A stretch of DNA of 64,000 nt from Persephonella marina EX-H1 (GTDB lineage Bacteria; Aquificota; Aquificia; Aquificales; Hydrogenothermaceae): contig NC_012440.1 of the NCBI RefSeq assembly GCF_000021565.1, forward strand, positions 500,672 to 564,671, written 5' to 3'. The notes under the pieces are model-generated. The model had not been told where the DNA came from, did no database searches, and saw only the letters and a program-made list of their open reading frames with translations. Made by a program: the position numbers and the translations under genes. Shown here in pieces: positions 1 through 64,000 of the stretch (the first letter of the stretch is position 1; each line of letters starts with the position of its first letter).

Positions 1-1008
1 TTCAGAATATACGCTGACAGCTTTTTCAAAGAATAGGGCTCTATCTTTATCTGCAACTAAGACCTCAGCGTCATACTCGGTTAGTTTCAGCTCTTTCACA
101 TATCTTTCTGCTTTCTGATCAGGCAGTTCAGGTAAACTCTTTCTGATCTCTTCTATATATTCTTTTGTTATTCTGACAGGTATGAGATCAGGGTCTGGGA
201 AGTATCTGTAATCGTGTGCCTCTTCCTTCGTTCTCATTGTGAATGTTTTTCCGGTTTTCTCATCAAAGAGTCTTGTTTCCTGAACGATCTCACCACCTTT
301 TCTTAAAATTCTTGCCTGCCTTTCTATCTCATACTCAATAGCTTTCTGAACAAACCTGAATGAGTTTATATTTTTTATTTCAACCTTTGTCCCGAACTTT
401 TCTTCTCCTTTCGGTCTGAGGGATATGTTAACATCACACCTGAGCTGTCCCTTCTCCATGTCTGCGTCGGATACACCTATATACCTCATAATATTTCTCA
501 GTTTTTCAAGATAGAGTCTTGCTCCAACCGCTGATCTTATATCAGGTTCTGAGACTATCTCCATTAGAGGTGTTCCGGCTCTGTTAAGGTCAACATAGGA
601 ATAACTTCCCTTGTGAATGGTTTTTCCCGCATCTTCTTCCATATGAAGTCTGTGAATTCTAATTCTCTCTGTTTTATCGTTTACTTTTATATCAATGTAT
701 CCATTTGTTGCTAAAGGTTTGTCATACTGTGAGATCTGATAGCCTTTTGGGAGATCTGGATAGAAATAATTTTTTCTTGCGAAAACTGAAAGCTCGTGGA
801 CTTCGCAGTTTAAAGCCAGTGATGCTTTTATGGCATACTCAAGGGCTTTTTTATTTAAAACTGGTAAGCTTCCCGGCATTCCAAGACACACCGGACAAAC
901 ATTTGTGTTAGGTTCAGCTCCAAACTCTATCTTGCATGAGCAGAAACATTTTGTATTGGTTGACATCTGAACGTGAACTTCAAGTCCTATAACCGGTTCA
1001 AACTCCAT
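1..1008 (-). CDS. gatB: Aspartyl/glutamyl-tRNA(Asn/Gln) amidotransferase subunit B, 3' end outside window
   Basis: The reverse strand encodes an open frame running off the left edge. It begins [20 protein letters not shown] and continues with a CSCK segment, the classic N-terminus of GatB. With GatA and GatC, GatB converts Glu-tRNA(Gln) or Asp-tRNA(Asn) to the amide form in the cytoplasm; GatB binds the tRNA and activates the acyl group. I chose the ATG at 1008 over the in-frame ATG at 1020 because GAGGT lies about seven bases upstream of it, inside the longer alternative. Only about 336 codons, the N-terminal cradle domain and part of the helical domain, are inside the window. A good promoter sits just upstream (1047-1075). 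Confidence 0.95.
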
Positions 1009-1046
1009 TTTTAACCTCATTATTTTTTATTTGTCTGGACTTATAA

Positions 1047-1075
1047 ATTTTAAAACAAGTAGGACAGTATATCAA
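1047..1075 (-). promoter_or_regulatory. Sigma-70-type promoter for gatB
   Basis: Read on the minus strand there is TTGATA, 17 bases, then TAAAAT, placed so that transcription would start about 30 bases before the gatB start codon. This is one of the best-matched promoters in the window. Confidence 0.6.
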
Positions 1076-1303
1076 AATGATTTATCAGCAGTTAGGTGTG
1101 AGATTTTTGGAAAACTAATTAAGACTGTTGATAATATAGTACTTACTGTCAATAAATGAGTATAAAAAGCTGTTGAAATTTTCCTAAGAAGTATAAGGGA
1201 GTTGTGACGACCAGGAGAGAGCCTTTAGGTTACTCTCTTATAAATCTTTTTAACTTTTTCCCATTCATTCTAATAATATTTCTAAAAATTCTGTTAATAG
1301 CTT

Positions 1304-1334
1304 TTGTTAATTGGTATCAAACTAATGTTATAAT
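1304..1334 (+). promoter_or_regulatory. Promoter for ahcY with extended -10
   Basis: TTGTTA at 1304-1309 is followed after 19 bases by a perfect TATAAT at 1329-1334, preceded by TG one base upstream (TGtTATAAT). The start codon lies about 32 bases further on, with GGAG at 1355-1358 as ribosome binding site. Confidence 0.6.
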
Positions 1335-1363
1335 TTATTGTAAAAATAATGACCGGAGTTTGA

Positions 1364-2623
<1,260 letters not shown>

Positions 2624-2650
2624 CTTAATTAAAATATAGGAGAGGTAAAC

Positions 2651-2875
2651 ATGACGAGAGAAGAAGCTATTCAAAAACTTCTTGAGATTGATGATGAATT
2701 CAAAAGCTGGTATGAAGAACATCAGGAGCTTAAATGGAAGGTTCACAAACTTGACAAACATTATCCACCTGATCCGGAAATTGAAGCTGAAGAAGAAAGA
2801 CTCAAAAGAAGAAAGTTGTATCTTAAAGATCTTATGGAAACAAGAATAAGAGAATTTATGTCAAAACACCAGTAA
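2651..2875 (+). CDS. YdcH/DUF465-like small coiled-coil protein
   Basis: A 74-residue, highly charged helical protein. The order of segments, an acidic FKSWYEEHQEL start, a HKLDKHYPPDP hinge and an EERLKRRKLYLKDLMETRI second helix, resembles the DUF465 (YdcH) family, whose members form a small helical hairpin with a conserved LK-rK-L-LKD motif. Their function is unknown. It sits 27 bases after ahcY with an AGGAGAGG ribosome binding site and 14 bases before ilvD, so it belongs to the same transcript. Family assignment is by motif recognition. Confidence 0.75.
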   Translation: MTREEAIQKLLEIDDEFKSWYEEHQELKWKVHKLDKHYPPDPEIEAEEERLKRRKLYLKDLMETRIREFMSKHQ

Positions 2876-2889
2876 AACTGAGGTAACTG

Positions 2890-4563
2890 ATGAGAAGTGA
2901 TATAGTCAAAAAAGGTTTTGAAAGAGCGCCTCACAGGAGTTTATTAAGAGCCTGTGGGCTTACAGATGAAGATTTTAAAAAGCCATTTATAGGGATTGCT
3001 AATTCTTACATTGATATAATTCCCGGACATGTCCATCTAAGGGAGTTTGCACAGATAGTTAAAGAGGCTGTCAGAGAAGCAGGGGGTGTCCCATTTGAGT
3101 TTAATGTGATAGGTGTTGATGATGGAATAGCGATGGGACATTCAGGAATGCATTACTCCCTTCCGAGTAGAGAGCTTATAGCTGATTCTATAGAGACTGT
3201 CGTTGAGGCACACAAACTTGACGCACTTGTGTGCATTCCTAACTGTGACAAGATTGTTCCCGGAATGATAATGGCTGCTGCGAGACTTAATATCCCAGTT
3301 ATATTTGTGAGCGGTGGACCTATGGCAGCGGGACATCTGCCTGATGGAAGACCCATAGATCTTGCCACGGCTTTTGAGGCTGTAGGAGCAGTATCAAGAG
3401 GACTTATGACAGAAAATGAGCTCAGGGTTATAGAAGAGAATGCTTGCCCTTCCTGCGGTTCCTGTTCAGGAATGTTTACAGCAAACTCAATGAACTGTCT
3501 CTCTGAGGTCCTCGGGATAGCACTCCCAGGAAACGGATCAATACTTGCAACAGATCCAAGAAGACAGGAACTTGCAAGAAAAGCAGGAGAGCAGATCGTT
3601 AAACTTGTTGAGGCTGATCTTAAGTTCAGGGATATAGTAAACGAGGAGACAATTGAGAACGCTTTTACACTTGATATAGCAATGGGTGGATCTTCAAACA
3701 CAGTTCTTCACCTTCTTGCGATAGCCAATGAGGCTGGTATAGATTTTCCTGTTGAAAAGATAGATCAGATTTCAAGAAGAACACCTACACTGTGTAAACT
3801 TGCTCCAGCTTCACAGTATCATATGGAAGATTTAGATAGAGCAGGTGGTATATCAGCTATACTGAAAGAGCTTTCTAAGAAAGGTCTTCTTCATCTTGAT
3901 AGACCAACAGTCTCACTAAAAACGCTTGGTGAAGTTATTGAAGATGCAGAGATAAAAGATCCAGATGTTATAAGACCCATCCATAATCCATACAGTGAGA
4001 CAGGTGGGCTTGCTGTTTTATTCGGAAATATTGCCCCTTATGGTGGTGTTGTTAAGGCTGCTGCTGTAGATCCTAAGATAATGGTTCATAGAGGAAAGGC
4101 TGTTTGTTTTGACAGCGAAGAGGAAGCGATAGCAGGAATAACAGGTGGGAAGGTTAAAGCTGGCGATGTTGTTGTTATAAGATATGAAGGACCAAGAGGT
4201 GGTCCTGGAATGAGAGAGATGCTCTCACCAACATCAGCTATTATGGGTATGGGTCTTGGAGATAAGGTATCCCTCATTACTGATGGTAGATTTTCAGGTG
4301 CTACAAGGGGAGCATGTATTGGGCATATATCACCTGAGGCTGCTGCAGGAGGACCTATAGGAATAATTAAGGATGGAGATGAAATTCTTATTGACATTCC
4401 AAACAGAAAGATAGAACTTTTAATATCAGAAGAAGAGTTTAAAAAGAGAATGGAGAATTTTAAACCAAAGAAAAAAGAGATAAAAAGTAGATGGCTTAGA
4501 AGATACTCAAGATTTGTTACATCTGCTAATAAAGGGGCGGTTCTTTCTGACAGCTGTGAGTAA
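2890..4563 (+). CDS. ilvD: Dihydroxy-acid dehydratase
   Basis: IlvD dehydrates 2,3-dihydroxy-isovalerate and 2,3-dihydroxy-3-methylvalerate to the keto acids that become valine and isoleucine. The 557-residue length is normal. The iron-sulfur cluster ligands are seen in [12 protein letters not shown] near residue 117 and in [17 protein letters not shown] near 190; other landmarks are [34 protein letters not shown] and [16 protein letters not shown] near 437. The start ATG has GAGGT upstream (2880-2884). It lies 20 bases before metK. Nothing is missing from the active site as far as I can see. Confidence 0.96.
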
Positions 4564-4583
4564 TATGAGATAGAGGTAGTTAA

Positions 4584-5714
4584 TTGAAAAGATTAAAAAG
4601 TTCAGAGTCCGTTTGTCAGGGTCATCCAGATAAAATAGCAGATATTCTGTCTGATGCTATACTTGATGAGCTTATAAGGAAAGACCCCTATACAAAAGCT
4701 TCAATAGAAACACTTATAACCACAGGTCTTGTTCATATATCAGGTGAGTTATCTACAGATGCTTATGTTGATATACCGGAGATTGTAAGGGGAACTCTTA
4801 TTGAGATAGGATATACTAAGCCGGAGTATGGGTTTGATGGATATACAGCAGGTGTTATAACCACAATCAGTGATCAGAGTCCTGAGCTTGCCCTTGGAAT
4901 ACCGTCCGGTGGTGCAGGTGATACATGTATTGTTGTAGGTTATGCTACAGATGAGACCGAAAACTATATGCCTTTAGCATGCAATATTGCAAATGAGATA
5001 ACTTTTACCTTAGACGAGATGAGAAAAGATGATTTCCTGCCATTTTTAAGACCGGATGGAAAATCCATCGTTGTTGTTGAGTATGAGAATAACAGACCTT
5101 TGAGGGTTGATAGCGTTACAGTTCTTATACAGCATGAGCCGTACATCACTGAGTTTGATCTGAGGGATGAGATTGAGAAAAAAATTGTAAAAAAGGTAAT
5201 CCCTGAGGAACTAATTGACGAAAAGACAAAAATAATAATAAATCCGATAGGTAGATTTGTAATTGGTGGTCCTATGGCTGATACGGGACTTACAGGAAGG
5301 AAAACTATAGCTGATGCTTATGGAACAGCGGCACCGTCCGGTGGAAGTGCATTTTCAGGTAAAGATCCTACAAAGATAGACAGATCTGCATCTTATATGG
5401 CCAGATGTATAGCAAAACATATAGTTGCCTCAGGTATATCTAAAGAAGCAACTGTTGAGCTGGTTTATATAATAGGAATGGAGTACCCTGTATCTATAGA
5501 TATAAAGGTGGATACTGATATAGACAGGGAAAAGCTTATAAAGAAGATAAAAGATATTTTTGATCTATCCCCCTCAGGAATTATTGAGAGATTAAATCTG
5601 AGAAGGCCTATATACAAAAAGACCTCAATGTACGGCCATTTCGGTAGAAAGGATGAAGATTTTATCTGGGAACAATTGGACAATAAAATATTGAGGGAGT
5701 TAAAAGATGTCTGA
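4584..5714 (+). CDS. metK: S-adenosylmethionine synthase (divergent active-site loops)
   Basis: MetK makes S-adenosylmethionine from methionine and ATP. The protein opens SSESVCQGHPDKIADILSDA and carries GGPMADTGLTGRKTIADAYG and GGSAFSGKDPTKIDRSA, so the family is clear at 376 residues. The usual bacterial GAGDQG loop reads GAGDTC here, and the histidine that normally precedes GGGAFSGKD is replaced (PSGGSAFSGKD), so it is a divergent branch. The start is TTG at 4584: GAGGT at 4573-4577 is correctly spaced and no ATG precedes the conserved N-terminus. Its last eight bases overlap the next gene. ahcY in the same run completes the SAM recycling logic. Confidence 0.93.
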   Translation: MKRLKSSESVCQGHPDKIADILSDAILDELIRKDPYTKASIETLITTGLVHISGELSTDAYVDIPEIVRGTLIEIGYTKPEYGFDGYTAGVITTISDQSPELALGIPSGGAGDTCIVVGYATDETENYMPLACNIANEITFTLDEMRKDDFLPFLRPDGKSIVVVEYENNRPLRVDSVTVLIQHEPYITEFDLRDEIEKKIVKKVIPEELIDEKTKIIINPIGRFVIGGPMADTGLTGRKTIADAYGTAAPSGGSAFSGKDPTKIDRSASYMARCIAKHIVASGISKEATVELVYIIGMEYPVSIDIKVDTDIDREKLIKKIKDIFDLSPSGIIERLNLRRPIYKKTSMYGHFGRKDEDFIWEQLDNKILRELKDV

Positions 5715-6147
5715 AGAACATATTTACGATTTTGAGGTTTTCAGAGCACTTGTAGAGCTGGAGATTAACAGGATTAAGAGGTATAAGAAAAGTAATACTT
5801 TTTCCATAGCCTTTCTTTATGCACCAAACCTTGCTAAGGAGATTGAGGAGAAAAAACCTAAGGGTCTGGATATCGTATTTAAGATAAAAAGCCATTTAAG
5901 ATCAACAGATGTGATAACACCTGTTGAAGAGGATTTTGTTTTTCTATTCTTCCCTGAAACAGGTAAAAAGGATGTCGAAAAAGCTATAGAGAGGATAAAA
6001 AAAGTTTTTAAAGATAAGGAGATCATTGAAGGTATAGCCTCATATCCTGATGATGGTAAGGATAAGTACCAGCTTTTTAACAAACTTGTTGATATTATGA
6101 ATAAAAAATTAATTCCTGTTATTGAACTTTCTTCAGAAGAGCATTAA
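5707..6147 (+). CDS. Degenerate GGDEF-like domain protein, catalytic motif lost
   Basis: A 146-residue soluble protein whose start overlaps the end of metK by eight bases, implying translational coupling. Its pattern, a helix rich in RIKRYKK, a hydrophobic strand FSIAFLYA, IKSHLRSTDVITPVEEDFVFLFFPETGKKDVEKAIERIKKVF, and a late GIASYPDDG strand, follows the fold of diguanylate cyclase domains (compare R-x-x-D-x-hxR-GGDEF-hhLLPxT, then A-hGhAxYPxDG). The GGDEF signature is replaced by VEEDF, so cyclase activity is not expected. A c-di-GMP- or nucleotide-sensing or purely structural role is possible. The function is unknown; the fold call is my inference. Confidence 0.6.
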   Translation: MSEEHIYDFEVFRALVELEINRIKRYKKSNTFSIAFLYAPNLAKEIEEKKPKGLDIVFKIKSHLRSTDVITPVEEDFVFLFFPETGKKDVEKAIERIKKVFKDKEIIEGIASYPDDGKDKYQLFNKLVDIMNKKLIPVIELSSEEH

Positions 6148-7517
6148 AAAAGTTTACCAGCTACTATATCGTAGGTAGCGTATATAAATATCTCGCTTAA
6201 AGATGGGTGGAAGTATATAAAGTTATGAATGTCCTCAGCTGTATACTCTTCTTTTACTGCCATCTGGATTATATGAATAAGCTCTGAAGCACCTGTTCCT
6301 ACTATAGTTCCACCTATTATCTTCTTGCTCTCTTTTTCAAAAACAAGTCTTACAAAACCTTCAGACTCATGTTCATCCACAGCCTTTTCATTATAGGTAT
6401 AAGGGTAATAACCTGTTACAACTTCAATTCCTTTTTCTTTTGCCTGTTTCTCATTCAGTCCTACAGTTGCTATCTCAAAACCTGAGAACAGAACATATGG
6501 AATGACACTATAGTCAGCTTCAACATCTTTTCCTGTGATATTATCTACAGCAATCTTTGCTTCATAGCTTGCTATATATGCAAGCATAGGGGAGTTAACG
6601 ACATCTCCACAGGCGTATATATTTTTAAAGTTTGTCTGCATCTTTTTATTTACCTTTATAAAACCTCTTTCATCCTTTTGAATTCCTATTGTGTCTATAT
6701 CTGTGTTTGGTTTTCTTCCTATTGATAGAAGTATCTTATCTGCTGTTAACTGGGTTCCATCTGATAGTTTTGCAAAAACTCTGTTATCTTTTATCTCGTA
6801 ACTCTCAAGAGTCGTTTTGAAGTATGTGTTTATTTTCATCTTCTTGAACTTTCTAAGAAGGTATCTTGAGACCTCCTCTGGTATATCAGGCATTGGTAAA
6901 AGTCTGTCCATCAGTTCAACTATATGAACTTTACTTCCGTATGCAGAAAGTATATAACCAAGCTCACACCCGGCAACACCACCGCCAACTATGATTATTT
7001 CCTCAGGAAGACTGTCTGTTCTTTCAAGGAGATCTTCTGTTGTTATAACAAAATTTCCGTCTGGGATTATATTTCCAACGGATACAGGGATAGATCCTGT
7101 GGCTATAAGAATATTTTCCCCTTTTATTACCTCTTTTGACCCATCTTCTTTTATAACCTCTACCTCATTCTGTCCTATAATCCTACCCCTTCCTTTATAA
7201 ACTGGGACTTTCTTTGTTTTTAGGAGCATATTAAGACTTTTTCTGAGGAATGAGATAGCTTTTTCCTTTCCTTCCCATGCCTTTTTAAAGTTTATTGAGA
7301 CATTCTGTATTTCTATGCCGTAATTATCCAGAACATTTAGCTTTTCAATCTGGTGGGCACCTGTCCAGAAATACTTTGTAGGAATACAGGCTCTGTTAAG
7401 ACAGTTTCCACCAACCTTACTTTTTTCAACAATGGCTATATTGAGCTTTTTTCTTAATGCAGTTAAGGTGGCTTCAAAGCCACCTGGACCCATTCCAATG
7501 ATTATTAGATCATACAT
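6144..7517 (-). CDS. Dihydrolipoamide dehydrogenase-family FAD/NAD(P) disulfide oxidoreductase
   Basis: A class I pyridine nucleotide-disulfide oxidoreductase. It shows the FAD-binding start YDLIIIGMGPGGFEA, the redox-active disulfide in GGNCLNRACIPTK, an NAD-binding IIIVGGGVAGCELGYILSAYG near residue 165, the second FAD motif YACGDVV near 300, and the C-terminal active-site FHPSLSE. The sequence NCLNRACIPTK differs from the usual TCLNVGCIPSK. I prefer the ATG at 7517 (MYDLI) because AGGA lies six bases upstream; in-frame ATGs exist at 7523 and 7541. It is the last gene of the pilus operon, and its 3' end overlaps the convergent GGDEF-like gene by four bases. No E2 or lipoyl protein gene is near, so its partner is unknown. 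Confidence 0.85.
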   Translation of the reverse strand: MYDLIIIGMGPGGFEATLTALRKKLNIAIVEKSKVGGNCLNRACIPTKYFWTGAHQIEKLNVLDNYGIEIQNVSINFKKAWEGKEKAISFLRKSLNMLLKTKKVPVYKGRGRIIGQNEVEVIKEDGSKEVIKGENILIATGSIPVSVGNIIPDGNFVITTEDLLERTDSLPEEIIIVGGGVAGCELGYILSAYGSKVHIVELMDRLLPMPDIPEEVSRYLLRKFKKMKINTYFKTTLESYEIKDNRVFAKLSDGTQLTADKILLSIGRKPNTDIDTIGIQKDERGFIKVNKKMQTNFKNIYACGDVVNSPMLAYIASYEAKIAVDNITGKDVEADYSVIPYVLFSGFEIATVGLNEKQAKEKGIEVVTGYYPYTYNEKAVDEHESEGFVRLVFEKESKKIIGGTIVGTGASELIHIIQMAVKEEYTAEDIHNFIYFHPSLSEIFIYATYDIVAGKLF

Positions 7518-7528
7518 ATTCATTCCTG

Positions 7529-8101
7529 CTATGGTGTACATTGATCATCATTATCGCCGATAAACTGGTCAAAAATCACGTATGCACCTACCTCAATCTT
7601 TATATCCTTGTCGTAAAGAACCTCGCTTCCCTCAATAATCAGTTTTACATTATAAGCACCTCTTAAGTTGTTAGTATAGAAATACTCTTTTAGATCCTGA
7701 GCTGCTACAACAAAGCTACACGTTGTTTCTGTTTCTGGCTGAACTGTACATGCTGTAGGATATAGTCTGGCAGCTATCTGTGGAGAAGTTGTATTTGCAG
7801 GGTAATACTCAACTCTATATTTAGTGAATGTAACATCTGATGGGACTATCCCTCCATTTATAGGAACTGATTTAAAAGTTACGTTTACTGTAACATTACT
7901 ACCTGAAATGATATATTCATCACAGATATTATCTCCATTGTAATCCTTTCTGTCTACAATATCGGCTTGAATGTAACTTGGATCTATACTTAAAGTGTCC
8001 ATAAATACAGAGTTTCCAACATCTGACCCAGGACCTGTCCCACATGAGTTCAGTATAAGAGCTGAAGCTAATAAGACTCCACTAACCACCATCTTCCTCA
8101 T
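7529..8101 (-). other. Internal lipoprotein module with its own start signals inside the larger frame
   Basis: At 8101 an in-frame ATG begins a 190-residue segment with a textbook lipoprotein signal ending LNSC. GAGGGTG lies six bases upstream (8108-8114), so it could be translated separately. Its body contains a DxNGDNICDEY segment and ends in DDQCTP. It has no known function that I can name. Together with the complete anchor just before it, this suggests that two adjacent genes lost the stop codon between them. Confidence 0.55.
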
Positions 8102-10927
8102 ATTAAACACCCTCATAGATATTATTGTTAGTATTAACAAAATTCCAAAGAATGAGTAGTCTATATCTGAGCCTAATGAACAACCACCTCCACTTCCTGA
8201 TGTTTCAGGAGGTGTTGTTGAACCTCCTCCGTTATCGGGAGTACTTGTAGTTGTTGACTCACTTCCTATAACAATAGGATCTTCAATTATACCGGTCTGC
8301 GAGTTTAAATCTAGATCACCATTATCAAGAATAGGATATGTAATACTATTTCCTGAAACAATAAAGTTTGATATTTTTATCCAGTTTCCGGAGTTGTTTA
8401 TCTTGTAAACAGCTAAATTTGAGGGGATTGACTGTAAGACAACAGTTATATTTACCGTCTGAGGGGTTGTGCTTCCAGTATTTACTGTAAACGATACAGC
8501 CTTTGAAGGGGTGAAATCTGCTGGCTTACTGTCAAGATACGGTATACTTGACAGCTCAATGAAATCAACAACAGTTCCTATATCTGATAGAACCTTAACC
8601 CCTGTTGCTTCAGCAACCATATTAAGTGTAAATGTGTTTCCTATACTGTCCTCCAATGTCAGTGTTGCTGTGTGTGCTTTTATCTCTGAAGGTATGTATG
8701 AAACTGTGAATTCATAGAACTCACCAGGGTTTACTGTTAAAGGAGTGGTTAATCCTAATATGTAGAAATTGACATTATCAGATATTGAGTAGCTGTTTAT
8801 TGTTATACTATTGGCTGTTGAAAGATTTACAATTCTTACTTTTATATCTTTTTTATCATTTATGAAAACCTTATTAAAGTTTAATGTGGTTATACTGTTA
8901 CCGGATTCATCCTGTAGCTCCCATGAAGCACCTTTTATAACTCCTATTCCCTGAACAAGAATCTCCACCTGCTGGGATGCGTTGTTTGTTATCTGTAGTT
9001 TCATATTGTGAGAACCTGCTGTATTTGGATGGAATATCAGGGTAAGATTAAGTGAAGATCCGGGAATTATATCAAAGGTTGTTCCATCACAGGCTGTTAT
9101 CTCTGAAGGTGGATTTTTAAACTCGTATATATCCGGCATTAAAGATGTACCGGATTCAGTGATACAGTCTATTGACAGAACTCTATCACCTGAGTTTTTG
9201 ATAGATATACTGTATTCTGAGCTCTCATTTTTTATTCCCACTTCACCAAAATCTATTGATAGAGGGTATAGAACTGTTCCATCAGAGTCAAGCAGTGTTA
9301 GCTGTGGCTGACCTATCGTAAACCTCTGACCATAAATGTTTGAACCACATGGTTGTGAGCCTGTTCCACAGGTATAACTGTTAGCCTCTCTGGCATCTTT
9401 CCACAGGGCAATATATTCCTGAGTTTCGGTATTGAAGGACACAACAGGATTTCTCTGGTTAAACGGTCTGGTATTTATTATAAAGTTACTGCCTCTAAGA
9501 CTTCCTTCAGAGTCAACATATTGACCGTATATATCTAAGTTTTCGTTTGATGTTGTGCCGTTTCTACCGTCCTGCCATGCAACGAAAAATCTTTGATTTA
9601 CTGGATCAAACTCAACAAAAGGATCTGTCTGTTTGCTGTTTTCAACGTTAGGATCCTGATTTCCATCACCGTCAGCGTCCTGATAGGAGATCAGTATATT
9701 ACGGCTGTAAGTTCCCACCCCTGAGGAAACTAACTGTCCATAAATCTTTTTGTTGTTATTTTCAGGAACATTCTCCCAGACCACAAGAAATCTTTTTGAT
9801 ACAGGATCAAAAGCTACAGAAGGATTATAAGAAGGGGTTGTCAGACTGTAATCTATGAATGTATGCTGAACCGTTCCTAAAGGAATCTGGGAATACCATA
9901 TGCCGTATATATGTTTTATACCATCTTCAGGATCAGGTTCTATAGATAGGGATGAGTCTATTGTATCTCCAGCGTTACACACCCCATTTGCATCCTGATC
10001 CTGACAGGTACAGGTCAGTTTTGCGATATGTCTTCTTCCTTCATATATTATCATCTGCTCATTGGCCGTGGTATCTATTCCTACAACAGGATTGTCAGTT
10101 TCTGTAAAGAACTCAAATGTGTATATCTCTTCAAATGTTGATTTTGATACAGATATAAGACGTGATCTGTTTGATGATACCGTTCCTACATTTCTGATAG
10201 TATCTACAGACAGGACTGTTAGAGTGCTATCTATAATTGCATAACCTATATATGAGTTATCCCCTACAGAATAGGCGGCTGTTGTCAGTCCAAAACATGT
10301 CTCAGCTGTTATATCATTTTCATCTCTGCTCTCAACAAAAACAAGAAAATATCTGTCATTTACCGGATCATATTTGATATACGGTTTCTGTCTGGATAAA
10401 AGACTCTCACCACCTATAGATGTGTATCCTAAACTGAAACCTGAAGGGGCAGGTATGTTATACCCGGAGCAGTCGTTTACATTTAATGTAGATACATCTA
10501 TGAGATTAAAATATATATATCCTCCTGATGTTGTGCCTCTTGAGTCCTGCCACGCAAAAAGAATATTCTGGTTGTTTGGATTATATGTCACAGTTGGGCT
10601 TGTCTGATTACCGGCAAAGGATGTTATCTGAATTTCATTTCCACATAATGTTCCATCAGATTTTATAAACTGTCCATAAATGTCTGATCCACAGGCTTCT
10701 GTTCCTGTACCGCAGGTGAATTTATTTGAGTTTCTGTCATCTTCCCATAAAACAAACCAGAGATTTTTATCTGGCAGATATACTACAGCTGGTTTTTGCT
10801 GGTTAAACTCCTTTATACTGACAGGGATCTCATCTCCCTTCAGATCTGCATAGGAAAAAAAGGAGAGCGATAAAAATAGAAGAATATTTATAACAGAGAA
10901 AAATCTATAATTTGCGGTAGAAATCAT
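7529..10927 (-). CDS. Large exported protein: repeats, two anchor-type modules, C-terminal sorting signal, fused in frame to a lipoprotein
   Basis: I do not recognise a named gene. From the ATG at 10927 (signal peptide ISTANYRFFSVINILLFLSL) it is about 1132 residues. Residues 40-540 hold at least four repeats of the type P-x-V-x-[YF]-x-P-x(4)-[FY]-x-V-x-W-x-D-x-R followed by IYGQ, probably a beta-propeller. Residues about 555-760 look like two immunoglobulin-like ASPM/SPD2/Hydin ('choice-of-anchor D') domains. Residues about 780-880, ending DNGDLDLNSQTGIIEDP, resemble the 'choice-of-anchor U' module. Then come a Thr/Pro/Gly linker, GGGCSLGSD, a membrane helix and basic residues: a complete C-terminal anchor. 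The frame nevertheless continues into a perfect lipoprotein signal (RKMVVSGVLLASALILNSC) and a 190-residue lipoprotein. It follows pilQ directly, so a surface or adhesin role with the pilus is possible but unproven. Confidence 0.75.
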   Translation of the reverse strand: MISTANYRFFSVINILLFLSLSFFSYADLKGDEIPVSIKEFNQQKPAVVYLPDKNLWFVLWEDDRNSNKFTCGTGTEACGSDIYGQFIKSDGTLCGNEIQITSFAGNQTSPTVTYNPNNQNILFAWQDSRGTTSGGYIYFNLIDVSTLNVNDCSGYNIPAPSGFSLGYTSIGGESLLSRQKPYIKYDPVNDRYFLVFVESRDENDITAETCFGLTTAAYSVGDNSYIGYAIIDSTLTVLSVDTIRNVGTVSSNRSRLISVSKSTFEEIYTFEFFTETDNPVVGIDTTANEQMIIYEGRRHIAKLTCTCQDQDANGVCNAGDTIDSSLSIEPDPEDGIKHIYGIWYSQIPLGTVQHTFIDYSLTTPSYNPSVAFDPVSKRFLVVWENVPENNNKKIYGQLVSSGVGTYSRNILISYQDADGDGNQDPNVENSKQTDPFVEFDPVNQRFFVAWQDGRNGTTSNENLDIYGQYVDSEGSLRGSNFIINTRPFNQRNPVVSFNTETQEYIALWKDAREANSYTCGTGSQPCGSNIYGQRFTIGQPQLTLLDSDGTVLYPLSIDFGEVGIKNESSEYSISIKNSGDRVLSIDCITESGTSLMPDIYEFKNPPSEITACDGTTFDIIPGSSLNLTLIFHPNTAGSHNMKLQITNNASQQVEILVQGIGVIKGASWELQDESGNSITTLNFNKVFINDKKDIKVRIVNLSTANSITINSYSISDNVNFYILGLTTPLTVNPGEFYEFTVSYIPSEIKAHTATLTLEDSIGNTFTLNMVAEATGVKVLSDIGTVVDFIELSSIPYLDSKPADFTPSKAVSFTVNTGSTTPQTVNITVVLQSIPSNLAVYKINNSGNWIKISNFIVSGNSITYPILDNGDLDLNSQTGIIEDPIVIGSESTTTSTPDNGGGSTTPPETSGSGGGCSLGSDIDYSFFGILLILTIISMRVFNMRKMVVSGVLLASALILNSCGTGPGSDVGNSVFMDTLSIDPSYIQADIVDRKDYNGDNICDEYIISGSNVTVNVTFKSVPINGGIVPSDVTFTKYRVEYYPANTTSPQIAARLYPTACTVQPETETTCSFVVAAQDLKEYFYTNNLRGAYNVKLIIEGSEVLYDKDIKIEVGAYVIFDQFIGDNDDQCTP

Positions 10928-10943
10928 TATCCCGATCCTCCCA

Positions 10944-12770
10944 TTACTCATATATTATCTTTGGTGTTATAAATATTAACAGTTCTTTGTTTGTTGTATT
11001 TATCCCTTTGTTCTTGAAAAGCCATCCGAAGAGCGGAACATTTCTAAGACCTGGAACACCGTTTTCAGTTTCCTGTTCTGTTTTTTCAAGTATTCCACCG
11101 ATAACTATTGTTGTACCGTCTTTAGCTATAACCTTACTTGTTATACTTTTTGTGTTTATAGGTGGCTGTCCGTTTACAGCTCTTCCAAAATCAGGAACGT
11201 CCTGGGTAAGCTCTATGTTCATTATTATATTTCCGTCAAGTGTTGTTCTCGGGATAACATTAAGTTTTAAAAGGGCTTTTTTGAACTGAACCCTTGCTAT
11301 AGCTGCACCACCTGCAGCACCAAATGTTGAGTAAGGAACCTCAATACCCTGTGATATCTCCGCACCTTCACCATCTATAGTAATAACCTTAGGTCTTGAT
11401 AAAATCCTTGATTTTCCTATCTGCTCAAGAGCTGAAAGCTGGATATCAAGGCTTGTTGTCAGTCCTCTAACAATACCAATAGACATTGAGGCACCTTTTC
11501 CAACATCAACATTTCCAGCAGGAAAGTCAAACATATATCCTGTTGCTGTTCCTGTTGTTACTCCATATCCGATATTTCCTGCACCACCAGATGCTGCAAA
11601 TCCCCACTGAATACCAAGATCCCTTTTATAACTTGATTCTATCTGGACTATACGGGCTTCAATAGCGATCTGGTATGGTCTTTTTAACAGAACCTCGGAA
11701 AAATCTTTATAAATCTTATCTATAACTTCAGGAACATCAGTTATACACACCTTTGGAAGAGATGTAATTATATTCTTTTCCTTTTCTGTTGCATATGATG
11801 ATATTGTACTTCCACCTGTAGTTCCACCTGTTCCACCTGTTGTCTGCTTTTCAACCCCAAGGGCTTTTGATATCTCTTTTGATTTGTATATGACAGATCC
11901 GTACTTTGTGAGATAGCTTTCTTTTATTGTTATAAGAAGTTCTGCAGGTTCGAGGGCTCTAACATAGTAACATTTTGTTTTTATATCTATCTTCTGAGCT
12001 TTTGCTATTATTTTGCTTATCTTTGATATATTTGATTTTAACTCTATTACAGTAAGTTTGCCTGTTTTTTTGTTGTATTTGTATCTTCCGTAAGATGAGA
12101 GATTTTCAACAAGCTCGTCCTCTATCTCTTTAAAATCTTTGTAAGGTATCTCAACCTCTTTTTTTATCAGAAGCGATTCTATCTCTGCCCTTTTTGTTCT
12201 TATTTTTTTAAGTTCTTCTTCTCTTTCTTCTTCAAGCCTTGCTAATTTTTCTGCTTCTCTCTGTAGAGGTTTTTTGTACTCCTCAACCAACTGTTTTATC
12301 TTCTGAACATTCTCCTTCGTGTCCCTTACGTATATTGCGTTACTTGTTTTGTATACCTTTATCTCACCTGTAGGTGAGATATTTCCCTCAACAAGTTCAA
12401 CAAAACTCTCAAATATCTCTTTACCAAGGTACTTTGTTATAACAGGGGATACTGTTATTAGTGCTTCTTCTGCAGGTTTTATTATATAAAGGTTTCCTTC
12501 TCTGACATATGTAAGACCGTTTTCTTTTAATGCGAGCCTGAACAGAGTTTCTATAGATGTTGGTTTTCTTATTGAAAGATACACCGCATTGTCTTTATTC
12601 TTTAGGGCTTCTTTATCCCATACTATATTTTTATTTGATAGTTTTGAAACAACATCTATAAAAGTGCTCAGTTTCGCACCGTAGAACTCTGCGGTCACCC
12701 TCTGCTGAGCGAAGGATTTTAATGTTAAAACCATCATTAAGATCAGTATTGAAAAAGTTATCTTTCTCAT
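10944..12770 (-). CDS. pilQ: Type IV pilus secretin PilQ
   Basis: PilQ forms the outer-membrane pore through which the pilus passes. The 608-residue protein has a signal peptide (ITFSILILMMVLTLKSFA), an N-terminal STN/N0 domain near 25-100, a long charged coiled-coil insert near 170-215 (REAEKLARLEEEREEELKK), a Gly/Thr-rich linker near 310, and a C-terminal secretin domain whose last part carries the family signature GVPGLRNVPLFGWLFKNK and ends KELLIFITPKIIYE. The amidase-N-terminal (AMIN) domains of proteobacterial PilQ are not evident. It is the last structural gene of pilM-N-O-P-Q, three bases after the pilP-like gene. Confidence 0.92.
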   Translation of the reverse strand: MRKITFSILILMMVLTLKSFAQQRVTAEFYGAKLSTFIDVVSKLSNKNIVWDKEALKNKDNAVYLSIRKPTSIETLFRLALKENGLTYVREGNLYIIKPAEEALITVSPVITKYLGKEIFESFVELVEGNISPTGEIKVYKTSNAIYVRDTKENVQKIKQLVEEYKKPLQREAEKLARLEEEREEELKKIRTKRAEIESLLIKKEVEIPYKDFKEIEDELVENLSSYGRYKYNKKTGKLTVIELKSNISKISKIIAKAQKIDIKTKCYYVRALEPAELLITIKESYLTKYGSVIYKSKEISKALGVEKQTTGGTGGTTGGSTISSYATEKEKNIITSLPKVCITDVPEVIDKIYKDFSEVLLKRPYQIAIEARIVQIESSYKRDLGIQWGFAASGGAGNIGYGVTTGTATGYMFDFPAGNVDVGKGASMSIGIVRGLTTSLDIQLSALEQIGKSRILSRPKVITIDGEGAEISQGIEVPYSTFGAAGGAAIARVQFKKALLKLNVIPRTTLDGNIIMNIELTQDVPDFGRAVNGQPPINTKSITSKVIAKDGTTIVIGGILEKTEQETENGVPGLRNVPLFGWLFKNKGINTTNKELLIFITPKIIYE

Positions 12771-12773
12771 CTT

Positions 12774-13019
12774 CTACTCCCCTGTTATGTTAAGATCATC
12801 TTTTGATATACCGAGACTGCTTTCTAAAACCTCTTCAGGATCTTTTTCTGTTCTTATCAGTTTAGCACCTTCAGGTGTTTCAATAACTATATACTTATTT
12901 CCCCTTTCGTCTTTTATGTACCCGACTGTGTTTTCCATACCGGTAAATATATCCTCCTGTGAATACGAGGTATAAGCAAATAAAAGACCTGTAATTATCA
13001 AAGCTGTTATTTTTCCCAT
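12774..13019 (-). CDS. Small exported PilP-like protein in the pilus operon
   Basis: An 81-residue protein with an N-terminal signal peptide (KITALIITGLLFAYTSYS) and a short mature part with the strand-like segment GNKYIVIETPEGAKLI. By position between pilO and pilQ it takes the place of pilP, the periplasmic link between the inner-membrane PilN/PilO complex and the secretin. Ordinary PilP proteins are about twice as long, so it is either a minimal PilP or an unrelated periplasmic factor. The assignment rests on synteny and export signal only. Confidence 0.6.
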   Translation of the reverse strand: MGKITALIITGLLFAYTSYSQEDIFTGMENTVGYIKDERGNKYIVIETPEGAKLIRTEKDPEEVLESSLGISKDDLNITGE

Positions 13020-13020
13020 T

Positions 13021-13713
13021 CTATTTTCCCTCAGGTAAGTAGTAGGTTGAGACCACCATACTTATCTGCAACATATTTGCTGGCTGTTTTTTCTTTCCTG
13101 TCTTCTTAGCCCTTTCTATCACAACTTTGTCTATTCTTAAATACCTTTCGCTTTTTGAAAGATTTTTGATAAATCTTATAAGTTCTGAAACCTCACCTAC
13201 CATATCCAGCGAGATAACTATTCTTTTCATATTTACAGCTGATTTGACCTTTTTCCCTTTTGATGGTGAGAGTATCTCAAGTCTGTCTTCAAGCTTGTTG
13301 TATCTGAGGAAAATATCCTCAGTTTTTGAAACCTTAAAGCTGTTTAGAGTCATCTTTGATCTGAATACAGATGTGGATATGAATGAAAGTATGTACTGTA
13401 TATCCTCCTGTGGTGGAACTATATCTTTCAGCCTTTCAAGCTGTTTATTAAGCTGCTCTATCTCCTTTTGAACCATTACATACTTTTCTTCTAATTTTTT
13501 TCTTATCTCAGGTCTTGCAGCCCTTTTAAGTCTTTCTACCTGTAGCTGTAAGGACTGAACCTCATCCTGAAGGTTCTTCTTTTCAGTAAGTTTACTTTCT
13601 ATCATTACCATATATATTCCATACAGTAATAGGACAGAGAAAAGGACTATCACCAGTATTTTCTGCCATTCTGGAAGCTCAGCCCACTGGGCTTTTAAAG
13701 ATTCTAAATTCAA
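13021..13713 (-). CDS. pilO: Type IV pilus inner-membrane assembly protein PilO
   Basis: A 230-residue bitopic protein: a short cytoplasmic start (LESLKAQWAELPEWQK), one membrane helix (ILVIVLFSVLLLYGIYMVM), a coiled coil (KNLQDEVQSLQLQVERLKR and the following residues) and a periplasmic ferredoxin-like domain with LKDIVPPQEDIQYILSFIS. These are the PilO features. PilO pairs with PilN to connect the cytoplasmic PilM ring to PilP and PilQ. The start appears to be TTG at 13713, with GGAGGG upstream. It is 19 bases from pilN and almost abuts the pilP-like gene. Confidence 0.88.
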   Translation of the reverse strand: MNLESLKAQWAELPEWQKILVIVLFSVLLLYGIYMVMIESKLTEKKNLQDEVQSLQLQVERLKRAARPEIRKKLEEKYVMVQKEIEQLNKQLERLKDIVPPQEDIQYILSFISTSVFRSKMTLNSFKVSKTEDIFLRYNKLEDRLEILSPSKGKKVKSAVNMKRIVISLDMVGEVSELIRFIKNLSKSERYLRIDKVVIERAKKTGKKKQPANMLQISMVVSTYYLPEGK

Positions 13714-13732
13714 AACATGAACCCTCCAGTTA

Positions 13733-14335
13733 TTATTCCTTCTTCTCTTTTTCAGCTACCTGCCATTTCCCCATATTAAAACTAAAGGAGTAGTAACTAA
13801 CGTTTTTCCCGGCTTCCCGTGCTGTAGATTTAAACTTCAGGTCTGTATAGTATTTAGAAAGATTATTGTAAAACTCAGATATAAACCTTGGGTTGAATGT
13901 AAATCCTGACAGGTTAGATCTTGATCTTGTGATCTCCAGTCTGCTCAGCCATATCCCATCAGGCATACTTGTTGCTATTGATGTAATCATAGGAATAAAG
14001 TCTGTTTTCTCACTTGAGAGCTTCTCAAAGATCGCCATCTTCAGCTTGGTCTCTTCTTTTAGTTTCTCAGCCTCTGCAACTTTTTTCTTGAGCCTTCTTA
14101 TCTCCTGCTCTATATCTTTATATCTGGCCCTTTCTTCAGCAAGTCTCTGTTTTTTCTCCTGAAGTTTGCTTACCGTTACGTTGAGATATGTGAGGTATAA
14201 AAGCTCACCTGCTATAAGTATTACAGGTATTCCTATGTACAGAACCGTTTTTGTTTTTAAAAACTCTATTCCTATCTTTCTACGTTCAAGCTTCTTTTTA
14301 ACCTTCTCAGGATTAAGATTTATCTTAATCATCAT
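13733..14335 (-). CDS. pilN: Type IV pilus assembly protein PilN
   Basis: About 200 residues: the conserved cytoplasmic N-terminus IKINLNPEKVKKK, which PilN inserts into PilM, then a membrane helix (TVLYIGIPVILIAGELLYLTYL), a coiled coil and a periplasmic domain including SIATSMPDGIWLSRLEI, the common PilN segment. The start overlaps the end of pilM. I take ATG 14335, four to five bases after GGAGA; TTG 14338 and ATG 14332 are possible. It forms the inner-membrane alignment complex with PilO. Confidence 0.9.
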   Translation of the reverse strand: MMIKINLNPEKVKKKLERRKIGIEFLKTKTVLYIGIPVILIAGELLYLTYLNVTVSKLQEKKQRLAEERARYKDIEQEIRRLKKKVAEAEKLKEETKLKMAIFEKLSSEKTDFIPMITSIATSMPDGIWLSRLEITRSRSNLSGFTFNPRFISEFYNNLSKYYTDLKFKSTAREAGKNVSYYSFSFNMGKWQVAEKEKKE

Positions 14336-15278
14336 CAAATCTCCTGTATGCTAATCCAAAGGGAACATTAAAAACACTCATGGATGTGCTTCCTTCAAGT
14401 TTTATATCAAGTGCAGTTATAGGCTCAAGCTCTACAAGAGTAAACCTTGTTGTAAATTTAAGCTGCATGTAAGCCTGTATCTCAGGAAATTTTCCTGATA
14501 ACCCCGATATATAGATAACTTTCGGCTCATTTATAGTGAGGAAGAAGTAGTTTATCTCGTTTATCAGCCTGTCAACAACATTCTCTTTTTCGTCAGGATT
14601 CATCTCCTCGTATCTTCTTGCATCAAAATTTAAGGTCTGAACTATGATATTATTGTGGAAAAACATAAGGTATGATTCGTTATAATCAAGGTGAATTATA
14701 CATATGTTACTTTCTTCCTTGAGTTTTGGATCTTTTTCCTTTCTCAGCTCAGCGAGATTTAAAAGGGCTATCCCCTCTGAATCTATAATATCTGCCTCCA
14801 TTCCTGCATAGCCCAGTATCTCCTGAACATTCTCTATATCCTCAATTTTTGAGATAACAACTATAACAGTCAGCATATCTTTATCTTCGCTGATTATATC
14901 GTAATCGTAGATGGTTTTCCCTTTTAAGCTCTTTATATCTTCCCTTATGTTCCACTCTACAGCTTCTTCTATCTCCTTAGGGGACATTTTTGGAAGTTTT
15001 ATAGTTTTGAACAGAGTTGAGCTTATTGGAATACTTACAACAACATTTTTGACATGAATGTCTCTCTTTTCTAACTCTTCTTTTAAAAGGTGTCCGGATT
15101 CCTCTTTATCTTCAAGAATTGATAGTTCAAAAGGCATTATAGGAATTGAGAAATGTCCTGCGGTTTTTTCAAGGACTGCCACCCGGGCAAAATTTTTATC
15201 CAGCTGGATTCCTACGCTTATCTTTTCCCTCTGGAACAGATTCTGAAAGGGTTTTAAAACTGTTTCTGAAATATTCAT
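14325..15278 (-). CDS. pilM: Type IV pilus assembly ATPase-like protein PilM
   Basis: A 317-residue cytoplasmic protein of the actin/FtsA-like fold. The segments VSIPISSTLFKTIKLPKMSPKEIEEAVEWNIRE and DIIDSEGIALLNLAEL are characteristic of PilM. It binds the N-terminal tail of PilN; that tail is present in the next gene. It begins the pilus operon; a palindrome and a weak promoter lie in the 60 bases upstream. The expected pilin and motor genes (pilA, pilB, pilT, pilC) are not in this window. Confidence 0.9.
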   Translation of the reverse strand: MNISETVLKPFQNLFQREKISVGIQLDKNFARVAVLEKTAGHFSIPIMPFELSILEDKEESGHLLKEELEKRDIHVKNVVVSIPISSTLFKTIKLPKMSPKEIEEAVEWNIREDIKSLKGKTIYDYDIISEDKDMLTVIVVISKIEDIENVQEILGYAGMEADIIDSEGIALLNLAELRKEKDPKLKEESNICIIHLDYNESYLMFFHNNIIVQTLNFDARRYEEMNPDEKENVVDRLINEINYFFLTINEPKVIYISGLSGKFPEIQAYMQLKFTTRFTLVELEPITALDIKLEGSTSMSVFNVPFGLAYRRFDDD

Positions 15279-15294
15279 AAGTCCCCCAACATTC

Positions 15295-15308
15295 TTAGAA
15301 TATTCTAA
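15295..15308. promoter_or_regulatory. Perfect 14-base palindrome upstream of pilM
   Basis: TTAGAATATTCTAA is its own reverse complement and lies 17 bases upstream of the pilM start codon, overlapping the best -10-like hexamer on the minus strand (TAGAAT). It is a candidate operator for the pilus operon. Such A+T-rich palindromes can arise by chance, so this is a tentative call. Confidence 0.35.
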
Positions 15309-15337
15309 AATATTTTTATTTAATATACAGTATCGGT

Positions 15338-15369
15338 AAAAAAACGGGAAGGCTTAAGAAGACCTTCCC
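15338..15369 (-). terminator. Rho-independent terminator after ppsA
   Basis: On the minus strand the stem GGGAAGG pairs with CCTTCCC across a ten-base loop and is followed by G and a run of seven T. It begins seven bases after the ppsA stop and separates ppsA from the pilus operon. Confidence 0.8.
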
Positions 15370-15375
15370 ATTTTA

Positions 15376-17814
15376 TTAATTATCGTGAAGACCGAGTTTT
15401 TTCTCTATCTCATAAACAGCTTTAGTAGTTTTAAGTACCGCATCAGGGTTAATTGATATTGTGTCTATTCCCTGTTCAACAAGGAACTGTGCAAAATCCG
15501 GATAATCGGAAGGACCCTGTCCACATATTCCGATCTTTCTTCCATGTTGTTTTGCTGTCTTTATAACCTGTGCTATAAGTCTCTTAACAGCCTCATTTCT
15601 CTCATCATATATATGGGCTATCAGAGATGAATCCCTGTCAAGTCCGAGTGTTAACTGTGTAAGGTCGTTTGATCCTATTGAGAATCCGTCAAAGTACTCT
15701 GAAAACTGATCTGCAAGTACAACGTTAGAAGGAAGCTCACACATAACGTAAACCTCAAGTCCGTTATCACCTCTTCTCAGTCCGTACTCTTCCATAACTT
15801 CAAGAACCTTCTTCCCTTCCTCAGGTGTTCTGCAGAAAGGAACCATAACTTTAACGTTTGTAAGACCCATCTTGTTTCTAACCCTTAATATAGCCTTACA
15901 CTCAAGACCGAATGCTTCTTTGTACTGTGGAGAGTAGTATCTTGATGCTCCTCTCCATCCGAGCATTGGGTTTTCTTCCTTAGGTTCAAAGTACTTTCCA
16001 CCTATAAGATTCGCATACTCGTTAGATTTAAAGTCTGAGAATCTTACTATAACAGGTTTTGGATAGAAGGCTGCAGCTATCCTTGCTATCCCATAGGACA
16101 GTTTTTTTATGAAGTACTCCTCCTTATTATCGTAACCAAAGGTCTTATCTTCTATTATCTGTGCAAGCTCTGGATCTTTTTCTTTTATCTCTTCAAACTT
16201 GATAAGTGCAAGTGGATGTATGGCTATATAGTTGTTTATTATAAACTCTTCCCTTGCAAGTCCTACACCTGCATTTGGAAGGAATGAGAAATCAAATGCT
16301 CCTTCTGGAGATGCAACGTTCATCATTATTGGTGTTTTTGTTTTTGGAAGTGTGTTTATATCTACCTCCTCAACCTCATACTCTATAACCCCTTTGTAAA
16401 CATAACCAACATCTCCTTCTGCACATGAGACTGTTACTTCCATACCGTCTTTAAGAACCTCTGTTGCATTTCCAGTTCCAACAACAGCTGGGACACCAAG
16501 TTCTCTTGCAACTATAGCTGCGTGACATGTTCTACCACCTCTGTTTGTAACTATAGCAGCTGCCTGTTTCATAATAGGTTCCCAGTCAGGATCTGTCATA
16601 TCAGTAACAAGAACATCACCAGGTTTGAAATCCTTTGCATCCTCAAGTGAGTACATAAGTTTAACCTTTCCTGTTGCAACCTTATCTCCTACAGCTATTC
16701 CCTGAACTAATCTCTTTTTAGCTCTTTCTTCATAAGGTTCTATTATTTTATAAACTGTTATCTTTGAATGATCTTTCCTTGAGTGTATCGTTTCAGGTCT
16801 TGCCTGAACTATGAAAAGCTCGTCAAGCTCACCATCCTTTGCCCACTCAACGTCCATAGGTGTCCATTTGTTGTATTTTTCAGAGTAGTACTCCTCTATC
16901 TTCATAATCCAGTCGGCAAGTTTTAAAACCTCTTCATCTGTAAGGCAGAACTGCTTCTGTTTCTCCTCTGGAACCTGAACTATCTTTACCCTTTCTTCAT
17001 CAGTTGTTCCGTAAACCATCTTGTGAGTTTTCTTTCCTAATTTCTTCTCAATAATAGCCTCGTATCCCTGTTTGAATGTAGGCTTAAACACAAGCCATTC
17101 GTCTGGTGTTATGGCACCCTGAACAACCATCTCACCAAGACCGTAAGCACCATTTATAAGCACAACATCTCTAAAACCGCTTTCTGTATCAAGTGAGAAT
17201 CCAACACCTGCTGAGGCAAGGTCGGATCTTACCATTTTCTGTATACCTACAGCCAGTCCTATAGCAAAATGATCAAAACCAAAGGATTCTCTGTATGATA
17301 TAGCTCTGTCTGTGAATAGGGATGCAAAACAGTTCTTTATGGCTGTAAGTAATGTCTCATCACCTTTTATATTCAGGTATGTTTCCTGCTGTCCAGCAAA
17401 AGATGCGTCCGGCAGGTCTTCTGCAGTTGCTGATGAACGAACCGCAACATCAACCCTGTGTCTTTTGTACATCTCACTGAGTTTTTCATAGTACTCTATT
17501 ATTGTTTTCTTCAGGTCTTCAGGGAACTCACCACCTTTGATCATCTCCCTGACTGTCAGACCTCTTTTCTGGAGATCAAAAACATCATTTGGATCAAGGC
17601 CTTTTAAGGCTTCTTTTATCTTTTCAGCAAGATTGTTGTACCTTATGAAATATCTATATGCTTCAGCTGTTACAACAAATCCCATTGGAATTTTTATTCC
17701 TTTTGGAGAGAGACCTTTGATCATCTCTCCGAGGGATGCATTCTTTCCTCCGACAAGCTCCACATCCTCTATTCCGACTTCATCAAGCCAGACAACAAGT
17801 TTGTTTTTGGACAT
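15376..17814 (-). CDS. ppsA: Phosphoenolpyruvate synthase
   Basis: PpsA converts pyruvate, ATP and water to PEP, AMP and phosphate; in reverse-TCA autotrophs it feeds gluconeogenesis. The 812-residue protein has an N-terminal ATP-grasp part (LVGGKNASLGEMI, VAVRSSATAEDLPDASFAGQQ), the swivelling phosphohistidine domain with catalytic His in GGRTCHAAIVARELGVPAVVG near residue 425, and the C-terminal TIM barrel with GSNDLTQLTLGLDRDS and the active-site Cys in GICGQGPSD. The start ATG has AGGAGGA upstream. It follows glyS by 23 bases and is closed by a terminator, so it is probably part of a glyQ-glyS-ppsA transcript. Confidence 0.95.
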   Translation of the reverse strand: MSKNKLVVWLDEVGIEDVELVGGKNASLGEMIKGLSPKGIKIPMGFVVTAEAYRYFIRYNNLAEKIKEALKGLDPNDVFDLQKRGLTVREMIKGGEFPEDLKKTIIEYYEKLSEMYKRHRVDVAVRSSATAEDLPDASFAGQQETYLNIKGDETLLTAIKNCFASLFTDRAISYRESFGFDHFAIGLAVGIQKMVRSDLASAGVGFSLDTESGFRDVVLINGAYGLGEMVVQGAITPDEWLVFKPTFKQGYEAIIEKKLGKKTHKMVYGTTDEERVKIVQVPEEKQKQFCLTDEEVLKLADWIMKIEEYYSEKYNKWTPMDVEWAKDGELDELFIVQARPETIHSRKDHSKITVYKIIEPYEERAKKRLVQGIAVGDKVATGKVKLMYSLEDAKDFKPGDVLVTDMTDPDWEPIMKQAAAIVTNRGGRTCHAAIVARELGVPAVVGTGNATEVLKDGMEVTVSCAEGDVGYVYKGVIEYEVEEVDINTLPKTKTPIMMNVASPEGAFDFSFLPNAGVGLAREEFIINNYIAIHPLALIKFEEIKEKDPELAQIIEDKTFGYDNKEEYFIKKLSYGIARIAAAFYPKPVIVRFSDFKSNEYANLIGGKYFEPKEENPMLGWRGASRYYSPQYKEAFGLECKAILRVRNKMGLTNVKVMVPFCRTPEEGKKVLEVMEEYGLRRGDNGLEVYVMCELPSNVVLADQFSEYFDGFSIGSNDLTQLTLGLDRDSSLIAHIYDERNEAVKRLIAQVIKTAKQHGRKIGICGQGPSDYPDFAQFLVEQGIDTISINPDAVLKTTKAVYEIEKKLGLHDN

Positions 17815-17837
17815 AGTATATCCTCCTGTCTTATCTA

Positions 17838-19955
17838 TTAAGTTGTTATTTTAGTAAAATCTGCGATTTTTCTAAACATGTTGTTTATAAGCTTCATAAG
17901 TGAAAGCCTGTTTTCCCTCAGTTTTTTATCCTCTGTCATCACCATAACATTATCAAAGAATTTGTCAATAAAAGGTTTCATCTTTAAAAGCTCATTAAGT
18001 GCTTCTGTGTATCTTCTGTCCTCAACATCCTTTGAAAAGATCTTGTTTACCTCTGTATATTTTCTGTAAAGCTCCTTCTCTTCATCCTGAACAAGTGTGT
18101 CAGGGTTGAAATGCTCCTCAAACTCTTCAGGTATTATTCTTCCTACCCTTTTGAATACTGTCATTATATCTGTAAACTCTGGATTCTTTTTAAGCTCCTG
18201 TATGCTTTTAATCTTCAGGTAGTTTCTGTACAGATTATAGCTGTCAACAGAAACAACAGAGTTAATAATATCCGTATCAAAACCTTTATCTTTCATGTAC
18301 GCTATAAATCTTCCCTCTATAAAATCTAATATCTCAGGGATCGTTCTCTCATCAAATATTATTTCCCATTCCTTTTCTATATCAGCAAGTCTGAGTATCT
18401 TTACCTTTCTTGCTTCCCTTGATATATCCTGTAGGAGCTTTTTGAGATCAAGGTCAATACCTTTTTCAACAAGGATTCTCACAATACCTATACTGTTTCT
18501 TCTTATACCGAAAGGATCTGCTGTGGCCTTTGGTTTTTCACCTATTGATATAAATGATATAACTGTGTCGAGTTTATCTGAAAGTGATAAAAGTGTTCCT
18601 ATATCTGTTTCAGGGAGCTGGTCATCAGATGTCTTTGGAAGATAGTGTTCGTATATAGCCTTTGCAACCTCTTCTTTTTCTCCCTGTTTTAATGCGTAAT
18701 GCATTCCCATAATTCCCTGAAGCTCGTCAAACTCTTTAACCATCTCTGTTAAAAGATCACATTTTGACAGCTTGTTTGCCCTAAGAAGATCTTTCAGATT
18801 CTCAAAATTAAGCTCTCTGCTCAGTAAAACAGCTATCTCTCCGTTTCTCTTTACCTTATCAAGCATTGAGCCTAGCTTGTGGTGAAACTGTATTCCTTCA
18901 AGCTGTGGATAGAAATCTTCAAGATTGTGTTTCAGATCTTCCTCGTAGAAGAATAAAGCATCTTCAAGTCTTGCTTTCAGAACCTTTTCATAGCCAGATT
19001 TAACCTTCTCCCTGTCTTTTACAGCTGTATTGGAAAAGGCTAGGAATTTAGGGATCAGCTTCCCATCTTTCTCAAAGTTGAAGTATCTCTGGTGGACTTT
19101 ACATACAGTGATAATGACTTCCTTAGGAAGTATCAGGTATTCTGGAGAGAAATCACCAAGTATCCCCACAGGAAACTCTGTAAGGTTTGTAACCTCATCT
19201 AAGAGATCCTCATCAATAACAGGCTCTGCATTTATAGAGTTTGCAAACCCTGTTAGCTGGGTTTTTACAGCCTCTTTCCTCTCCTCGTATTTAGGTATTA
19301 TAAATCCAAGCTTCATTATCTGGAAGTATGAATCAACATCTGGTATTTTTTTTCTTTCCCCTCTACCTGTGGGAGTTGTCATAAATCTGTGGAGATGTGT
19401 GTATCTATCAGCATCTATTCCTGCTATAGAGAAGGATACGACCTCATTATCAAGGAGAGATACTATCCATCTTACAGGTCTTGAGAATCTGAAACCTGTC
19501 TCATTCCATCTCATAAGTTTTGGGAAAGGTATCTTTGTTATAAGATCAGGGATAACTTCCTGAATAAAGGTTCTTATATCCTTTCCTTCTTTTATTAATG
19601 TTGCCCCTATATATCTTCCCTTCTCATTCTCAATGATCTTGAGCTGTTCAACAGGAATGTTGTTTTTTGAGGCGAATGCAAGAGCTGCTTTTGTAAAATT
19701 CCCTTTTTCATCTATACCTACCTTAGCAGGAGGTCCTAAAATGGTTTTTTCTTCAGAAGGTTCTTTCTCTCTTAGATTACTGAGGATAAATCCTATCCTT
19801 CTCGGTGTTCCAAAAACAGATATATTCTCTTCCGTTCTGTACTCAAAAAAATTTTCAAAGAGTCCTTCAAGTCTTTCTTTAAAATAGGATATGGCTGTAT
19901 CAACAGCTTTAGGAGGAAGTTCCTCACAGCCGATCTCAAGCAGGTATTTTTTCAT
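17838..19955 (-). CDS. glyS: Glycyl-tRNA synthetase beta subunit
   Basis: The beta chain of the bacterial two-subunit (alpha2beta2) glycyl-tRNA synthetase, which binds and positions tRNA(Gly). It opens KKYLLEIGCEELPPKAVDTA and carries FGTPRRIGFIL, FPKLMRWNETGFRFSRPVRW and ADPFGIRRNSIGIVRILVE, all typical, at a normal 705 residues. Its start codon follows the glyQ stop with no gap, so the two subunits are translationally coupled and made in equal amounts. Confidence 0.95.
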   Translation of the reverse strand: MKKYLLEIGCEELPPKAVDTAISYFKERLEGLFENFFEYRTEENISVFGTPRRIGFILSNLREKEPSEEKTILGPPAKVGIDEKGNFTKAALAFASKNNIPVEQLKIIENEKGRYIGATLIKEGKDIRTFIQEVIPDLITKIPFPKLMRWNETGFRFSRPVRWIVSLLDNEVVSFSIAGIDADRYTHLHRFMTTPTGRGERKKIPDVDSYFQIMKLGFIIPKYEERKEAVKTQLTGFANSINAEPVIDEDLLDEVTNLTEFPVGILGDFSPEYLILPKEVIITVCKVHQRYFNFEKDGKLIPKFLAFSNTAVKDREKVKSGYEKVLKARLEDALFFYEEDLKHNLEDFYPQLEGIQFHHKLGSMLDKVKRNGEIAVLLSRELNFENLKDLLRANKLSKCDLLTEMVKEFDELQGIMGMHYALKQGEKEEVAKAIYEHYLPKTSDDQLPETDIGTLLSLSDKLDTVISFISIGEKPKATADPFGIRRNSIGIVRILVEKGIDLDLKKLLQDISREARKVKILRLADIEKEWEIIFDERTIPEILDFIEGRFIAYMKDKGFDTDIINSVVSVDSYNLYRNYLKIKSIQELKKNPEFTDIMTVFKRVGRIIPEEFEEHFNPDTLVQDEEKELYRKYTEVNKIFSKDVEDRRYTEALNELLKMKPFIDKFFDNVMVMTEDKKLRENRLSLMKLINNMFRKIADFTKITT

Positions 19956-20861
19956 TTATGCCTCTACCTTCTTCTTTTTTATCATTGGAAATCCAAGCTC
20001 TTCCCTGTGTTTTACAAACCCTTTAGCACACTCCCTTGCAAGATCCCTCACCCTACCTATAAATCTTGCCCTTTCATTTACAGAGAGAGCTCCTCTCGCA
20101 TCTAAAAGGTTGAATATGTGTGAGCATTTAAGAGCGTAATCGTAGGCTGGAATTGGGAGATTTTTCTGTATCAGCTTAAATCCTTCCTTTTCATACATAT
20201 CAAATGTTTTGAAAAGCATATCTGTATCTGCTTCCTCAAAATTGTATACAGACCACTGTCTCTCTGATTCTCTGTATATATCGCCGTATGTTAGACCTTC
20301 AGCCCAGACGATATCATAAACACTATCAACACCCTGAAGGTATGTTGCTATCCTCTCGAGACCGTATGTTATCTCAACACTTATAACGGGAAGATCTAAG
20401 CTTCCAACCTGCTGAAAGTATGTGAACTGGGTAATCTCCATACCATCAAGCCATACTTCCCATCCGAGACCCCAGGCTCCAAGTGTGGGACTTTCCCAGT
20501 CATCTTCAACAAACCTTATATCATGCTGCGAAAGATCTATACCTAAAGCCTCAAGACTCTGAAGATAAAGCTCCTGAGGGTTTTCAGGTGAAGGCTTCAG
20601 TATAACCTGAAACTGGTAGTAATGCTGTAATCTGTTTGGGTTTTCACCGTATCTTCCATCTTTAGGTCTTCTGGACGGCTCTACATAGCACACATTCCAT
20701 TCCTCAGGTCCAAGTGTTCTGAGGAATGTTGCAGGGTTCATAGTCCCTGCGCCAACCTCTATATCGTAAGGCTGCCATAAAATACATCCCTTATCCGTCC
20801 AGAATTTTTGCAGCCTCTGTATAATCTCCTGAAAGGTAAGAAAGTTTTTATTATCAGTCAT
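19956..20861 (-). CDS. glyQ: Glycyl-tRNA synthetase alpha subunit
   Basis: The catalytic class II chain that activates glycine. The sequence [20 protein letters not shown] followed by [10 protein letters not shown] and [20 protein letters not shown] is highly conserved in this family; the length of 301 residues is normal. The presence of the split glyQ/glyS enzyme, rather than the single-chain eukaryote-type enzyme, fits Aquificota and most Gram-negative bacteria. A promoter (TTGTTA, 18 bases, TAAAAT) lies upstream at 20895-20924. Confidence 0.96.
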
Positions 20862-20894
20862 CTACCTGCTTCCTTTAGTAGTTACAACATAATT

Positions 20895-20924
20895 ATTTTA
20901 CCTTATATGGATACCCTTTAACAA
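20895..20924 (-). promoter_or_regulatory. Promoter for the glyQ-glyS-ppsA operon
   Basis: On the minus strand TTGTTA is separated by 18 bases from TAAAAT, about 34 bases before the glyQ start. It begins right after the truD stop codon, so truD and glyQ are separate or only partly linked transcripts. Confidence 0.55.
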
Positions 20925-20925
20925 C

Positions 20926-22098
20926 TTAATACAGTAATGCTCTTAGAAATACTGTTGCGTATGAGCCTGTAGGTAGAAAGAAATTTATTCTGAGACTTTT
21001 TTTTGTTTTATCTGTTATCCTTATATCCTGTGGAAAAGTTATAGCAGGTCTCTCACCATCTGTAAGAACTTTTATACCGGCGATCTCCTTTCCGTAATGC
21101 TCTTCCCTTATCCCTTTCTCTTCAAGAGTCTTCTCTATTATACCCTTCAGGAGATCGTCCTCTGTTCTGTAATCCCTGTTAAGATAAGGTATTTTAAGAT
21201 CTTTCATGTATTCCAGATCATATAACTCAATATAGTAAGACAGATACCAGTTATGGATGAATGGAACTCTTTTGTATGGGTACTTTTTTTCAATATACCT
21301 TCTCAGATACTCATTCCACAGATAAGACTGGAATGCAAAATTGAACATCAGCCTTATATTTTTTGGGAGAATTCTTACAGCTTTTTCAAAGGAAAGACCT
21401 CTTTTCAGTCCCAGTATAAGATCCCTCTCGTAATTTTCAAGAACACCCCTGAGGTCTCTGTAAAGTTTTTCCCAGTTCCCCCAGTTTTTTACACTTCCTT
21501 TTATTGAGAAGTAAAGTTTTAATGCCTTTTCCGTTTCACCTTTCAGAAGATACAGAAATATAAAGTCATTTCTTCCTTTTACACTTCCAAACCTCTGTTC
21601 TCCAAAGTAGTTTGGGAAGCCGTAAATCTTTGCCCTGTCTAAGTTCTCATAAAACAGCCTTCTCATTTCTCTGTTAAGATTGTGTATTTTTATACTGAAA
21701 AGGTTTCCCCTGTTATCACCGAGTTTTATAGGACTGTCCGAGTATCCTATCTTCTCAAGACTGAAAGCTGTTGATCTGCTAAAATCCACATTGTCTGTTT
21801 TTTCCCATTTTCCATTTCTTAACTGAAAAACCACTCTTTCAGGGATATTTATATCTGATGGGAAAGATAGATACTGTTTTGTTATAGCAAATCTGTCCTT
21901 CAGGCCTGCAAACCCTATATCTGAAGGCTTTAATCTGTAAAATGATGCTAAAAATCTTACAACCTGAATTGTTGACAGGTTTGATTTTGTCAGTATAAAG
22001 ATCTGGTAATCTCCTTTTTCCTTTATTTCCTTATCAAAAACCTCCTCTACTATAAAGTCTGAAAGTTCCTTCTTTATGTAATACTCAAGGGGCTTCAT
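20926..22098 (-). CDS. truD: tRNA pseudouridine(13) synthase TruD
   Basis: TruD makes pseudouridine 13 in tRNA(Glu). The 390-residue protein has the catalytic aspartate in GFAGLKDRFAITKQYLSF, the EEVFDKEIKEKGDYQIF start typical of TruD, and NYFGEQRFGSVKGRNDF, the second conserved block. The C-terminal RPAITFPQDIRI and FFLPTGSYATVFLRALL blocks complete the family pattern. It is transcribed away from the penicillin-binding protein gene, with an 80-90 base divergent spacer. Confidence 0.92.
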   Translation of the reverse strand: MKPLEYYIKKELSDFIVEEVFDKEIKEKGDYQIFILTKSNLSTIQVVRFLASFYRLKPSDIGFAGLKDRFAITKQYLSFPSDINIPERVVFQLRNGKWEKTDNVDFSRSTAFSLEKIGYSDSPIKLGDNRGNLFSIKIHNLNREMRRLFYENLDRAKIYGFPNYFGEQRFGSVKGRNDFIFLYLLKGETEKALKLYFSIKGSVKNWGNWEKLYRDLRGVLENYERDLILGLKRGLSFEKAVRILPKNIRLMFNFAFQSYLWNEYLRRYIEKKYPYKRVPFIHNWYLSYYIELYDLEYMKDLKIPYLNRDYRTEDDLLKGIIEKTLEEKGIREEHYGKEIAGIKVLTDGERPAITFPQDIRITDKTKKSLRINFFLPTGSYATVFLRALLY

Positions 22099-22148
22099 AA
22101 ATCTCTATAATATTGCAGTTTTCTTAAAAAGTTCAATATTAATTAGTT

Positions 22149-22157
22149 TGATATAAT
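22149..22157 (+). promoter_or_regulatory. Extended -10 promoter element before the PBP1A gene
   Basis: TGaTATAAT lies 31 bases upstream of the proposed start. No good -35 hexamer is present at normal spacing, as expected for extended -10 promoters. Confidence 0.45.
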
Positions 22158-22188
22158 CTATTAGTCAGCATAGAAAAAGGTGGTGGTC

Positions 22189-24498
22189 TTGTTAAAAAAG
22201 GTAATAATCTATGGATTTTTAGGGTTTCTCCTGTTTTTCTCCGTCTCTGCCTTTTTTATTGTCTGGGTAAACAGCAGAAATCTCCCCGATGTGAGAAATC
22301 TTGAGTACTGGAAACCAAGTCAGGTCACAAAGGTTTACGCATCTGATGGATCTATACTGACGGAGTTTTATATCCAGAGGAGACAGTATGTACCTATAGA
22401 TAAAATTCCTGATTATGTTAAAAATGCTTTTATAGCTATTGAGGATAGAACATTTTACGACAATATAGGGATTGATCCTATAGGGATAATGAGAGCCGCT
22501 GTGATGAATCTTCTTTCAGGGAGGATTGTTGCAGGGGGAAGTACAATATCCCAACAGCTTATTAAAAATCTTTTCCTGACTCCAGAGAGGAGCCTATCAC
22601 GGAAAGTTAAAGAGATGATCTTAGCCATAAGACTGAACAGGGTGTATCCAAAGGATAAGATACTAGAGATGTATCTTAATCAGATATACCTCGGTCACGG
22701 AGCTTACGGTGTTGAGTCTGCATCACAGGTATATTTTGGTAAACATGTGTGGGAGCTTGACGTCTGTGAGGCCGCTGTTTTAGCAGGTCTTCCAAAAGCT
22801 CCAAGCAGGTATGATCCGTACAAAAATATTGAAGGTGCAACTGAGAGGAGAGACGCTGTTCTACAGAGTATGCTTGAGGAAGGGTATATAGATATAAATA
22901 CGGCAAGAAGATGCTTTGAACAGCCTATAACTTTAAGAGAGGTTGATGAGGAGGATATTGATATTAAGGATTACTTTACAGAGATGGTGAGACAGTGGTT
23001 TGCTTCAAGGTACGGTGTTGACGAGCTATATAAAGGTGGATACAAGATATACACAACGGTAGATAAAGATCTTCTGAGAAATGCCCATTACGTTATAAAG
23101 GATCATCTTGAAAATCTTCAGAGTATGGTAGGTTTTCCCAGACTTAAAGAGGACGAGATAAAAAGACTTATGGAAGAATATGAGGAACAGTCCGCTGATA
23201 AGCTCATTAAGAATCATATATATGTTGGAATTATAGATAGGATTGTAAGGAAAAAAGTGTATATAAAAGTTAAGGATCATAAAGGTTATTTTATTTTTCA
23301 GGGAAGGCTTAGAAATGCCAAGAAAGGAATTCCTGTATATGTAAGATATATTGACGGGGAAAGGTTTGAGTTCGTTCCATATTTAGAGGGGGCTATAGTA
23401 GCTATAGATCATACTACTGGAGCTATAAGGGCTATAGTCGGTGGTTATGATTTTCTGAAAACGAAGTTTAACAGGGCTGTTCAGGCAAAAAGACAGCCAG
23501 GTTCAGCATTCAAGCCTATAGTTTATACAGCAGCCATACTGAAAGGATACACGCAGATATCACTATTGAACGATGAACCTGTGGCTATATGGGATCCTGA
23601 TAGGTTTGAGGAATGGATACCTGAAAATTACGACAGAGAGTATCATGGCGAAGTTACATTAAGGTATGCGCTTTCACACAGTCTGAACGCTGCATCTGTA
23701 AATCTATTTCTTGATGTAGGTTATAACCCGGTTATCTCTCTCGCCTACCAGATGGGTATAAAGACAAAACTTCCGAAAGTTCCATCCCTTGTTCTTGGAA
23801 GTGCCGATATATCACCACTTGAGCTTGCAACAGTTTACTCGGTTTTTGCAAACGGTGGGATGAGATGTGAGCCTTACTTTATAGAAAGGGTTGAGGATTT
23901 TTCAGGAAATGTTCTTTACCAGCATGAAAAGGACTGTGTTTATATAATCCCGGAGGAAGAAAACGCTGTTATGGTTGATCTTCTGAAGGCTGTTGTAAAA
24001 GAGGGGACAGGTAGAAAGGCGAAGGTTCTTGGATTTCCTGTTGCGGGAAAAACGGGAACTACGGATGATTATACAGACGCCTGGTTTGCAGGATTCTCCC
24101 CAAAGCTTACAACAGTTGTGTGGGTTGGTTATGATACAAAGAAAAAGATAGGATGGAAGATGACAGGAGCTAAAGCTGCACTTCCTATATGGATAGATTT
24201 TATGGCAACAGCACACACAGATGAAGAGATATCTGATTTTCAGCTACCTGAAGGTGTAGCCTATGTTCCTATTGATCCTGAGACAAGACTTGTTGCGAAT
24301 GATCACTGTCCAGGTGAGGAGATACTGTTTATTATTGGTACAGAGCCTGAGGTTGATTGTGACGGTAACCTTGTTGTTGAAAACTCTAAGATAGACCAGA
24401 TCAAGGAGATATTTGATATACCTGACATGAAAAATAAGATAGATACACCTGAAAAAATGATAGATAATAATGATAATTTTATCTTTGATACAGATTAA
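22189..24498 (+). CDS. Class A penicillin-binding protein 1A (glycosyltransferase/transpeptidase)
   Basis: A bifunctional peptidoglycan polymerase anchored by one N-terminal helix (VIIYGFLGFLLFFSVSAFFIVW). The glycosyltransferase-51 domain shows FIAIEDRTFYDNIGIDPIGI and GGSTISQQLIKNLFL; the transpeptidase domain shows the SxxK site in GSAFKPIVYTAA, SLN, and KTGTTDDYTDAWFAG. The length is about 770 residues, ending in an acidic tail. I prefer the TTG at 22189, because AGGTGG sits five bases upstream; GTG codons at 22180 and 22183 lie within that ribosome binding site. trpB follows after 11 bases, so they are likely co-transcribed. Confidence 0.93.
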   Translation: MLKKVIIYGFLGFLLFFSVSAFFIVWVNSRNLPDVRNLEYWKPSQVTKVYASDGSILTEFYIQRRQYVPIDKIPDYVKNAFIAIEDRTFYDNIGIDPIGIMRAAVMNLLSGRIVAGGSTISQQLIKNLFLTPERSLSRKVKEMILAIRLNRVYPKDKILEMYLNQIYLGHGAYGVESASQVYFGKHVWELDVCEAAVLAGLPKAPSRYDPYKNIEGATERRDAVLQSMLEEGYIDINTARRCFEQPITLREVDEEDIDIKDYFTEMVRQWFASRYGVDELYKGGYKIYTTVDKDLLRNAHYVIKDHLENLQSMVGFPRLKEDEIKRLMEEYEEQSADKLIKNHIYVGIIDRIVRKKVYIKVKDHKGYFIFQGRLRNAKKGIPVYVRYIDGERFEFVPYLEGAIVAIDHTTGAIRAIVGGYDFLKTKFNRAVQAKRQPGSAFKPIVYTAAILKGYTQISLLNDEPVAIWDPDRFEEWIPENYDREYHGEVTLRYALSHSLNAASVNLFLDVGYNPVISLAYQMGIKTKLPKVPSLVLGSADISPLELATVYSVFANGGMRCEPYFIERVEDFSGNVLYQHEKDCVYIIPEEENAVMVDLLKAVVKEGTGRKAKVLGFPVAGKTGTTDDYTDAWFAGFSPKLTTVVWVGYDTKKKIGWKMTGAKAALPIWIDFMATAHTDEEISDFQLPEGVAYVPIDPETRLVANDHCPGEEILFIIGTEPEVDCDGNLVVENSKIDQIKEIFDIPDMKNKIDTPEKMIDNNDNFIFDTD

Positions 24499-24509
24499 GG
24501 AGATAACTT

Positions 24510-25754
24510 ATGGAGTATAGATTTCCTGATGAGAGAGGCTACTACGGTCAGTTTGGAGGTAAGTTTTTACCTGAGACATTGATACCAGCTCTAGAGGAGC
24601 TTGAGGAGCAGTATGAGAGAATTAAAAATGATGGTGATTTCCAGAGGGAGCTTGTTTACTACCTTCAGGAGTATGCGGGAAGGCCTACTATACTTTACTA
24701 CGCCCACAGACTTACTGAGGCTGTAGGTGGGGCAAAGATATATCTGAAAAGGGAAGATCTTTTACATACAGGAGCCCACAAGATAAATAACACACTTGGA
24801 CAGGTCCTTTTAACCAAAAAGCTTGGAAAGAGAAGGATAATAGCCGAGACAGGAGCTGGTCAGCACGGTGTCTCCACAGCAACAGCTGCATCCCTTTTTG
24901 GTCTGGAATGTGTAGTTTATATGGGTGAAGAGGATGCAGAGAGACAGGCATTAAATGTTTTCAGAATGAGACTTCTCGGTGCAAAGGTTGAGATTGTAAA
25001 GTCTGGAAGTAGAACGCTGAAAGATGCTGTTAATGAGGCATTGAGAGACTGGGTAACAAATGTTAGAACTACACATTATGTTATAGGTTCTGCCCTTGGA
25101 CCTCATCCATTTCCTGTTATTGTTAGAGATTTCCAGTCTGTTATAGGAAGAGAAACCAGAGAGCAGATAATGGAGATTGAAGGAAGACTTCCTGATGCTG
25201 TAGTTGCATGTGTCGGTGGTGGAAGTAACGCAATAGGGATGTTTTATCCGTTTATACAGGATGAGAATGTAAGGCTTGTTGGTGTTGAGGCTGCAGGTTA
25301 CGGTATAGAGACAGGTCAGCATGCTGCAAGTATAAATGGAGGATCTGTAGGTGTTCTCCACGGTATGAAGACATACTTCCTTCAGGATGAGTGGGGACAG
25401 ATAGAGCATACGCACTCAATATCAGCTGGACTTGATTACCCTGGCGTTGGACCAGAACATGCATATCTTAAAGAGATCGGAAGGGCAGAGTATATAACAG
25501 CAACAGATGAGGAAGCCCTTGAAGGTTTTATGTTACTTTCAAGAACGGAAGGTATCATACCTGCCCTTGAAAGCTCACACGCTGTTATAAAGGCTGTTGA
25601 GATAGCGAAGGAGATAGGTAAAGAGGGAATAGTTGTTATAAACCTTTCAGGTAGAGGAGACAAGGATGTTCAGCAGGTTAAAAATATTCTGGATACAAAT
25701 CCAGACCTGATGAACAGACTTGAGGAAAATCTTAAGAAAAAATACAGAGTATAG
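24510..25754 (+). CDS. trpB: Tryptophan synthase beta chain
   Basis: TrpB condenses indole with serine to tryptophan using PLP. The 414-residue sequence has [15 protein letters not shown], the PLP lysine in [15 protein letters not shown] near residue 90, [17 protein letters not shown], and the phosphate-binding [13 protein letters not shown]. It is the TrpB1 type that works with TrpA. trpA and the other trp genes are absent from the window: here trpB is placed between a cell-wall enzyme and rlmN, which fits the scattered biosynthetic genes of Aquificota. Confidence 0.96.
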
Positions 25755-25763
25755 AGAAGATAA

Positions 25764-26825
25764 ATGATCAGTATTAAGGATCTTAACTACAATCAGCTTG
25801 AGAGATGGGTTAAAGATCAGGGCTGGAAAAAGTTCAGAGCAAAGCAGATAGCTAAATGGATATACAACAAGAAGGTAAACTCCTATGATGAGATGACGGA
25901 TCTCTCAAAGGAAGTAAGAAATTACCTAAAGGAAAACACAAAGCTTAACGTTTTAGAACTTGTTACATTTGAAAGATCCTCACAGGATGGGAGTATAAAG
26001 TTCTTATGGCGGCTTGAGGACGGTCATACAGTAGAGTCTGTTTTTATACCTGAAAGGGGACATAACACACTGTGTGTATCAACCCAGGTAGGTTGTGCTG
26101 TTGGATGTAAGTTCTGTTTTACAACAAAGGACGGTCTTATAAGAAATCTGACAACAGCTGAGATCGTTGACCAGTATATTCAGTCACAGATATTTGTAGG
26201 TCCTGAAAACAGAATATCAAATGTTGTTTATATGGGAATGGGTGAGCCACTTGCAAACTATGAGAATGTAAAAAGATCAGTCCAGATACTCACTGATGAC
26301 AGGATGTTAGGTCTTTCAAACAGGAAGATAACGATATCTTCAAGCGGTATAATCCACCAGATCAAAAAGATGTATGATGATCCTTCATTTCCACAGGTAA
26401 GACTCGCTGTTTCACTTAACGCCTCAGATCAGAAAACAAGAGAAAGAATAATGCCGATATCTGAGACGAACAGTCTGGAAGATCTTATGAAAACATTGAA
26501 CAGATTACCTGTGAAAACAGGCTTCAGAATAATGCTTGAGTATGTCCTTATTAAGGATATTAATGACAGACCTGAGGATGCCCACAGACTTGCGAGGCTT
26601 ATAGGGAAGAACAAGAAGAGATATAAGGTAAACCTCATACCTTTTAATCCATACCCAGGTTCTGATTTTGAAAGACCTGAGAAGGAAAGGGTGGATCAGT
26701 TCCATAAGATACTCTGGCAGTACAATATAGGAGCGTTTGTGAGATGGAGTAAAGGTAGCGATATATCAGCTGCATGCGGTCAGCTCAGGAAAAAAGAAGT
26801 CCAGAATCTTATAAAGATATCCTGA
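25764..26825 (+). CDS. rlmN: Dual-specificity RNA methyltransferase RlmN
   Basis: A radical SAM enzyme that methylates C2 of adenosine 2503 in 23S rRNA and A37 of some tRNAs. The 4Fe-4S motif is CAVGCKFCFTTKDG, preceded by LCVSTQVGC, and the protein also has VYMGMGEPLANYENV and a C-terminal catalytic cysteine in ISAACGQL. The length is normal (353). It consumes SAM, which metK in this window supplies. Nine bases separate it from trpB. Confidence 0.95.
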   Translation: MISIKDLNYNQLERWVKDQGWKKFRAKQIAKWIYNKKVNSYDEMTDLSKEVRNYLKENTKLNVLELVTFERSSQDGSIKFLWRLEDGHTVESVFIPERGHNTLCVSTQVGCAVGCKFCFTTKDGLIRNLTTAEIVDQYIQSQIFVGPENRISNVVYMGMGEPLANYENVKRSVQILTDDRMLGLSNRKITISSSGIIHQIKKMYDDPSFPQVRLAVSLNASDQKTRERIMPISETNSLEDLMKTLNRLPVKTGFRIMLEYVLIKDINDRPEDAHRLARLIGKNKKRYKVNLIPFNPYPGSDFERPEKERVDQFHKILWQYNIGAFVRWSKGSDISAACGQLRKKEVQNLIKIS

Positions 26826-26863
26826 AATTCCATAATTTATATCACTGAAAATCTATTCCATTG

Positions 26864-26872
26864 TGAGATAAT
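26864..26872 (+). promoter_or_regulatory. Extended -10-like element before the formate dehydrogenase gene
   Basis: TGaGATAAT lies about 30 bases upstream of the start codon in a 77-base spacer. The -35 region is weak. Confidence 0.35.
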
Positions 26873-26902
26873 ATTTCTGAAATCACGAATTTTGGAGAAA
26901 GT

Positions 26903-28996
26903 ATGATTATTGATACTGTCTGTACATACTGTGGTGTTGGCTGTGATATATCATTTGAGATTGAGAATGGAAGGATTAAGAAAGCTTTTGCAAAAAAAGA
27001 GGGTCTGGTAAGTCAGGGAAAGCTCTGTATAAAGGGAAGAAAAGGATGGGAGTATCTCTACTCTCCAGACAGGATAAAAAAACCCTGGATAAGAAAATCT
27101 TTTATTGAGAAAAATATAGACAGGTTTCCGGAGAAGATAAAGAGAAAACTGAACACACTTACAGATCTTGATAGTGATTTTTACGAGTCTGATCTTACTC
27201 TTGCCGTTGAGATAACAGCCTGGAAGCTTCAGGATATTAAAAATCTTTACGGCCCCCATTCTATAGCGGGTATAGGTGGTGCAAGAACGAGCTGTGAGAG
27301 CAGCTATCTGTTTCAGAAATTTATAAGAAAGTATATAGGCTCACCACATATTGATAACTGTGCAAGGGTCTGTCATTCACCATCTTTAAAGGGAATGAGA
27401 GCAACAATTGGGGAAGGTGCAGCAACAAACCCTTTTGATGATATTTATAAAGCTGAGTTTATTATAGTTATAGGATCAAATACAACAGAAGCTCACCCTA
27501 TAGTTGCAAACAGGATATTTGATGTTGTTAAAAAGGGAACAGATATAGCTGTAATAGATGTTAGGAATATAAAGCTTTCAAGGATAGCAAAGTACAACTG
27601 TATAATCCCTTTTGAGACAAACCTGATGGTTTTAAATATGATAGCCCAGGTTATTTTAGAGGAAGAGCTTTATAATTTGGATTTTATAAGGAAAAGAACA
27701 AAAGGTTTTGAGGAGTACAGGGATAAAATTCTTAACGACCCTTACGCCGATCCTGACTTCTTCAAAACTGTGAAAGGGTATGAGTATCTTTCTGATATGA
27801 TAAGGGATATAGCAAGGGAGTATGCGACAAAAAGATCATTGATCCTCTGGGGACTTGGTGTTACCGAGCATACAGATGGAAGTAAGGCTGTTATGGCCAT
27901 ATCAGATCTAGCCCTTTTAACGGGGAATATAGGGAAAGAAGGAGCTGGTCTTATGCCCCTTAGAGGCCAGAACAACGTTCAGGGAACATGCGATATGGGA
28001 TGCCTCCCATATTTTGATCCTGATTATAAGGAGCCAGATGAGATAGGTCTTATGACCCCTGATATAATTGACGGGATACTTGAGGGAAAGATTAAGGCTT
28101 TATACAACATAGGTGAGGATATAGCCCATATACATCCTAACCAGAACAAGATACACAGAGCTTTAAAGGAGCTTGAGTTTCTTGTTGTTCACGAGCTTTT
28201 CCCGAATGAGATAACAGGTTTTGCTGATATCGTCTTTGGTGTAAAGTCAGCCTATGAGAAGGAAGGTGTTTATATAAATGCTGAGAGAAGGCTCCACCTC
28301 TCACAGCCGGTTGTTGCAAGTGATCTTCCAGATGACTGGGAGATACTGAGAGATATAGCTTTTGAGCTGGGATTTGATGTTTACTACAGATCCTCTGAAG
28401 ATGTGTGGAATGAGGTAAGAAAGGTTGCAAATGAGAGGTTCTCAGGTGCAACATACAGAAAGCTGAAAGAGAGAAGGCTTGAAGGGATACAGTGGCCTGT
28501 TAAAAAGGAAGGGACGGAAATTCTCCACAAAGATAGATTCAGAACACCAGATGGTTACGGTTATTTCCGGTATAACCAGTGGGAGTACAGGGGAATGGTA
28601 AAGGATCTGATTGAGGGTAACGATTTTGTCTATCTTACCACTGGAAGGATAGGGATACATTATAACAATGCTGTCCAGACAAAGAGATGCGGATCTCTTA
28701 TCGGTAAAAACAGTGAGGATGTATTACTTCTGAGCTTAGATGACAGGGATAGATTTAATAATGCTGAAAGGGTTATACTCAGGTCTGATTATGGGGAGTC
28801 AGCACCTTTGAAGGTTGTCTATTCTGGAGATATAAAAAAGGGAACAGCCTTTGTATCATTCCACCATCCGGAAAGCAGAATTAACTTTCTTTTTGGTGAT
28901 GAATCGGACAGTTATGTAAAAACAGCAAGGTTTAAATCTGTAAAGGTAAAGGTCATTCCTGTTTTAAGATCTCTTCCAGAGGAACAGGTCTGCTGA
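26903..28996 (+). CDS. Molybdopterin formate dehydrogenase, catalytic (alpha) subunit
   Basis: A 697-residue DMSO-reductase-family protein. The N-terminal 4Fe-4S ligands are in CTYCGVGCDI and the later LCIKGRKGWEY. The metal-ligand residue is a cysteine, not selenocysteine, in DNCARVCHSPSLKG near residue 155; the H and S/P after it fit formate dehydrogenase alpha chains. Other blocks are IVIGSNTTEAHPIVANRI, GGARTSCESSY and MPLRGQNNVQGTCDMG. It would interconvert formate and CO2. It has no Tat signal, so it is cytoplasmic. No beta, gamma or maturation subunit is adjacent, so the electron partner is unknown. The 3' end overlaps the convergent GGDEF-EAL gene by 44 bases. Confidence 0.88.
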   Translation: MIIDTVCTYCGVGCDISFEIENGRIKKAFAKKEGLVSQGKLCIKGRKGWEYLYSPDRIKKPWIRKSFIEKNIDRFPEKIKRKLNTLTDLDSDFYESDLTLAVEITAWKLQDIKNLYGPHSIAGIGGARTSCESSYLFQKFIRKYIGSPHIDNCARVCHSPSLKGMRATIGEGAATNPFDDIYKAEFIIVIGSNTTEAHPIVANRIFDVVKKGTDIAVIDVRNIKLSRIAKYNCIIPFETNLMVLNMIAQVILEEELYNLDFIRKRTKGFEEYRDKILNDPYADPDFFKTVKGYEYLSDMIRDIAREYATKRSLILWGLGVTEHTDGSKAVMAISDLALLTGNIGKEGAGLMPLRGQNNVQGTCDMGCLPYFDPDYKEPDEIGLMTPDIIDGILEGKIKALYNIGEDIAHIHPNQNKIHRALKELEFLVVHELFPNEITGFADIVFGVKSAYEKEGVYINAERRLHLSQPVVASDLPDDWEILRDIAFELGFDVYYRSSEDVWNEVRKVANERFSGATYRKLKERRLEGIQWPVKKEGTEILHKDRFRTPDGYGYFRYNQWEYRGMVKDLIEGNDFVYLTTGRIGIHYNNAVQTKRCGSLIGKNSEDVLLLSLDDRDRFNNAERVILRSDYGESAPLKVVYSGDIKKGTAFVSFHHPESRINFLFGDESDSYVKTARFKSVKVKVIPVLRSLPEEQVC

Positions 28997-30863
28997 AGTA
29001 GTAACCCTGACCGTAATCAATACCCAGACTTTTTACCATCCTGTATATATCTTCATTTTCTACATACTCAGCTATCGTTTTAATATCTGTTTTCTTGCAG
29101 AAGTTGTTTATCGTCTCTGTGACGATATAGGATATTCTGTCTTTATGGATTGATTTTATTATGTTTGCATCTATTTTAAGAAAGTCAACATCAAGTGTTA
29201 TAAGGTATATAAAGTTTGAGTAACCTGAACCAAAGTCATCTATACCTATTTTATAACCGAAAGATTTTAACCTTAAAAGGGCGTTCTGCATCTTTTCGTA
29301 AGATGTGATACTTTCGTTCTCTATTATCTCAAGTATAAGCCTGTCTGAAAGCTTGTCCTGCACAGCAACTTCCTCAAGTAGCTTGATTATAGCGTCTGTA
29401 AACAGGTCTGAAGGTGAGAGGTTTATACTGATCTTCAGGTCTTTATGTTTCTTGAGAATATTTCTGTTGTACTCAATGACAGATTTTGTCAGTCTTGAGT
29501 ACAGGAATGTGTTTTCTATCACAGGAATGAACTTATTTGGATAAATAATATTTCCATCTTCATCAATGAATCTGACAAGGGCCTCAAAATGTGATGTTTT
29601 GTTTGTATGCAGATCAACTATAGGCTGGTAGTGGCAGATAAACCTTTTCTCTTCAAGAAATCTCTGTATCTCACCTATTGTTATATAACCGCTCTGATCA
29701 GCTCTCTTCTCAGAGTATATCTCTATCCTGTTTTTACCATTTGCCTTTGCCTGATAAAGGGCTATATCAGATTTTTTTATCGCATCGTAAATTGAATGGC
29801 TCCTCTCAGTGTATATATTAAGCCCTATTGAGGCTGTGACAGATATCTCCTCACCATTTATATCTATCTTTCTGTTTCTTATATCCCTCAGTAATCTCTC
29901 CGCAGCGTTTATGGATGCTTTTTTATCCTTCCTGCCTGCTTTTATAAGTACAAGAAACTCCTCGCCACCGTATCTGATAACGATATCCTCATCCTTTCTT
30001 ACGCTGCTTTTTATTGTTTCAGCTATCTTTTTCAGAACAAGATCTCCAACATCATGTCCGTATGTATCGTTTATCTTCTTAAAATCGTCAAGATCGATAA
30101 GTGCTACATGGTAAGACGCTGGATTTAGTAGTGATGCCATATCTTCAAGGTAGTTTCTGTTGTAAGTTTTTGTCAGGTTGTCTATGTAAGCTTTTTTTCT
30201 CAGATATATATTTTTGATAGCACCGTAGATGATAATATTTAAGAACACGAAGCTCGTTACAAGTATACCTTCAATAAGTATTTTAGTTGTGTTTATTATC
30301 TCCTTTATCTCTTTTATCGTTTTTGCCGAGTAGTCTATAGCCAGTATGGCTTTAACTTTATTGTTCTGGATTATAGGTTTAAGGTATGTGAATCCTATTA
30401 TATCAATACCGCTCTGCATTATTATTCTAGGCTTACCCGTTTCTAAGACCTCATCCCAGATGTCAGATCTCAGAGGCTCAAATATTTCTCCCGGTATAGC
30501 CTTGTCTTCCCTTGATCCGTCAACAAGATATCTGTAGGTCTTTCCTTTTTTGAAAACTATATAGACATACTTGGTATGTTTTGTTATCAGTATGGCGAGG
30601 AGCTTTTCCGTTTTCTGAAGGAGTTCCCTATTTTTTACAATACTATCAACGAGATCTTCATTTCCTGTAAAGCTAAGTATATGATCAATAACGTTCTCTG
30701 AAAGGTCTTCTATACTTTCAACAGTCAGATTTATCAGTTTTTTCTGAAATGTTTCCTCAAGAGTAGGCATAATGGAGTATATATATCCAAATATTATTAT
30801 AGATACCATAAGAAAACCGATATAAAACTCTTTTGCCTTTAAATTAAAAATATCCTTAATCAT
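28953..30863 (-). CDS. Membrane GGDEF-EAL protein (c-di-GMP cyclase/phosphodiesterase) with periplasmic sensor
   Basis: A 636-residue protein with membrane helices near 13-33 and 195-216 enclosing a periplasmic, Cache-like sensor (GFTYLKPIIQNNKVKAILAIDYS). A GGDEF domain follows, with an intact GGEEF at 299-303; just before it the usual inhibitory RxxD reads KDED. The EAL domain (about 385-632) has FEALVRF, INLSPSDL, IGIDDFGSGYSN, FLKID and YGQGYYFSRP, so both catalytic sites look usable. It starts inside the end of the YfiR-like gene (eight-base overlap), in a receptor-YfiR-like-GGDEF/EAL operon. By analogy with YfiBNR/TpbB systems, the periplasmic neighbour probably controls it. Confidence 0.92.
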   Translation of the reverse strand: MIKDIFNLKAKEFYIGFLMVSIIIFGYIYSIMPTLEETFQKKLINLTVESIEDLSENVIDHILSFTGNEDLVDSIVKNRELLQKTEKLLAILITKHTKYVYIVFKKGKTYRYLVDGSREDKAIPGEIFEPLRSDIWDEVLETGKPRIIMQSGIDIIGFTYLKPIIQNNKVKAILAIDYSAKTIKEIKEIINTTKILIEGILVTSFVFLNIIIYGAIKNIYLRKKAYIDNLTKTYNRNYLEDMASLLNPASYHVALIDLDDFKKINDTYGHDVGDLVLKKIAETIKSSVRKDEDIVIRYGGEEFLVLIKAGRKDKKASINAAERLLRDIRNRKIDINGEEISVTASIGLNIYTERSHSIYDAIKKSDIALYQAKANGKNRIEIYSEKRADQSGYITIGEIQRFLEEKRFICHYQPIVDLHTNKTSHFEALVRFIDEDGNIIYPNKFIPVIENTFLYSRLTKSVIEYNRNILKKHKDLKISINLSPSDLFTDAIIKLLEEVAVQDKLSDRLILEIIENESITSYEKMQNALLRLKSFGYKIGIDDFGSGYSNFIYLITLDVDFLKIDANIIKSIHKDRISYIVTETINNFCKKTDIKTIAEYVENEDIYRMVKSLGIDYGQGYYFSRPVPLEEILKQE

Positions 30864-31314
30864 TTTCCCTGTCAGAGAGTTCTATAATAAACTTTTCGTA
30901 TTCATAAGGAAGGGTTATACCTTTCTCTTCCAGTCTTTCCTTTAAAAAGACTATATGAGGTCTTCCTTTTTTCCAGTAAAAAGCACCTATCGCATCAGGA
31001 TACTCTAAAAGAAGGTAGTAATTTGTTGTCAGAATGATTTTCCCTTTACATGGGATCTTCTTTTTTTCCTTCGCTATGATAATATCAGCGGAGTAACAGG
31101 AGTGAGTTATGAGCAGTCTCCTTCCATATTTTAGAACCTTATCTCTTGGGTATCCGATAAGATAAACTTTTATATAATCTTTACCTACGATATCCGTTGA
31201 TATCTTTTCAAGTATTTTAACTTCAAGCTCCTTTTCCCTTTCAATTCCTATAGAAAAGTTAAATAAAACAAGAAAAAAAACAGGAAGCAGATTAACAACG
31301 TATCTCACAGTCAT
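30856..31314 (-). CDS. Periplasmic YfiR-like protein (probable regulator of the adjacent GGDEF-EAL protein)
   Basis: A 152-residue secreted protein: signal peptide YVVNLLPVFFLVLFNFSIG, two cysteines (HSCYSADIII and IPCKGKII), then TTNYYLLLEYPDAIGAFYWKKGRPHIVFLKERLEEKG. The last part matches the end pattern of YfiR/DUF4154 proteins (a gap-free strand, a turn, then I-x-F-x-hN-h plus a helix). YfiR binds the periplasmic loop of the cyclase YfiN and holds it inactive. The gene lies two bases after the TonB-type receptor and overlaps the GGDEF-EAL gene by eight bases. The similarity is faint; context strengthens it. Confidence 0.6.
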   Translation of the reverse strand: MTVRYVVNLLPVFFLVLFNFSIGIEREKELEVKILEKISTDIVGKDYIKVYLIGYPRDKVLKYGRRLLITHSCYSADIIIAKEKKKIPCKGKIILTTNYYLLLEYPDAIGAFYWKKGRPHIVFLKERLEEKGITLPYEYEKFIIELSDREND

Positions 31315-31316
31315 AA

Positions 31317-33230
31317 CTAATAGCTAACCTCTAAACTTATAAAATATTTTCTATCAAGACTGTCGTAACTGCCTTCATTTCCTATAACAGGGATCACAGG
31401 AATTTTTGCTCCTCTGTTCAGAATATTAATTCCTTTTATTTTAAGAGAAAAATTTTCATTTATTAAGTATGAAATACCTGCATTAAGGTTGTAACTGTCA
31501 GGAATATCTACTGAAGAAACCTTAAATCCTTTTTTATAGACAAGTTCACTGTAAAAATTAATCTTATCTTTTTCACCTGTTATCCTGAAGTATCCTGTTT
31601 CTTCAGAGAGGAGAGATGGTTCAATGGTTGAGAATGTTTTAGAGTACCCTATGGACAGGTTCAGGTTGTTGTTCTGTCTGTAATTGTACTCTAAAGCAAC
31701 AAGGGAGTACTCATAATCCTTTCCATTTACAAGGTATCCTTTTTTGTAATCCGGAATAACTGGATCTTCAACCTTCTCATAACCTGCAAATACTGATAGT
31801 TTGTTTCCATCCTTTTTATACACTAACTCTATAAGTGCTGACTTTGTTCTTGACTGTTTGAGATCCTCCTTTGAAAGCTCAAAATCTAAAAATGTTGGGG
31901 GAAAGTATGATCTTCCTATATAAGTTTTAACCATATACCTATCAGATAGAAATGATATGAATCCTAACTTCGCCATATAATCTGAGATATCTTTCTTATT
32001 TTTCCTGAAGTATTTATCAGCTCTCAGACTGAATATTACAAGATTTTTATCAGTTATATTGTACTGATCCTCAAGTATTAATGATGTTAACGTTTCCCTG
32101 TCAAAATCTATAAATCTGATATTCTCTTTATAAACTGTTAATGTTTTATAACTTCTGTCGTCAACGTTGTAATGTTTATCCTTAACTGTAAATCCTGTTA
32201 AGAGTAGGTTGTCTTTGGTTTTGAACTCCTTCGTTACGTTTAGAGTGTACTTGTAGAGTTTTACATTTTCATCATACTCCACAGGTATCGTTGTAGGATC
32301 TTTTATATCTATTACTCTTGGTATGAGGATCCCTTCCCTGTTTTTTTCATAGTACTTTCTGTGTTGACCATCAAGTGTGAGATTTACCTTTAAAGATCTG
32401 TCATTTAAGAAGTAATGTGTCAGTGAGATGTAATACTCAAGTGATTTTGTTTTCCCTTCCTCAGGTGCAGCATCAAGGGAAAGACCCTGAAATATATTCC
32501 TTGTAATTCTTGCAAAACTAAACTCTATAAATGTTTTATAGTAGTTAAAACCGAAATATGCAAAATTTTTCCACAGATTTCTGTAAATAGGCTGGCCGTT
32601 TATAAACTGGTTCTCATAGTTCAGATATCCTTTGTTTACCATAACGAGGTAGGATATCTGAGATTTTATCTCCCTCGCATCGATAAATGTATTGTCATAA
32701 TCCATCTTGTTTGATACGGTTCCCCTGAATGTTGTTGCGTTCTCCCTTTCCGGTTTTTTTGTGTAAAGTTTGATAATAACCGATGCAGGTTCATCCCCTA
32801 ACCTTATTGCTCCAGATGCATAATAAACCTCAACATGGTCTATATGATCCAATGGATAGTTATCGTAAGTGAGAAAAGGGCTGCCGGTATGAACAGAGCT
32901 AACCTCATGGTCGTTTATGTAAAGCCTTACGAATGTACTCACACCTGTTGATGTTCCCTGAAAGGAGAAGTTCTCAACGCCAAATCTGTTTGGAACTACC
33001 CATCCAACCTTTAGATACTGAAGGAGATCGGCGAGTGTGAATGCCTGCATTCTCTCTATATCTTCCCTGGTAAATACAAGAACGTGTCCTAAGCTTTCTA
33101 TTCTTGTTTTCTGAGCATAATCCGAGGCCTGTTTATACTCTTTTAGGAGCTCAGTTAATGTCTGCTGTGAAAAAGCCCCCTCCACCATTAATATAATGCT
33201 GAGCAGAAACGTTGTAATACTTTTTTTCAT
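31317..33230 (-). CDS. TonB-dependent receptor-like outer-membrane protein
   Basis: A 637-residue protein with a signal peptide (SITTFLLSIILMVEGAFS), then a plug domain (FTREDIERMQAFTLADLLQYL, VRLYINDHEV, YPLDHIDHVEVYYASGAIRLG) and a long series of amphipathic strands ending with an aromatic residue (FISLEVSY), as needed for outer-membrane insertion. I cannot see a clear TonB box. The ligand is unknown. It overlaps kdsB by four bases and is followed at once by the YfiR-like gene, so it is likely to act with the downstream c-di-GMP protein as an outer-membrane sensor, or to import what that system responds to. Confidence 0.8.
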   Translation of the reverse strand: MKKSITTFLLSIILMVEGAFSQQTLTELLKEYKQASDYAQKTRIESLGHVLVFTREDIERMQAFTLADLLQYLKVGWVVPNRFGVENFSFQGTSTGVSTFVRLYINDHEVSSVHTGSPFLTYDNYPLDHIDHVEVYYASGAIRLGDEPASVIIKLYTKKPERENATTFRGTVSNKMDYDNTFIDAREIKSQISYLVMVNKGYLNYENQFINGQPIYRNLWKNFAYFGFNYYKTFIEFSFARITRNIFQGLSLDAAPEEGKTKSLEYYISLTHYFLNDRSLKVNLTLDGQHRKYYEKNREGILIPRVIDIKDPTTIPVEYDENVKLYKYTLNVTKEFKTKDNLLLTGFTVKDKHYNVDDRSYKTLTVYKENIRFIDFDRETLTSLILEDQYNITDKNLVIFSLRADKYFRKNKKDISDYMAKLGFISFLSDRYMVKTYIGRSYFPPTFLDFELSKEDLKQSRTKSALIELVYKKDGNKLSVFAGYEKVEDPVIPDYKKGYLVNGKDYEYSLVALEYNYRQNNNLNLSIGYSKTFSTIEPSLLSEETGYFRITGEKDKINFYSELVYKKGFKVSSVDIPDSYNLNAGISYLINENFSLKIKGINILNRGAKIPVIPVIGNEGSYDSLDRKYFISLEVSY

Positions 33231-33982
33231 CCCTTATTTTCCTGTTCTTCCACTATTTTGCAAAAATACTTAAAATCCTCCTCTGTATCTATTCCAACTG
33301 TATCTTTTTTTGCCGTTATTACTTTTATCCTGTAGCCGTTGTACAGTAGTCGGAGCTGTTCTAATTTTTCTATCTGCTCGATAGGGGATTCTTCCATACT
33401 GTAGGCAAATTCCATCAGAACATCCCATTTATACCCATATATCCCTATATGTTTTAATATAATGTTTTTATATGTTCTGGCCATCTGACTGAAATCCGCA
33501 TCTCTGCAGTATGGAATGGGGCTTCTTGAGAAGTAAAGGGCGTAATTATCTTTGTCTGTAACAACCTTAACTATATTAGGGTTCAGGTAATCACCTTCAT
33601 CTTTTAAGGGAAATGATAAGGTTGAAACATCCGATCTGTCTAAAGATCTTATAAGTCTGTCTATATCATCAGGATCAATTAATGGTTCATCACCCTGAAC
33701 ATTCACAACTCTTTCTGTTTTTAAGTTCCGGGCAACAAAAGCTACACGGTCAGTTCCGCTTTTAAGGTCTGAAGGGGTTAAAACAACATCTATATCTTTA
33801 CTCTCCTTAAAAACTTCCATTATCTGTTCGCTGTCTGTTGCTACTATTACCTTCTCGGCGCTTTTCACTCTCAGGCAGTTTTCCGCTGTCCATTTTATTA
33901 TCGGCTTTCCACCGGCCTTCAGAAGCAGTTTATTCTTAAGTCTTGTTGATCCTAATCTTGCAGGGATTATAATTACTGCCAA
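33227..33982 (-). CDS. kdsB: 3-deoxy-manno-octulosonate cytidylyltransferase (CMP-KDO synthetase)
   Basis: KdsB activates KDO with CTP for lipopolysaccharide synthesis. The 251-residue protein has IIPARLGSTRLKNKLLL at the N-terminus, VATDSEQI, SGTDRVA and VNVQGDEPLI, the conserved nucleotide and Mg2+ sites, and HIGIYGYKWDVLMEF near 175. The start is TTG at 33982, after AGGAGGT with a four-base spacer. Its presence is direct evidence for an LPS-type outer membrane. It overlaps the receptor gene by four bases. Confidence 0.94.
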   Translation of the reverse strand: MAVIIIPARLGSTRLKNKLLLKAGGKPIIKWTAENCLRVKSAEKVIVATDSEQIMEVFKESKDIDVVLTPSDLKSGTDRVAFVARNLKTERVVNVQGDEPLIDPDDIDRLIRSLDRSDVSTLSFPLKDEGDYLNPNIVKVVTDKDNYALYFSRSPIPYCRDADFSQMARTYKNIILKHIGIYGYKWDVLMEFAYSMEESPIEQIEKLEQLRLLYNGYRIKVITAKKDTVGIDTEEDFKYFCKIVEEQENKG

Positions 33983-34025
33983 CTTGACCTCCTGAGTATC
34001 TTTTCGTAATAAGGGGGAAAAGATT

Positions 34026-35024
34026 TTACTTTATGAATATGCCGTTTGAAAAGGCTACAGGTCTGAAACCCAGGAAGATATTAAAAGGTAGTTTAAAACT
34101 GTAACTGAACACTATTATGTTGTAGTACCCTGGATTCTCAGGTTTTATATACACATTTCCAGGTGGAAAGTAACCTATCACCTTTCCGTTTTTATAAACA
34201 GCTGTTATAAATTTTCCAGGCTTTGTACTTATATATATCTCAGGATTAAGATGTATATCTATAAGATCTCCAACTGTAAAGAATCCTTCATCAGTTCTAA
34301 CATATATCTCAAGCCCAGGGTCATGGTAAAGAGTTGTTATAACTTTTCCACTATCCATACTCAGATAGAGATCAAGCTTTGCAGAGTATAGCTGATCAAT
34401 CAGTCTCTCTTCAAGGAAAACATCATTTTTAACAAGCATTATCTGATGTTTAAGATCGGGAAATGTGGTATCAATGGTTCTTATACTGATTTTCCCATGA
34501 ACGCCGCCTACAAAGCATTTATCCTTTTCTGGATTGAAGTTCTTAAAGAAGATATCCTCAGAGTATAGCTTCCATATGTTGTTGTAAGCTATATCCTTGT
34601 TGAATGGATACCAGAGGAGAAATTTTATGTATGTGATAAAGTTTAGAGGTGTGATCTTAAGATTTTCAGGGTTGAGAATCTCTTTACATTCCTCAAGTTT
34701 TTTATCAAATATGTAGTATCTTCCATACTTTCCCTCAAATATACTCTCTTTTTTATCTGTCAGAAAAACATAGTTAATTCCTGTATTTTCAAGAGAGTTA
34801 AGTATATCCTTCTCTGTGATCAGAGAACTTCCAGATCGGTATGTTTTCAGTCCATAAACGATCTCGTATTTGAAATATGGATTTTTGAATGATCTGTCTG
34901 ATACAGGTGAGATGGTTATCTTTTTTACAGGAATAAAGTTGTCTATACTGAATAGCGTGACGGTTAAAAATATAAAAATAAATAAAAATCTACCTTTAAA
35001 TCCTGATCTATTTCTCCCATTCAC
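34026..35024 (-). CDS. Exported or membrane-anchored protein resembling a degenerate PHP phosphoesterase
   Basis: I do not recognise a named gene. The 332-residue protein has basic residues and one N-terminal hydrophobic helix (FLFIFIFLTVTLFSI). The following segment, FKYEIVYGLKTYRSGSSLITEKDILNSLENTGINYVFLTDK, has the rhythm of the PHP-domain start (H-x-H-x3-SDG-x-ShEEhhexAxxxGhxhhxhTDH), but the metal-binding histidines are replaced by Tyr and Lys. A GGVHGKI segment and a beta-rich C-terminal half (STKPGKFITAVYKNGKVIGYF) follow. It is probably not an active phosphoesterase. It lies between kdsB and the thiG terminator; the terminator stem ends only 16 bases before this start codon. Confidence 0.5.
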   Translation of the reverse strand: MNGRNRSGFKGRFLFIFIFLTVTLFSIDNFIPVKKITISPVSDRSFKNPYFKYEIVYGLKTYRSGSSLITEKDILNSLENTGINYVFLTDKKESIFEGKYGRYYIFDKKLEECKEILNPENLKITPLNFITYIKFLLWYPFNKDIAYNNIWKLYSEDIFFKNFNPEKDKCFVGGVHGKISIRTIDTTFPDLKHQIMLVKNDVFLEERLIDQLYSAKLDLYLSMDSGKVITTLYHDPGLEIYVRTDEGFFTVGDLIDIHLNPEIYISTKPGKFITAVYKNGKVIGYFPPGNVYIKPENPGYYNIIVFSYSFKLPFNIFLGFRPVAFSNGIFIK

Positions 35025-35034
35025 ATCTCACCCT

Positions 35035-35057
35035 GAAAAAAGGGGCAAAAGCCCCTT
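35035..35057 (-). terminator. Rho-independent terminator after thiG
   Basis: On the minus strand AAGGGGC pairs with GCCCCTT around a four-base loop and runs into a row of T. It starts about nine bases after the thiG stop and lies directly ahead of the next minus-strand gene (start 35024). Confidence 0.8.
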
Positions 35058-35065
35058 ATCTATAT

Positions 35066-35866
35066 TTATCTTCCTATCATTCCTTCTATTGGTGAAGAGG
35101 CAGAAGCATACATCTTCTTAGGGATTCTTCCTGCGAGATATGCAAGTCTACCAGCTTTTACAGCATACTTCATAGCCACAGCCATCTTTATAGGATCCTT
35201 CGCCTGTGCGATGGCTGTGTTCATAAGAACACCGTCAACTCCAAGTTCCATAACTATAGCTGCATCCGATGCTGTTCCTATACCGGCATCAACAATAACA
35301 GGAACATTTACAGCTTCCTTTATAAATATTATGTTGTATGGATTTTGAAGCCCAAGACCTGATCCTATAGGTGCAGCGAGGGGCATTACAGCAGCACATC
35401 CAATATCCTCAAACTTTTTAGCCATAATCGGATCGTCAGTAATATAAGGAAGAACTGTAAACCCTTCTTTAACGAGTATTTCTGCCGCCTTCAGTGTCTC
35501 AACCATATCAGGATATAATGTTTTCTGGTCTCCTATAACCTCAAGTTTTACAAATCCATGACCAAGAGCTTCCCTCGCCAGTTTAGCTGTAAGAACAGCC
35601 TCCTCAGCTGTGTAACATCCAGCTGTATTTGGAAGTATCATAACCTTTGATGTATCAATATAATCTAAAAGATTAGGCTTGTCAGGATCTGTTATATTCA
35701 CTCTTCTCACGGCAACCGTTATTATCTCTGCCCCTGATGCCTCAGTTGCCTTCGCTGTCTCCTCAAAATCTTTGTACTTTCCTGAGCCTACAATAAGTCT
35801 TGAGGTAAACTCCCTGTCACCTATAACAAGTTTATCATCTTTAAAAAACTGCTCTTCGTTAAACAT
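35066..35866 (-). CDS. thiG: Thiazole synthase
   Basis: ThiG builds the thiazole ring of thiamine from deoxyxylulose phosphate, dehydroglycine and ThiS thiocarboxylate. The sequence [18 protein letters not shown], the Schiff-base lysine in [53 protein letters not shown] and [18 protein letters not shown] is unmistakable. The start is ATG 35866, six bases after AGGAGG; the longer TTG frame starts inside this spacer. No other thi gene is adjacent. Confidence 0.95.
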
Positions 35867-35893
35867 TAACAACCTCCTTTATTTATAATTAAA

Positions 35894-37300
35894 CTAATTA
35901 ATATATATTTTTTCACCAAATTCAACAATATGTGATCTTATCTTAAGCTCCTGATTTATATTCTCTCTGAATATCTCAAGAACCTCAGGTTCACCATGTA
36001 TCAGAAATATATTTTTTCTGTTTTTAAAGTTTTTCAGCCACTCAATAAGGACAGGTTTATCAGCATGGGATGAAAAGCCGTTTATAGTGTATATTCTTGC
36101 CTTAACAGCTATCTCCTCCCCGTATATCTTTACTTTTTCTGCACCATCTATAATTCTTCTTCCAAGTGTTCCCTTTGCCTGATATCCAACGAATATCACA
36201 CTGCTCTCAGGTCTCCAGAGGTTGTGTTTGAGATGGTGTTTTATCCTTCCGCCTGTACACATCCCGCTTCCTGCAAGGATTATAGCACCGTTATCAATAC
36301 TGTTTATCATCTTTGATTCCTCAACAGTCTGTGTGAAATGAACATACGGGAATATAAATGGGTTTTCTCCTTTTCTTATCATATCTTTAAGATCGGAGTT
36401 GAAGTACTCCGGAAACTGGAGGAATATCTTTGTTGCAGATATGGCAAGGGGACTGTCGAGGAAGATCTTGCATTTAGGGAGTCTGCCCTGGTCATACATC
36501 ATCCTCAAAACAAAAAGTATCTCCTGAGATCTTTCAAGGGCAAATGTGGGAATAACAATGTTTCCACCATCCTCAAAACTTTCAACTATAGCCTTCTCAA
36601 ACTCATCAATACTTTCTTCAAGAGATCTGTGTTTTCTGTTTCCATAGGTTGACTCAACGAATATGTACTCACCTCTGTCTGAGAATGTTAAAGGATCTAT
36701 GATAAGCCTTTCCTTAAGTCCAAGATCTCCTGAAAATATCAGTGTTTTCACCCCTGAGACAGTATCGATATCTATCTGAACGTAAGCTGAACCGAGTATA
36801 TGTCCTGCATTTTTAAATCTTATTCTTATGCTCTCAGTAAGTTTTAAAGGCTGGTCGTACTCAAGCTGTATCCTGAAATGCTCCATAGCCTCATAAACAT
36901 CATCTTCATCAAAAAGTGGAGGTTTTACCTTCTCAGGTTCGCCCCTTCTCAACGCCTTCCTGTACTCAACCCTGTACTCCTCTTCCATAACCTTGGCAGC
37001 ATCAAGTAACATGATCCTTGATATTATCCTTGTTGGTTTTGTTGAGATTATCTTTCCTCTGAAGCCGTTTTTAACAAGAAGAGGTATCCTACCTATATGA
37101 TCAAGATGGGCATGGGTAACTATCAGGTAGTCTATATCCTTTGGGTCAAAGAGGAAAGGATCGTAGTTTCTTTCCTCATCAATCCCCTGAAAAAGACCAC
37201 AGTCAACAAGTATCTTTAATTTTCCTGCTGTTATGAGATGACATGAGCCTGTTACCGTTTTGGCCGCACCAAACGACTGGACGGTTATCTTTTCTATCAT
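35894..37300 (-). CDS. Beta-CASP metallo-beta-lactamase-fold RNase
   Basis: A 468-residue nuclease of the CPSF/Ysh1-like family. It has the metal-binding HAHLDHIGRIPLL near residue 60, the strand GHILGSAYVQ, SGDLG, the beta-CASP insert with FVESTYGNR, FALERSQEILFVL and GSGMCTGGRIKHHLK, and the terminal SSHADKP and FLIHGEP histidines. Such proteins cut or trim RNA; the physiological substrate here is unknown. It begins after AGAGG and sits ten bases downstream of the safE-like gene. Confidence 0.88.
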   Translation of the reverse strand: MIEKITVQSFGAAKTVTGSCHLITAGKLKILVDCGLFQGIDEERNYDPFLFDPKDIDYLIVTHAHLDHIGRIPLLVKNGFRGKIISTKPTRIISRIMLLDAAKVMEEEYRVEYRKALRRGEPEKVKPPLFDEDDVYEAMEHFRIQLEYDQPLKLTESIRIRFKNAGHILGSAYVQIDIDTVSGVKTLIFSGDLGLKERLIIDPLTFSDRGEYIFVESTYGNRKHRSLEESIDEFEKAIVESFEDGGNIVIPTFALERSQEILFVLRMMYDQGRLPKCKIFLDSPLAISATKIFLQFPEYFNSDLKDMIRKGENPFIFPYVHFTQTVEESKMINSIDNGAIILAGSGMCTGGRIKHHLKHNLWRPESSVIFVGYQAKGTLGRRIIDGAEKVKIYGEEIAVKARIYTINGFSSHADKPVLIEWLKNFKNRKNIFLIHGEPEVLEIFRENINQELKIRSHIVEFGEKIYIN

Positions 37301-37310
37301 TTTAAACCTC

Positions 37311-37946
37311 TTAATGGTGGTGTCCTATACCAAAAGCTCTTAGTATGATCCATATACCAAGTATGATTATAATAAATCCTGCAAAAGATGATACCTTTTT
37401 CCTCAATCTTGGTGAGAGTATCTGGAATAACTTGCTGGCAAAAAGCATGGCAGGTATTGTTCCAAGTCCGAAGAATAACATAACCGTTGCACCTTTTAAA
37501 GGATCCCTTTCAAAAACAGCCTGCATCAAAAATGCATAAACAAGTGGACAGGGTAGAAAGCCGTTAAACATACCAAGGAAAAAAGGATTTTTCCTGAACT
37601 TTGAGAGTATCTCAGCAACAGTTGTAAATATAAGATCAAGACCTATAACACCTTTTTCCTTTATGCTTCCTGCCACCTGAAGGCCAAAAAATATCATCAT
37701 AACCCCAAGAAAAATTGATAAACCTTTCTGGAAGTACTGGAACTGCATAGAGTGGAAAAACATCCCGAGATAGCCTGCTATAAATCCTAAAAATGAGTAG
37801 GTAAACAGTCTTCCTGCGGAGTACAGTATATTCCCAATCAGCCATGATCTGTGTATTATAAGAGGTGGTATAAATCCACACATACCGACACAGTGGTAGG
37901 AGCCTAAAAAACCGGCAAGGGATATGAGCAAGTATTTTAAGATCAA
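37311..37946 (-). CDS. SafE/UreH-type membrane protein (COG2836 family)
   Basis: A 211-residue protein with about six membrane helices. It opens LISLAGFLGSYHCVGMCGFI, the signature of the sulfite exporter TauE/SafE-UreH group (compare G-x-x-x-S-x-HCxGMCG), with FNGFLPCPLVYAFLMQA repeating the motif in the second half. Relatives transport metal ions or sulfur compounds or aid haem protein assembly; the substrate cannot be read from sequence. It ends GIGHHH, a possible metal-binding tail. The start is TTG at 37946. A strong palindrome lies in the spacer toward fmt. Confidence 0.75.
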   Translation of the reverse strand: MILKYLLISLAGFLGSYHCVGMCGFIPPLIIHRSWLIGNILYSAGRLFTYSFLGFIAGYLGMFFHSMQFQYFQKGLSIFLGVMMIFFGLQVAGSIKEKGVIGLDLIFTTVAEILSKFRKNPFFLGMFNGFLPCPLVYAFLMQAVFERDPLKGATVMLFFGLGTIPAMLFASKLFQILSPRLRKKVSSFAGFIIIILGIWIILRAFGIGHHH

Positions 37947-37963
37947 CCTTCTTTTCCTGATTT

Positions 37964-37984
37964 TTATTTTAACAGTTAAAATAA
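37964..37984. promoter_or_regulatory. Near-ideal inverted repeat between safE-like gene and fmt
   Basis: TTATTTTAAC and GTTAAAATAA are perfect ten-base arms around a single A, a 21-base palindrome, in the spacer between divergently transcribed genes. Being between two 5' ends it is not a terminator; it is a candidate operator. It starts 18 bases from the safE-like start codon. Confidence 0.45.
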
Positions 37985-38040
37985 TTATATTCTAAAAGAT
38001 GATTTTATGTTAAAAATATATGTAAAAAGCGGAGGGAATA

Positions 38041-38976
38041 TTGAGAGTAGTTTTCTGGGGAACACCTGACTTTGCTGTTGAGAGCTTAAAGGCTTTGATA
38101 GAATCAAAGCATCAGGTTGTAGCTGTTGTTACACAGCCTGACAAACCTAAAGGCAGAGGAAAGAAGGTACAACCGCCTCCTGTTAAGGTTTTAGCCGAAA
38201 AATACAGTATACCCGTTTTTCAGCCTGAGAAGGTTAAAGGGAATAAAGAGCTTTACCAGAAACTAAAAGAGCTTGAACCTGATATATTTGTTGTTGTTGC
38301 GTATGGTAAGATTCTTCCTGAGGAGATAATAAATTTACCAAAGTATAAAACGGTGAATGTTCATGCATCGCTTCTCCCTGAGTATAGAGGAGCTGCACCT
38401 ATTCACAGGGCTATAATGGAAGGAAAGGAAAAAACAGGTGTCTGTATTATGGAGATAGTGAAGGAGCTGGATGCTGGTGATATCTATCAGTGTGTTGAGA
38501 TACCTATAACAGATCAGGATGATATTGTGTCTCTGCATGATAAACTTGCGAAGGAAGGGGCTAAGCTTCTACTGGACACTCTTGATAAGATAGAAAAAGG
38601 GGAGATAAAAAAGGTTCCACAGGATCATGAAAGGGCAACATACGCAAAACCTATAGAAAAAGAGGAAGGGAGGATAGACTGGAAAAGATCTGCAAGGGAG
38701 ATCTTTAATCAGGTAAGGGCTTTGAAGGTATGGCCAAAGGCATTTTCAAATTTTAGAGATACACAGATAAAGATACTTGAGTGTGAAATAATTGATGAAA
38801 GATCTGAAGGAGAACCTGGAGAGATAGTAAAGATCATGAAAGATGAAGGGTTCGTAGTTCAGACAGGGAAGGGGAAACTTCTCATCAAAAAGGTCCAGTT
38901 TCCAAACTCAAAACCTATATCGGCAGCTGATGCTGTGAGAGGATACCGTATAAAAGAGGGTGAAAAATTATTTTGA
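38041..38976 (+). CDS. fmt: Methionyl-tRNA formyltransferase
   Basis: Fmt formylates initiator Met-tRNA using 10-formyl-tetrahydrofolate. It opens [16 protein letters not shown] and has [20 protein letters not shown] with the catalytic Asn and His, and LDAGDIY with the catalytic Asp, then the C-terminal tRNA-binding OB fold. The start is TTG at 38041 after GGAGGG, and no ATG precedes the conserved start. The length of 311 is normal. rlmB follows after a 42-base spacer with AAGGAG. Confidence 0.95.
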
Positions 38977-39018
38977 TCTATATCAAGAGATAAAAAGATA
39001 AGGAGTGATTAAATATAT

Positions 39019-39747
39019 ATGGAAGATAAATTTGTTATATGGGGCAGAAATCCTGTTATAGAGGCTTTAAGATCGGGAAAAGAACTGGAAAAGATTATGG
39101 TTGCTCATGATTCTCATCTACCAAAAGAACTGGTGAAGCTTGCTGAGAAGCGGAAGGTAAAGATCCAGAGAGTTCCAAGGAAAAAAATTGAGGAAACAGC
39201 TGGAACAAAAAAAACACAGGGAGTAGTAGCCCTTTTAAGTCCTGTTTCTTATTGGGATCCTGACGCCCTCATAGAGCATATAATAGAAAAAAACGGTTTT
39301 GGTGTTATTCTGGATCATATAACAGATCCACAGAATGTTGGAAATATCATAAGAACTGCTGAGGTTTTAGGTTCATCAGGTATTATTGTTCCAAGAGAAA
39401 GAAGTTCACCTATAAATGAGGTTGTTGTTAAAGCATCAACAGGTGCGGTTTTTTATCTTCCAATAGCAAAAGTTGGAAATATAAGACAGTTTATAGATAA
39501 ATTTAAGAAAAGAGGTGGATGGGTTATATCCGTTGAGAAGGGAGGTAAACCCATACATAAAGTATCTTTCCCGTTTCCAGCTCTTATTGTTCTTGGATCT
39601 GAAGGAAAGGGTGTTTCAAAAACAGTTTTAGAAAACTCTGATATGATTGTTTCTATACCTATGTTCGGAAAGATTACATCTTTGAATGTCTCAGCTGCTG
39701 CAGCTATATCTTTGTGGGAGGTTAGTAAACAGAAATTTGAAATTTAG
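39019..39747 (+). CDS. rlmB: 23S rRNA 2'-O-methyltransferase of the SpoU/TrmH family, RlmB-like
   Basis: The 242-residue protein has an N-terminal substrate-binding domain (VIWGRNPVIEALRSGKELEK) and the knotted SPOUT domain with LDHITDPQNVGNIIRTAEV, VVVKASTGAVFYLPI, LGSEGKGVS and MFGKITSLNVSAAAAI, the three TrmH motifs. RlmB methylates G2251 of 23S rRNA. A related RNA 2'-O-methylase specificity cannot be excluded from sequence alone. Confidence 0.88.
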   Translation: MEDKFVIWGRNPVIEALRSGKELEKIMVAHDSHLPKELVKLAEKRKVKIQRVPRKKIEETAGTKKTQGVVALLSPVSYWDPDALIEHIIEKNGFGVILDHITDPQNVGNIIRTAEVLGSSGIIVPRERSSPINEVVVKASTGAVFYLPIAKVGNIRQFIDKFKKRGGWVISVEKGGKPIHKVSFPFPALIVLGSEGKGVSKTVLENSDMIVSIPMFGKITSLNVSAAAAISLWEVSKQKFEI

Positions 39748-39829
39748 ATATTTATAATGGAAAATATAAAGAATATATGTGATATAAAAGTCTAAATTGA
39801 ATATGAGACGCTTTAAATTTTGATAAAAC

Positions 39830-39838
39830 TGATATAAT
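39830..39838 (+). promoter_or_regulatory. Extended -10 promoter element for petABC
   Basis: TGaTATAAT lies 50 bases upstream of the petA start codon in a 140-base spacer, followed by GGAGGT before the ATG. A TTGATA lies just seven bases upstream, too close to be its -35. Confidence 0.5.
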
Positions 39839-39887
39839 AATAGGGTTAGAGATCACTTACCGAAGAAAAATATCTGGAGGTTTAGAA

Positions 39888-40382
39888 ATGGCTGAAGAAA
39901 AAATGAGCAGGCGTGACTTCCTCCTTTATGCGATGGGAGGTTGGGCTGCTGTCGGAGCTGGGGCTGTTCTATATGCGATGTACAAAACATGGGAGCCCCT
40001 TCCTGAAGTTAAGGCACAGGCTACAGTAAAATTTGACCTTTCCACCGTTCAGCCAGGAGAGATAAAGGTTGTATCCTGGAGGGGAAAACCTGTATTTATC
40101 CTGAGAAGAACGTCTGATATGGGCGGATGTGACAAAAGAACTGTTGCCGGAGAGTACACTGTAGTATTAGGGATCTGTACGCACCTTGGATGTATTCCTA
40201 ACTGGATACCTGAAGAAAAGGTATGGCACTGTCCGTGTCACGGTGGTAGATACGATGCCTGCGGTAAAAATATATTTGGACCTCCTCCAAGACCACTTGA
40301 TATACCACCGTTTAAACTTGAAGGAACAACAATTGTGTTAGGTGAAGAAGGTCCAGAATACAAAAAATTGATCCAAGGTTAG
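39888..40382 (+). CDS. petA: Rieske iron-sulfur subunit of the cytochrome bc1 complex
   Basis: A 164-residue protein: a twin-arginine-like start (MSRRDFLLYAMGGWAAVGAG) leading into one membrane anchor, then a Rieske domain with 2Fe-2S ligands in CTHLGCI (97-102) and CPCHGG (115-120). It passes electrons from quinol to the two-haem cytochrome encoded third in the operon. The disulfide-stabilising cysteines of standard Rieske proteins are present (C102 and C117). GGAGGT precedes the ATG. Confidence 0.95.
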   Translation: MAEEKMSRRDFLLYAMGGWAAVGAGAVLYAMYKTWEPLPEVKAQATVKFDLSTVQPGEIKVVSWRGKPVFILRRTSDMGGCDKRTVAGEYTVVLGICTHLGCIPNWIPEEKVWHCPCHGGRYDACGKNIFGPPPRPLDIPPFKLEGTTIVLGEEGPEYKKLIQG

Positions 40383-40394
40383 GAGGAGTGAAAG

Positions 40395-41597
40395 ATGGAA
40401 AGGAAAGAAGAAGCTAAAAAATCCTGGTTAGACCAGAGGCTTGCTGTAAGTGACCTCTGGAGAGTTATGATGTCTGAATACTATCTTCCTAAAAATATAA
40501 ACTTCCTATGGAGTTTTGGTGTTCTTACAATGCTCGTTTTCGTTATTCTGATAATAAGCGGTATATTCCTTCTTATGTATTACAAACCTGATTCTCATAT
40601 GGCGTTTGATAGTGTAAACAAGACAATTATGATGGATGTTGCTTATGGATGGGTTTTCAGACATGTTCATGCTGTTGGTGCAAGTATAATGTTCCTCGTT
40701 CTGTTTATTCATATAGCAAGGGGTATTTATTACGGATCATTCAAGCCACCAAGGGAGATAGTATGGATAACAGGTTTCCTCCTCTTCGTTCTTATGGCAG
40801 CAACAGCTTTTACAGGTTATCTACTCCCTTGGGGACAGATGTCTTACTGGGCTGCTCAGACAATAACAACCCTTTTTGAAAAGATACCATTTATAGGTCC
40901 TGATCTTGTTATATGGATGAGAGGTAACTATATCGTTGAAGATGCTACTCTTACAAGATTCTTCGCACTTCACGTTGTTTTACTCCCACTTCTTATAATC
41001 GTTATAACAGCTGTTCATATGTATGCCGTTAGAATTGTTGGTAGTAACAATGAAGATGGAATACCTATGACAAAGGAAGAGAAGAAAGAAAAAGGAATTC
41101 CTTTCTGGCCTGTATTTATGGCTAAAGAGTACTTTGTAATGTCAGTATTCTTACTGTTCTTCTTCTACCTTGTGTTCTTTAACTACAAGTTTGCTATGGA
41201 TCCGATTAACTTTGAGCCTGCAAACTACCTCCAGACACCACTTCATATCTACCCTGAGTGGTACTTCCTTGCTTTCTACGAAGTTTTAAGAGGTTTCTTC
41301 TTCAGTCAGAACATGGGTCTGATAGCTTTCGCTATTAGTATGTTTATCATACTCTTCCTTCCATGGCTTGATACATCACCTATCGTTAGTGGAAAACACA
41401 GACCTCTGTTTAGAATAATGTTCTGGATTTTTGTCCTTGATTTTATAGCGTTAACTATACTTGGTAAATTACCACCATCAGGACTTTTTGCATGGATGGG
41501 ACTTATAACAAGTTTAATATACTTTGCATTTTTCCTATCCCTCCCAATTATCTCTAAGATAGAGAGAAAACAGGTTGAATCTGGAGGTAGGCAGTAA
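40395..41597 (+). CDS. petB: Cytochrome b subunit of the bc1 complex
   Basis: A 400-residue membrane protein with about eight helices. The haem ligands are seen as two H-x13/14-H pairs, in FRHVHAVGASIMFLVLFIHI near residue 95 and FALHVVLLPLLIIVITAVH near 195; the quinol-site PEWY is in IYPEWYFLAFYEVLRG. It is the full-length (b6+IV-fused) form. It starts 12 bases after petA and its stop overlaps the petC start. Confidence 0.95.
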   Translation: MERKEEAKKSWLDQRLAVSDLWRVMMSEYYLPKNINFLWSFGVLTMLVFVILIISGIFLLMYYKPDSHMAFDSVNKTIMMDVAYGWVFRHVHAVGASIMFLVLFIHIARGIYYGSFKPPREIVWITGFLLFVLMAATAFTGYLLPWGQMSYWAAQTITTLFEKIPFIGPDLVIWMRGNYIVEDATLTRFFALHVVLLPLLIIVITAVHMYAVRIVGSNNEDGIPMTKEEKKEKGIPFWPVFMAKEYFVMSVFLLFFFYLVFFNYKFAMDPINFEPANYLQTPLHIYPEWYFLAFYEVLRGFFFSQNMGLIAFAISMFIILFLPWLDTSPIVSGKHRPLFRIMFWIFVLDFIALTILGKLPPSGLFAWMGLITSLIYFAFFLSLPIISKIERKQVESGGRQ

Positions 41598-42454
41598 TGA
41601 AAGAATTAAAAATACTGATAGTAATGGTAGTTCTGGTTCTAATAGGATACTGGGGAATAGAACCTCTCGCCCACAGCATAATGCATAAACATATTGAGGA
41701 GGCTATTCACAAGTACAACCTTCCTGATTATGAGTATTCAGATCTGGAACCGATGCCCCATTCAATAAAAGGGGATGCAAAGAGAGGAAAAGAAGCTGTA
41801 CAGATGTTCTGTACATCATGTCACGGCATAAAGGCTGATAACATACCCGCTCCAATGGATCCAAAAACTGCAGCAGAGTCTTACGGTGTTGTTCCTCCTG
41901 ATCTTTCAAACCTTGGAGCTCTCCTTGATGAGAAATTCCTCTATAACTTCCTTAAGGATCCTGCTAAAGCTACGGAGTTTCCAAAGATAGCCATGCCTGC
42001 CATGGGGCTTGATGATCAGCAGATCATGGATATTATCGCCTACATGAAATCTATAGCCAAAAAGGATATGGATGGAAAAGAAGCAACGATTGAAGCCTGT
42101 GGAAGATGTCACAGTATCAAATACCAGAAATTCCATACAGAAACACCACCTAACATTCTGAAGTCTTATCTTGGAAAAGTTCCACCTGATTTCTCTGTTA
42201 TACACAGGGCGAAAGGTGGAGAGTATATTGTTGCATTCGTTAACAGACCTCAGGCTTTACTTCCAGGAACATCAATGCCAAGAATCGGTCTTAACGAAGA
42301 GGCAACGGAGAAGATTGAACACTACCTTGGAGAGATAGCTGATCCTAATAAAGAGGCGAGAACAAAGATAGGAATAGGTGTTCTCCTCTACATGCTTGTT
42401 ATGATCGGGCTGACATACGCATGGAAGAAGAAGATGTGGAAAGGAATTCATTAA
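41597..42454 (+). CDS. petC: Two-haem cytochrome c subunit of the bc1 complex
   Basis: A 285-residue protein with an N-terminal membrane helix (ILIVMVVLVLIGYWGIEPLA), CXXCH haem sites in CTSCH (72-76) and CGRCH (168-172), likely Met ligands in AMPAMGL and GTSMPRIGL, and a second helix at about 255-277 (IGIGVLLYMLVMIGLTYAW). Two cytochrome c domains replace the single-haem cytochrome c1 of proteobacteria, the arrangement known in Epsilonproteobacteria and Aquificota. It closes petABC with a strong terminator 6 bases after the stop. Confidence 0.92.
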   Translation: MKELKILIVMVVLVLIGYWGIEPLAHSIMHKHIEEAIHKYNLPDYEYSDLEPMPHSIKGDAKRGKEAVQMFCTSCHGIKADNIPAPMDPKTAAESYGVVPPDLSNLGALLDEKFLYNFLKDPAKATEFPKIAMPAMGLDDQQIMDIIAYMKSIAKKDMDGKEATIEACGRCHSIKYQKFHTETPPNILKSYLGKVPPDFSVIHRAKGGEYIVAFVNRPQALLPGTSMPRIGLNEEATEKIEHYLGEIADPNKEARTKIGIGVLLYMLVMIGLTYAWKKKMWKGIH

Positions 42455-42459
42455 TATAA

Positions 42460-42483
42460 GGGGGCTTTTAGCCCCTTTTTTTA
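42460..42483 (+). terminator. Rho-independent terminator after petABC
   Basis: GGGGGC pairs with GCCCC around TTTTA and runs into seven T, starting six bases after the petC stop. The convergent proC stop codon at 42481-42483 lies in its T run. Confidence 0.85.
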
Positions 42484-43284
42484 TTCTGACAGCTCTTTAC
42501 TTCTCTTTGTTGCACTCTCTACAGCATTTATCACTGTATCCCTTAAAGATCCCTTTTCAAGTTCATGGAGACCGTAAATCGTTGTTCCCCCAGGAGATGT
42601 TACCCTGTCCCTCAGAACAGATGGATGTTCACCTGTTTCCTTTATAAGCATAGCTGATCCTAAAACAGTCTGAACTGCAAGATCAAGTGCTTCCCTGTAA
42701 GACAGACCGCATTTTACACCGCCCTGTGCAAGGGCATCTATAAATGTGAAAACATATGCCGGTCCACTTCCTGAAAGGCCTGTTACAGCATCCATAAGGG
42801 ATTCTTCGACAACGATCGCCAGTCCTACAGAGCTGAAAAGATCTTTTATCTCTTTCCTTTTTTCCTGATCTATAACCGGATCAAATGATATACCAACGGC
42901 ACCTTCACCTATAACTGCAGGTGTGTTGGGCATAACCCTTACAACGGGAATATCCTTCCCCAGGATATTTTTTATCCTTTCTATTTTTACTCCTGCAAGA
43001 ACTGATACAACTATCTTTCCTTCGTCAAAAAGATCCTTTAAAGGCTCTAATGTATTTTCAATATCCTTTGGTTTTACCGCCAGTATTATTAGCTGGGAGA
43101 GATCAACAACCTTTCTGTTACTTTCTGTTCCGGCAACATTGTATCTATTCACTATCTGTTTAACCCTTTCAGGATCTATATCAGACACTATAATATCCGT
43201 TGATCTTACACCTCCCTTCTCAATAAAGCCTTTTATTAAAGCCTCACCCATATTTCCACAGCCTATAATACCTATCCTAAACAT
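42481..43284 (-). CDS. proC: Pyrroline-5-carboxylate reductase
   Basis: ProC reduces pyrroline-5-carboxylate to proline with NAD(P)H. The 267-residue protein has the Rossmann start IGIIGCGNMGEALIKGF, AVKPKDIENTL, RVMPNTPAVIGEGAVGIS, GLSGSGPAYVFTFIDALAQGG and RDRVTSPGGTT, all conserved. Its start overlaps the upstream exonuclease gene by eight bases, so the two are translated together. Confidence 0.95.
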   Translation of the reverse strand: MFRIGIIGCGNMGEALIKGFIEKGGVRSTDIIVSDIDPERVKQIVNRYNVAGTESNRKVVDLSQLIILAVKPKDIENTLEPLKDLFDEGKIVVSVLAGVKIERIKNILGKDIPVVRVMPNTPAVIGEGAVGISFDPVIDQEKRKEIKDLFSSVGLAIVVEESLMDAVTGLSGSGPAYVFTFIDALAQGGVKCGLSYREALDLAVQTVLGSAMLIKETGEHPSVLRDRVTSPGGTTIYGLHELEKGSLRDTVINAVESATKRSKELSE

Positions 43285-43894
43285 ACCTTCTCCTTTTTTC
43301 CCTGTAGTTAACTTTTTTCCCTTCAGACAGTTTTATTATATCCATAACCTTAAAAACATTGTAATCCTCAAGGAAGCGGAGCATCTTTATAAAAATCTCA
43401 AGGTTTACCTCAGCATCATACATCGCCCTGTGCTGTCTTGAGAAAGGTATATTGAAATGCTGGGCTATACTTGCAAGGGATTTACTGTCTATGTCTGAGA
43501 GTATCTTTCTTGCGAGATGGTCTGTGCATATAAATGGGTTTTTTATCGTCTTATTCAGTATCTCCTTTGCCTTTTTGTTTAAAAATGCAAGATCAAACCT
43601 TATATTGTGACCGACTAGTATTGTATTTTCTATAAAGTTTAAAAAATCAGGCAGAACCTTATCAACTGTAGGCTGATCAATAACCATAGCTGTTGTTATC
43701 CCTGTAAGCTTTGATATATGTTCAGGTATAAGCTCAATCTCAGGTTTTATAAGACTCCAGAATCTATCCAGGATTATATTTCCCTGATATTTTATTGCTG
43801 CGATCTCTATTATATCGTTGCTCTCTGGGTTAAAACCTGTTGTCTCGATATCAATTATGGTGAAAACAGCCTCATCAGTTGTTAGATTATACAT
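43277..43894 (-). CDS. DnaQ-like 3'-5' exonuclease
   Basis: A 205-residue DEDDh exonuclease: FTIIDIETTGFNPESNDIIEIAA (motif I, Asp and Glu), LVGHNIRFDLAFL (motif II Asp) and the terminal HRAMYDAEVNL (motif III His and Asp). It resembles the epsilon proofreading subunit or the exonuclease part of PolC. Whether it is the polymerase III proofreader or a separate housekeeping nuclease cannot be decided here. It overlaps proC by eight bases. Confidence 0.85.
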   Translation of the reverse strand: MYNLTTDEAVFTIIDIETTGFNPESNDIIEIAAIKYQGNIILDRFWSLIKPEIELIPEHISKLTGITTAMVIDQPTVDKVLPDFLNFIENTILVGHNIRFDLAFLNKKAKEILNKTIKNPFICTDHLARKILSDIDSKSLASIAQHFNIPFSRQHRAMYDAEVNLEIFIKMLRFLEDYNVFKVMDIIKLSEGKKVNYREKRRRYV

Positions 43895-43914
43895 TTTTTT
43901 TATCCTTTTTAGTT

Positions 43915-45114
43915 TTATGTTCTATTAATTTTAACCCTTTCCTTTGATTCTTCAATTTTAATTTTCCTAACAATAATTTTAAACAGCCATGGGTATATCA
44001 GTCCACTAAGTATAGCACTCAGTATAACAACGGATGCCTGTTTTTTATCCAGCATATTAACCTCAAGACCTATCGTTGCTATAGCAACAAGGAGAGTTAA
44101 AGGCATTGAAAGTGAGAAAGGGATCAGAAATATCTCTTTCCATGAGAAGCCTGAGAATACAAATATCATTGCAGCAACAGATCTTATAAAGAATATAACA
44201 GCTGTCAGAATTAAAGCACTTATTATTATCTCAGGTTTTATAAGCTGGAATATGTCAAACTGTAGACCGACCTCTATGAAGAATATAGGGATCAGAAATC
44301 CGTATCCAAAGGCACTGAACTTCTCCTGTATCTCTTTTCTCTCTTTAAAAACAAGGGCGAAAAGCATACCGCCCATAAATGCACCTATAATCGGCTCCAT
44401 ACTTAAAAGGCTTGCAAGGGCGACAAATATAAACATATTAACAAAGTTTGCCCTTATACCTGTCTCTGTAGGATCACCGGTTTTAAGGAATGTTGATGTC
44501 CATTTTGGATTCCACCATATAAAAAGCTGGAATATTCTTATGATAAAGTAAGCTAAGGCGAAGAATATGTATATCTCTATTAGATGTATTAATGCCTTTG
44601 TTGAAAGTCCAAACTGGTAGTAAAGTGTGAAGCCTGTGATAAATAAAAGACTTATGATCTCCCCTATACTTCCTATTATTAAAACTGACTGGGCAAAGTT
44701 TGTTTTTAGAAGACCTGTATCCTTTAGAACAGGATATAGAAGTCCTATAGCTATTGTCATAAAAACAAGTGCATAGATAAGAGGAAACTCAAATGAAAAT
44801 GTTATATAGAATGATAGAAAAACTATCATAAATAGGCTGAGTATGTATACAGAAAGATCCTTTTTAGAGGTTGATCTTATCCTGTCAAAGTTTATCTCAA
44901 GACCTGCGAGATACATAAGGATTATAAATCCAAGCTCTCCAAGTAGTTTAACTATAGGTGTCTCATGTATGATATCCTTGAAAAATATACCGAGAACAAG
45001 ACCGTAGAATATCTCACCAACAGCTGAAGGAAGATAAAGCCTTCTGATAATAAAAGGTATAACAAAGGCACCTATAGAGATAACAAGCAGAAGTATAGCT
45101 TCATGTTTATCCAT
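43915..45114 (-). CDS. Cation/proton antiporter (CPA2/KefB-NhaP type membrane protein)
   Basis: A 399-residue membrane protein with about 12 helices. LPSAVGEIFYGLVLGIFF, LGFIILMYLAGLEINFDRIR and PIIGAFMGGMLFALVFKER are standard monovalent cation:proton antiporter-2 motifs. It likely exchanges K+ or Na+ for protons. It starts eight bases inside the end of the RCK-USP gene: membrane part and cytoplasmic regulator made as a pair, as in Kef-type systems. Confidence 0.85.
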   Translation of the reverse strand: MDKHEAILLLVISIGAFVIPFIIRRLYLPSAVGEIFYGLVLGIFFKDIIHETPIVKLLGELGFIILMYLAGLEINFDRIRSTSKKDLSVYILSLFMIVFLSFYITFSFEFPLIYALVFMTIAIGLLYPVLKDTGLLKTNFAQSVLIIGSIGEIISLLFITGFTLYYQFGLSTKALIHLIEIYIFFALAYFIIRIFQLFIWWNPKWTSTFLKTGDPTETGIRANFVNMFIFVALASLLSMEPIIGAFMGGMLFALVFKERKEIQEKFSAFGYGFLIPIFFIEVGLQFDIFQLIKPEIIISALILTAVIFFIRSVAAMIFVFSGFSWKEIFLIPFSLSMPLTLLVAIATIGLEVNMLDKKQASVVILSAILSGLIYPWLFKIIVRKIKIEESKERVKINRT

Positions 45115-46549
45115 ACAGCTCCTCTAAAGGAAGAAGAAGAACGGAGTTTTTTATACTCTTTGTTATATGGTACTGGACGTGAGGTTTGAAGATTGAGATC
45201 TCCTCATTCTTATCATATGTGGTTATGAACAGATTTTTTCTTTTTGATTCGTCGGACATAAACTTTAATGTCTCTTTAACAGGATTTCCTTCAAGAACCT
45301 TGTATTTTATATTTGTTTTGTATATCTGCTCAAAATCAGAAACGATCTCATGTCTCTCCCTCAGTTTTTCTTCCTCTTCGTCACCTCTCAGTTCCTGAGG
45401 CATAGTTATATAAAGAACCTCAAATGGAAGTTTCATAAGTCTTGAAAGTTCTATACCTATCTCAAGATTAAATGCAGGATCAGGACAGTTAAGTGATATT
45501 GTTATCTCTGAGTAAGGGAAGTTACCCCTTGATATAAGAACAGGTTTCTTAGCAGTTTTAAGTATCTTTTTTAATGTTCTCCCTTTAAAAAATGGCTCTT
45601 TAACAAACGGGTAAACTATAACACCTATATTATTTTCGTAGTAAAAAAGATCAATAAAGTTATTTACACTTTCCTTAATCTCAAATTTCTTAACTGTGTT
45701 CTTTATATAATCAAAATCCTCCCTGATTCTATAGTTTTTTACAGGAAAGATCAGAAGTTTATGGGCTTTCGTGTTTTTCTTAAGGTATGCAGCTTCCTCA
45801 AAGGATATCTTTGTGTTTCCTGAATAGGGAACAGCTATATCCATACCGAACTGTAACGGAAACTGGGGAATCCCTTTAAGAAGAATATTTACAAGATTTT
45901 CAAGAACCTTTGGATCACCTATTATTATCACCCTGTCCCCAACTTTTATTCTCTCATCACCTGACGGTAGTATAAGCTCGCTGTCCCTGTATATAGCTGC
46001 GATTCTCCATCTTGTAGGTTTTAGATATTTAAGCTTTCTGTCAACGAGATGAGATCTTGCAAGTATCTTTGCCTCTACGATCTCACCTTTACCAAGACCT
46101 ATATTTGTTGCTATAGAGTAATTCCTCTCTATCTTTGATATAACGATTTTTGTTGTCAGTTCTGCAGGTTTTACAATGTTTATATTGAACTTCTCAAACT
46201 CCTCTTCCCTTTCCTCTTCAAAGAGGAGAACAACGATATTTACATTAAGATTAAAAACCTCCCTTCCGATTCTGCAGACCTCAAGAGATACATCTGCATC
46301 ACTTATCGTTGATATTATGTTTATAACATTCTCAATATCTATCTTCTTCCATGTGAGTATACTGCTCGCATCACCATGTATAAGCTGTAATCTCTCCTCA
46401 TCCCTGTACTCGTCCTCAAGCTCTTCTATAGTATTTTCATCATAATCTACAGCTATCACGGACCATTTCTTCAGGAGCTCCCTGAGAATTTCCCTTCCAA
46501 AGATCCCCACCCCGAACAGAAGAACTTTCTTGTCTATCTGTAACGTCAT
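45107..46549 (-). CDS. RCK (TrkA-N/TrkA-C) regulator fused to a universal-stress-protein-like domain
   Basis: A 480-residue soluble protein. The N-terminal TrkA-N domain has the Rossmann start KVLLFGVGIFGREILREL and VIAVDYDENTIEELE; a TrkA-C module follows (GEIVEAKILARSHLVDRKLKY and DSELILPSGDERIKVGDRVIIIGD). From about 260 onward, PVKNYRIREDFDYIKN and KPVLISRGNFPYSEITISLN fit tandem USP-like folds. I take ATG 46549, following AGGAGA; a longer in-frame extension has no good site. It overlaps the antiporter gene, so it probably gates that transporter by nucleotide binding. Confidence 0.82.
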   Translation of the reverse strand: MTLQIDKKVLLFGVGIFGREILRELLKKWSVIAVDYDENTIEELEDEYRDEERLQLIHGDASSILTWKKIDIENVINIISTISDADVSLEVCRIGREVFNLNVNIVVLLFEEEREEEFEKFNINIVKPAELTTKIVISKIERNYSIATNIGLGKGEIVEAKILARSHLVDRKLKYLKPTRWRIAAIYRDSELILPSGDERIKVGDRVIIIGDPKVLENLVNILLKGIPQFPLQFGMDIAVPYSGNTKISFEEAAYLKKNTKAHKLLIFPVKNYRIREDFDYIKNTVKKFEIKESVNNFIDLFYYENNIGVIVYPFVKEPFFKGRTLKKILKTAKKPVLISRGNFPYSEITISLNCPDPAFNLEIGIELSRLMKLPFEVLYITMPQELRGDEEEEKLRERHEIVSDFEQIYKTNIKYKVLEGNPVKETLKFMSDESKRKNLFITTYDKNEEISIFKPHVQYHITKSIKNSVLLLPLEELYG

Positions 46550-46613
46550 AAAATCTCCTAAAGTTATATAATAATAGTTGCAAAAATTATACCAGAATAG
46601 GTAAGGAGGAAAT

Positions 46614-47858
46614 ATGAAACCGAGAGTTGTTTTTATCAAGACACCTGATCCAAGGGGGATTACAGATAGTATTATAGAAGGTCTAAGTAAAACTATAGCA
46701 GCAAGAGATTTTGAGGTAAAGGTTATAACACCAACAAAGGATAACATTCAGGATCTTGTCAATGAACTTATGGAGTTCAAGCCTCTTTTCACTTTTGATC
46801 TTAACCTTGATGGGCTTATATATGCAGAGCAGGATGGTAAAAAGGTACCTCTCGCAGATATAGTTGGAAATATACATATAACATGGTTTCTTGATGATCC
46901 TATGTTACATTACGCGAAGATAAAACCTGTGATATCCTCAAACCAGATACTTTATCTCACTATTGATGTTGAACACAGCCAGTGGCTTGGATCAATGGGG
47001 AAGAATGTTGCCTTTTTAGCACCGGGAATATTTCCTACAAACTTTCCACCACCTGTTCAGGAGAAGGAGTTTGATGTAGCGTTTATAGGTCCTGTTACAG
47101 ACCCGACAATTATTGAGAACGGATGGAAAGAGAGGTTTGATGAACATATTTACGGTTTTGCTGTTGAGCTCGGAAGGATGATATACAGAAACCCTGATAT
47201 GCCTATAAGGTACGCTTCAGGTTATCTTCTCTCACAGTTCAATCCACAGTTCCAGCAGGCTATAATCAACTTCCAACAGGAGAAGGATCAGGAGTTTATG
47301 GCTTTCCTTTCTGAGATAGGTATATACGCTATGAATCTGAGAAGATGGAACATACTTGAGTCTATAGAGGATTTTGATATAAATGTTCTTGGACCTGTAA
47401 ATGGAGAGGTTAAAGAAAATATTATCGTTTATGAGGATGTTGTTAAAGAGAAGGATGTTATAAGCTTCCTTTCCAAGACAAAGATAACTCTTTTGAGCCA
47501 GCCTCCTTTCTTACCTTCGGGACTCGGTTACACAACATTCAACGCTGTTGCCTGCAATACTCTTACAATGATTGAGGAAAAGCTCTCAGCAAAATCCTTT
47601 TACCAGGCTGATAAGGAGATAGTGACATACCATCCTATAGACAGTGTGGAGATAGAAGGTAAGATAGCGTACTACCTTGAAGAGAACCCTATGGAAAGGG
47701 AGGCTATAGCCAAAGCTGGAAGGGACAGAACATTTAAGGATCACACAATAATAAACAGAGGTGAGTTTCTGGCAAATATAATGAAAGACCTTATTAAGCA
47801 GGCCTCAAAACCTGAAGAGAGTGAAGAAAAAGTACCTGATAAGGATCAGATAAATTAG
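46614..47858 (+). CDS. CgeB-like GT-B glycosyltransferase
   Basis: A 414-residue cytoplasmic protein. Segments FTFDLNLDGLIYAEQDGKK, IHITWFLDDPMLHYA and DVAFIGPV match the CgeB/DUF3880 pattern (N-x-x-G, P-x-hxWhhDdP, FhG). The second half ends SLGYTTFNAVACNT, HPIDSVEIEGKIAYYLEE and ERTFKDHT-like helices, the donor-binding GT-B half. It would transfer a sugar, possibly to flagellin, pilin or a surface polymer; the substrate is unknown. GGAGG precedes the ATG. A hairpin terminator follows. Confidence 0.72.
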   Translation: MKPRVVFIKTPDPRGITDSIIEGLSKTIAARDFEVKVITPTKDNIQDLVNELMEFKPLFTFDLNLDGLIYAEQDGKKVPLADIVGNIHITWFLDDPMLHYAKIKPVISSNQILYLTIDVEHSQWLGSMGKNVAFLAPGIFPTNFPPPVQEKEFDVAFIGPVTDPTIIENGWKERFDEHIYGFAVELGRMIYRNPDMPIRYASGYLLSQFNPQFQQAIINFQQEKDQEFMAFLSEIGIYAMNLRRWNILESIEDFDINVLGPVNGEVKENIIVYEDVVKEKDVISFLSKTKITLLSQPPFLPSGLGYTTFNAVACNTLTMIEEKLSAKSFYQADKEIVTYHPIDSVEIEGKIAYYLEENPMEREAIAKAGRDRTFKDHTIINRGEFLANIMKDLIKQASKPEESEEKVPDKDQIN

Positions 47859-47884
47859 GCTGTAGCGAAAGCTACAGCTTTCTT
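47859..47884 (+). terminator. Rho-independent terminator after the glycosyltransferase gene
   Basis: GCTGTAGC pairs perfectly with GCTACAGC around a GAAA tetraloop, followed by TTTCTT. The stop codon of the convergent SPOR gene (47872-47874) lies inside the descending arm. Confidence 0.7.
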
Positions 47885-48534
47885 ACAAAACCTTTTATAT
47901 CCTTTTCTCTCATATATCTGTATGCTTCCTTTCTGCTTTTGAACTTTCCTACCAGAACCTTGTGGAGACCTTTCTCCTCAACAATGAATACATTTTTCAG
48001 ACCAAGACCTGATATAAACTTTTCTGCCTTTTTTCTTGAACTGAAGGCACCAAGCTGGACGTAGTAAAAACCTTTTTCAGGAGAGAGAGCTGTTTCTTTC
48101 TGCTTCTTCTCTGCAACTTTTTTCTCTTTCTTTACCTCGGCCTTCTTTTCTATGTTTACTGTAGTTTTTTTCTGAATATCAGCTTTCTCTGTTTTCTCCT
48201 CTTTTTTTACTTTCTCCTCTTTTACCGGTTCAGCCTTTGATTCAGCTCTGTTTTCTTCCTTTTTCTCTACTTTTACCTCTGCCGATTTAGTCTCTGTAAT
48301 ATTTTTGTGTAACGGGATATGCTCGTCTAAATTCTTAGGTGTTCTCTCAGCAACTATATCTATCTCAGGCTCTGATATGGTCTCATTTTTACCTGAATAT
48401 ATATTTATCCCTATAACTGAAAAAATAACTATGATTAAAAGTCCAGAGAGGATTATTATTATCTTTTCAATCTTTTCCTGTTTTGTTTTTGCTTCTTCCA
48501 ACTTTTTTATCGTATCTTTTAGATCCTGATCCAT
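47872..48534 (-). CDS. SPOR-domain membrane protein
   Basis: A 220-residue bitopic protein. A short cytoplasmic helix precedes one membrane segment (IIIILSGLLIIVIFSVIGINIY), a long Lys/Glu linker spans about residues 60-145, and a C-terminal SPOR domain (GFYYVQLGAFSSRKKAEKFI through VLVGKFKSRKEAYRYM) completes it. SPOR domains bind denuded septal glycan; the layout is that of FtsN/DamX-like division proteins. It begins two bases after argS. Confidence 0.85.
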   Translation of the reverse strand: MDQDLKDTIKKLEEAKTKQEKIEKIIIILSGLLIIVIFSVIGINIYSGKNETISEPEIDIVAERTPKNLDEHIPLHKNITETKSAEVKVEKKEENRAESKAEPVKEEKVKKEEKTEKADIQKKTTVNIEKKAEVKKEKKVAEKKQKETALSPEKGFYYVQLGAFSSRKKAEKFISGLGLKNVFIVEEKGLHKVLVGKFKSRKEAYRYMREKDIKGFVRKL

Positions 48535-48535
48535 C

Positions 48536-50194
48536 TTACATCCTCTCCACCGGCGTTATTCCCATAAGTTTAAACAATGTTCTTAATGCTTCCCTTACAG
48601 CTTTTAGTAAATACAGTCTTGCCCTCATCAATTTTTCGTCTTCCTCAACTAAAAACTTAAAGTTGTTGTAGTAGTAATGGAAATCTGAGGCGAGATCGTA
48701 TGTTATCTGTGTAAGTTTATGAGGTTGCTCCTTTAAGGCAGCTTCCATAATAAGATCAGGTATAAATGATAGATGTTTCATAATGACCCTTTCCTGATCT
48801 TCCTTTAAAAGATCAATATCAGCATCAAAATCATTTTCAGGATCAAAACCAAATCTTTCCTTTGCCTCTCTGAAAACACTGCATATTCTTGCATGGGCGT
48901 ACTGAACATAGTAAACAGGGTTTTCTGAGGATTTTTTAAGGGCAAGATCTATATCAAAATTAAGATGTGTATCAGGATCTTTTGTAAGGAAAAAGTATAT
49001 TACAGCATCTTTACCTACCTCATCTATAAGCTCTTTAAGTGTTACGAAAGATCCTGATCTTTTTGACATCTTTATCTCTTTACCTTCTTTGAAAAGCTTT
49101 ACAAGCTGTATGAAAATAACCCTTATCCAGTCCTCCCTTACACCAAATGCCATAACCGCAGATTTTAGTCTCGGGAAGTATCCGTGATGATCAGCACCCC
49201 ACACATTTATTATGAAGTCGTAACCTCTTTTAAACTTGTCGTAATGGTATGCTATATCACCTGCGAAGTATGTATAACTGCCGTCAGATTTTATGATAAC
49301 CCTGTCTTTATCGTCCCCAAACAGTGTTGTTTTTACCCAGACGGCTCCCTCTTTTTCATATATAAGACCTTTCTTCCTTAAGAATTCTATAGCCTCATCA
49401 ACCTTACCTGATGAGTATAAAGATCTCTCGCTGAACCATATATCAAATGTTACGCCAAACTCCTTAAGATCCTCTTTTATCCTTTCAAGGAGCATATCCT
49501 TTGCAAACTCTGAGCAGAAATCTATAGCCTGTTTCTCATCAACCATAGAGAGAATCTTTTCCTTTTCATATTTGTACAGATGCTGTGCTATCTCCTTTAT
49601 ATACTCCCCGTGGTATCCATCCTCAGGAAATGGATAATCAGGCTGATCTATCTGTCTGAATCTTGCATAAACTGACTCACCGAGCTTGTATATCTGTCTT
49701 CCTGCATCATTTATATAAAACTCCCTCTCAACGGTGTATCCTGCATACTCATATAGATTTGAAACAACATTACCTACGACAGCACCCCTTCCATGTCCAA
49801 GATGGAGAGGACCTGTGGGATTCGCGCTGACAAACTCAACATTTATATAACCTTCCTTCTTCTCCGATCTTCCGTAATTTTCCTTCTCCTGAATTATCCT
49901 TTTCAGTATATCTGCATAGAACTTTCTTGACAGAAAAATATTTATAAAGCCTGCACCTGCTACCTCAACTTTTGAGAACTCCTCAACATTCTCAAGTATG
50001 TTTTTTATTCTCTGGGCAATATTTAAAGGCTTATCTCTCAGTATCTTTGAAAGAAGAAAAGCTGCGTTTATGGATATATCACCGAACCTGTCTTCCTTAG
50101 GGATCTCAACCTTTATCTTTTCCTCAACCTCAGATATCTGCGGTATTTCGTCTTTAAGTAATTCAACGATCTTCTTTTTTAGCTCCTCTTTCAT
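48536..50194 (-). CDS. argS: Arginyl-tRNA synthetase
   Basis: A class I synthetase of 552 residues. The HIGH motif is in FVSANPTGPLHLGHGRGAVVGN and the KMSKS counterpart is KMSKRSGSFVTLKEL; the C-terminal anticodon domain ends in GITPVERM, typical of ArgS. The N-terminal Add-1 domain (KIVELLKDEIPQISEVEEK) is present. An extended -10 element lies upstream. It is followed at once by the SPOR gene. Confidence 0.96.
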   Translation of the reverse strand: MKEELKKKIVELLKDEIPQISEVEEKIKVEIPKEDRFGDISINAAFLLSKILRDKPLNIAQRIKNILENVEEFSKVEVAGAGFINIFLSRKFYADILKRIIQEKENYGRSEKKEGYINVEFVSANPTGPLHLGHGRGAVVGNVVSNLYEYAGYTVEREFYINDAGRQIYKLGESVYARFRQIDQPDYPFPEDGYHGEYIKEIAQHLYKYEKEKILSMVDEKQAIDFCSEFAKDMLLERIKEDLKEFGVTFDIWFSERSLYSSGKVDEAIEFLRKKGLIYEKEGAVWVKTTLFGDDKDRVIIKSDGSYTYFAGDIAYHYDKFKRGYDFIINVWGADHHGYFPRLKSAVMAFGVREDWIRVIFIQLVKLFKEGKEIKMSKRSGSFVTLKELIDEVGKDAVIYFFLTKDPDTHLNFDIDLALKKSSENPVYYVQYAHARICSVFREAKERFGFDPENDFDADIDLLKEDQERVIMKHLSFIPDLIMEAALKEQPHKLTQITYDLASDFHYYYNNFKFLVEEDEKLMRARLYLLKAVREALRTLFKLMGITPVERM

Positions 50195-50230
50195 CAGTCT
50201 TAATACCTCAATTTTTTGTAGATTAAATAT

Positions 50231-50239
50231 TTTATAACA
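50231..50239 (-). promoter_or_regulatory. Extended -10 promoter element for argS
   Basis: On the minus strand TGtTATAAA lies about 36 bases upstream of the argS start codon. Confidence 0.4.
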
Positions 50240-50281
50240 ATAGATGCATATTAAAAAAATTAATGGATAATTGAGTTAAAA

Positions 50282-50287
50282 TATAAT
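50282..50287 (+). promoter_or_regulatory. -10 element for pyrG
   Basis: A perfect TATAAT lies about 30 bases before the pyrG TTG start. A weak TTAATG at 50260-50265 is 16 bases upstream. GAGGT at 50306-50310 is the ribosome binding site. Confidence 0.4.
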
Positions 50288-50316
50288 GCGTTAAAATACG
50301 CTGTAGAGGTAGAAAG

Positions 50317-51921
50317 TTGCAGAAATTCATATTTATTACCGGTGGTGTTCTTTCCTCACTTGGAAAAGGAGTTGCTTCAGCGAGTATAGGAACACTCCTT
50401 GAGAAGATGGGATACAGAATAACATTCTTAAAGCTTGATCCCTATCTTAATATTGATCCGGGAACTATGAACCCGTATCAGCACGGAGAGGTTTACGTTA
50501 CAGAGGATGGAGCTGAGACGGACTTAGATCTTGGGCATTATGAGAGATTTACAAATGTTGTTCTATCAAAACATAACAACACAACATCAGGGAAGCTTTA
50601 CAACTCTTTACTTGAGAAGGAGAGAAGAGGAGCTTTCCTTGGGGCTACAGTTCAGGTTATACCACATTTTACAAATGAGATAATAAAAAGTATAGAGAGG
50701 GCAGCTGCTGGTTCTGATATTGCTCTGATTGAGATAGGCGGAACTGTTGGAGATATTGAGAGTCTTCCTTTCCTTGAAGCTATAAGACAGATGGGTCTTG
50801 AGCTTGGAAGAGAAAATGCCCTTTTTATACATCTTACATATGTTCCTTATGTTGCTGCAGCTGGAGAGCTGAAAACAAAACCATCACAGCACTCTGTTAA
50901 AGAGCTTAGGGCTATAGGTATACAGCCCGATATTCTCCTCTGTAGAGCTGACAGACCTTTACCTAAGGCTATAAAAAGAAAGCTTGCACTGTTTACAAAT
51001 GTAAGTGAGGAAGCTGTTATATCTGCCCCTGATGTTGATATCATTTACAGAATTCCGCTTCATATGAAAAAGGAAAAGCTTGATCAGATAGTGGCAAAGC
51101 ACTTAAATTTAGAGTATAGAGAACCTGATCTTAAGGACTGGCAGAGAATAGTTACAACACTATCAAAGTTAGAGAGGGAAGTTGATATAGCCATAGTTGG
51201 AAAGTATGTTGAGCTCAAGGATGCTTACAAGAGTATAATAGAGTCCTTTATACATGCCCAGATACCTAATAGGGTTAGGGTTAACTTCAGATGGGTTAAT
51301 GCTGATGAGCTAACGGAGGAGAATATAGATCAGTTCCTTGGAGATGTTGACGGTATACTTGTTCCTGGAGGTTTTGGGGAAAGAGGTATAGAGGGAAAGA
51401 TACTTACAGCAAAATATGCGAGGGAGAACGATATACCTTACTTCGGTATATGTCTTGGTATGCAGGTTGCTGTTATAGAGTTTGCAAGAAATGTGGCAGG
51501 GCTCAGAGAGGCAAACTCAACAGAGTTTGAACCTGAAACACCTTATCCTGTTATTGATCTTATGCCTGATCAGAAAGGGATAGAGAGGAAAGGTGGAACA
51601 ATGAGGCTTGGTGCTTACAAATGTACATTGAAAGAGGGAACAAAGGCATACGAGATTTATGGAGAGAAGGAGATATACGAGAGACACAGGCACAGGTATG
51701 AGTTCAATCCTGAGTTCAGACCTATTCTTGAGGAAAAGGGTCTTGTTGTTTCAGGTGAGTATAAGGCAAAAAAACTTGCTGAGATTATAGAACTTCCTGA
51801 TCACAGATGGTTCATTGCCTGTCAGTTTCATCCAGAGTTTAAGAGTAAGCCTTTTGCACCTCATCCTCTTTTTGTCTCGTTTGTCAGAGCATCTATGGAA
51901 AAAAGGAAAGAAAGATCATAA
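50317..51921 (+). CDS. pyrG: CTP synthase
   Basis: PyrG aminates UTP to CTP using glutamine. The 534-residue protein has the synthetase N-terminus ([49 protein letters not shown]) and the glutaminase C-terminus with nucleophile in [11 protein letters not shown] and the terminal FHPEFKSKP. The start is TTG at 50317, seven bases after GAGGT; no ATG precedes the conserved KFIFITGG start. It leads toward acs, hslU with short spacers, but hslU has its own promoter. Confidence 0.96.
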
Positions 51922-51976
51922 AAATAAAAAGAGGGAGTGTGTAATAGTTTGTTAAATAACTGCGGAGGTTGAAAAG

Positions 51977-53872
51977 ATGTCTAACTATAAGGATGAGGTC
52001 CATTTAAAGGTTCAGGAGAAGATATACCCACCTGAGGATATAGTTAAGAGAGCGTGGATAAAGGATTATGACGAGGTCTATAAAAGATCTATTGAGGATA
52101 GGGAAGGTTTCTGGGCTGAGGTTGCAGAGGAGTTACACTGGTTCAGAAAATGGGATAAGGTTCTTGAGTGGAACTTCCCGTACGCAAAATGGTTTGTTGG
52201 AGGAAAGACCAACATAACTTACAACGCACTTGACAGACATATTAAAAATGGTAAAGGGGACAAGATAGCTTACATATACGTTGATGAGGACGGAAATGAG
52301 GAGAAGGTAACATACAGTGAGCTTTTAGAAAAGGTTAATGCCCTTGCAAACGGTCTTAAAAGACTCGGTTTAAAAAAGGGAGATAGGGTTTCCATATATA
52401 TGCCAAACTCTATAGAGGCTGTTGTATCTATGCTTGCATGTGCAAGGATAGGTGTTATACACAGCGTTGTTTTTGCAGGTTTCAGTGAAGGTGCTCTGCA
52501 TATGAGGATTGATGATGCAAAAGCATCTGCTGTTATAACAGCAACATACACAAAAAGAAGGGGAAGAAAGATACCCTTACTTCCCACAGTTGAGAAAGCT
52601 ATAAAGGATCTTGATTATATAAAGAATGTTATTGTATGGGACAGAGATAAAGAAGGTGTTACAGATAAAGATGATAAATATGTAGATCTTAATAGATTGA
52701 TAGAGGAAAATAAAGGAGAATGTTCACCTGAGGAGATGGACTCTGAAGACCCTCTCTTCATCCTTTACACATCAGGAACTACAGGAAAGCCAAAAGGTGT
52801 TTTACACACAACCGGTGGATATATGGTAAACACTTACTACACTGCAAAGATAGTTTTTGATCTGCATGAGGACGATATATACTGGTGTACAGCTGATATA
52901 GGATGGATAACAGGACACAGTTATATAGTTTACGCACCTTTAACAAACGGTGTTACATCTGTGATCATGGAAGGTGTTCCCGTTTATCCACATCCCGGTA
53001 TATGGTGGGAGTATGTTGATAAATACAGGGTTAATATATTTTACACAGCACCTACAGCTATTAGAATGCTTATGAGATTCGGTGATGAGATACCTGCAAA
53101 ATACGATCTTTCCTCTTTAAGAATTCTTGGATCTGTTGGTGAGCCTATAAATCCTGAGGCATGGCACTGGTATTACGAGCATATAGGAAGGAAGAGATGT
53201 GTTATTGTTGATACATGGTGGCAGACAGAGACAGGTTCACATATGATAACGACTATACCTTCCTATCCTATGAAACCGGGAAAAGCTGGAAAACCATTCT
53301 TCACGATAGAGGCTGCTGTTGTTGACAAAAATGGAAATGAACTTCCACCAAACACAGTCGGTTACCTTGTTATAAAAAATCCTTGGCCTTCAATGCTCAG
53401 AACATGCTGGGGAAATCCTGAGAGATATGAGAAATACTGGAAGGAGATAGATAACGTATACAATGCAGACGACCTTGCATCAATTGATGAAGATGGATAC
53501 ATAATGATCGTTGGAAGGGCTGATGATGTTCTCTCTGTAGCTGGACACAGGATAGGAACGATGGAGGTCGAAAGTGCTATAGTTGAGCATCCTGATGTTG
53601 TTGAGGCTGCTGTTATAGGTAAGCCTGATCCTATTAAAGGCCAGAAGATAAAAGCATTTGTAGTTTTAAAGGTAGGTGTTGAACCTTCTGATCAGCTTAA
53701 GAAGGAGATCCAGAATACTGTGAGGGAAATACTTGGACCTATAGCTATACCTGAGGAGATAGATTTTGTTGATAAACTTCCAAAAACGAGATCAGGAAAG
53801 ATTATGAGAAGGGTTTTAAGGGCACAGGAACTAGGTTTAGAGGTTGGCGATCTCTCTACACTGGAAGATTAG
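51977..53872 (+). CDS. acs: Acetyl-CoA synthetase (AMP-forming)
   Basis: Acs activates acetate to acetyl-CoA through acetyl-AMP. The 631-residue protein has the ATP-binding LYTSGTTGKPKGVLHTTGG, TWWQTETGSHMIT near residue 415, VGRADDVLSVAGHRIG and the acetylatable lysine in PKTRSGKIMRRVLRA near the C-terminus. In autotrophs with reverse TCA cycle it can feed acetate into the central acetyl-CoA pool. GGAGGT precedes the ATG. Confidence 0.95.
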   Translation: MSNYKDEVHLKVQEKIYPPEDIVKRAWIKDYDEVYKRSIEDREGFWAEVAEELHWFRKWDKVLEWNFPYAKWFVGGKTNITYNALDRHIKNGKGDKIAYIYVDEDGNEEKVTYSELLEKVNALANGLKRLGLKKGDRVSIYMPNSIEAVVSMLACARIGVIHSVVFAGFSEGALHMRIDDAKASAVITATYTKRRGRKIPLLPTVEKAIKDLDYIKNVIVWDRDKEGVTDKDDKYVDLNRLIEENKGECSPEEMDSEDPLFILYTSGTTGKPKGVLHTTGGYMVNTYYTAKIVFDLHEDDIYWCTADIGWITGHSYIVYAPLTNGVTSVIMEGVPVYPHPGIWWEYVDKYRVNIFYTAPTAIRMLMRFGDEIPAKYDLSSLRILGSVGEPINPEAWHWYYEHIGRKRCVIVDTWWQTETGSHMITTIPSYPMKPGKAGKPFFTIEAAVVDKNGNELPPNTVGYLVIKNPWPSMLRTCWGNPERYEKYWKEIDNVYNADDLASIDEDGYIMIVGRADDVLSVAGHRIGTMEVESAIVEHPDVVEAAVIGKPDPIKGQKIKAFVVLKVGVEPSDQLKKEIQNTVREILGPIAIPEEIDFVDKLPKTRSGKIMRRVLRAQELGLEVGDLSTLED

Positions 53873-53879
53873 TTATATT

Positions 53880-53907
53880 TTGCAATGATCTTTTATTATC
53901 TTATATT
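53880..53907 (+). promoter_or_regulatory. Promoter for hslU
   Basis: TTGCAA, 16 bases, TATATT, ending 27 bases before the preferred hslU start. It overlaps the end of the acs spacer, so hslU can be expressed apart from acs. Confidence 0.5.
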
Positions 53908-53934
53908 TAAAGAAAAGGAATGAGGAGGATGTTG

Positions 53935-55281
53935 TTGCAGCTTAGAGAAGATCTAACTCCGAAGCAGATTGTTGAGGAGCTTGATAAGTATATAGTAGGT
54001 CAGAAAGAGGCTAAGAAGGCTGTTGCTATAGCTTTAAGAAATAGATGGAGAAGGCATAAACTGCCTGAAGATCTGAGGGATGAGGTTATACCAAAAAATA
54101 TCCTTATGATAGGACCAACAGGTGTTGGTAAAACTGAGATAGCAAGAAGACTTGCGTCACTTGTTGGTGCTCCTTTTATAAAGGTTGAGGCTACAAAATT
54201 TACAGAGGTAGGTTATGTAGGAAGGGATGTTGAGTCTATAATAAGGGAGCTTGCGGAAGCCTCATTCAAGATGGTGAAAGCTGAAAAGATGGAGAAGGTT
54301 AGGGAGAAGGCTAAAGAGATAGCTGAGGAGAAGATACTTGATTATCTTGTTCCTATGAGAGTTAAAAGATACGGAACACTTGAGACATTTGAGGAGGAAA
54401 CATCTCCGGCCAGGGAGAAGTTCAGACAGATGTTAAGAAATGGGGAGCTTGATGAGAGAACTGTTGAGATAGATGTTGAGGAGAAAGGAGTTTCGGTTGT
54501 AGGTGGTGTTATCGCACCGGGACTTGAGGATATAGAAAACCAGCTTAAAGATCTCTTCTCAAGCCTTGCACCAACAAAAAGGAAGAGAAGAAAGATGACA
54601 GTTAGGGAAGCTATGAGAGTTCTTGAACAGCAGGAGGCTGAAAAACTGATAGATATGGATGAGGTTGCATCAGAGGCTGTTTACAGGGCAGAGAACTTTG
54701 GCATAGTTTTTATAGATGAGATAGACAAGGTTGCAGGTAAATCAACAGGATCTTCACCTGATGTATCAAGGGAAGGTGTACAGAGGGATCTCCTTCCAAT
54801 TGTTGAGGGAACAACGGTATCAACAAAGTACGGTCCTGTTAAGACCGATCATATACTTTTTATAGCCGCAGGTGCGTTCCATCTCTCAAAGCCTTCAGAT
54901 CTTATACCTGAGCTACAGGGAAGATTCCCGATAAGGGTTGAACTACAGCCTTTAACAAAAGATGATTTTGTCAAGATATTAACTCAGCCTAAAAATGCTC
55001 TCATAAAACAGTACAAAGCGTTAATGGCTACTGAAGGTGTTGATATAGAGTTTACAGATGATGCTATAGAAGCAATAGCTGAGATAGCTGAGCAGGTTAA
55101 TGAGAAAACTGAAAATATAGGTGCCAGAAGACTTCACACGATACTTGAAAGAATTATGGAGGACTACTCATTTGAAGCACCTGATCTTAAGGGACAGCAT
55201 ATAATAATTGATGAAAAGGTTATAAGATCAAAACTTGGTGATATTATCCAGAGTGAAGACCTGACTAGATATATTTTATAA
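53935..55281 (+). CDS. hslU: ATP-dependent protease ATPase subunit HslU
   Basis: HslU is the AAA+ unfoldase ring that feeds the HslV peptidase. It has [20 protein letters not shown], Walker [18 protein letters not shown], the family's variable I-domain (about 110-230), Walker B FIDEIDKV and the C-terminal sensor ([22 protein letters not shown]). I choose TTG 53935, six bases after AGGAGG; ATG at 53920 gives a longer start with poorer spacing. hslV, usually next to hslU, is not in this window. Two small genes follow with short spacers. Confidence 0.93.
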
Positions 55282-55294
55282 AGGAGGGATAGTT

Positions 55295-55525
55295 ATGGCT
55301 GGAAAAGAAAGTGCTGAAGAACTAAAAAAAGAGATAGAGTCTCTTAGAAAAGAGATTGAGAATCTGAAGAAGAGAACAGCTGAGGAGTCTGAGGGGAAGA
55401 TGCTGAGTAAAGAGACTGTCGTTGAGATACTTGATGAGACGGAAAATCTGATTAAAAAAACATTCTCTATTCTGGAGGGAACAATAGTAGGTGCTATCGA
55501 AGGAATGAAAAAAAATCTGAAGTAA
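55295..55525 (+). CDS. Small coiled-coil protein of unknown function
   Basis: A 76-residue Lys/Glu-rich helix (AEELKKEIESLRKEIENLKKR) with an amphipathic C-terminal part (FSILEGTIVGAIEGMKKNL). The heptad pattern is clear. I do not recognise the family. It lies 13 bases after hslU with AAGGAGG and ten bases before the RAM-domain gene, so it is made with them. AGGAGG and the ATG make it a real gene. Confidence 0.7.
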   Translation: MAGKESAEELKKEIESLRKEIENLKKRTAEESEGKMLSKETVVEILDETENLIKKTFSILEGTIVGAIEGMKKNLK

Positions 55526-55535
55526 GGGGTAGAAG

Positions 55536-55838
55536 ATGGAAGAAAAAGTATCAGAAAGTCCTGTGCCTTTTTCTGAACTTTTAAAAGAGATAGATGTAAA
55601 GGATAAATCAACAGCTTATGTTTTGATAGAGGCGAATCCGGCGGAGATACCTTTTATTATGGAGGAGCTTTCAAAGATAGAGAATGTAAAATCTGCTGAT
55701 GTTGTTACAGGGATATACGATATTATCGTCTTTCTGGAAGGAGAAGACCAGAACGAGATAGGAAGAGTGGTAATAAGGGATATAAACTCTATAAGAGGTG
55801 TTAAGAAAGCAACTACATGTATGGTTGTTAAGATATAA
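55536..55838 (+). CDS. Stand-alone Lrp/AsnC-type ligand-binding (RAM) domain protein
   Basis: A 100-residue protein whose last 75 residues follow the RAM fold: STAYVLIEANPAEIPFIMEEL, IENVKSADVVTGIYDIIVFLEG and INSIRGVKKATTCMVVKI match the Lrp/AsnC C-terminal sensor (A-hhxh-x(4)-G-x(5)-hxxhxxV-x(5)-GxaDhhhhhxx). It lacks the DNA-binding helix-turn-helix, so it is a free amino-acid-sensing domain, a known variety. It abuts the convergent lipoprotein gene, with two bases between stops. Confidence 0.82.
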   Translation: MEEKVSESPVPFSELLKEIDVKDKSTAYVLIEANPAEIPFIMEELSKIENVKSADVVTGIYDIIVFLEGEDQNEIGRVVIRDINSIRGVKKATTCMVVKI

Positions 55839-55840
55839 AC

Positions 55841-56257
55841 TTACTTTTTATACCCGATCCTCTTACAGACCCTGAAGCTTTCTTCCTTCAGTGTGTCTTC
55901 CCTTCTCATATATTTAACTTTTACAATTCCACAGTTGTTATTCCACTCTTCAGGAATGGCTATGATTTTAAGGTAGTTATCCTTGCATTTTACACAGTTG
56001 TACTGGATCTTCTTGTTCTGGGCGGCAGCCTCTTTTACAGCTATAGAAACTATTTCAGGAAATGTAACTGTGAGGGTTTTACCACTTCCTCCTAAAAGGC
56101 CTCCTTTGAATACATTCTCTGTCTTTTCATCATAAAAAACCTCTTCATAAACCTCCATTAAAGGGTTGTACTCTTTAAATTTTGTTTGCTGTTCCTGTTT
56201 TGATGCACACCCGCTAAAAATAACAATACCTGCCACTGCTAACGCTGCTTTTTTCAT
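55841..56257 (-). CDS. Lipoprotein of unknown function
   Basis: A 138-residue protein with a lipobox (ALAVAGIVIFSGC), then a Gln/Lys-rich linker and a mature part with four further cysteines (YNCVKCKDNY, NNNCGIV, FRVCKR). Cys pairs point to disulfides or metal or haem contact in the periplasm, but no CXXCH is present. It has no recognised family. It follows the 80-residue gene by 35 bases. Confidence 0.75.
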   Translation of the reverse strand: MKKAALAVAGIVIFSGCASKQEQQTKFKEYNPLMEVYEEVFYDEKTENVFKGGLLGGSGKTLTVTFPEIVSIAVKEAAAQNKKIQYNCVKCKDNYLKIIAIPEEWNNNCGIVKVKYMRREDTLKEESFRVCKRIGYKK

Positions 56258-56292
56258 CTTTATTCCCTCTATTAAAAGTTTTTTATTCCGTT

Positions 56293-56535
56293 TTACTCGG
56301 CCCCCTGAACTTTTCTGATTCTTCTTGCAAGCTCCCTTATAGCCTCAATCTCGCTCATACCCTGTTCCATAAGCTCCCTTACAGTCTGGGCTTTTGCAAG
56401 GACATTTATAACTTCCAGAGTTTCACCTGTGACATTACAGTAGTTCTCACCTTTTTCTATAGTCTCGGTTATACAGAGCTCTAACTCTTCAACAGAGAAT
56501 CTTTTTGCAAGCTCCTTTATCTCTTTAATATTCAT
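56293..56535 (-). CDS. Small paralogous protein A (pair with 56688-56939), unknown function
   Basis: An 80-residue, soluble, helical protein: NIKEIKELAKRFSVEELELCI, a variable middle with two cysteines (ITETIEKGENYCNVTGETLEV), and a C-terminus RELMEQGMSEIEAIRELARR ending QGAE. Its C-terminal half is nearly identical to the upstream neighbour. I do not recognise the family. It has its own -10 element and operator-like palindrome in the 152-base spacer upstream. Confidence 0.72.
   Translation of the reverse strand: MNIKEIKELAKRFSVEELELCITETIEKGENYCNVTGETLEVINVLAKAQTVRELMEQGMSEIEAIRELARRIRKVQGAE
56299..56400. repeat. Direct repeat, copy A (3' half of paralog A)
   Basis: About 102 bases match 56691-56795 with about seven differences by eye, including silent codon positions. 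This marks recent duplication or gene conversion. Confidence 0.7.
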
Positions 56536-56588
56536 ATTCCTTACCTTTCAGTAATTGTTCTTAATAATAATTTACAGACTGTTTTTCT

Positions 56589-56626
56589 ATTATAGTATGA
56601 TATCAATCATAAGATTGAGTTTCAAT
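56589..56626 (-). promoter_or_regulatory. -10 element flanked by two palindromes upstream of paralog A
   Basis: On the minus strand a perfect TATAAT occupies 56589-56594. Directly upstream is TATGAT, four bases, ATCATA (56596-56611), then ATTGA, GTT, TCAAT (56614-56626). Palindromes in the -10/-35 spacer suggest a repressor or activator site for the small gene starting at 56535. No good -35 is seen. Confidence 0.45.
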
Positions 56627-56687
56627 TATAAATTAATAGTACTTAAAATTGATATACTTACAAAATTGGTTTGTTAGTATAAACTGA

Positions 56688-56939
56688 CTATTCAGCCCCC
56701 TGAATCTTTCTAATTCTTCTTGCAAGCTCTCTTATAGCCTCAATCTCGCTCATCCCCTGCTCCATAAGCTCCCTTACAGTCTGGGCTTTTGCAAGTGTGT
56801 TTATGACCTCCATAACATCCCCTGACACCTCACAACCCTCAAGCTCCGGTTTTCCAAGCTTAAGAGTCTGGTCTATACAGAGCTCAAGCTGCTGTGGTGT
56901 GAACTTTTTTGCAAGCTCCTTAATCTCCTTTATGTTCAT
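56688..56939 (-). CDS. Small paralogous protein B (pair with 56293-56535), unknown function
   Basis: An 83-residue relative of paralog A: NIKEIKELAKKFTPQQLELCI, a different middle (LGKPELEGCEVSGDVMEV) and a nearly identical C-terminal half ending KIQGAE. It starts 24 bases after smpB with GGAGG, so it is part of that transcript, while A has its own promoter. The function is unknown; both look like small helical adaptor or regulatory proteins. Confidence 0.72.
   Translation of the reverse strand: MNIKEIKELAKKFTPQQLELCIDQTLKLGKPELEGCEVSGDVMEVINTLAKAQTVRELMEQGMSEIEAIRELARRIRKIQGAE
56691..56795. repeat. Direct repeat, copy B (3' half of paralog B)
   Basis: This is the partner of the repeat at 56299-56400, in the same orientation, with about 93 percent identity estimated by eye. 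Confidence 0.7.
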
Positions 56940-56963
56940 TTTTTCCCTCCTGCTTTTGCAGGT

Positions 56964-57431
56964 TTATAGTTTTATCTTTCCTTTGTATTTCTTTGATAGC
57001 TCCCTTTTCATATCCCTTTCCTTTATAGCTTCTCTCTTTTCGTATTTAGCTTTACCTTTTGCAAGAGCTATCTCTATTTTGACTTTTCCATTTTTAAGAT
57101 AAACCTTTGTTGGTATTATTGTCAGACCTTTTTCCTGAACTTTTCCCATAAGCTTGAGTATCTCTCTTTTATGGAGTAGAAGTTTCCTTTTTCTGTAGGG
57201 GTCATGCTGAAGTTTTGATGCAGGTTTGTACGGAGCTATATACATGTTGTATATAAAGGCTTCACCATTGTCTATTCTTACAAAACTGTCCCTGAGATTT
57301 ACACTTCCTTCCCTGATAGATTTTACCTCTGATCCTTTCAATACTATCCCTGCCTCGTACGTCTCTATTATGTTGTAGTTGTGGTAAGCAACTTTGTTTG
57401 TTGCCACGACCTTAATTCCCATAAATTTCAC
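56964..57431 (-). CDS. smpB: SsrA-binding protein SmpB
   Basis: SmpB delivers tmRNA to stalled ribosomes. The 155-residue protein has ATNKVAYHNYNIIETYEAGI, LKGSEVKSIREGSVNLRDSF, PYKPASKLQHDPYRKRKLLL and a basic C-terminal tail, all typical. It sits divergent to the M1/ChaN/PDZ gene. tmRNA itself is not in the window. Confidence 0.95.
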   Translation of the reverse strand: MKFMGIKVVATNKVAYHNYNIIETYEAGIVLKGSEVKSIREGSVNLRDSFVRIDNGEAFIYNMYIAPYKPASKLQHDPYRKRKLLLHKREILKLMGKVQEKGLTIIPTKVYLKNGKVKIEIALAKGKAKYEKREAIKERDMKRELSKKYKGKIKL

Positions 57432-57501
57432 TCCCGTTTCATTTTCTTAGGATAGAATATTATAACGCCTAATTACTATACATTAAGTGGGGTACAGTAT
57501 T

Positions 57502-60414
57502 ATGATAAAGCTAAAATCTTTTTTTTCCATCATATTTATGTTTGTCCCTTTAATATCATACGGTCAGATATATTACAGTCTGGATATAAAATTTGATATT
57601 CCTGAAGGAAAGATCTATGGTGAGGTTGAGATAAAGTCTGACAGAGAGGTATCAGTATCAATAGATACAGGGGATCTAGAGATCACCTACTCTGATATTA
57701 GATATCTCACATACACAAAGATAGAACCTGATAAACCTGTAAGAATAAAGTATACAGGGACTTTTAAAGGGTTTGACCAGTACAATATGGTCTCAAAACA
57801 TGGTATATATCTGACAGGTGTATGGTATCCAAAGATAGACAGACCTGCCTTGTATTCCTTTAAAGCCCAGATACCCGAAGATTTTATACCTGTTGGTGAA
57901 GCTGAGGAGATAGCCGAAGAAAAAGTGGATGAAGGGATTAAGAATGTTAGATTTATCTTTCCACATCCTCTTGAACATCTCCACTTTATAGCTACAGACA
58001 AGTTCAGGGTGAAAAGTAAAAAAATAAGGGATGATCTTACTGTTTACACATACTTCTTTGAGATGGATCACAGATTTTCAGATATATATCTGGAAAAGGC
58101 AGAGGGGTATATAAGGTACTACGAGGAAAAGATAGGAAGATTTCCGTATAAAAGGTTCAGTATCGTTGAGAATGTACTTCCAACTGGATACTCTATGCCT
58201 ACATTCACACTTATAGGTATGCAGATAATAAGATATCCATTCGTTCTTAAAAGCTCCCTTGGTCATGAGATACTACACCAGTGGTTTGGGTGTTCAGTTT
58301 ATGTTAAGGATGAGGAAGGAAACTGGGCAGAAGGCCTTACAACTTATCTTTCGGATCATGAGTTCTCAGATGACAAAAAACTATACAGAAAAAGACTTAT
58401 ATCAAAATTTATGGCCTATGTTACAGATGATAATGATTTTCCCCTTAAGGATTTTGTGTACAAAAAAGATGAGCTTTCTGAGGCGATTGGATACGGTAAA
58501 ACAGCGATGGTATTTCATATGTTGAGAAAAGAGGTTGGTGATGAGAAATTCTTCAGATCAATATCAGATTTTTACATGAAAAACAGGTTTAAAAGAGCTT
58601 CATGGGATGATCTGAAAAGAAGTTTTGAAAACCAGTCAGGTCAGGATTTAGGTCTTTTTTTCCACCAGTGGATAGAGAAGAAAGGAATACCTGATATAAG
58701 TATTGAGAAGATATCGGTAAAGGTTGATGACGGAAGGTTTAAAATCTCAGGAGAGATAAAACAGAGTAGAGATTTTGTATTTAAAGTACCTGTTAAGATA
58801 CTGACCTACACAGGTTATATTCAGAAAACACTTGAGATACAGGGGAAGAAGACTGTTTTTAGCTATACAGTTGATGATGAGCCTTTAAGCATCGTTATTG
58901 ATGACAGTTACGATACGTTCAGGAAGCTATCTCCAGAAGAGATGATACCTATGATCTACTTTTTACTTGGTGATAAAAGCCCTGTTGTTTTTGTTGATCC
59001 TGAAACAGAGGAAAAATACAGACCTGTTCTTGATTTCTATAAAGAGAAAAAGCTATACAGCCCTGAAGAATTTAGATACAGCCTTATAAAAGACAGAAAT
59101 GTTGTTATATTTGACAGTAAAAACCCTGTGATTAAAAAGATACTCGGTAAACCTTCATTAGAGAAAGAAGGGCTGTCCATAACATCTGTAAAAAACCCCT
59201 TTTCTGAAAACAGATTTATCTTCGTTATACATGCCGATACAAGGGAGTCTGTTGAGAGAGGTTACTCAAGACTGAAACATTACGGAGGATACTCTTTTGT
59301 TAAGATAGGTAAGCATTTCAGGGCTGAAAAAGAGGTTTATAAAGCTCAGGATGGGATTCTATACAGGATAAGAACCCCTGCGAAGATAATAACAGAGAAC
59401 GGTATCACAGATATGAAAAGTATGATAGACCAGATAAAGGATAAAAAGGTTATCTTTATAGGTGAAAAACATACAAGCTTCTCCCATCACGCTGTACAGT
59501 ACAGCATAATAAAGGCACTTTATGAGAACGGCAGTGATATAGCCATAGGAATGGAGATGTTCCAGAGACCATTCCAGAGATACCTTGATATGTACATAAA
59601 AGGGGATATAAGTGAAAAAGAGTTTCTGAAAAAGACAGAGTACTTTAAGAGATGGAAGTACGATTATAACCTTTACAAGCCTATCCTCAGATTTGCCAGA
59701 AAACATAAGATCCCTGTTATAGCTCTTAATATGGAGGCTGAGATAATAGATAAGGTGTCTGAGAAAGGTATAGACGGTCTTACACCTGAAGAAAAAAGGA
59801 AACTACCTGAAAGTATGGATTTTACCAATGAAGAATACAGAAGTTATCTGAAGATCATATTCCAGATGCATAAGGAGAGGAAAAAGGAAAAAGAGTTTAT
59901 AAACTTCTACCAGTCCCAGCTTATATGGGATGAGACCATGGCTGAGACAGCTGCTGAATACCTTAGAAAAAATCCAGAGAGAAAGATGGTGATACTTGCA
60001 GGAAATGGTCATCTGAGATATGGGTATGGGATACCTGACAGACTTTACAGGAGGATCAATGAACCGTATGTGATAATACTGAATGATGAGGATATAGATA
60101 AGGATATAGCAGATTATGTTGTTTACACACAGTTTCTTGCAGGTGTAAAGGCTAAAAAGATAGGTGTTTATATAGACATAACAGATAAAGGTCTGAAGGT
60201 TGATGATGTTGTTAAAGGTTCACCTGCTGAAAAGGCCGGGATTAAGAAGGGGGATATTATTGTTGAGTTCAATGGAAAGAAGATAAGAACACTTGAGGAT
60301 CTTAGAATAGAGCTTGTTTATCCTGAGAAGGAGAATGAGATAGTAGTCCTGAGAGATGGTAAAAGATTAAAACTTAAAATAGTTTTTGAAGAGGAACTGA
60401 ACCACCACCAGTGA
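57502..60414 (+). CDS. Exported three-module protein: M1-type metallopeptidase, ChaN domain, PDZ domain
   Basis: A 970-residue protein with a signal peptide (KLKSFFSIIFMFVPLISYGQ). Residues 20-480 are an M1 peptidase: zinc site HEILH (255-259) and Glu277 in GNWAEGLTTYLSDH, one residue closer than the usual HExxH-x18-E, with GYSMPTFTLIG instead of GAMEN. Residues about 640-885 are a ChaN (DUF399) domain: IFIGEKHTSFSHHAVQYSI (Glu655, His657), AIGMEMFQRPFQRYL, VILAGNGHLRYGYGIPDRL. Residues about 888-965 are a PDZ domain (VVKGSPAEKAGIKKGDIIVEF). ATG 57502 is favoured over the upstream GTG because the signal peptide starts there. ChaN proteins bind haem or iron; the fusion with a peptidase suggests a haem- or peptide-handling periplasmic enzyme, by inference. 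Confidence 0.85.
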   Translation: MIKLKSFFSIIFMFVPLISYGQIYYSLDIKFDIPEGKIYGEVEIKSDREVSVSIDTGDLEITYSDIRYLTYTKIEPDKPVRIKYTGTFKGFDQYNMVSKHGIYLTGVWYPKIDRPALYSFKAQIPEDFIPVGEAEEIAEEKVDEGIKNVRFIFPHPLEHLHFIATDKFRVKSKKIRDDLTVYTYFFEMDHRFSDIYLEKAEGYIRYYEEKIGRFPYKRFSIVENVLPTGYSMPTFTLIGMQIIRYPFVLKSSLGHEILHQWFGCSVYVKDEEGNWAEGLTTYLSDHEFSDDKKLYRKRLISKFMAYVTDDNDFPLKDFVYKKDELSEAIGYGKTAMVFHMLRKEVGDEKFFRSISDFYMKNRFKRASWDDLKRSFENQSGQDLGLFFHQWIEKKGIPDISIEKISVKVDDGRFKISGEIKQSRDFVFKVPVKILTYTGYIQKTLEIQGKKTVFSYTVDDEPLSIVIDDSYDTFRKLSPEEMIPMIYFLLGDKSPVVFVDPETEEKYRPVLDFYKEKKLYSPEEFRYSLIKDRNVVIFDSKNPVIKKILGKPSLEKEGLSITSVKNPFSENRFIFVIHADTRESVERGYSRLKHYGGYSFVKIGKHFRAEKEVYKAQDGILYRIRTPAKIITENGITDMKSMIDQIKDKKVIFIGEKHTSFSHHAVQYSIIKALYENGSDIAIGMEMFQRPFQRYLDMYIKGDISEKEFLKKTEYFKRWKYDYNLYKPILRFARKHKIPVIALNMEAEIIDKVSEKGIDGLTPEEKRKLPESMDFTNEEYRSYLKIIFQMHKERKKEKEFINFYQSQLIWDETMAETAAEYLRKNPERKMVILAGNGHLRYGYGIPDRLYRRINEPYVIILNDEDIDKDIADYVVYTQFLAGVKAKKIGVYIDITDKGLKVDDVVKGSPAEKAGIKKGDIIVEFNGKKIRTLEDLRIELVYPEKENEIVVLRDGKRLKLKIVFEEELNHHQ

Positions 60415-60420
60415 ACCTTC

Positions 60421-60429
60421 TGATATAAT
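60421..60429 (+). promoter_or_regulatory. Extended -10 promoter element for purB
   Basis: TGaTATAAT lies about 30 bases before the purB ATG, beginning seven bases after the preceding stop codon. AAGGAGAGAAGG follows as ribosome binding site. Confidence 0.45.
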
Positions 60430-60458
60430 TAGTTTTTAAAAAGTTAAAGGAGAGAAGG

Positions 60459-61769
60459 ATGATAAAAAGGTACACTCTTGAAAAGATGGGATCTGTCTGG
60501 AGTGAACAGAACAAGTTTCAGAAATGGCTTGATGTTGAGATAGCAATATGTAAGGCATGGAACAGACTTGGGAAGATACCTGATGATGCTATGAAGGAGA
60601 TAGAGGAGAAAACTTATATAGATGAGAAAGTTGTTGAGAGAATACACGAACTTGATAGAATATACAACCATGATGTTCTCGCATTTGTGACAGCCGTTGC
60701 TGAACAGGTTGGAGAGAACGGAAGGTACATACATCTTGGTGTGACATCATCTGATGTTATAGATACAGCCCTTGGTCTTCTGATGAGGGAGGCTATTGAT
60801 ATCCTTATAGAGGATATTGATCAGCTCTTACCTGTGTTAAAGGAGAACGCCTTTAAGTATAAAGACACTGTCATGATGGGAAGGACACACGGTGTTCACG
60901 CTGAGCCTATGGTGTTCGGTCTCAAGTTTGCCCTCTGGTACGAGGAGATGAAAAGAAACAGGGAGAGGCTTGTTAAGGCAAGAGATGTTGTCTCTGTAGG
61001 GGCTATATCTGGAGCTGTTGGAACTTACTCTAATATCCCTCCTGAGGTTGAAAAGTACGCACTTGAGTATCTTGGTCTTAAAGTTGAACCTGTTTCTAAC
61101 CAGGTTGTCCAGAGGGACAGGCATGCTGAGTTTATGACAGCCATGGCTATAACAGCCTCATCACTTGAGAAGATAGCTGTTGAGATAAGGCATCTGCAGA
61201 GAACAGAGGTATTGGAAGCTCAGGAGCCTTTCAGGAAAGGACAGAGAGGATCATCCGCAATGCCCCATAAGAAGAATCCTATCACATGTGAGAGAATAAC
61301 GGGGCTTGCAAGGGTTATAAGGGCAAATGCTATACCTGCTATGGAAAATATAGCTCTCTGGCATGAGAGGGATATATCCCACTCATCTGTGGAAAGGGTT
61401 GTTATGCCTGATTCTGCAATAGCACTTGATTACATACTTAATCTTACAAAGAATGTTCTCTCCGGACTTGTTGTTTATCCTGAAAGGATGAAAAGAAATA
61501 TGGATCTCTCAAAGGGCCTTTATTTCTCATCAAAGGTTCTTGTTGCACTTGTTGAAAAGGGACTGTCAAGGGATGAGGCTTATGATATAGTCCAGAGAAA
61601 TGCTATGAAAGCATGGGATACTGAAGGGCTTATGTTTAAGGATGCCCTCCTCTCGGATGAGGAAGTAACATCAAGACTCTCACCTGAGGAGATAGATAAA
61701 ATATTTGATGTTAATGAGTTTTTAAAGAACGTTCCTTATATATACAGGAGGGTTTTTGGGGAGTATTGA
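60459..61769 (+). CDS. purB: Adenylosuccinate lyase
   Basis: PurB cleaves fumarate off SAICAR and adenylosuccinate in purine synthesis. The 436-residue protein has [56 protein letters not shown] and the signature [20 protein letters not shown] near residue 265. Its stop overlaps the nth TTG start by four bases (TTGA). Confidence 0.96.
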
Positions 61770-62425
61770 GCAGAGAGGATTTCATAAAGGTCTTAAATAT
61801 CCTGAAGAGGGAGTTTCCCAGATGGGATGCTCCCGTTGTATCTCTAATGGCAAAAAGGGATAAAAGAACTCCATACCAGATACTTATATCAACAATAATC
61901 AGTCTCAGAACAAAAGATCAGGTAACAGCAGAGGTTTCTGAGAGACTTTTCAGGCTTGCTGACAATCCTTACGATATGCTTAAGATACCTGAAGAGAAGA
62001 TAGCAGAGGCCATATATCCTGCCGGATTTTACAGAAATAAGGCTAAGGTTATAAAGGAGATATCGGGAAAGATAGTAAAGGATTTTGGAGGAAAGGTTCC
62101 TGACAGTATTGATGAGCTTCTGAAATTAAAAGGAGTTGGAAGAAAAACGGCAAACCTTGTTGTTGCCCTTGGATACGGAAAACCGGCGATATGTGTTGAT
62201 ACTCATGTTCATAGAATATCAAACAGATTAGGCTTTGTTAAAACAAAAACAGCTGAAGAGACAGAGATGGCTTTAAGAAAAAAAGTTCCCAGGGAGTACT
62301 GGAACGAGATAAACGATCTTTTTGTTGCCTTTGGACAGACCATATGCAAACCTGTCTCACCTAAATGTTCAGAATGTCCAGTATCGTCTTACTGCGAAAA
62401 GGTTGGTGTTAAAAAACACAGATGA
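61766..62425 (+). CDS. nth: Endonuclease III
   Basis: Nth removes oxidised pyrimidines and nicks abasic DNA. The 219-residue protein has the helix-hairpin-helix with catalytic Lys in [19 protein letters not shown], the catalytic Asp in [14 protein letters not shown], and the C-terminal 4Fe-4S site [17 protein letters not shown] (C-x6-C-x2-C-x5-C). The start is TTG at 61766, overlapping the purB stop; GGGGAG precedes it. It ends one base from the stop of the small convergent gene. Confidence 0.94.
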
Positions 62426-62602
62426 TCATATATCGTTCTTCATCCTGTTAAACTCTCTTATTACGTTTATAAGCTTACCTGTGTTTTCCTTTAAAAAGTC
62501 CTGATCATCATCTTTTTGTATATCAATCTCAATGATCCTGTTTGAGAAAAGATAGTAAAATATCCCAAATGATGTCAGAAAAGAAAACAGAAATCTAAAC
62601 AT
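62426..62602 (-). CDS. Small single-helix membrane protein, unknown function
   Basis: A 58-residue protein: a hydrophobic start (FRFLFSFLTSFGIFYYLFS) and a charged helix (IQKDDDQDFLKENTGKLINV, then REFNRMKNDI). AAGGAG lies seven bases before the ATG, an ideal ribosome binding site, and the gene starts ten bases after the nadE stop, so it is co-transcribed with nadE. I do not recognise a family. The tight packing with nadE and nth stops supports its being real. Confidence 0.65.
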   Translation of the reverse strand: MFRFLFSFLTSFGIFYYLFSNRIIEIDIQKDDDQDFLKENTGKLINVIREFNRMKNDI

Positions 62603-62612
62603 CTTCCACTCC

Positions 62613-64000
62613 TTATAATTCTCTGAATTTATTTGTTACAGGCATTCTTCTATCTTTACCAAAGGCTCTGTGTGTTATTCTAATACCAATAGGTGCCTGT
62701 CTTCTCTTGTACTCATTCCTGTCTATCATTTTAACCACTTTTTCAACAGAATGTCTATCAAATCCCATTCTTATTATATCCTGAACGGGCATATCCTCCT
62801 CAACATAAAGCATTATGATCTCATCAAGTATAGGATAAGGTAGAAGTTCATCCTCATCTCTCTGATCAGGCTTGAGTTCTGCTGAAGGTGGTTTCTCAAG
62901 AACTCTCTGTGGAATAACGGGTGAGATACTGTTCCTGTACTGTGCAAGCTCGTAAACTTTTGTTTTAAGAACATCCTTTAAAACAGCGAAACCTCCAACC
63001 ATATCACCGTATAGGGTTGCGTAACCTACACTCATCTCAGATTTGTTACCGGTTGCCAGAACTATCCAGCCAAATTTGTTTGAGAGAGCCATAAGGAGAT
63101 TCCCTCTTATCCTTGCCTGAAGGTTCTCCTCAGTTGCATCAGGTTTCAGACCTGCAAATATATCTTTAAGCTCATCCTTATATTTTTCAAATATGTCCGT
63201 TATAGGAAGTGTAAATGTTTCAATACCAAGATTTTCTGCAAGCTCAAGGGCATCCTCAACACTCTCTTTTGATGTGAACTGTGAAGGCATCAGAACCCCT
63301 TTCACATTATCCTTTCCGAGTGCGTCAGTAGCTATTGTTGCGGTAAGGGAACTGTCTATCCCTCCGCTCAGTCCAATCACAACTTTCTCAAAGCCGTTTT
63401 TGTGTATGTAATCTCTCACACCTGTAACAAGAGCCTTGTATATCTCCTCTATCTCAGGTCTGTCAAGAATAGTCTTCTGGGGTATTGTCTCAAGTTTGTC
63501 CTTTATTTTGAAATCAAGGTGTATCTCTTTAACCTTCTCTTCCCTTTTATACATGGCTCTGAGATTTCTGAGTCTGTTGTCCTTTAACTGCTGTCTGAAT
63601 ATAGCATCAAGGTTTATATCGCACAGTACGATCTCCTCTTCAAAAGATCTGCCCTTTGTTAAAACGGATCCATCAGGACCTACGATAATACTGTTCCCAT
63701 CAAAAACAAGCTCATCCTGCCCTCCAACAAGGTTAACGTATGCTATAGATACAAGGTTGTCCCTCGCCCTCACCTTAAGCATATCCTCTCTGAACTTTCC
63801 TTTACCAATATGGTAAGGGGAGGCATTAATATTTATAATGAGCTCTGCCCCTTCAATAGCCTGTATATTTATAGGGTTTTCCGGATACCATATATCTTCA
63901 CAGATTGAGAGACCTATCTTGTAACCTTCAATATTCAGAAGTGTTATCTCATTACCCCTCTGGAAGTATCTAACCTCATCAAATACACCGTAGTTTGGTA
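62613..64000 (-). CDS. nadE: Glutamine-dependent NAD+ synthetase, 5' end outside window
   Basis: NadE makes NAD+ from nicotinic acid adenine dinucleotide, ATP and ammonia; this form takes ammonia from glutamine with its own nitrilase domain. The frame stays open past the in-frame ATG at 63782 to the right edge, where it encodes the nitrilase nucleophile in [16 protein letters not shown], so 63782 is not the start. The synthetase half has the PP-loop [37 protein letters not shown], and [19 protein letters not shown]. Only the N-terminal part of the nitrilase domain is missing. Confidence 0.94.

Follow-up and report, generated by a model that had tools for sequence, protein, structure and literature searches.

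In the Bradyrhizobium fbcH cytochrome b/c1 polyprotein, a bacterial fusion carries a signal sequence in its interior, and once exported the chain is split into two proteins of the envelope. The cut is made by signal peptidase I, and the polyprotein has no C-terminal sorting tag. Cleavage of MYXO-CTERM tails by the myxosortase MrtX depends on the Cys, in E. coli too (PMC11980579). MXAN_5598 of Myxococcus xanthus carries an internal MYXO-CTERM, possibly as the result of a gene fusion, and its N-terminal part is proposed to be processed and anchored (PMC11980579). We looked in the literature for polyproteins of bacteria that carry a lipoprotein signal internally and found no paper on point.

The locus described here lies in a 64,000-nucleotide stretch of the Persephonella marina EX-H1 genome (the window), to which all coordinates refer unless a contig is named. 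Positions 7529 to 10927, entirely on the minus strand, form a single open frame that encodes a surface protein and a lipoprotein with no stop between them. The first ATG of this frame is at 10951 (minus strand), which gives 1140 codons and a stop at 7529. The ATG at 10927, which follows GGGAGGATC and sits 17 bases past the pilQ stop, is more likely the start (1132 aa), and the original prediction also began the gene there. Residue numbers below follow the 1140-aa reading. The pilQ secretin gene (10944 to 12770) is directly upstream, preceded by pilM, pilN, and pilO-like genes and a small gene in the PilP position (12774 to 15278; pilM and the PilP position were assigned by inspection). The end of the fused gene is overlapped by a gene for a pyridine nucleotide-disulphide oxidoreductase of the lipoamide dehydrogenase type (6144 to 7541). 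These neighbors are on the minus strand as well.

The surface-protein half starts with a signal peptide that runs to Ala35 (10847 to 10927), with the cut placed by inspection between SYA and D. This N terminus is of the signal peptidase I type; in the other fused proteins, and in many relatives without the fusion, an N-terminal lipobox occupies that place. Residues about 36 to 547 (9311 to 10846) form a β-propeller-like domain, as judged from AlphaFold2, Foldseek, and relatives. It carries WxDxR...DIYGQ repeats and is the part of the surface protein that is conserved across phyla. Foldseek matched it to sialidase propellers, but at an identity of just 8 to 9%, and we do not claim a sialidase function. 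Two ASH/choice-of-anchor-D Ig-like domains follow (residues about 560 to 785, 8597 to 9274; domain models and AlphaFold2), and then a choice-of-anchor U domain (residues 815 to 896, 8264 to 8509; 46.3 bits, cut-off 32). The half ends in the Gly-rich signature SGSGGGC, followed by SLG, with Cys924 (8180 to 8197), and in a hydrophobic helix (residues 932 to 946, 8114 to 8158). The next element is a basic loop, RVFNMRKM (residues 947 to 954, 8090 to 8113), recognized from the sequence and from comparison of junctions. A second hydrophobic stretch (residues 955 to 969, 8045 to 8089) runs up to Cys970 of the lipobox LNSC (Cys codon 8042 to 8044), with VVSGVLLASALI lying between the basic loop and LNSC. 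The mature lipoprotein of 171 aa extends to residue 1140 (7532 to 8044). It has homologues, and AlphaFold2 predicts it confidently as a β-sandwich (pLDDT 86).

The junction places two signals back to back. The Gly-rich motif with its invariant Cys, the helix, and the basic cluster make up a Cys-type CTERM signal. The basic n-region, the hydrophobic stretch, and LNSC make up a bacterial lipoprotein signal, and the RVFNMRKM loop appears to double as the cytoplasmic end of the first signal and the n-region of the second. The CTERM-like signal is not at the very C terminus, and the lipoprotein continues in frame. This anatomy, with a tail that runs stop-free into a lipoprotein signal, had been described in the original prediction and is confirmed. 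No named CTERM model matches the tail above its cut-off; for JDVT-CTERM (NF033191), the excised tail reached 14.2 bits versus a curated cut-off of 27. The lipo-invert model NF058595 was also rejected: with a cut-off of 37, it gave about 15 bits in the whole fused protein of one relative (G001, below) and 19.7 in a genome scan. No match to it exceeded the cut-off in any of 61 genomes, and weak matches occurred in all 14 control genomes. Stand-alone CTERM tails from within the family, such as GGGCSLSKNVDYS, GGGCSLSKNVDYSYF, and GGGCSLKKDTDYSLI, do align with the fused tails; these stand-alone tails end within about 1 to 15 residues of the first basic residues. A second Cys-type CTERM tail in P. 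marina belongs to a probable subtilase (L173:1-1609, genome C2 about 775610). It ends GCRLSSGSDFGMLTAYILLVISMILRRKIRRDG and is followed by a stop.

The whole fused protein was used to search 61 relatives, and the lipoprotein family and the propeller domain were each used to search 136 Aquificota genomes. The propeller protein was present in four Aquificota genomes, in all four at the pilQ locus next to the lipoprotein. Three heat-loving genera have one stop-free frame, and none of the three is broken: P. marina (G000, 1140 residues), G001 (JALVEZ010000034.1, 1581 residues), and G004 (JALTUV010000034.1, 2178 residues). G001 and G004 are independently assembled genomes of other Hydrogenothermaceae genera. 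The contig of the G001 fused gene also contains repeated CRNALNQAGQYK and VAMPLIKRDNTS frames (L040:3161-3738), probably a CRISPR array. The number of choice-of-anchor-D stretches that pass the model differs strongly, with 2 in P. marina, 6 in G001 and G013, and 12 in G004, which suggests that the surface protein may have a stalk of variable length.

The junctions of P. marina (CSLGSDIDYSFFGILLILTIISMRVFNMRKMVVSGVLLASALILNSC), G001 (CSLSKNIDYSLLLMGIIPIGFLVIRRVKMKKAVFGLLIVSIIFLNGC), and G004 (CNMGGSNNGVLILTLLAISLALIRRLKTGYIVILLVIPIISAC) share one layout. The CTERM Cys is followed by a helix, by a loop that holds three to five basic residues, and by a second hydrophobic stretch that leads to the lipobox Cys. 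The two Cys are 46, 46, and 42 residues apart, respectively. Across 11 relatives, fused and stand-alone, the lipobox Cys never varies; together with the stop-free junction shared by three genera, this makes the arrangement more than a chance one. AlphaFold2 predicts both hydrophobic stretches as helices. This prediction would also suit a stable, unprocessed inner-membrane protein in which two helices join two outside domains. However, a plain hairpin would have no need of the lipobox Cys, the CTERM Cys, and the Gly run, which every one of the three fused genes retains, and the separate genes of other genomes give two proteins anchored apart. We consider such an uncut protein improbable.

The original prediction had allowed that the stop between two genes was lost. 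Had P. marina lost the stop by accident, or were its base calls in error and the genes truly separate, an old gene border would be expected, and the -1 frame does contain a TAA just ahead of the internal ATG in P. marina (8102 to 8110) and in G001 (L040). Perhaps this TAA is a relic of such a border. However, the G004 -1 frame has no nearby stop, and the G001 and G004 frames, from two independent assemblies of other genera, pass through the junction without any stop equivalent to one near 8101. Moreover, the three fused proteins form one clade in the surface-protein tree (96/98). A recent accident is therefore contradicted, and we give it very little probability; the fusion is old and has been kept. 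A programmed -1 frameshift at the junction was rejected too, since no slippery site was seen and the TAA is not common to G004.

In the PilQ tree, the hosts of the fused genes are scattered among species that lack the surface half. Because the surface-protein tree groups the fused proteins, the sequences are most simply explained by a single origin of the fusion, followed by loss or by passing on. In G013, the order is pilQ, lipoprotein, surface protein, as two genes, and the surface protein ends normally at ...GGGGCSMGRGGGLDFGWFIVTLLGIFARMTRRVQI. Seven other genomes compared from the family (G002, G011, G012, G014, G017, G024, and G110) carry the lipoprotein gene after pilQ without a surface-protein partner.

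The same neighborhood extends beyond the Aquificota. In Nitrospira, other Nitrospirota, and Geobacter, a large propeller/Ig surface protein is encoded near pilQ, with a small lipoprotein gene between the two (L054, L055, L060, L062, L077, L078, L079, and L081). The Geobacter and Nitrospirota lipoprotein is homologous to that of the Aquificota. Profile comparison gave 99.3% with signal peptides and 98.5% (E 3e-15) with the mature parts alone, whereas shuffled or reversed controls did not exceed 0.8%. A Pfam search for the lipoprotein family returned no match, and a PDB search with the mature lipoprotein gave generic β-sandwich matches, none at an E of 0.001 or below. G013, Geobacter, and Nitrospirota carry the halves as separate neighboring genes, and elsewhere the lipoprotein occurs alone; therefore, each half works as a protein of its own. 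The shared pilQ setting and the lipoprotein homology across phyla indicate that the two proteins, common to Aquificota, Geobacter, and Nitrospirota, are long-standing partners of the pilus/secretin locus. We infer their role there from position only. Both may belong to the type IV pilus/secretin envelope complex as a component that has yet to be described.

A further proposal in the original prediction was that one frame yields a long and a short product. In P. marina, a possible internal start, an in-frame ATG (8099 to 8101), has the SD-like GAGGGTG (8108 to 8114) six bases upstream, exactly as had been noted. We scored SD matches as duplex energies, assuming the canonical anti-SD sequence; the median was -7.2 for real starts and -2.7 for internal ATGs. 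The P. marina junction ATG scored -6.4, which is within the range of real starts and in the top 6% of internal ATGs. The G001 junction ATG, with AGGAG, scored -8.5 (top 2.4%). With the amino acids fixed, the SD match was stronger than with random synonymous codons (P 0.027 in P. marina and 0.094 in G001), an excess that is suggestive only. These observations favor two starts in one frame, with ATG 8101 also giving a short lipoprotein and the long product keeping or losing its lipoprotein part. However, near its junction G004 has neither an ATG nor a GTG, its TTG there lacks an SD and scores +1.4, and its sole strong SD-ATG is upstream, inside the CNMG motif, yet the frame and the lipobox are kept. 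A start codon with an SD at the junction is thus found in two of the three fused genes, and the proposal holds as a possibility in P. marina and G001 and fails in G004. The AGG and AGA Arg codons of the required basic loop also resemble an SD on their own, and two starts would leave the persistence of the fused frame unexplained. We regard this explanation as rather unlikely, though less so than the two considered above. Since the frame and lipobox persist in G004 although a usable start is missing there, the mechanism that accounts for all three genes most simply is cleavage of a single chain. Cutting and an internal start may both be in use in P. marina and G001.

Genes for the lipoprotein enzymes Lgt (196 bits) and LspA (132 bits) are present in P. 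marina. We found one CPBP-family protease (L051:1474-1977, minus strand), which matches CPBP/Rce1 at 55.8 bits versus a cut-off of 22.4. Its best NCBIfam matches are myxosortases, namely MrtS (66 bits, cut-off 130) and Mrt_core (64 bits, cut-off 100), and it stays below the cut-offs of Mrt_core and of all named Mrt families. Proteins like it occur across Hydrogenothermaceae, and it is a candidate for a new Mrt family that would act on GGCSL tails.

The fused gene looks like a rare bacterial sort of polyprotein rather than the product of a lost stop codon, and we hold with moderate confidence that the conserved in-frame fusion makes one. Cleavage of such a chain by the lipoprotein pathway, a reading absent from the original prediction, would be the best explanation of all three fused genes. 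An exported-type surface protein, with propeller, Ig, and choice-of-anchor U domains and a Cys CTERM tail, is joined to a complete prolipoprotein. In our model, the chain would be exported by Sec. The CTERM helix would come to rest in the inner membrane with the short basic loop left in the cytoplasm, and the second helix would return outward as the lipoprotein signal, giving a two-helix hairpin. Lgt would lipidate the internal lipobox Cys, and LspA would cut ahead of it to free the pilQ-linked lipoprotein. The candidate myxosortase-like CPBP protease would cut beside the CTERM Cys to leave the surface protein on its own anchor, and the leftover hairpin would be discarded. The outcome would be equal amounts of two type IV pilus/secretin envelope partners, separately anchored. 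This detailed scheme, in which the hairpin linker is both sorting tag and lipoprotein signal and two different lipid-linked processing systems, CPBP and LspA, cut it at its two ends so that both partners carry their own lipid anchor, is more tentative, and we rate it as possible, somewhat short of even.

Several lines argue for the polyprotein: the frame fused in three genera with its kept lipobox Cys, basic loop, and Cys spacing; the match of its tails to stand-alone CTERM tails; the genes for Lgt, LspA, and one myxosortase-type CPBP protease; the processing proposed for internal CTERM signals in Myxococcus (PMC11980579); the separate coding of the halves elsewhere; and the G004 junction with no usable internal start. 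Against it, the CPBP protease is below all named myxosortase cut-offs, and just three fused genes are known. Also against it, the SD-like site and ATG in P. marina and G001 could yield the lipoprotein separately. If the polyprotein reading is true, then lipoprotein maturation and CTERM sorting can both act in mid-chain, LspA has a natural substrate in which it must cut an internal signal, and a single frame can supply bacteria, through a polyprotein, with two anchored surface proteins.

Each known system shares part of this arrangement. Geobacter and Nitrospirota have the homologous surface protein and lipoprotein beside pilQ, but as separate genes with the lipoprotein first. The JDVT-CTERM, Synerg-CTERM, and MYXO-CTERM systems with their Mrt (CPBP) proteases have the same Gly-rich stretch, invariant Cys, helix, and basic end, and a CPBP protease in the genome, whereas the P. 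marina tail and CPBP protein are below the cut-offs and the signal is internal. Unlike fbcH, the P. marina fusion has a lipobox and a CTERM. MXAN_5598 is the closest precedent, with a large adhesin-like half, a Cys CTERM signal in mid-frame, and then a second envelope protein. However, the P. marina tail is not of the MYXO-CTERM type, and the second half of MXAN_5598 is a β-barrel/OmpA protein, whereas in P. marina that position is taken by a lipoprotein that brings its own signal and lipobox. Therefore, the P. marina gene has anchoring signals on both sides of the junction.
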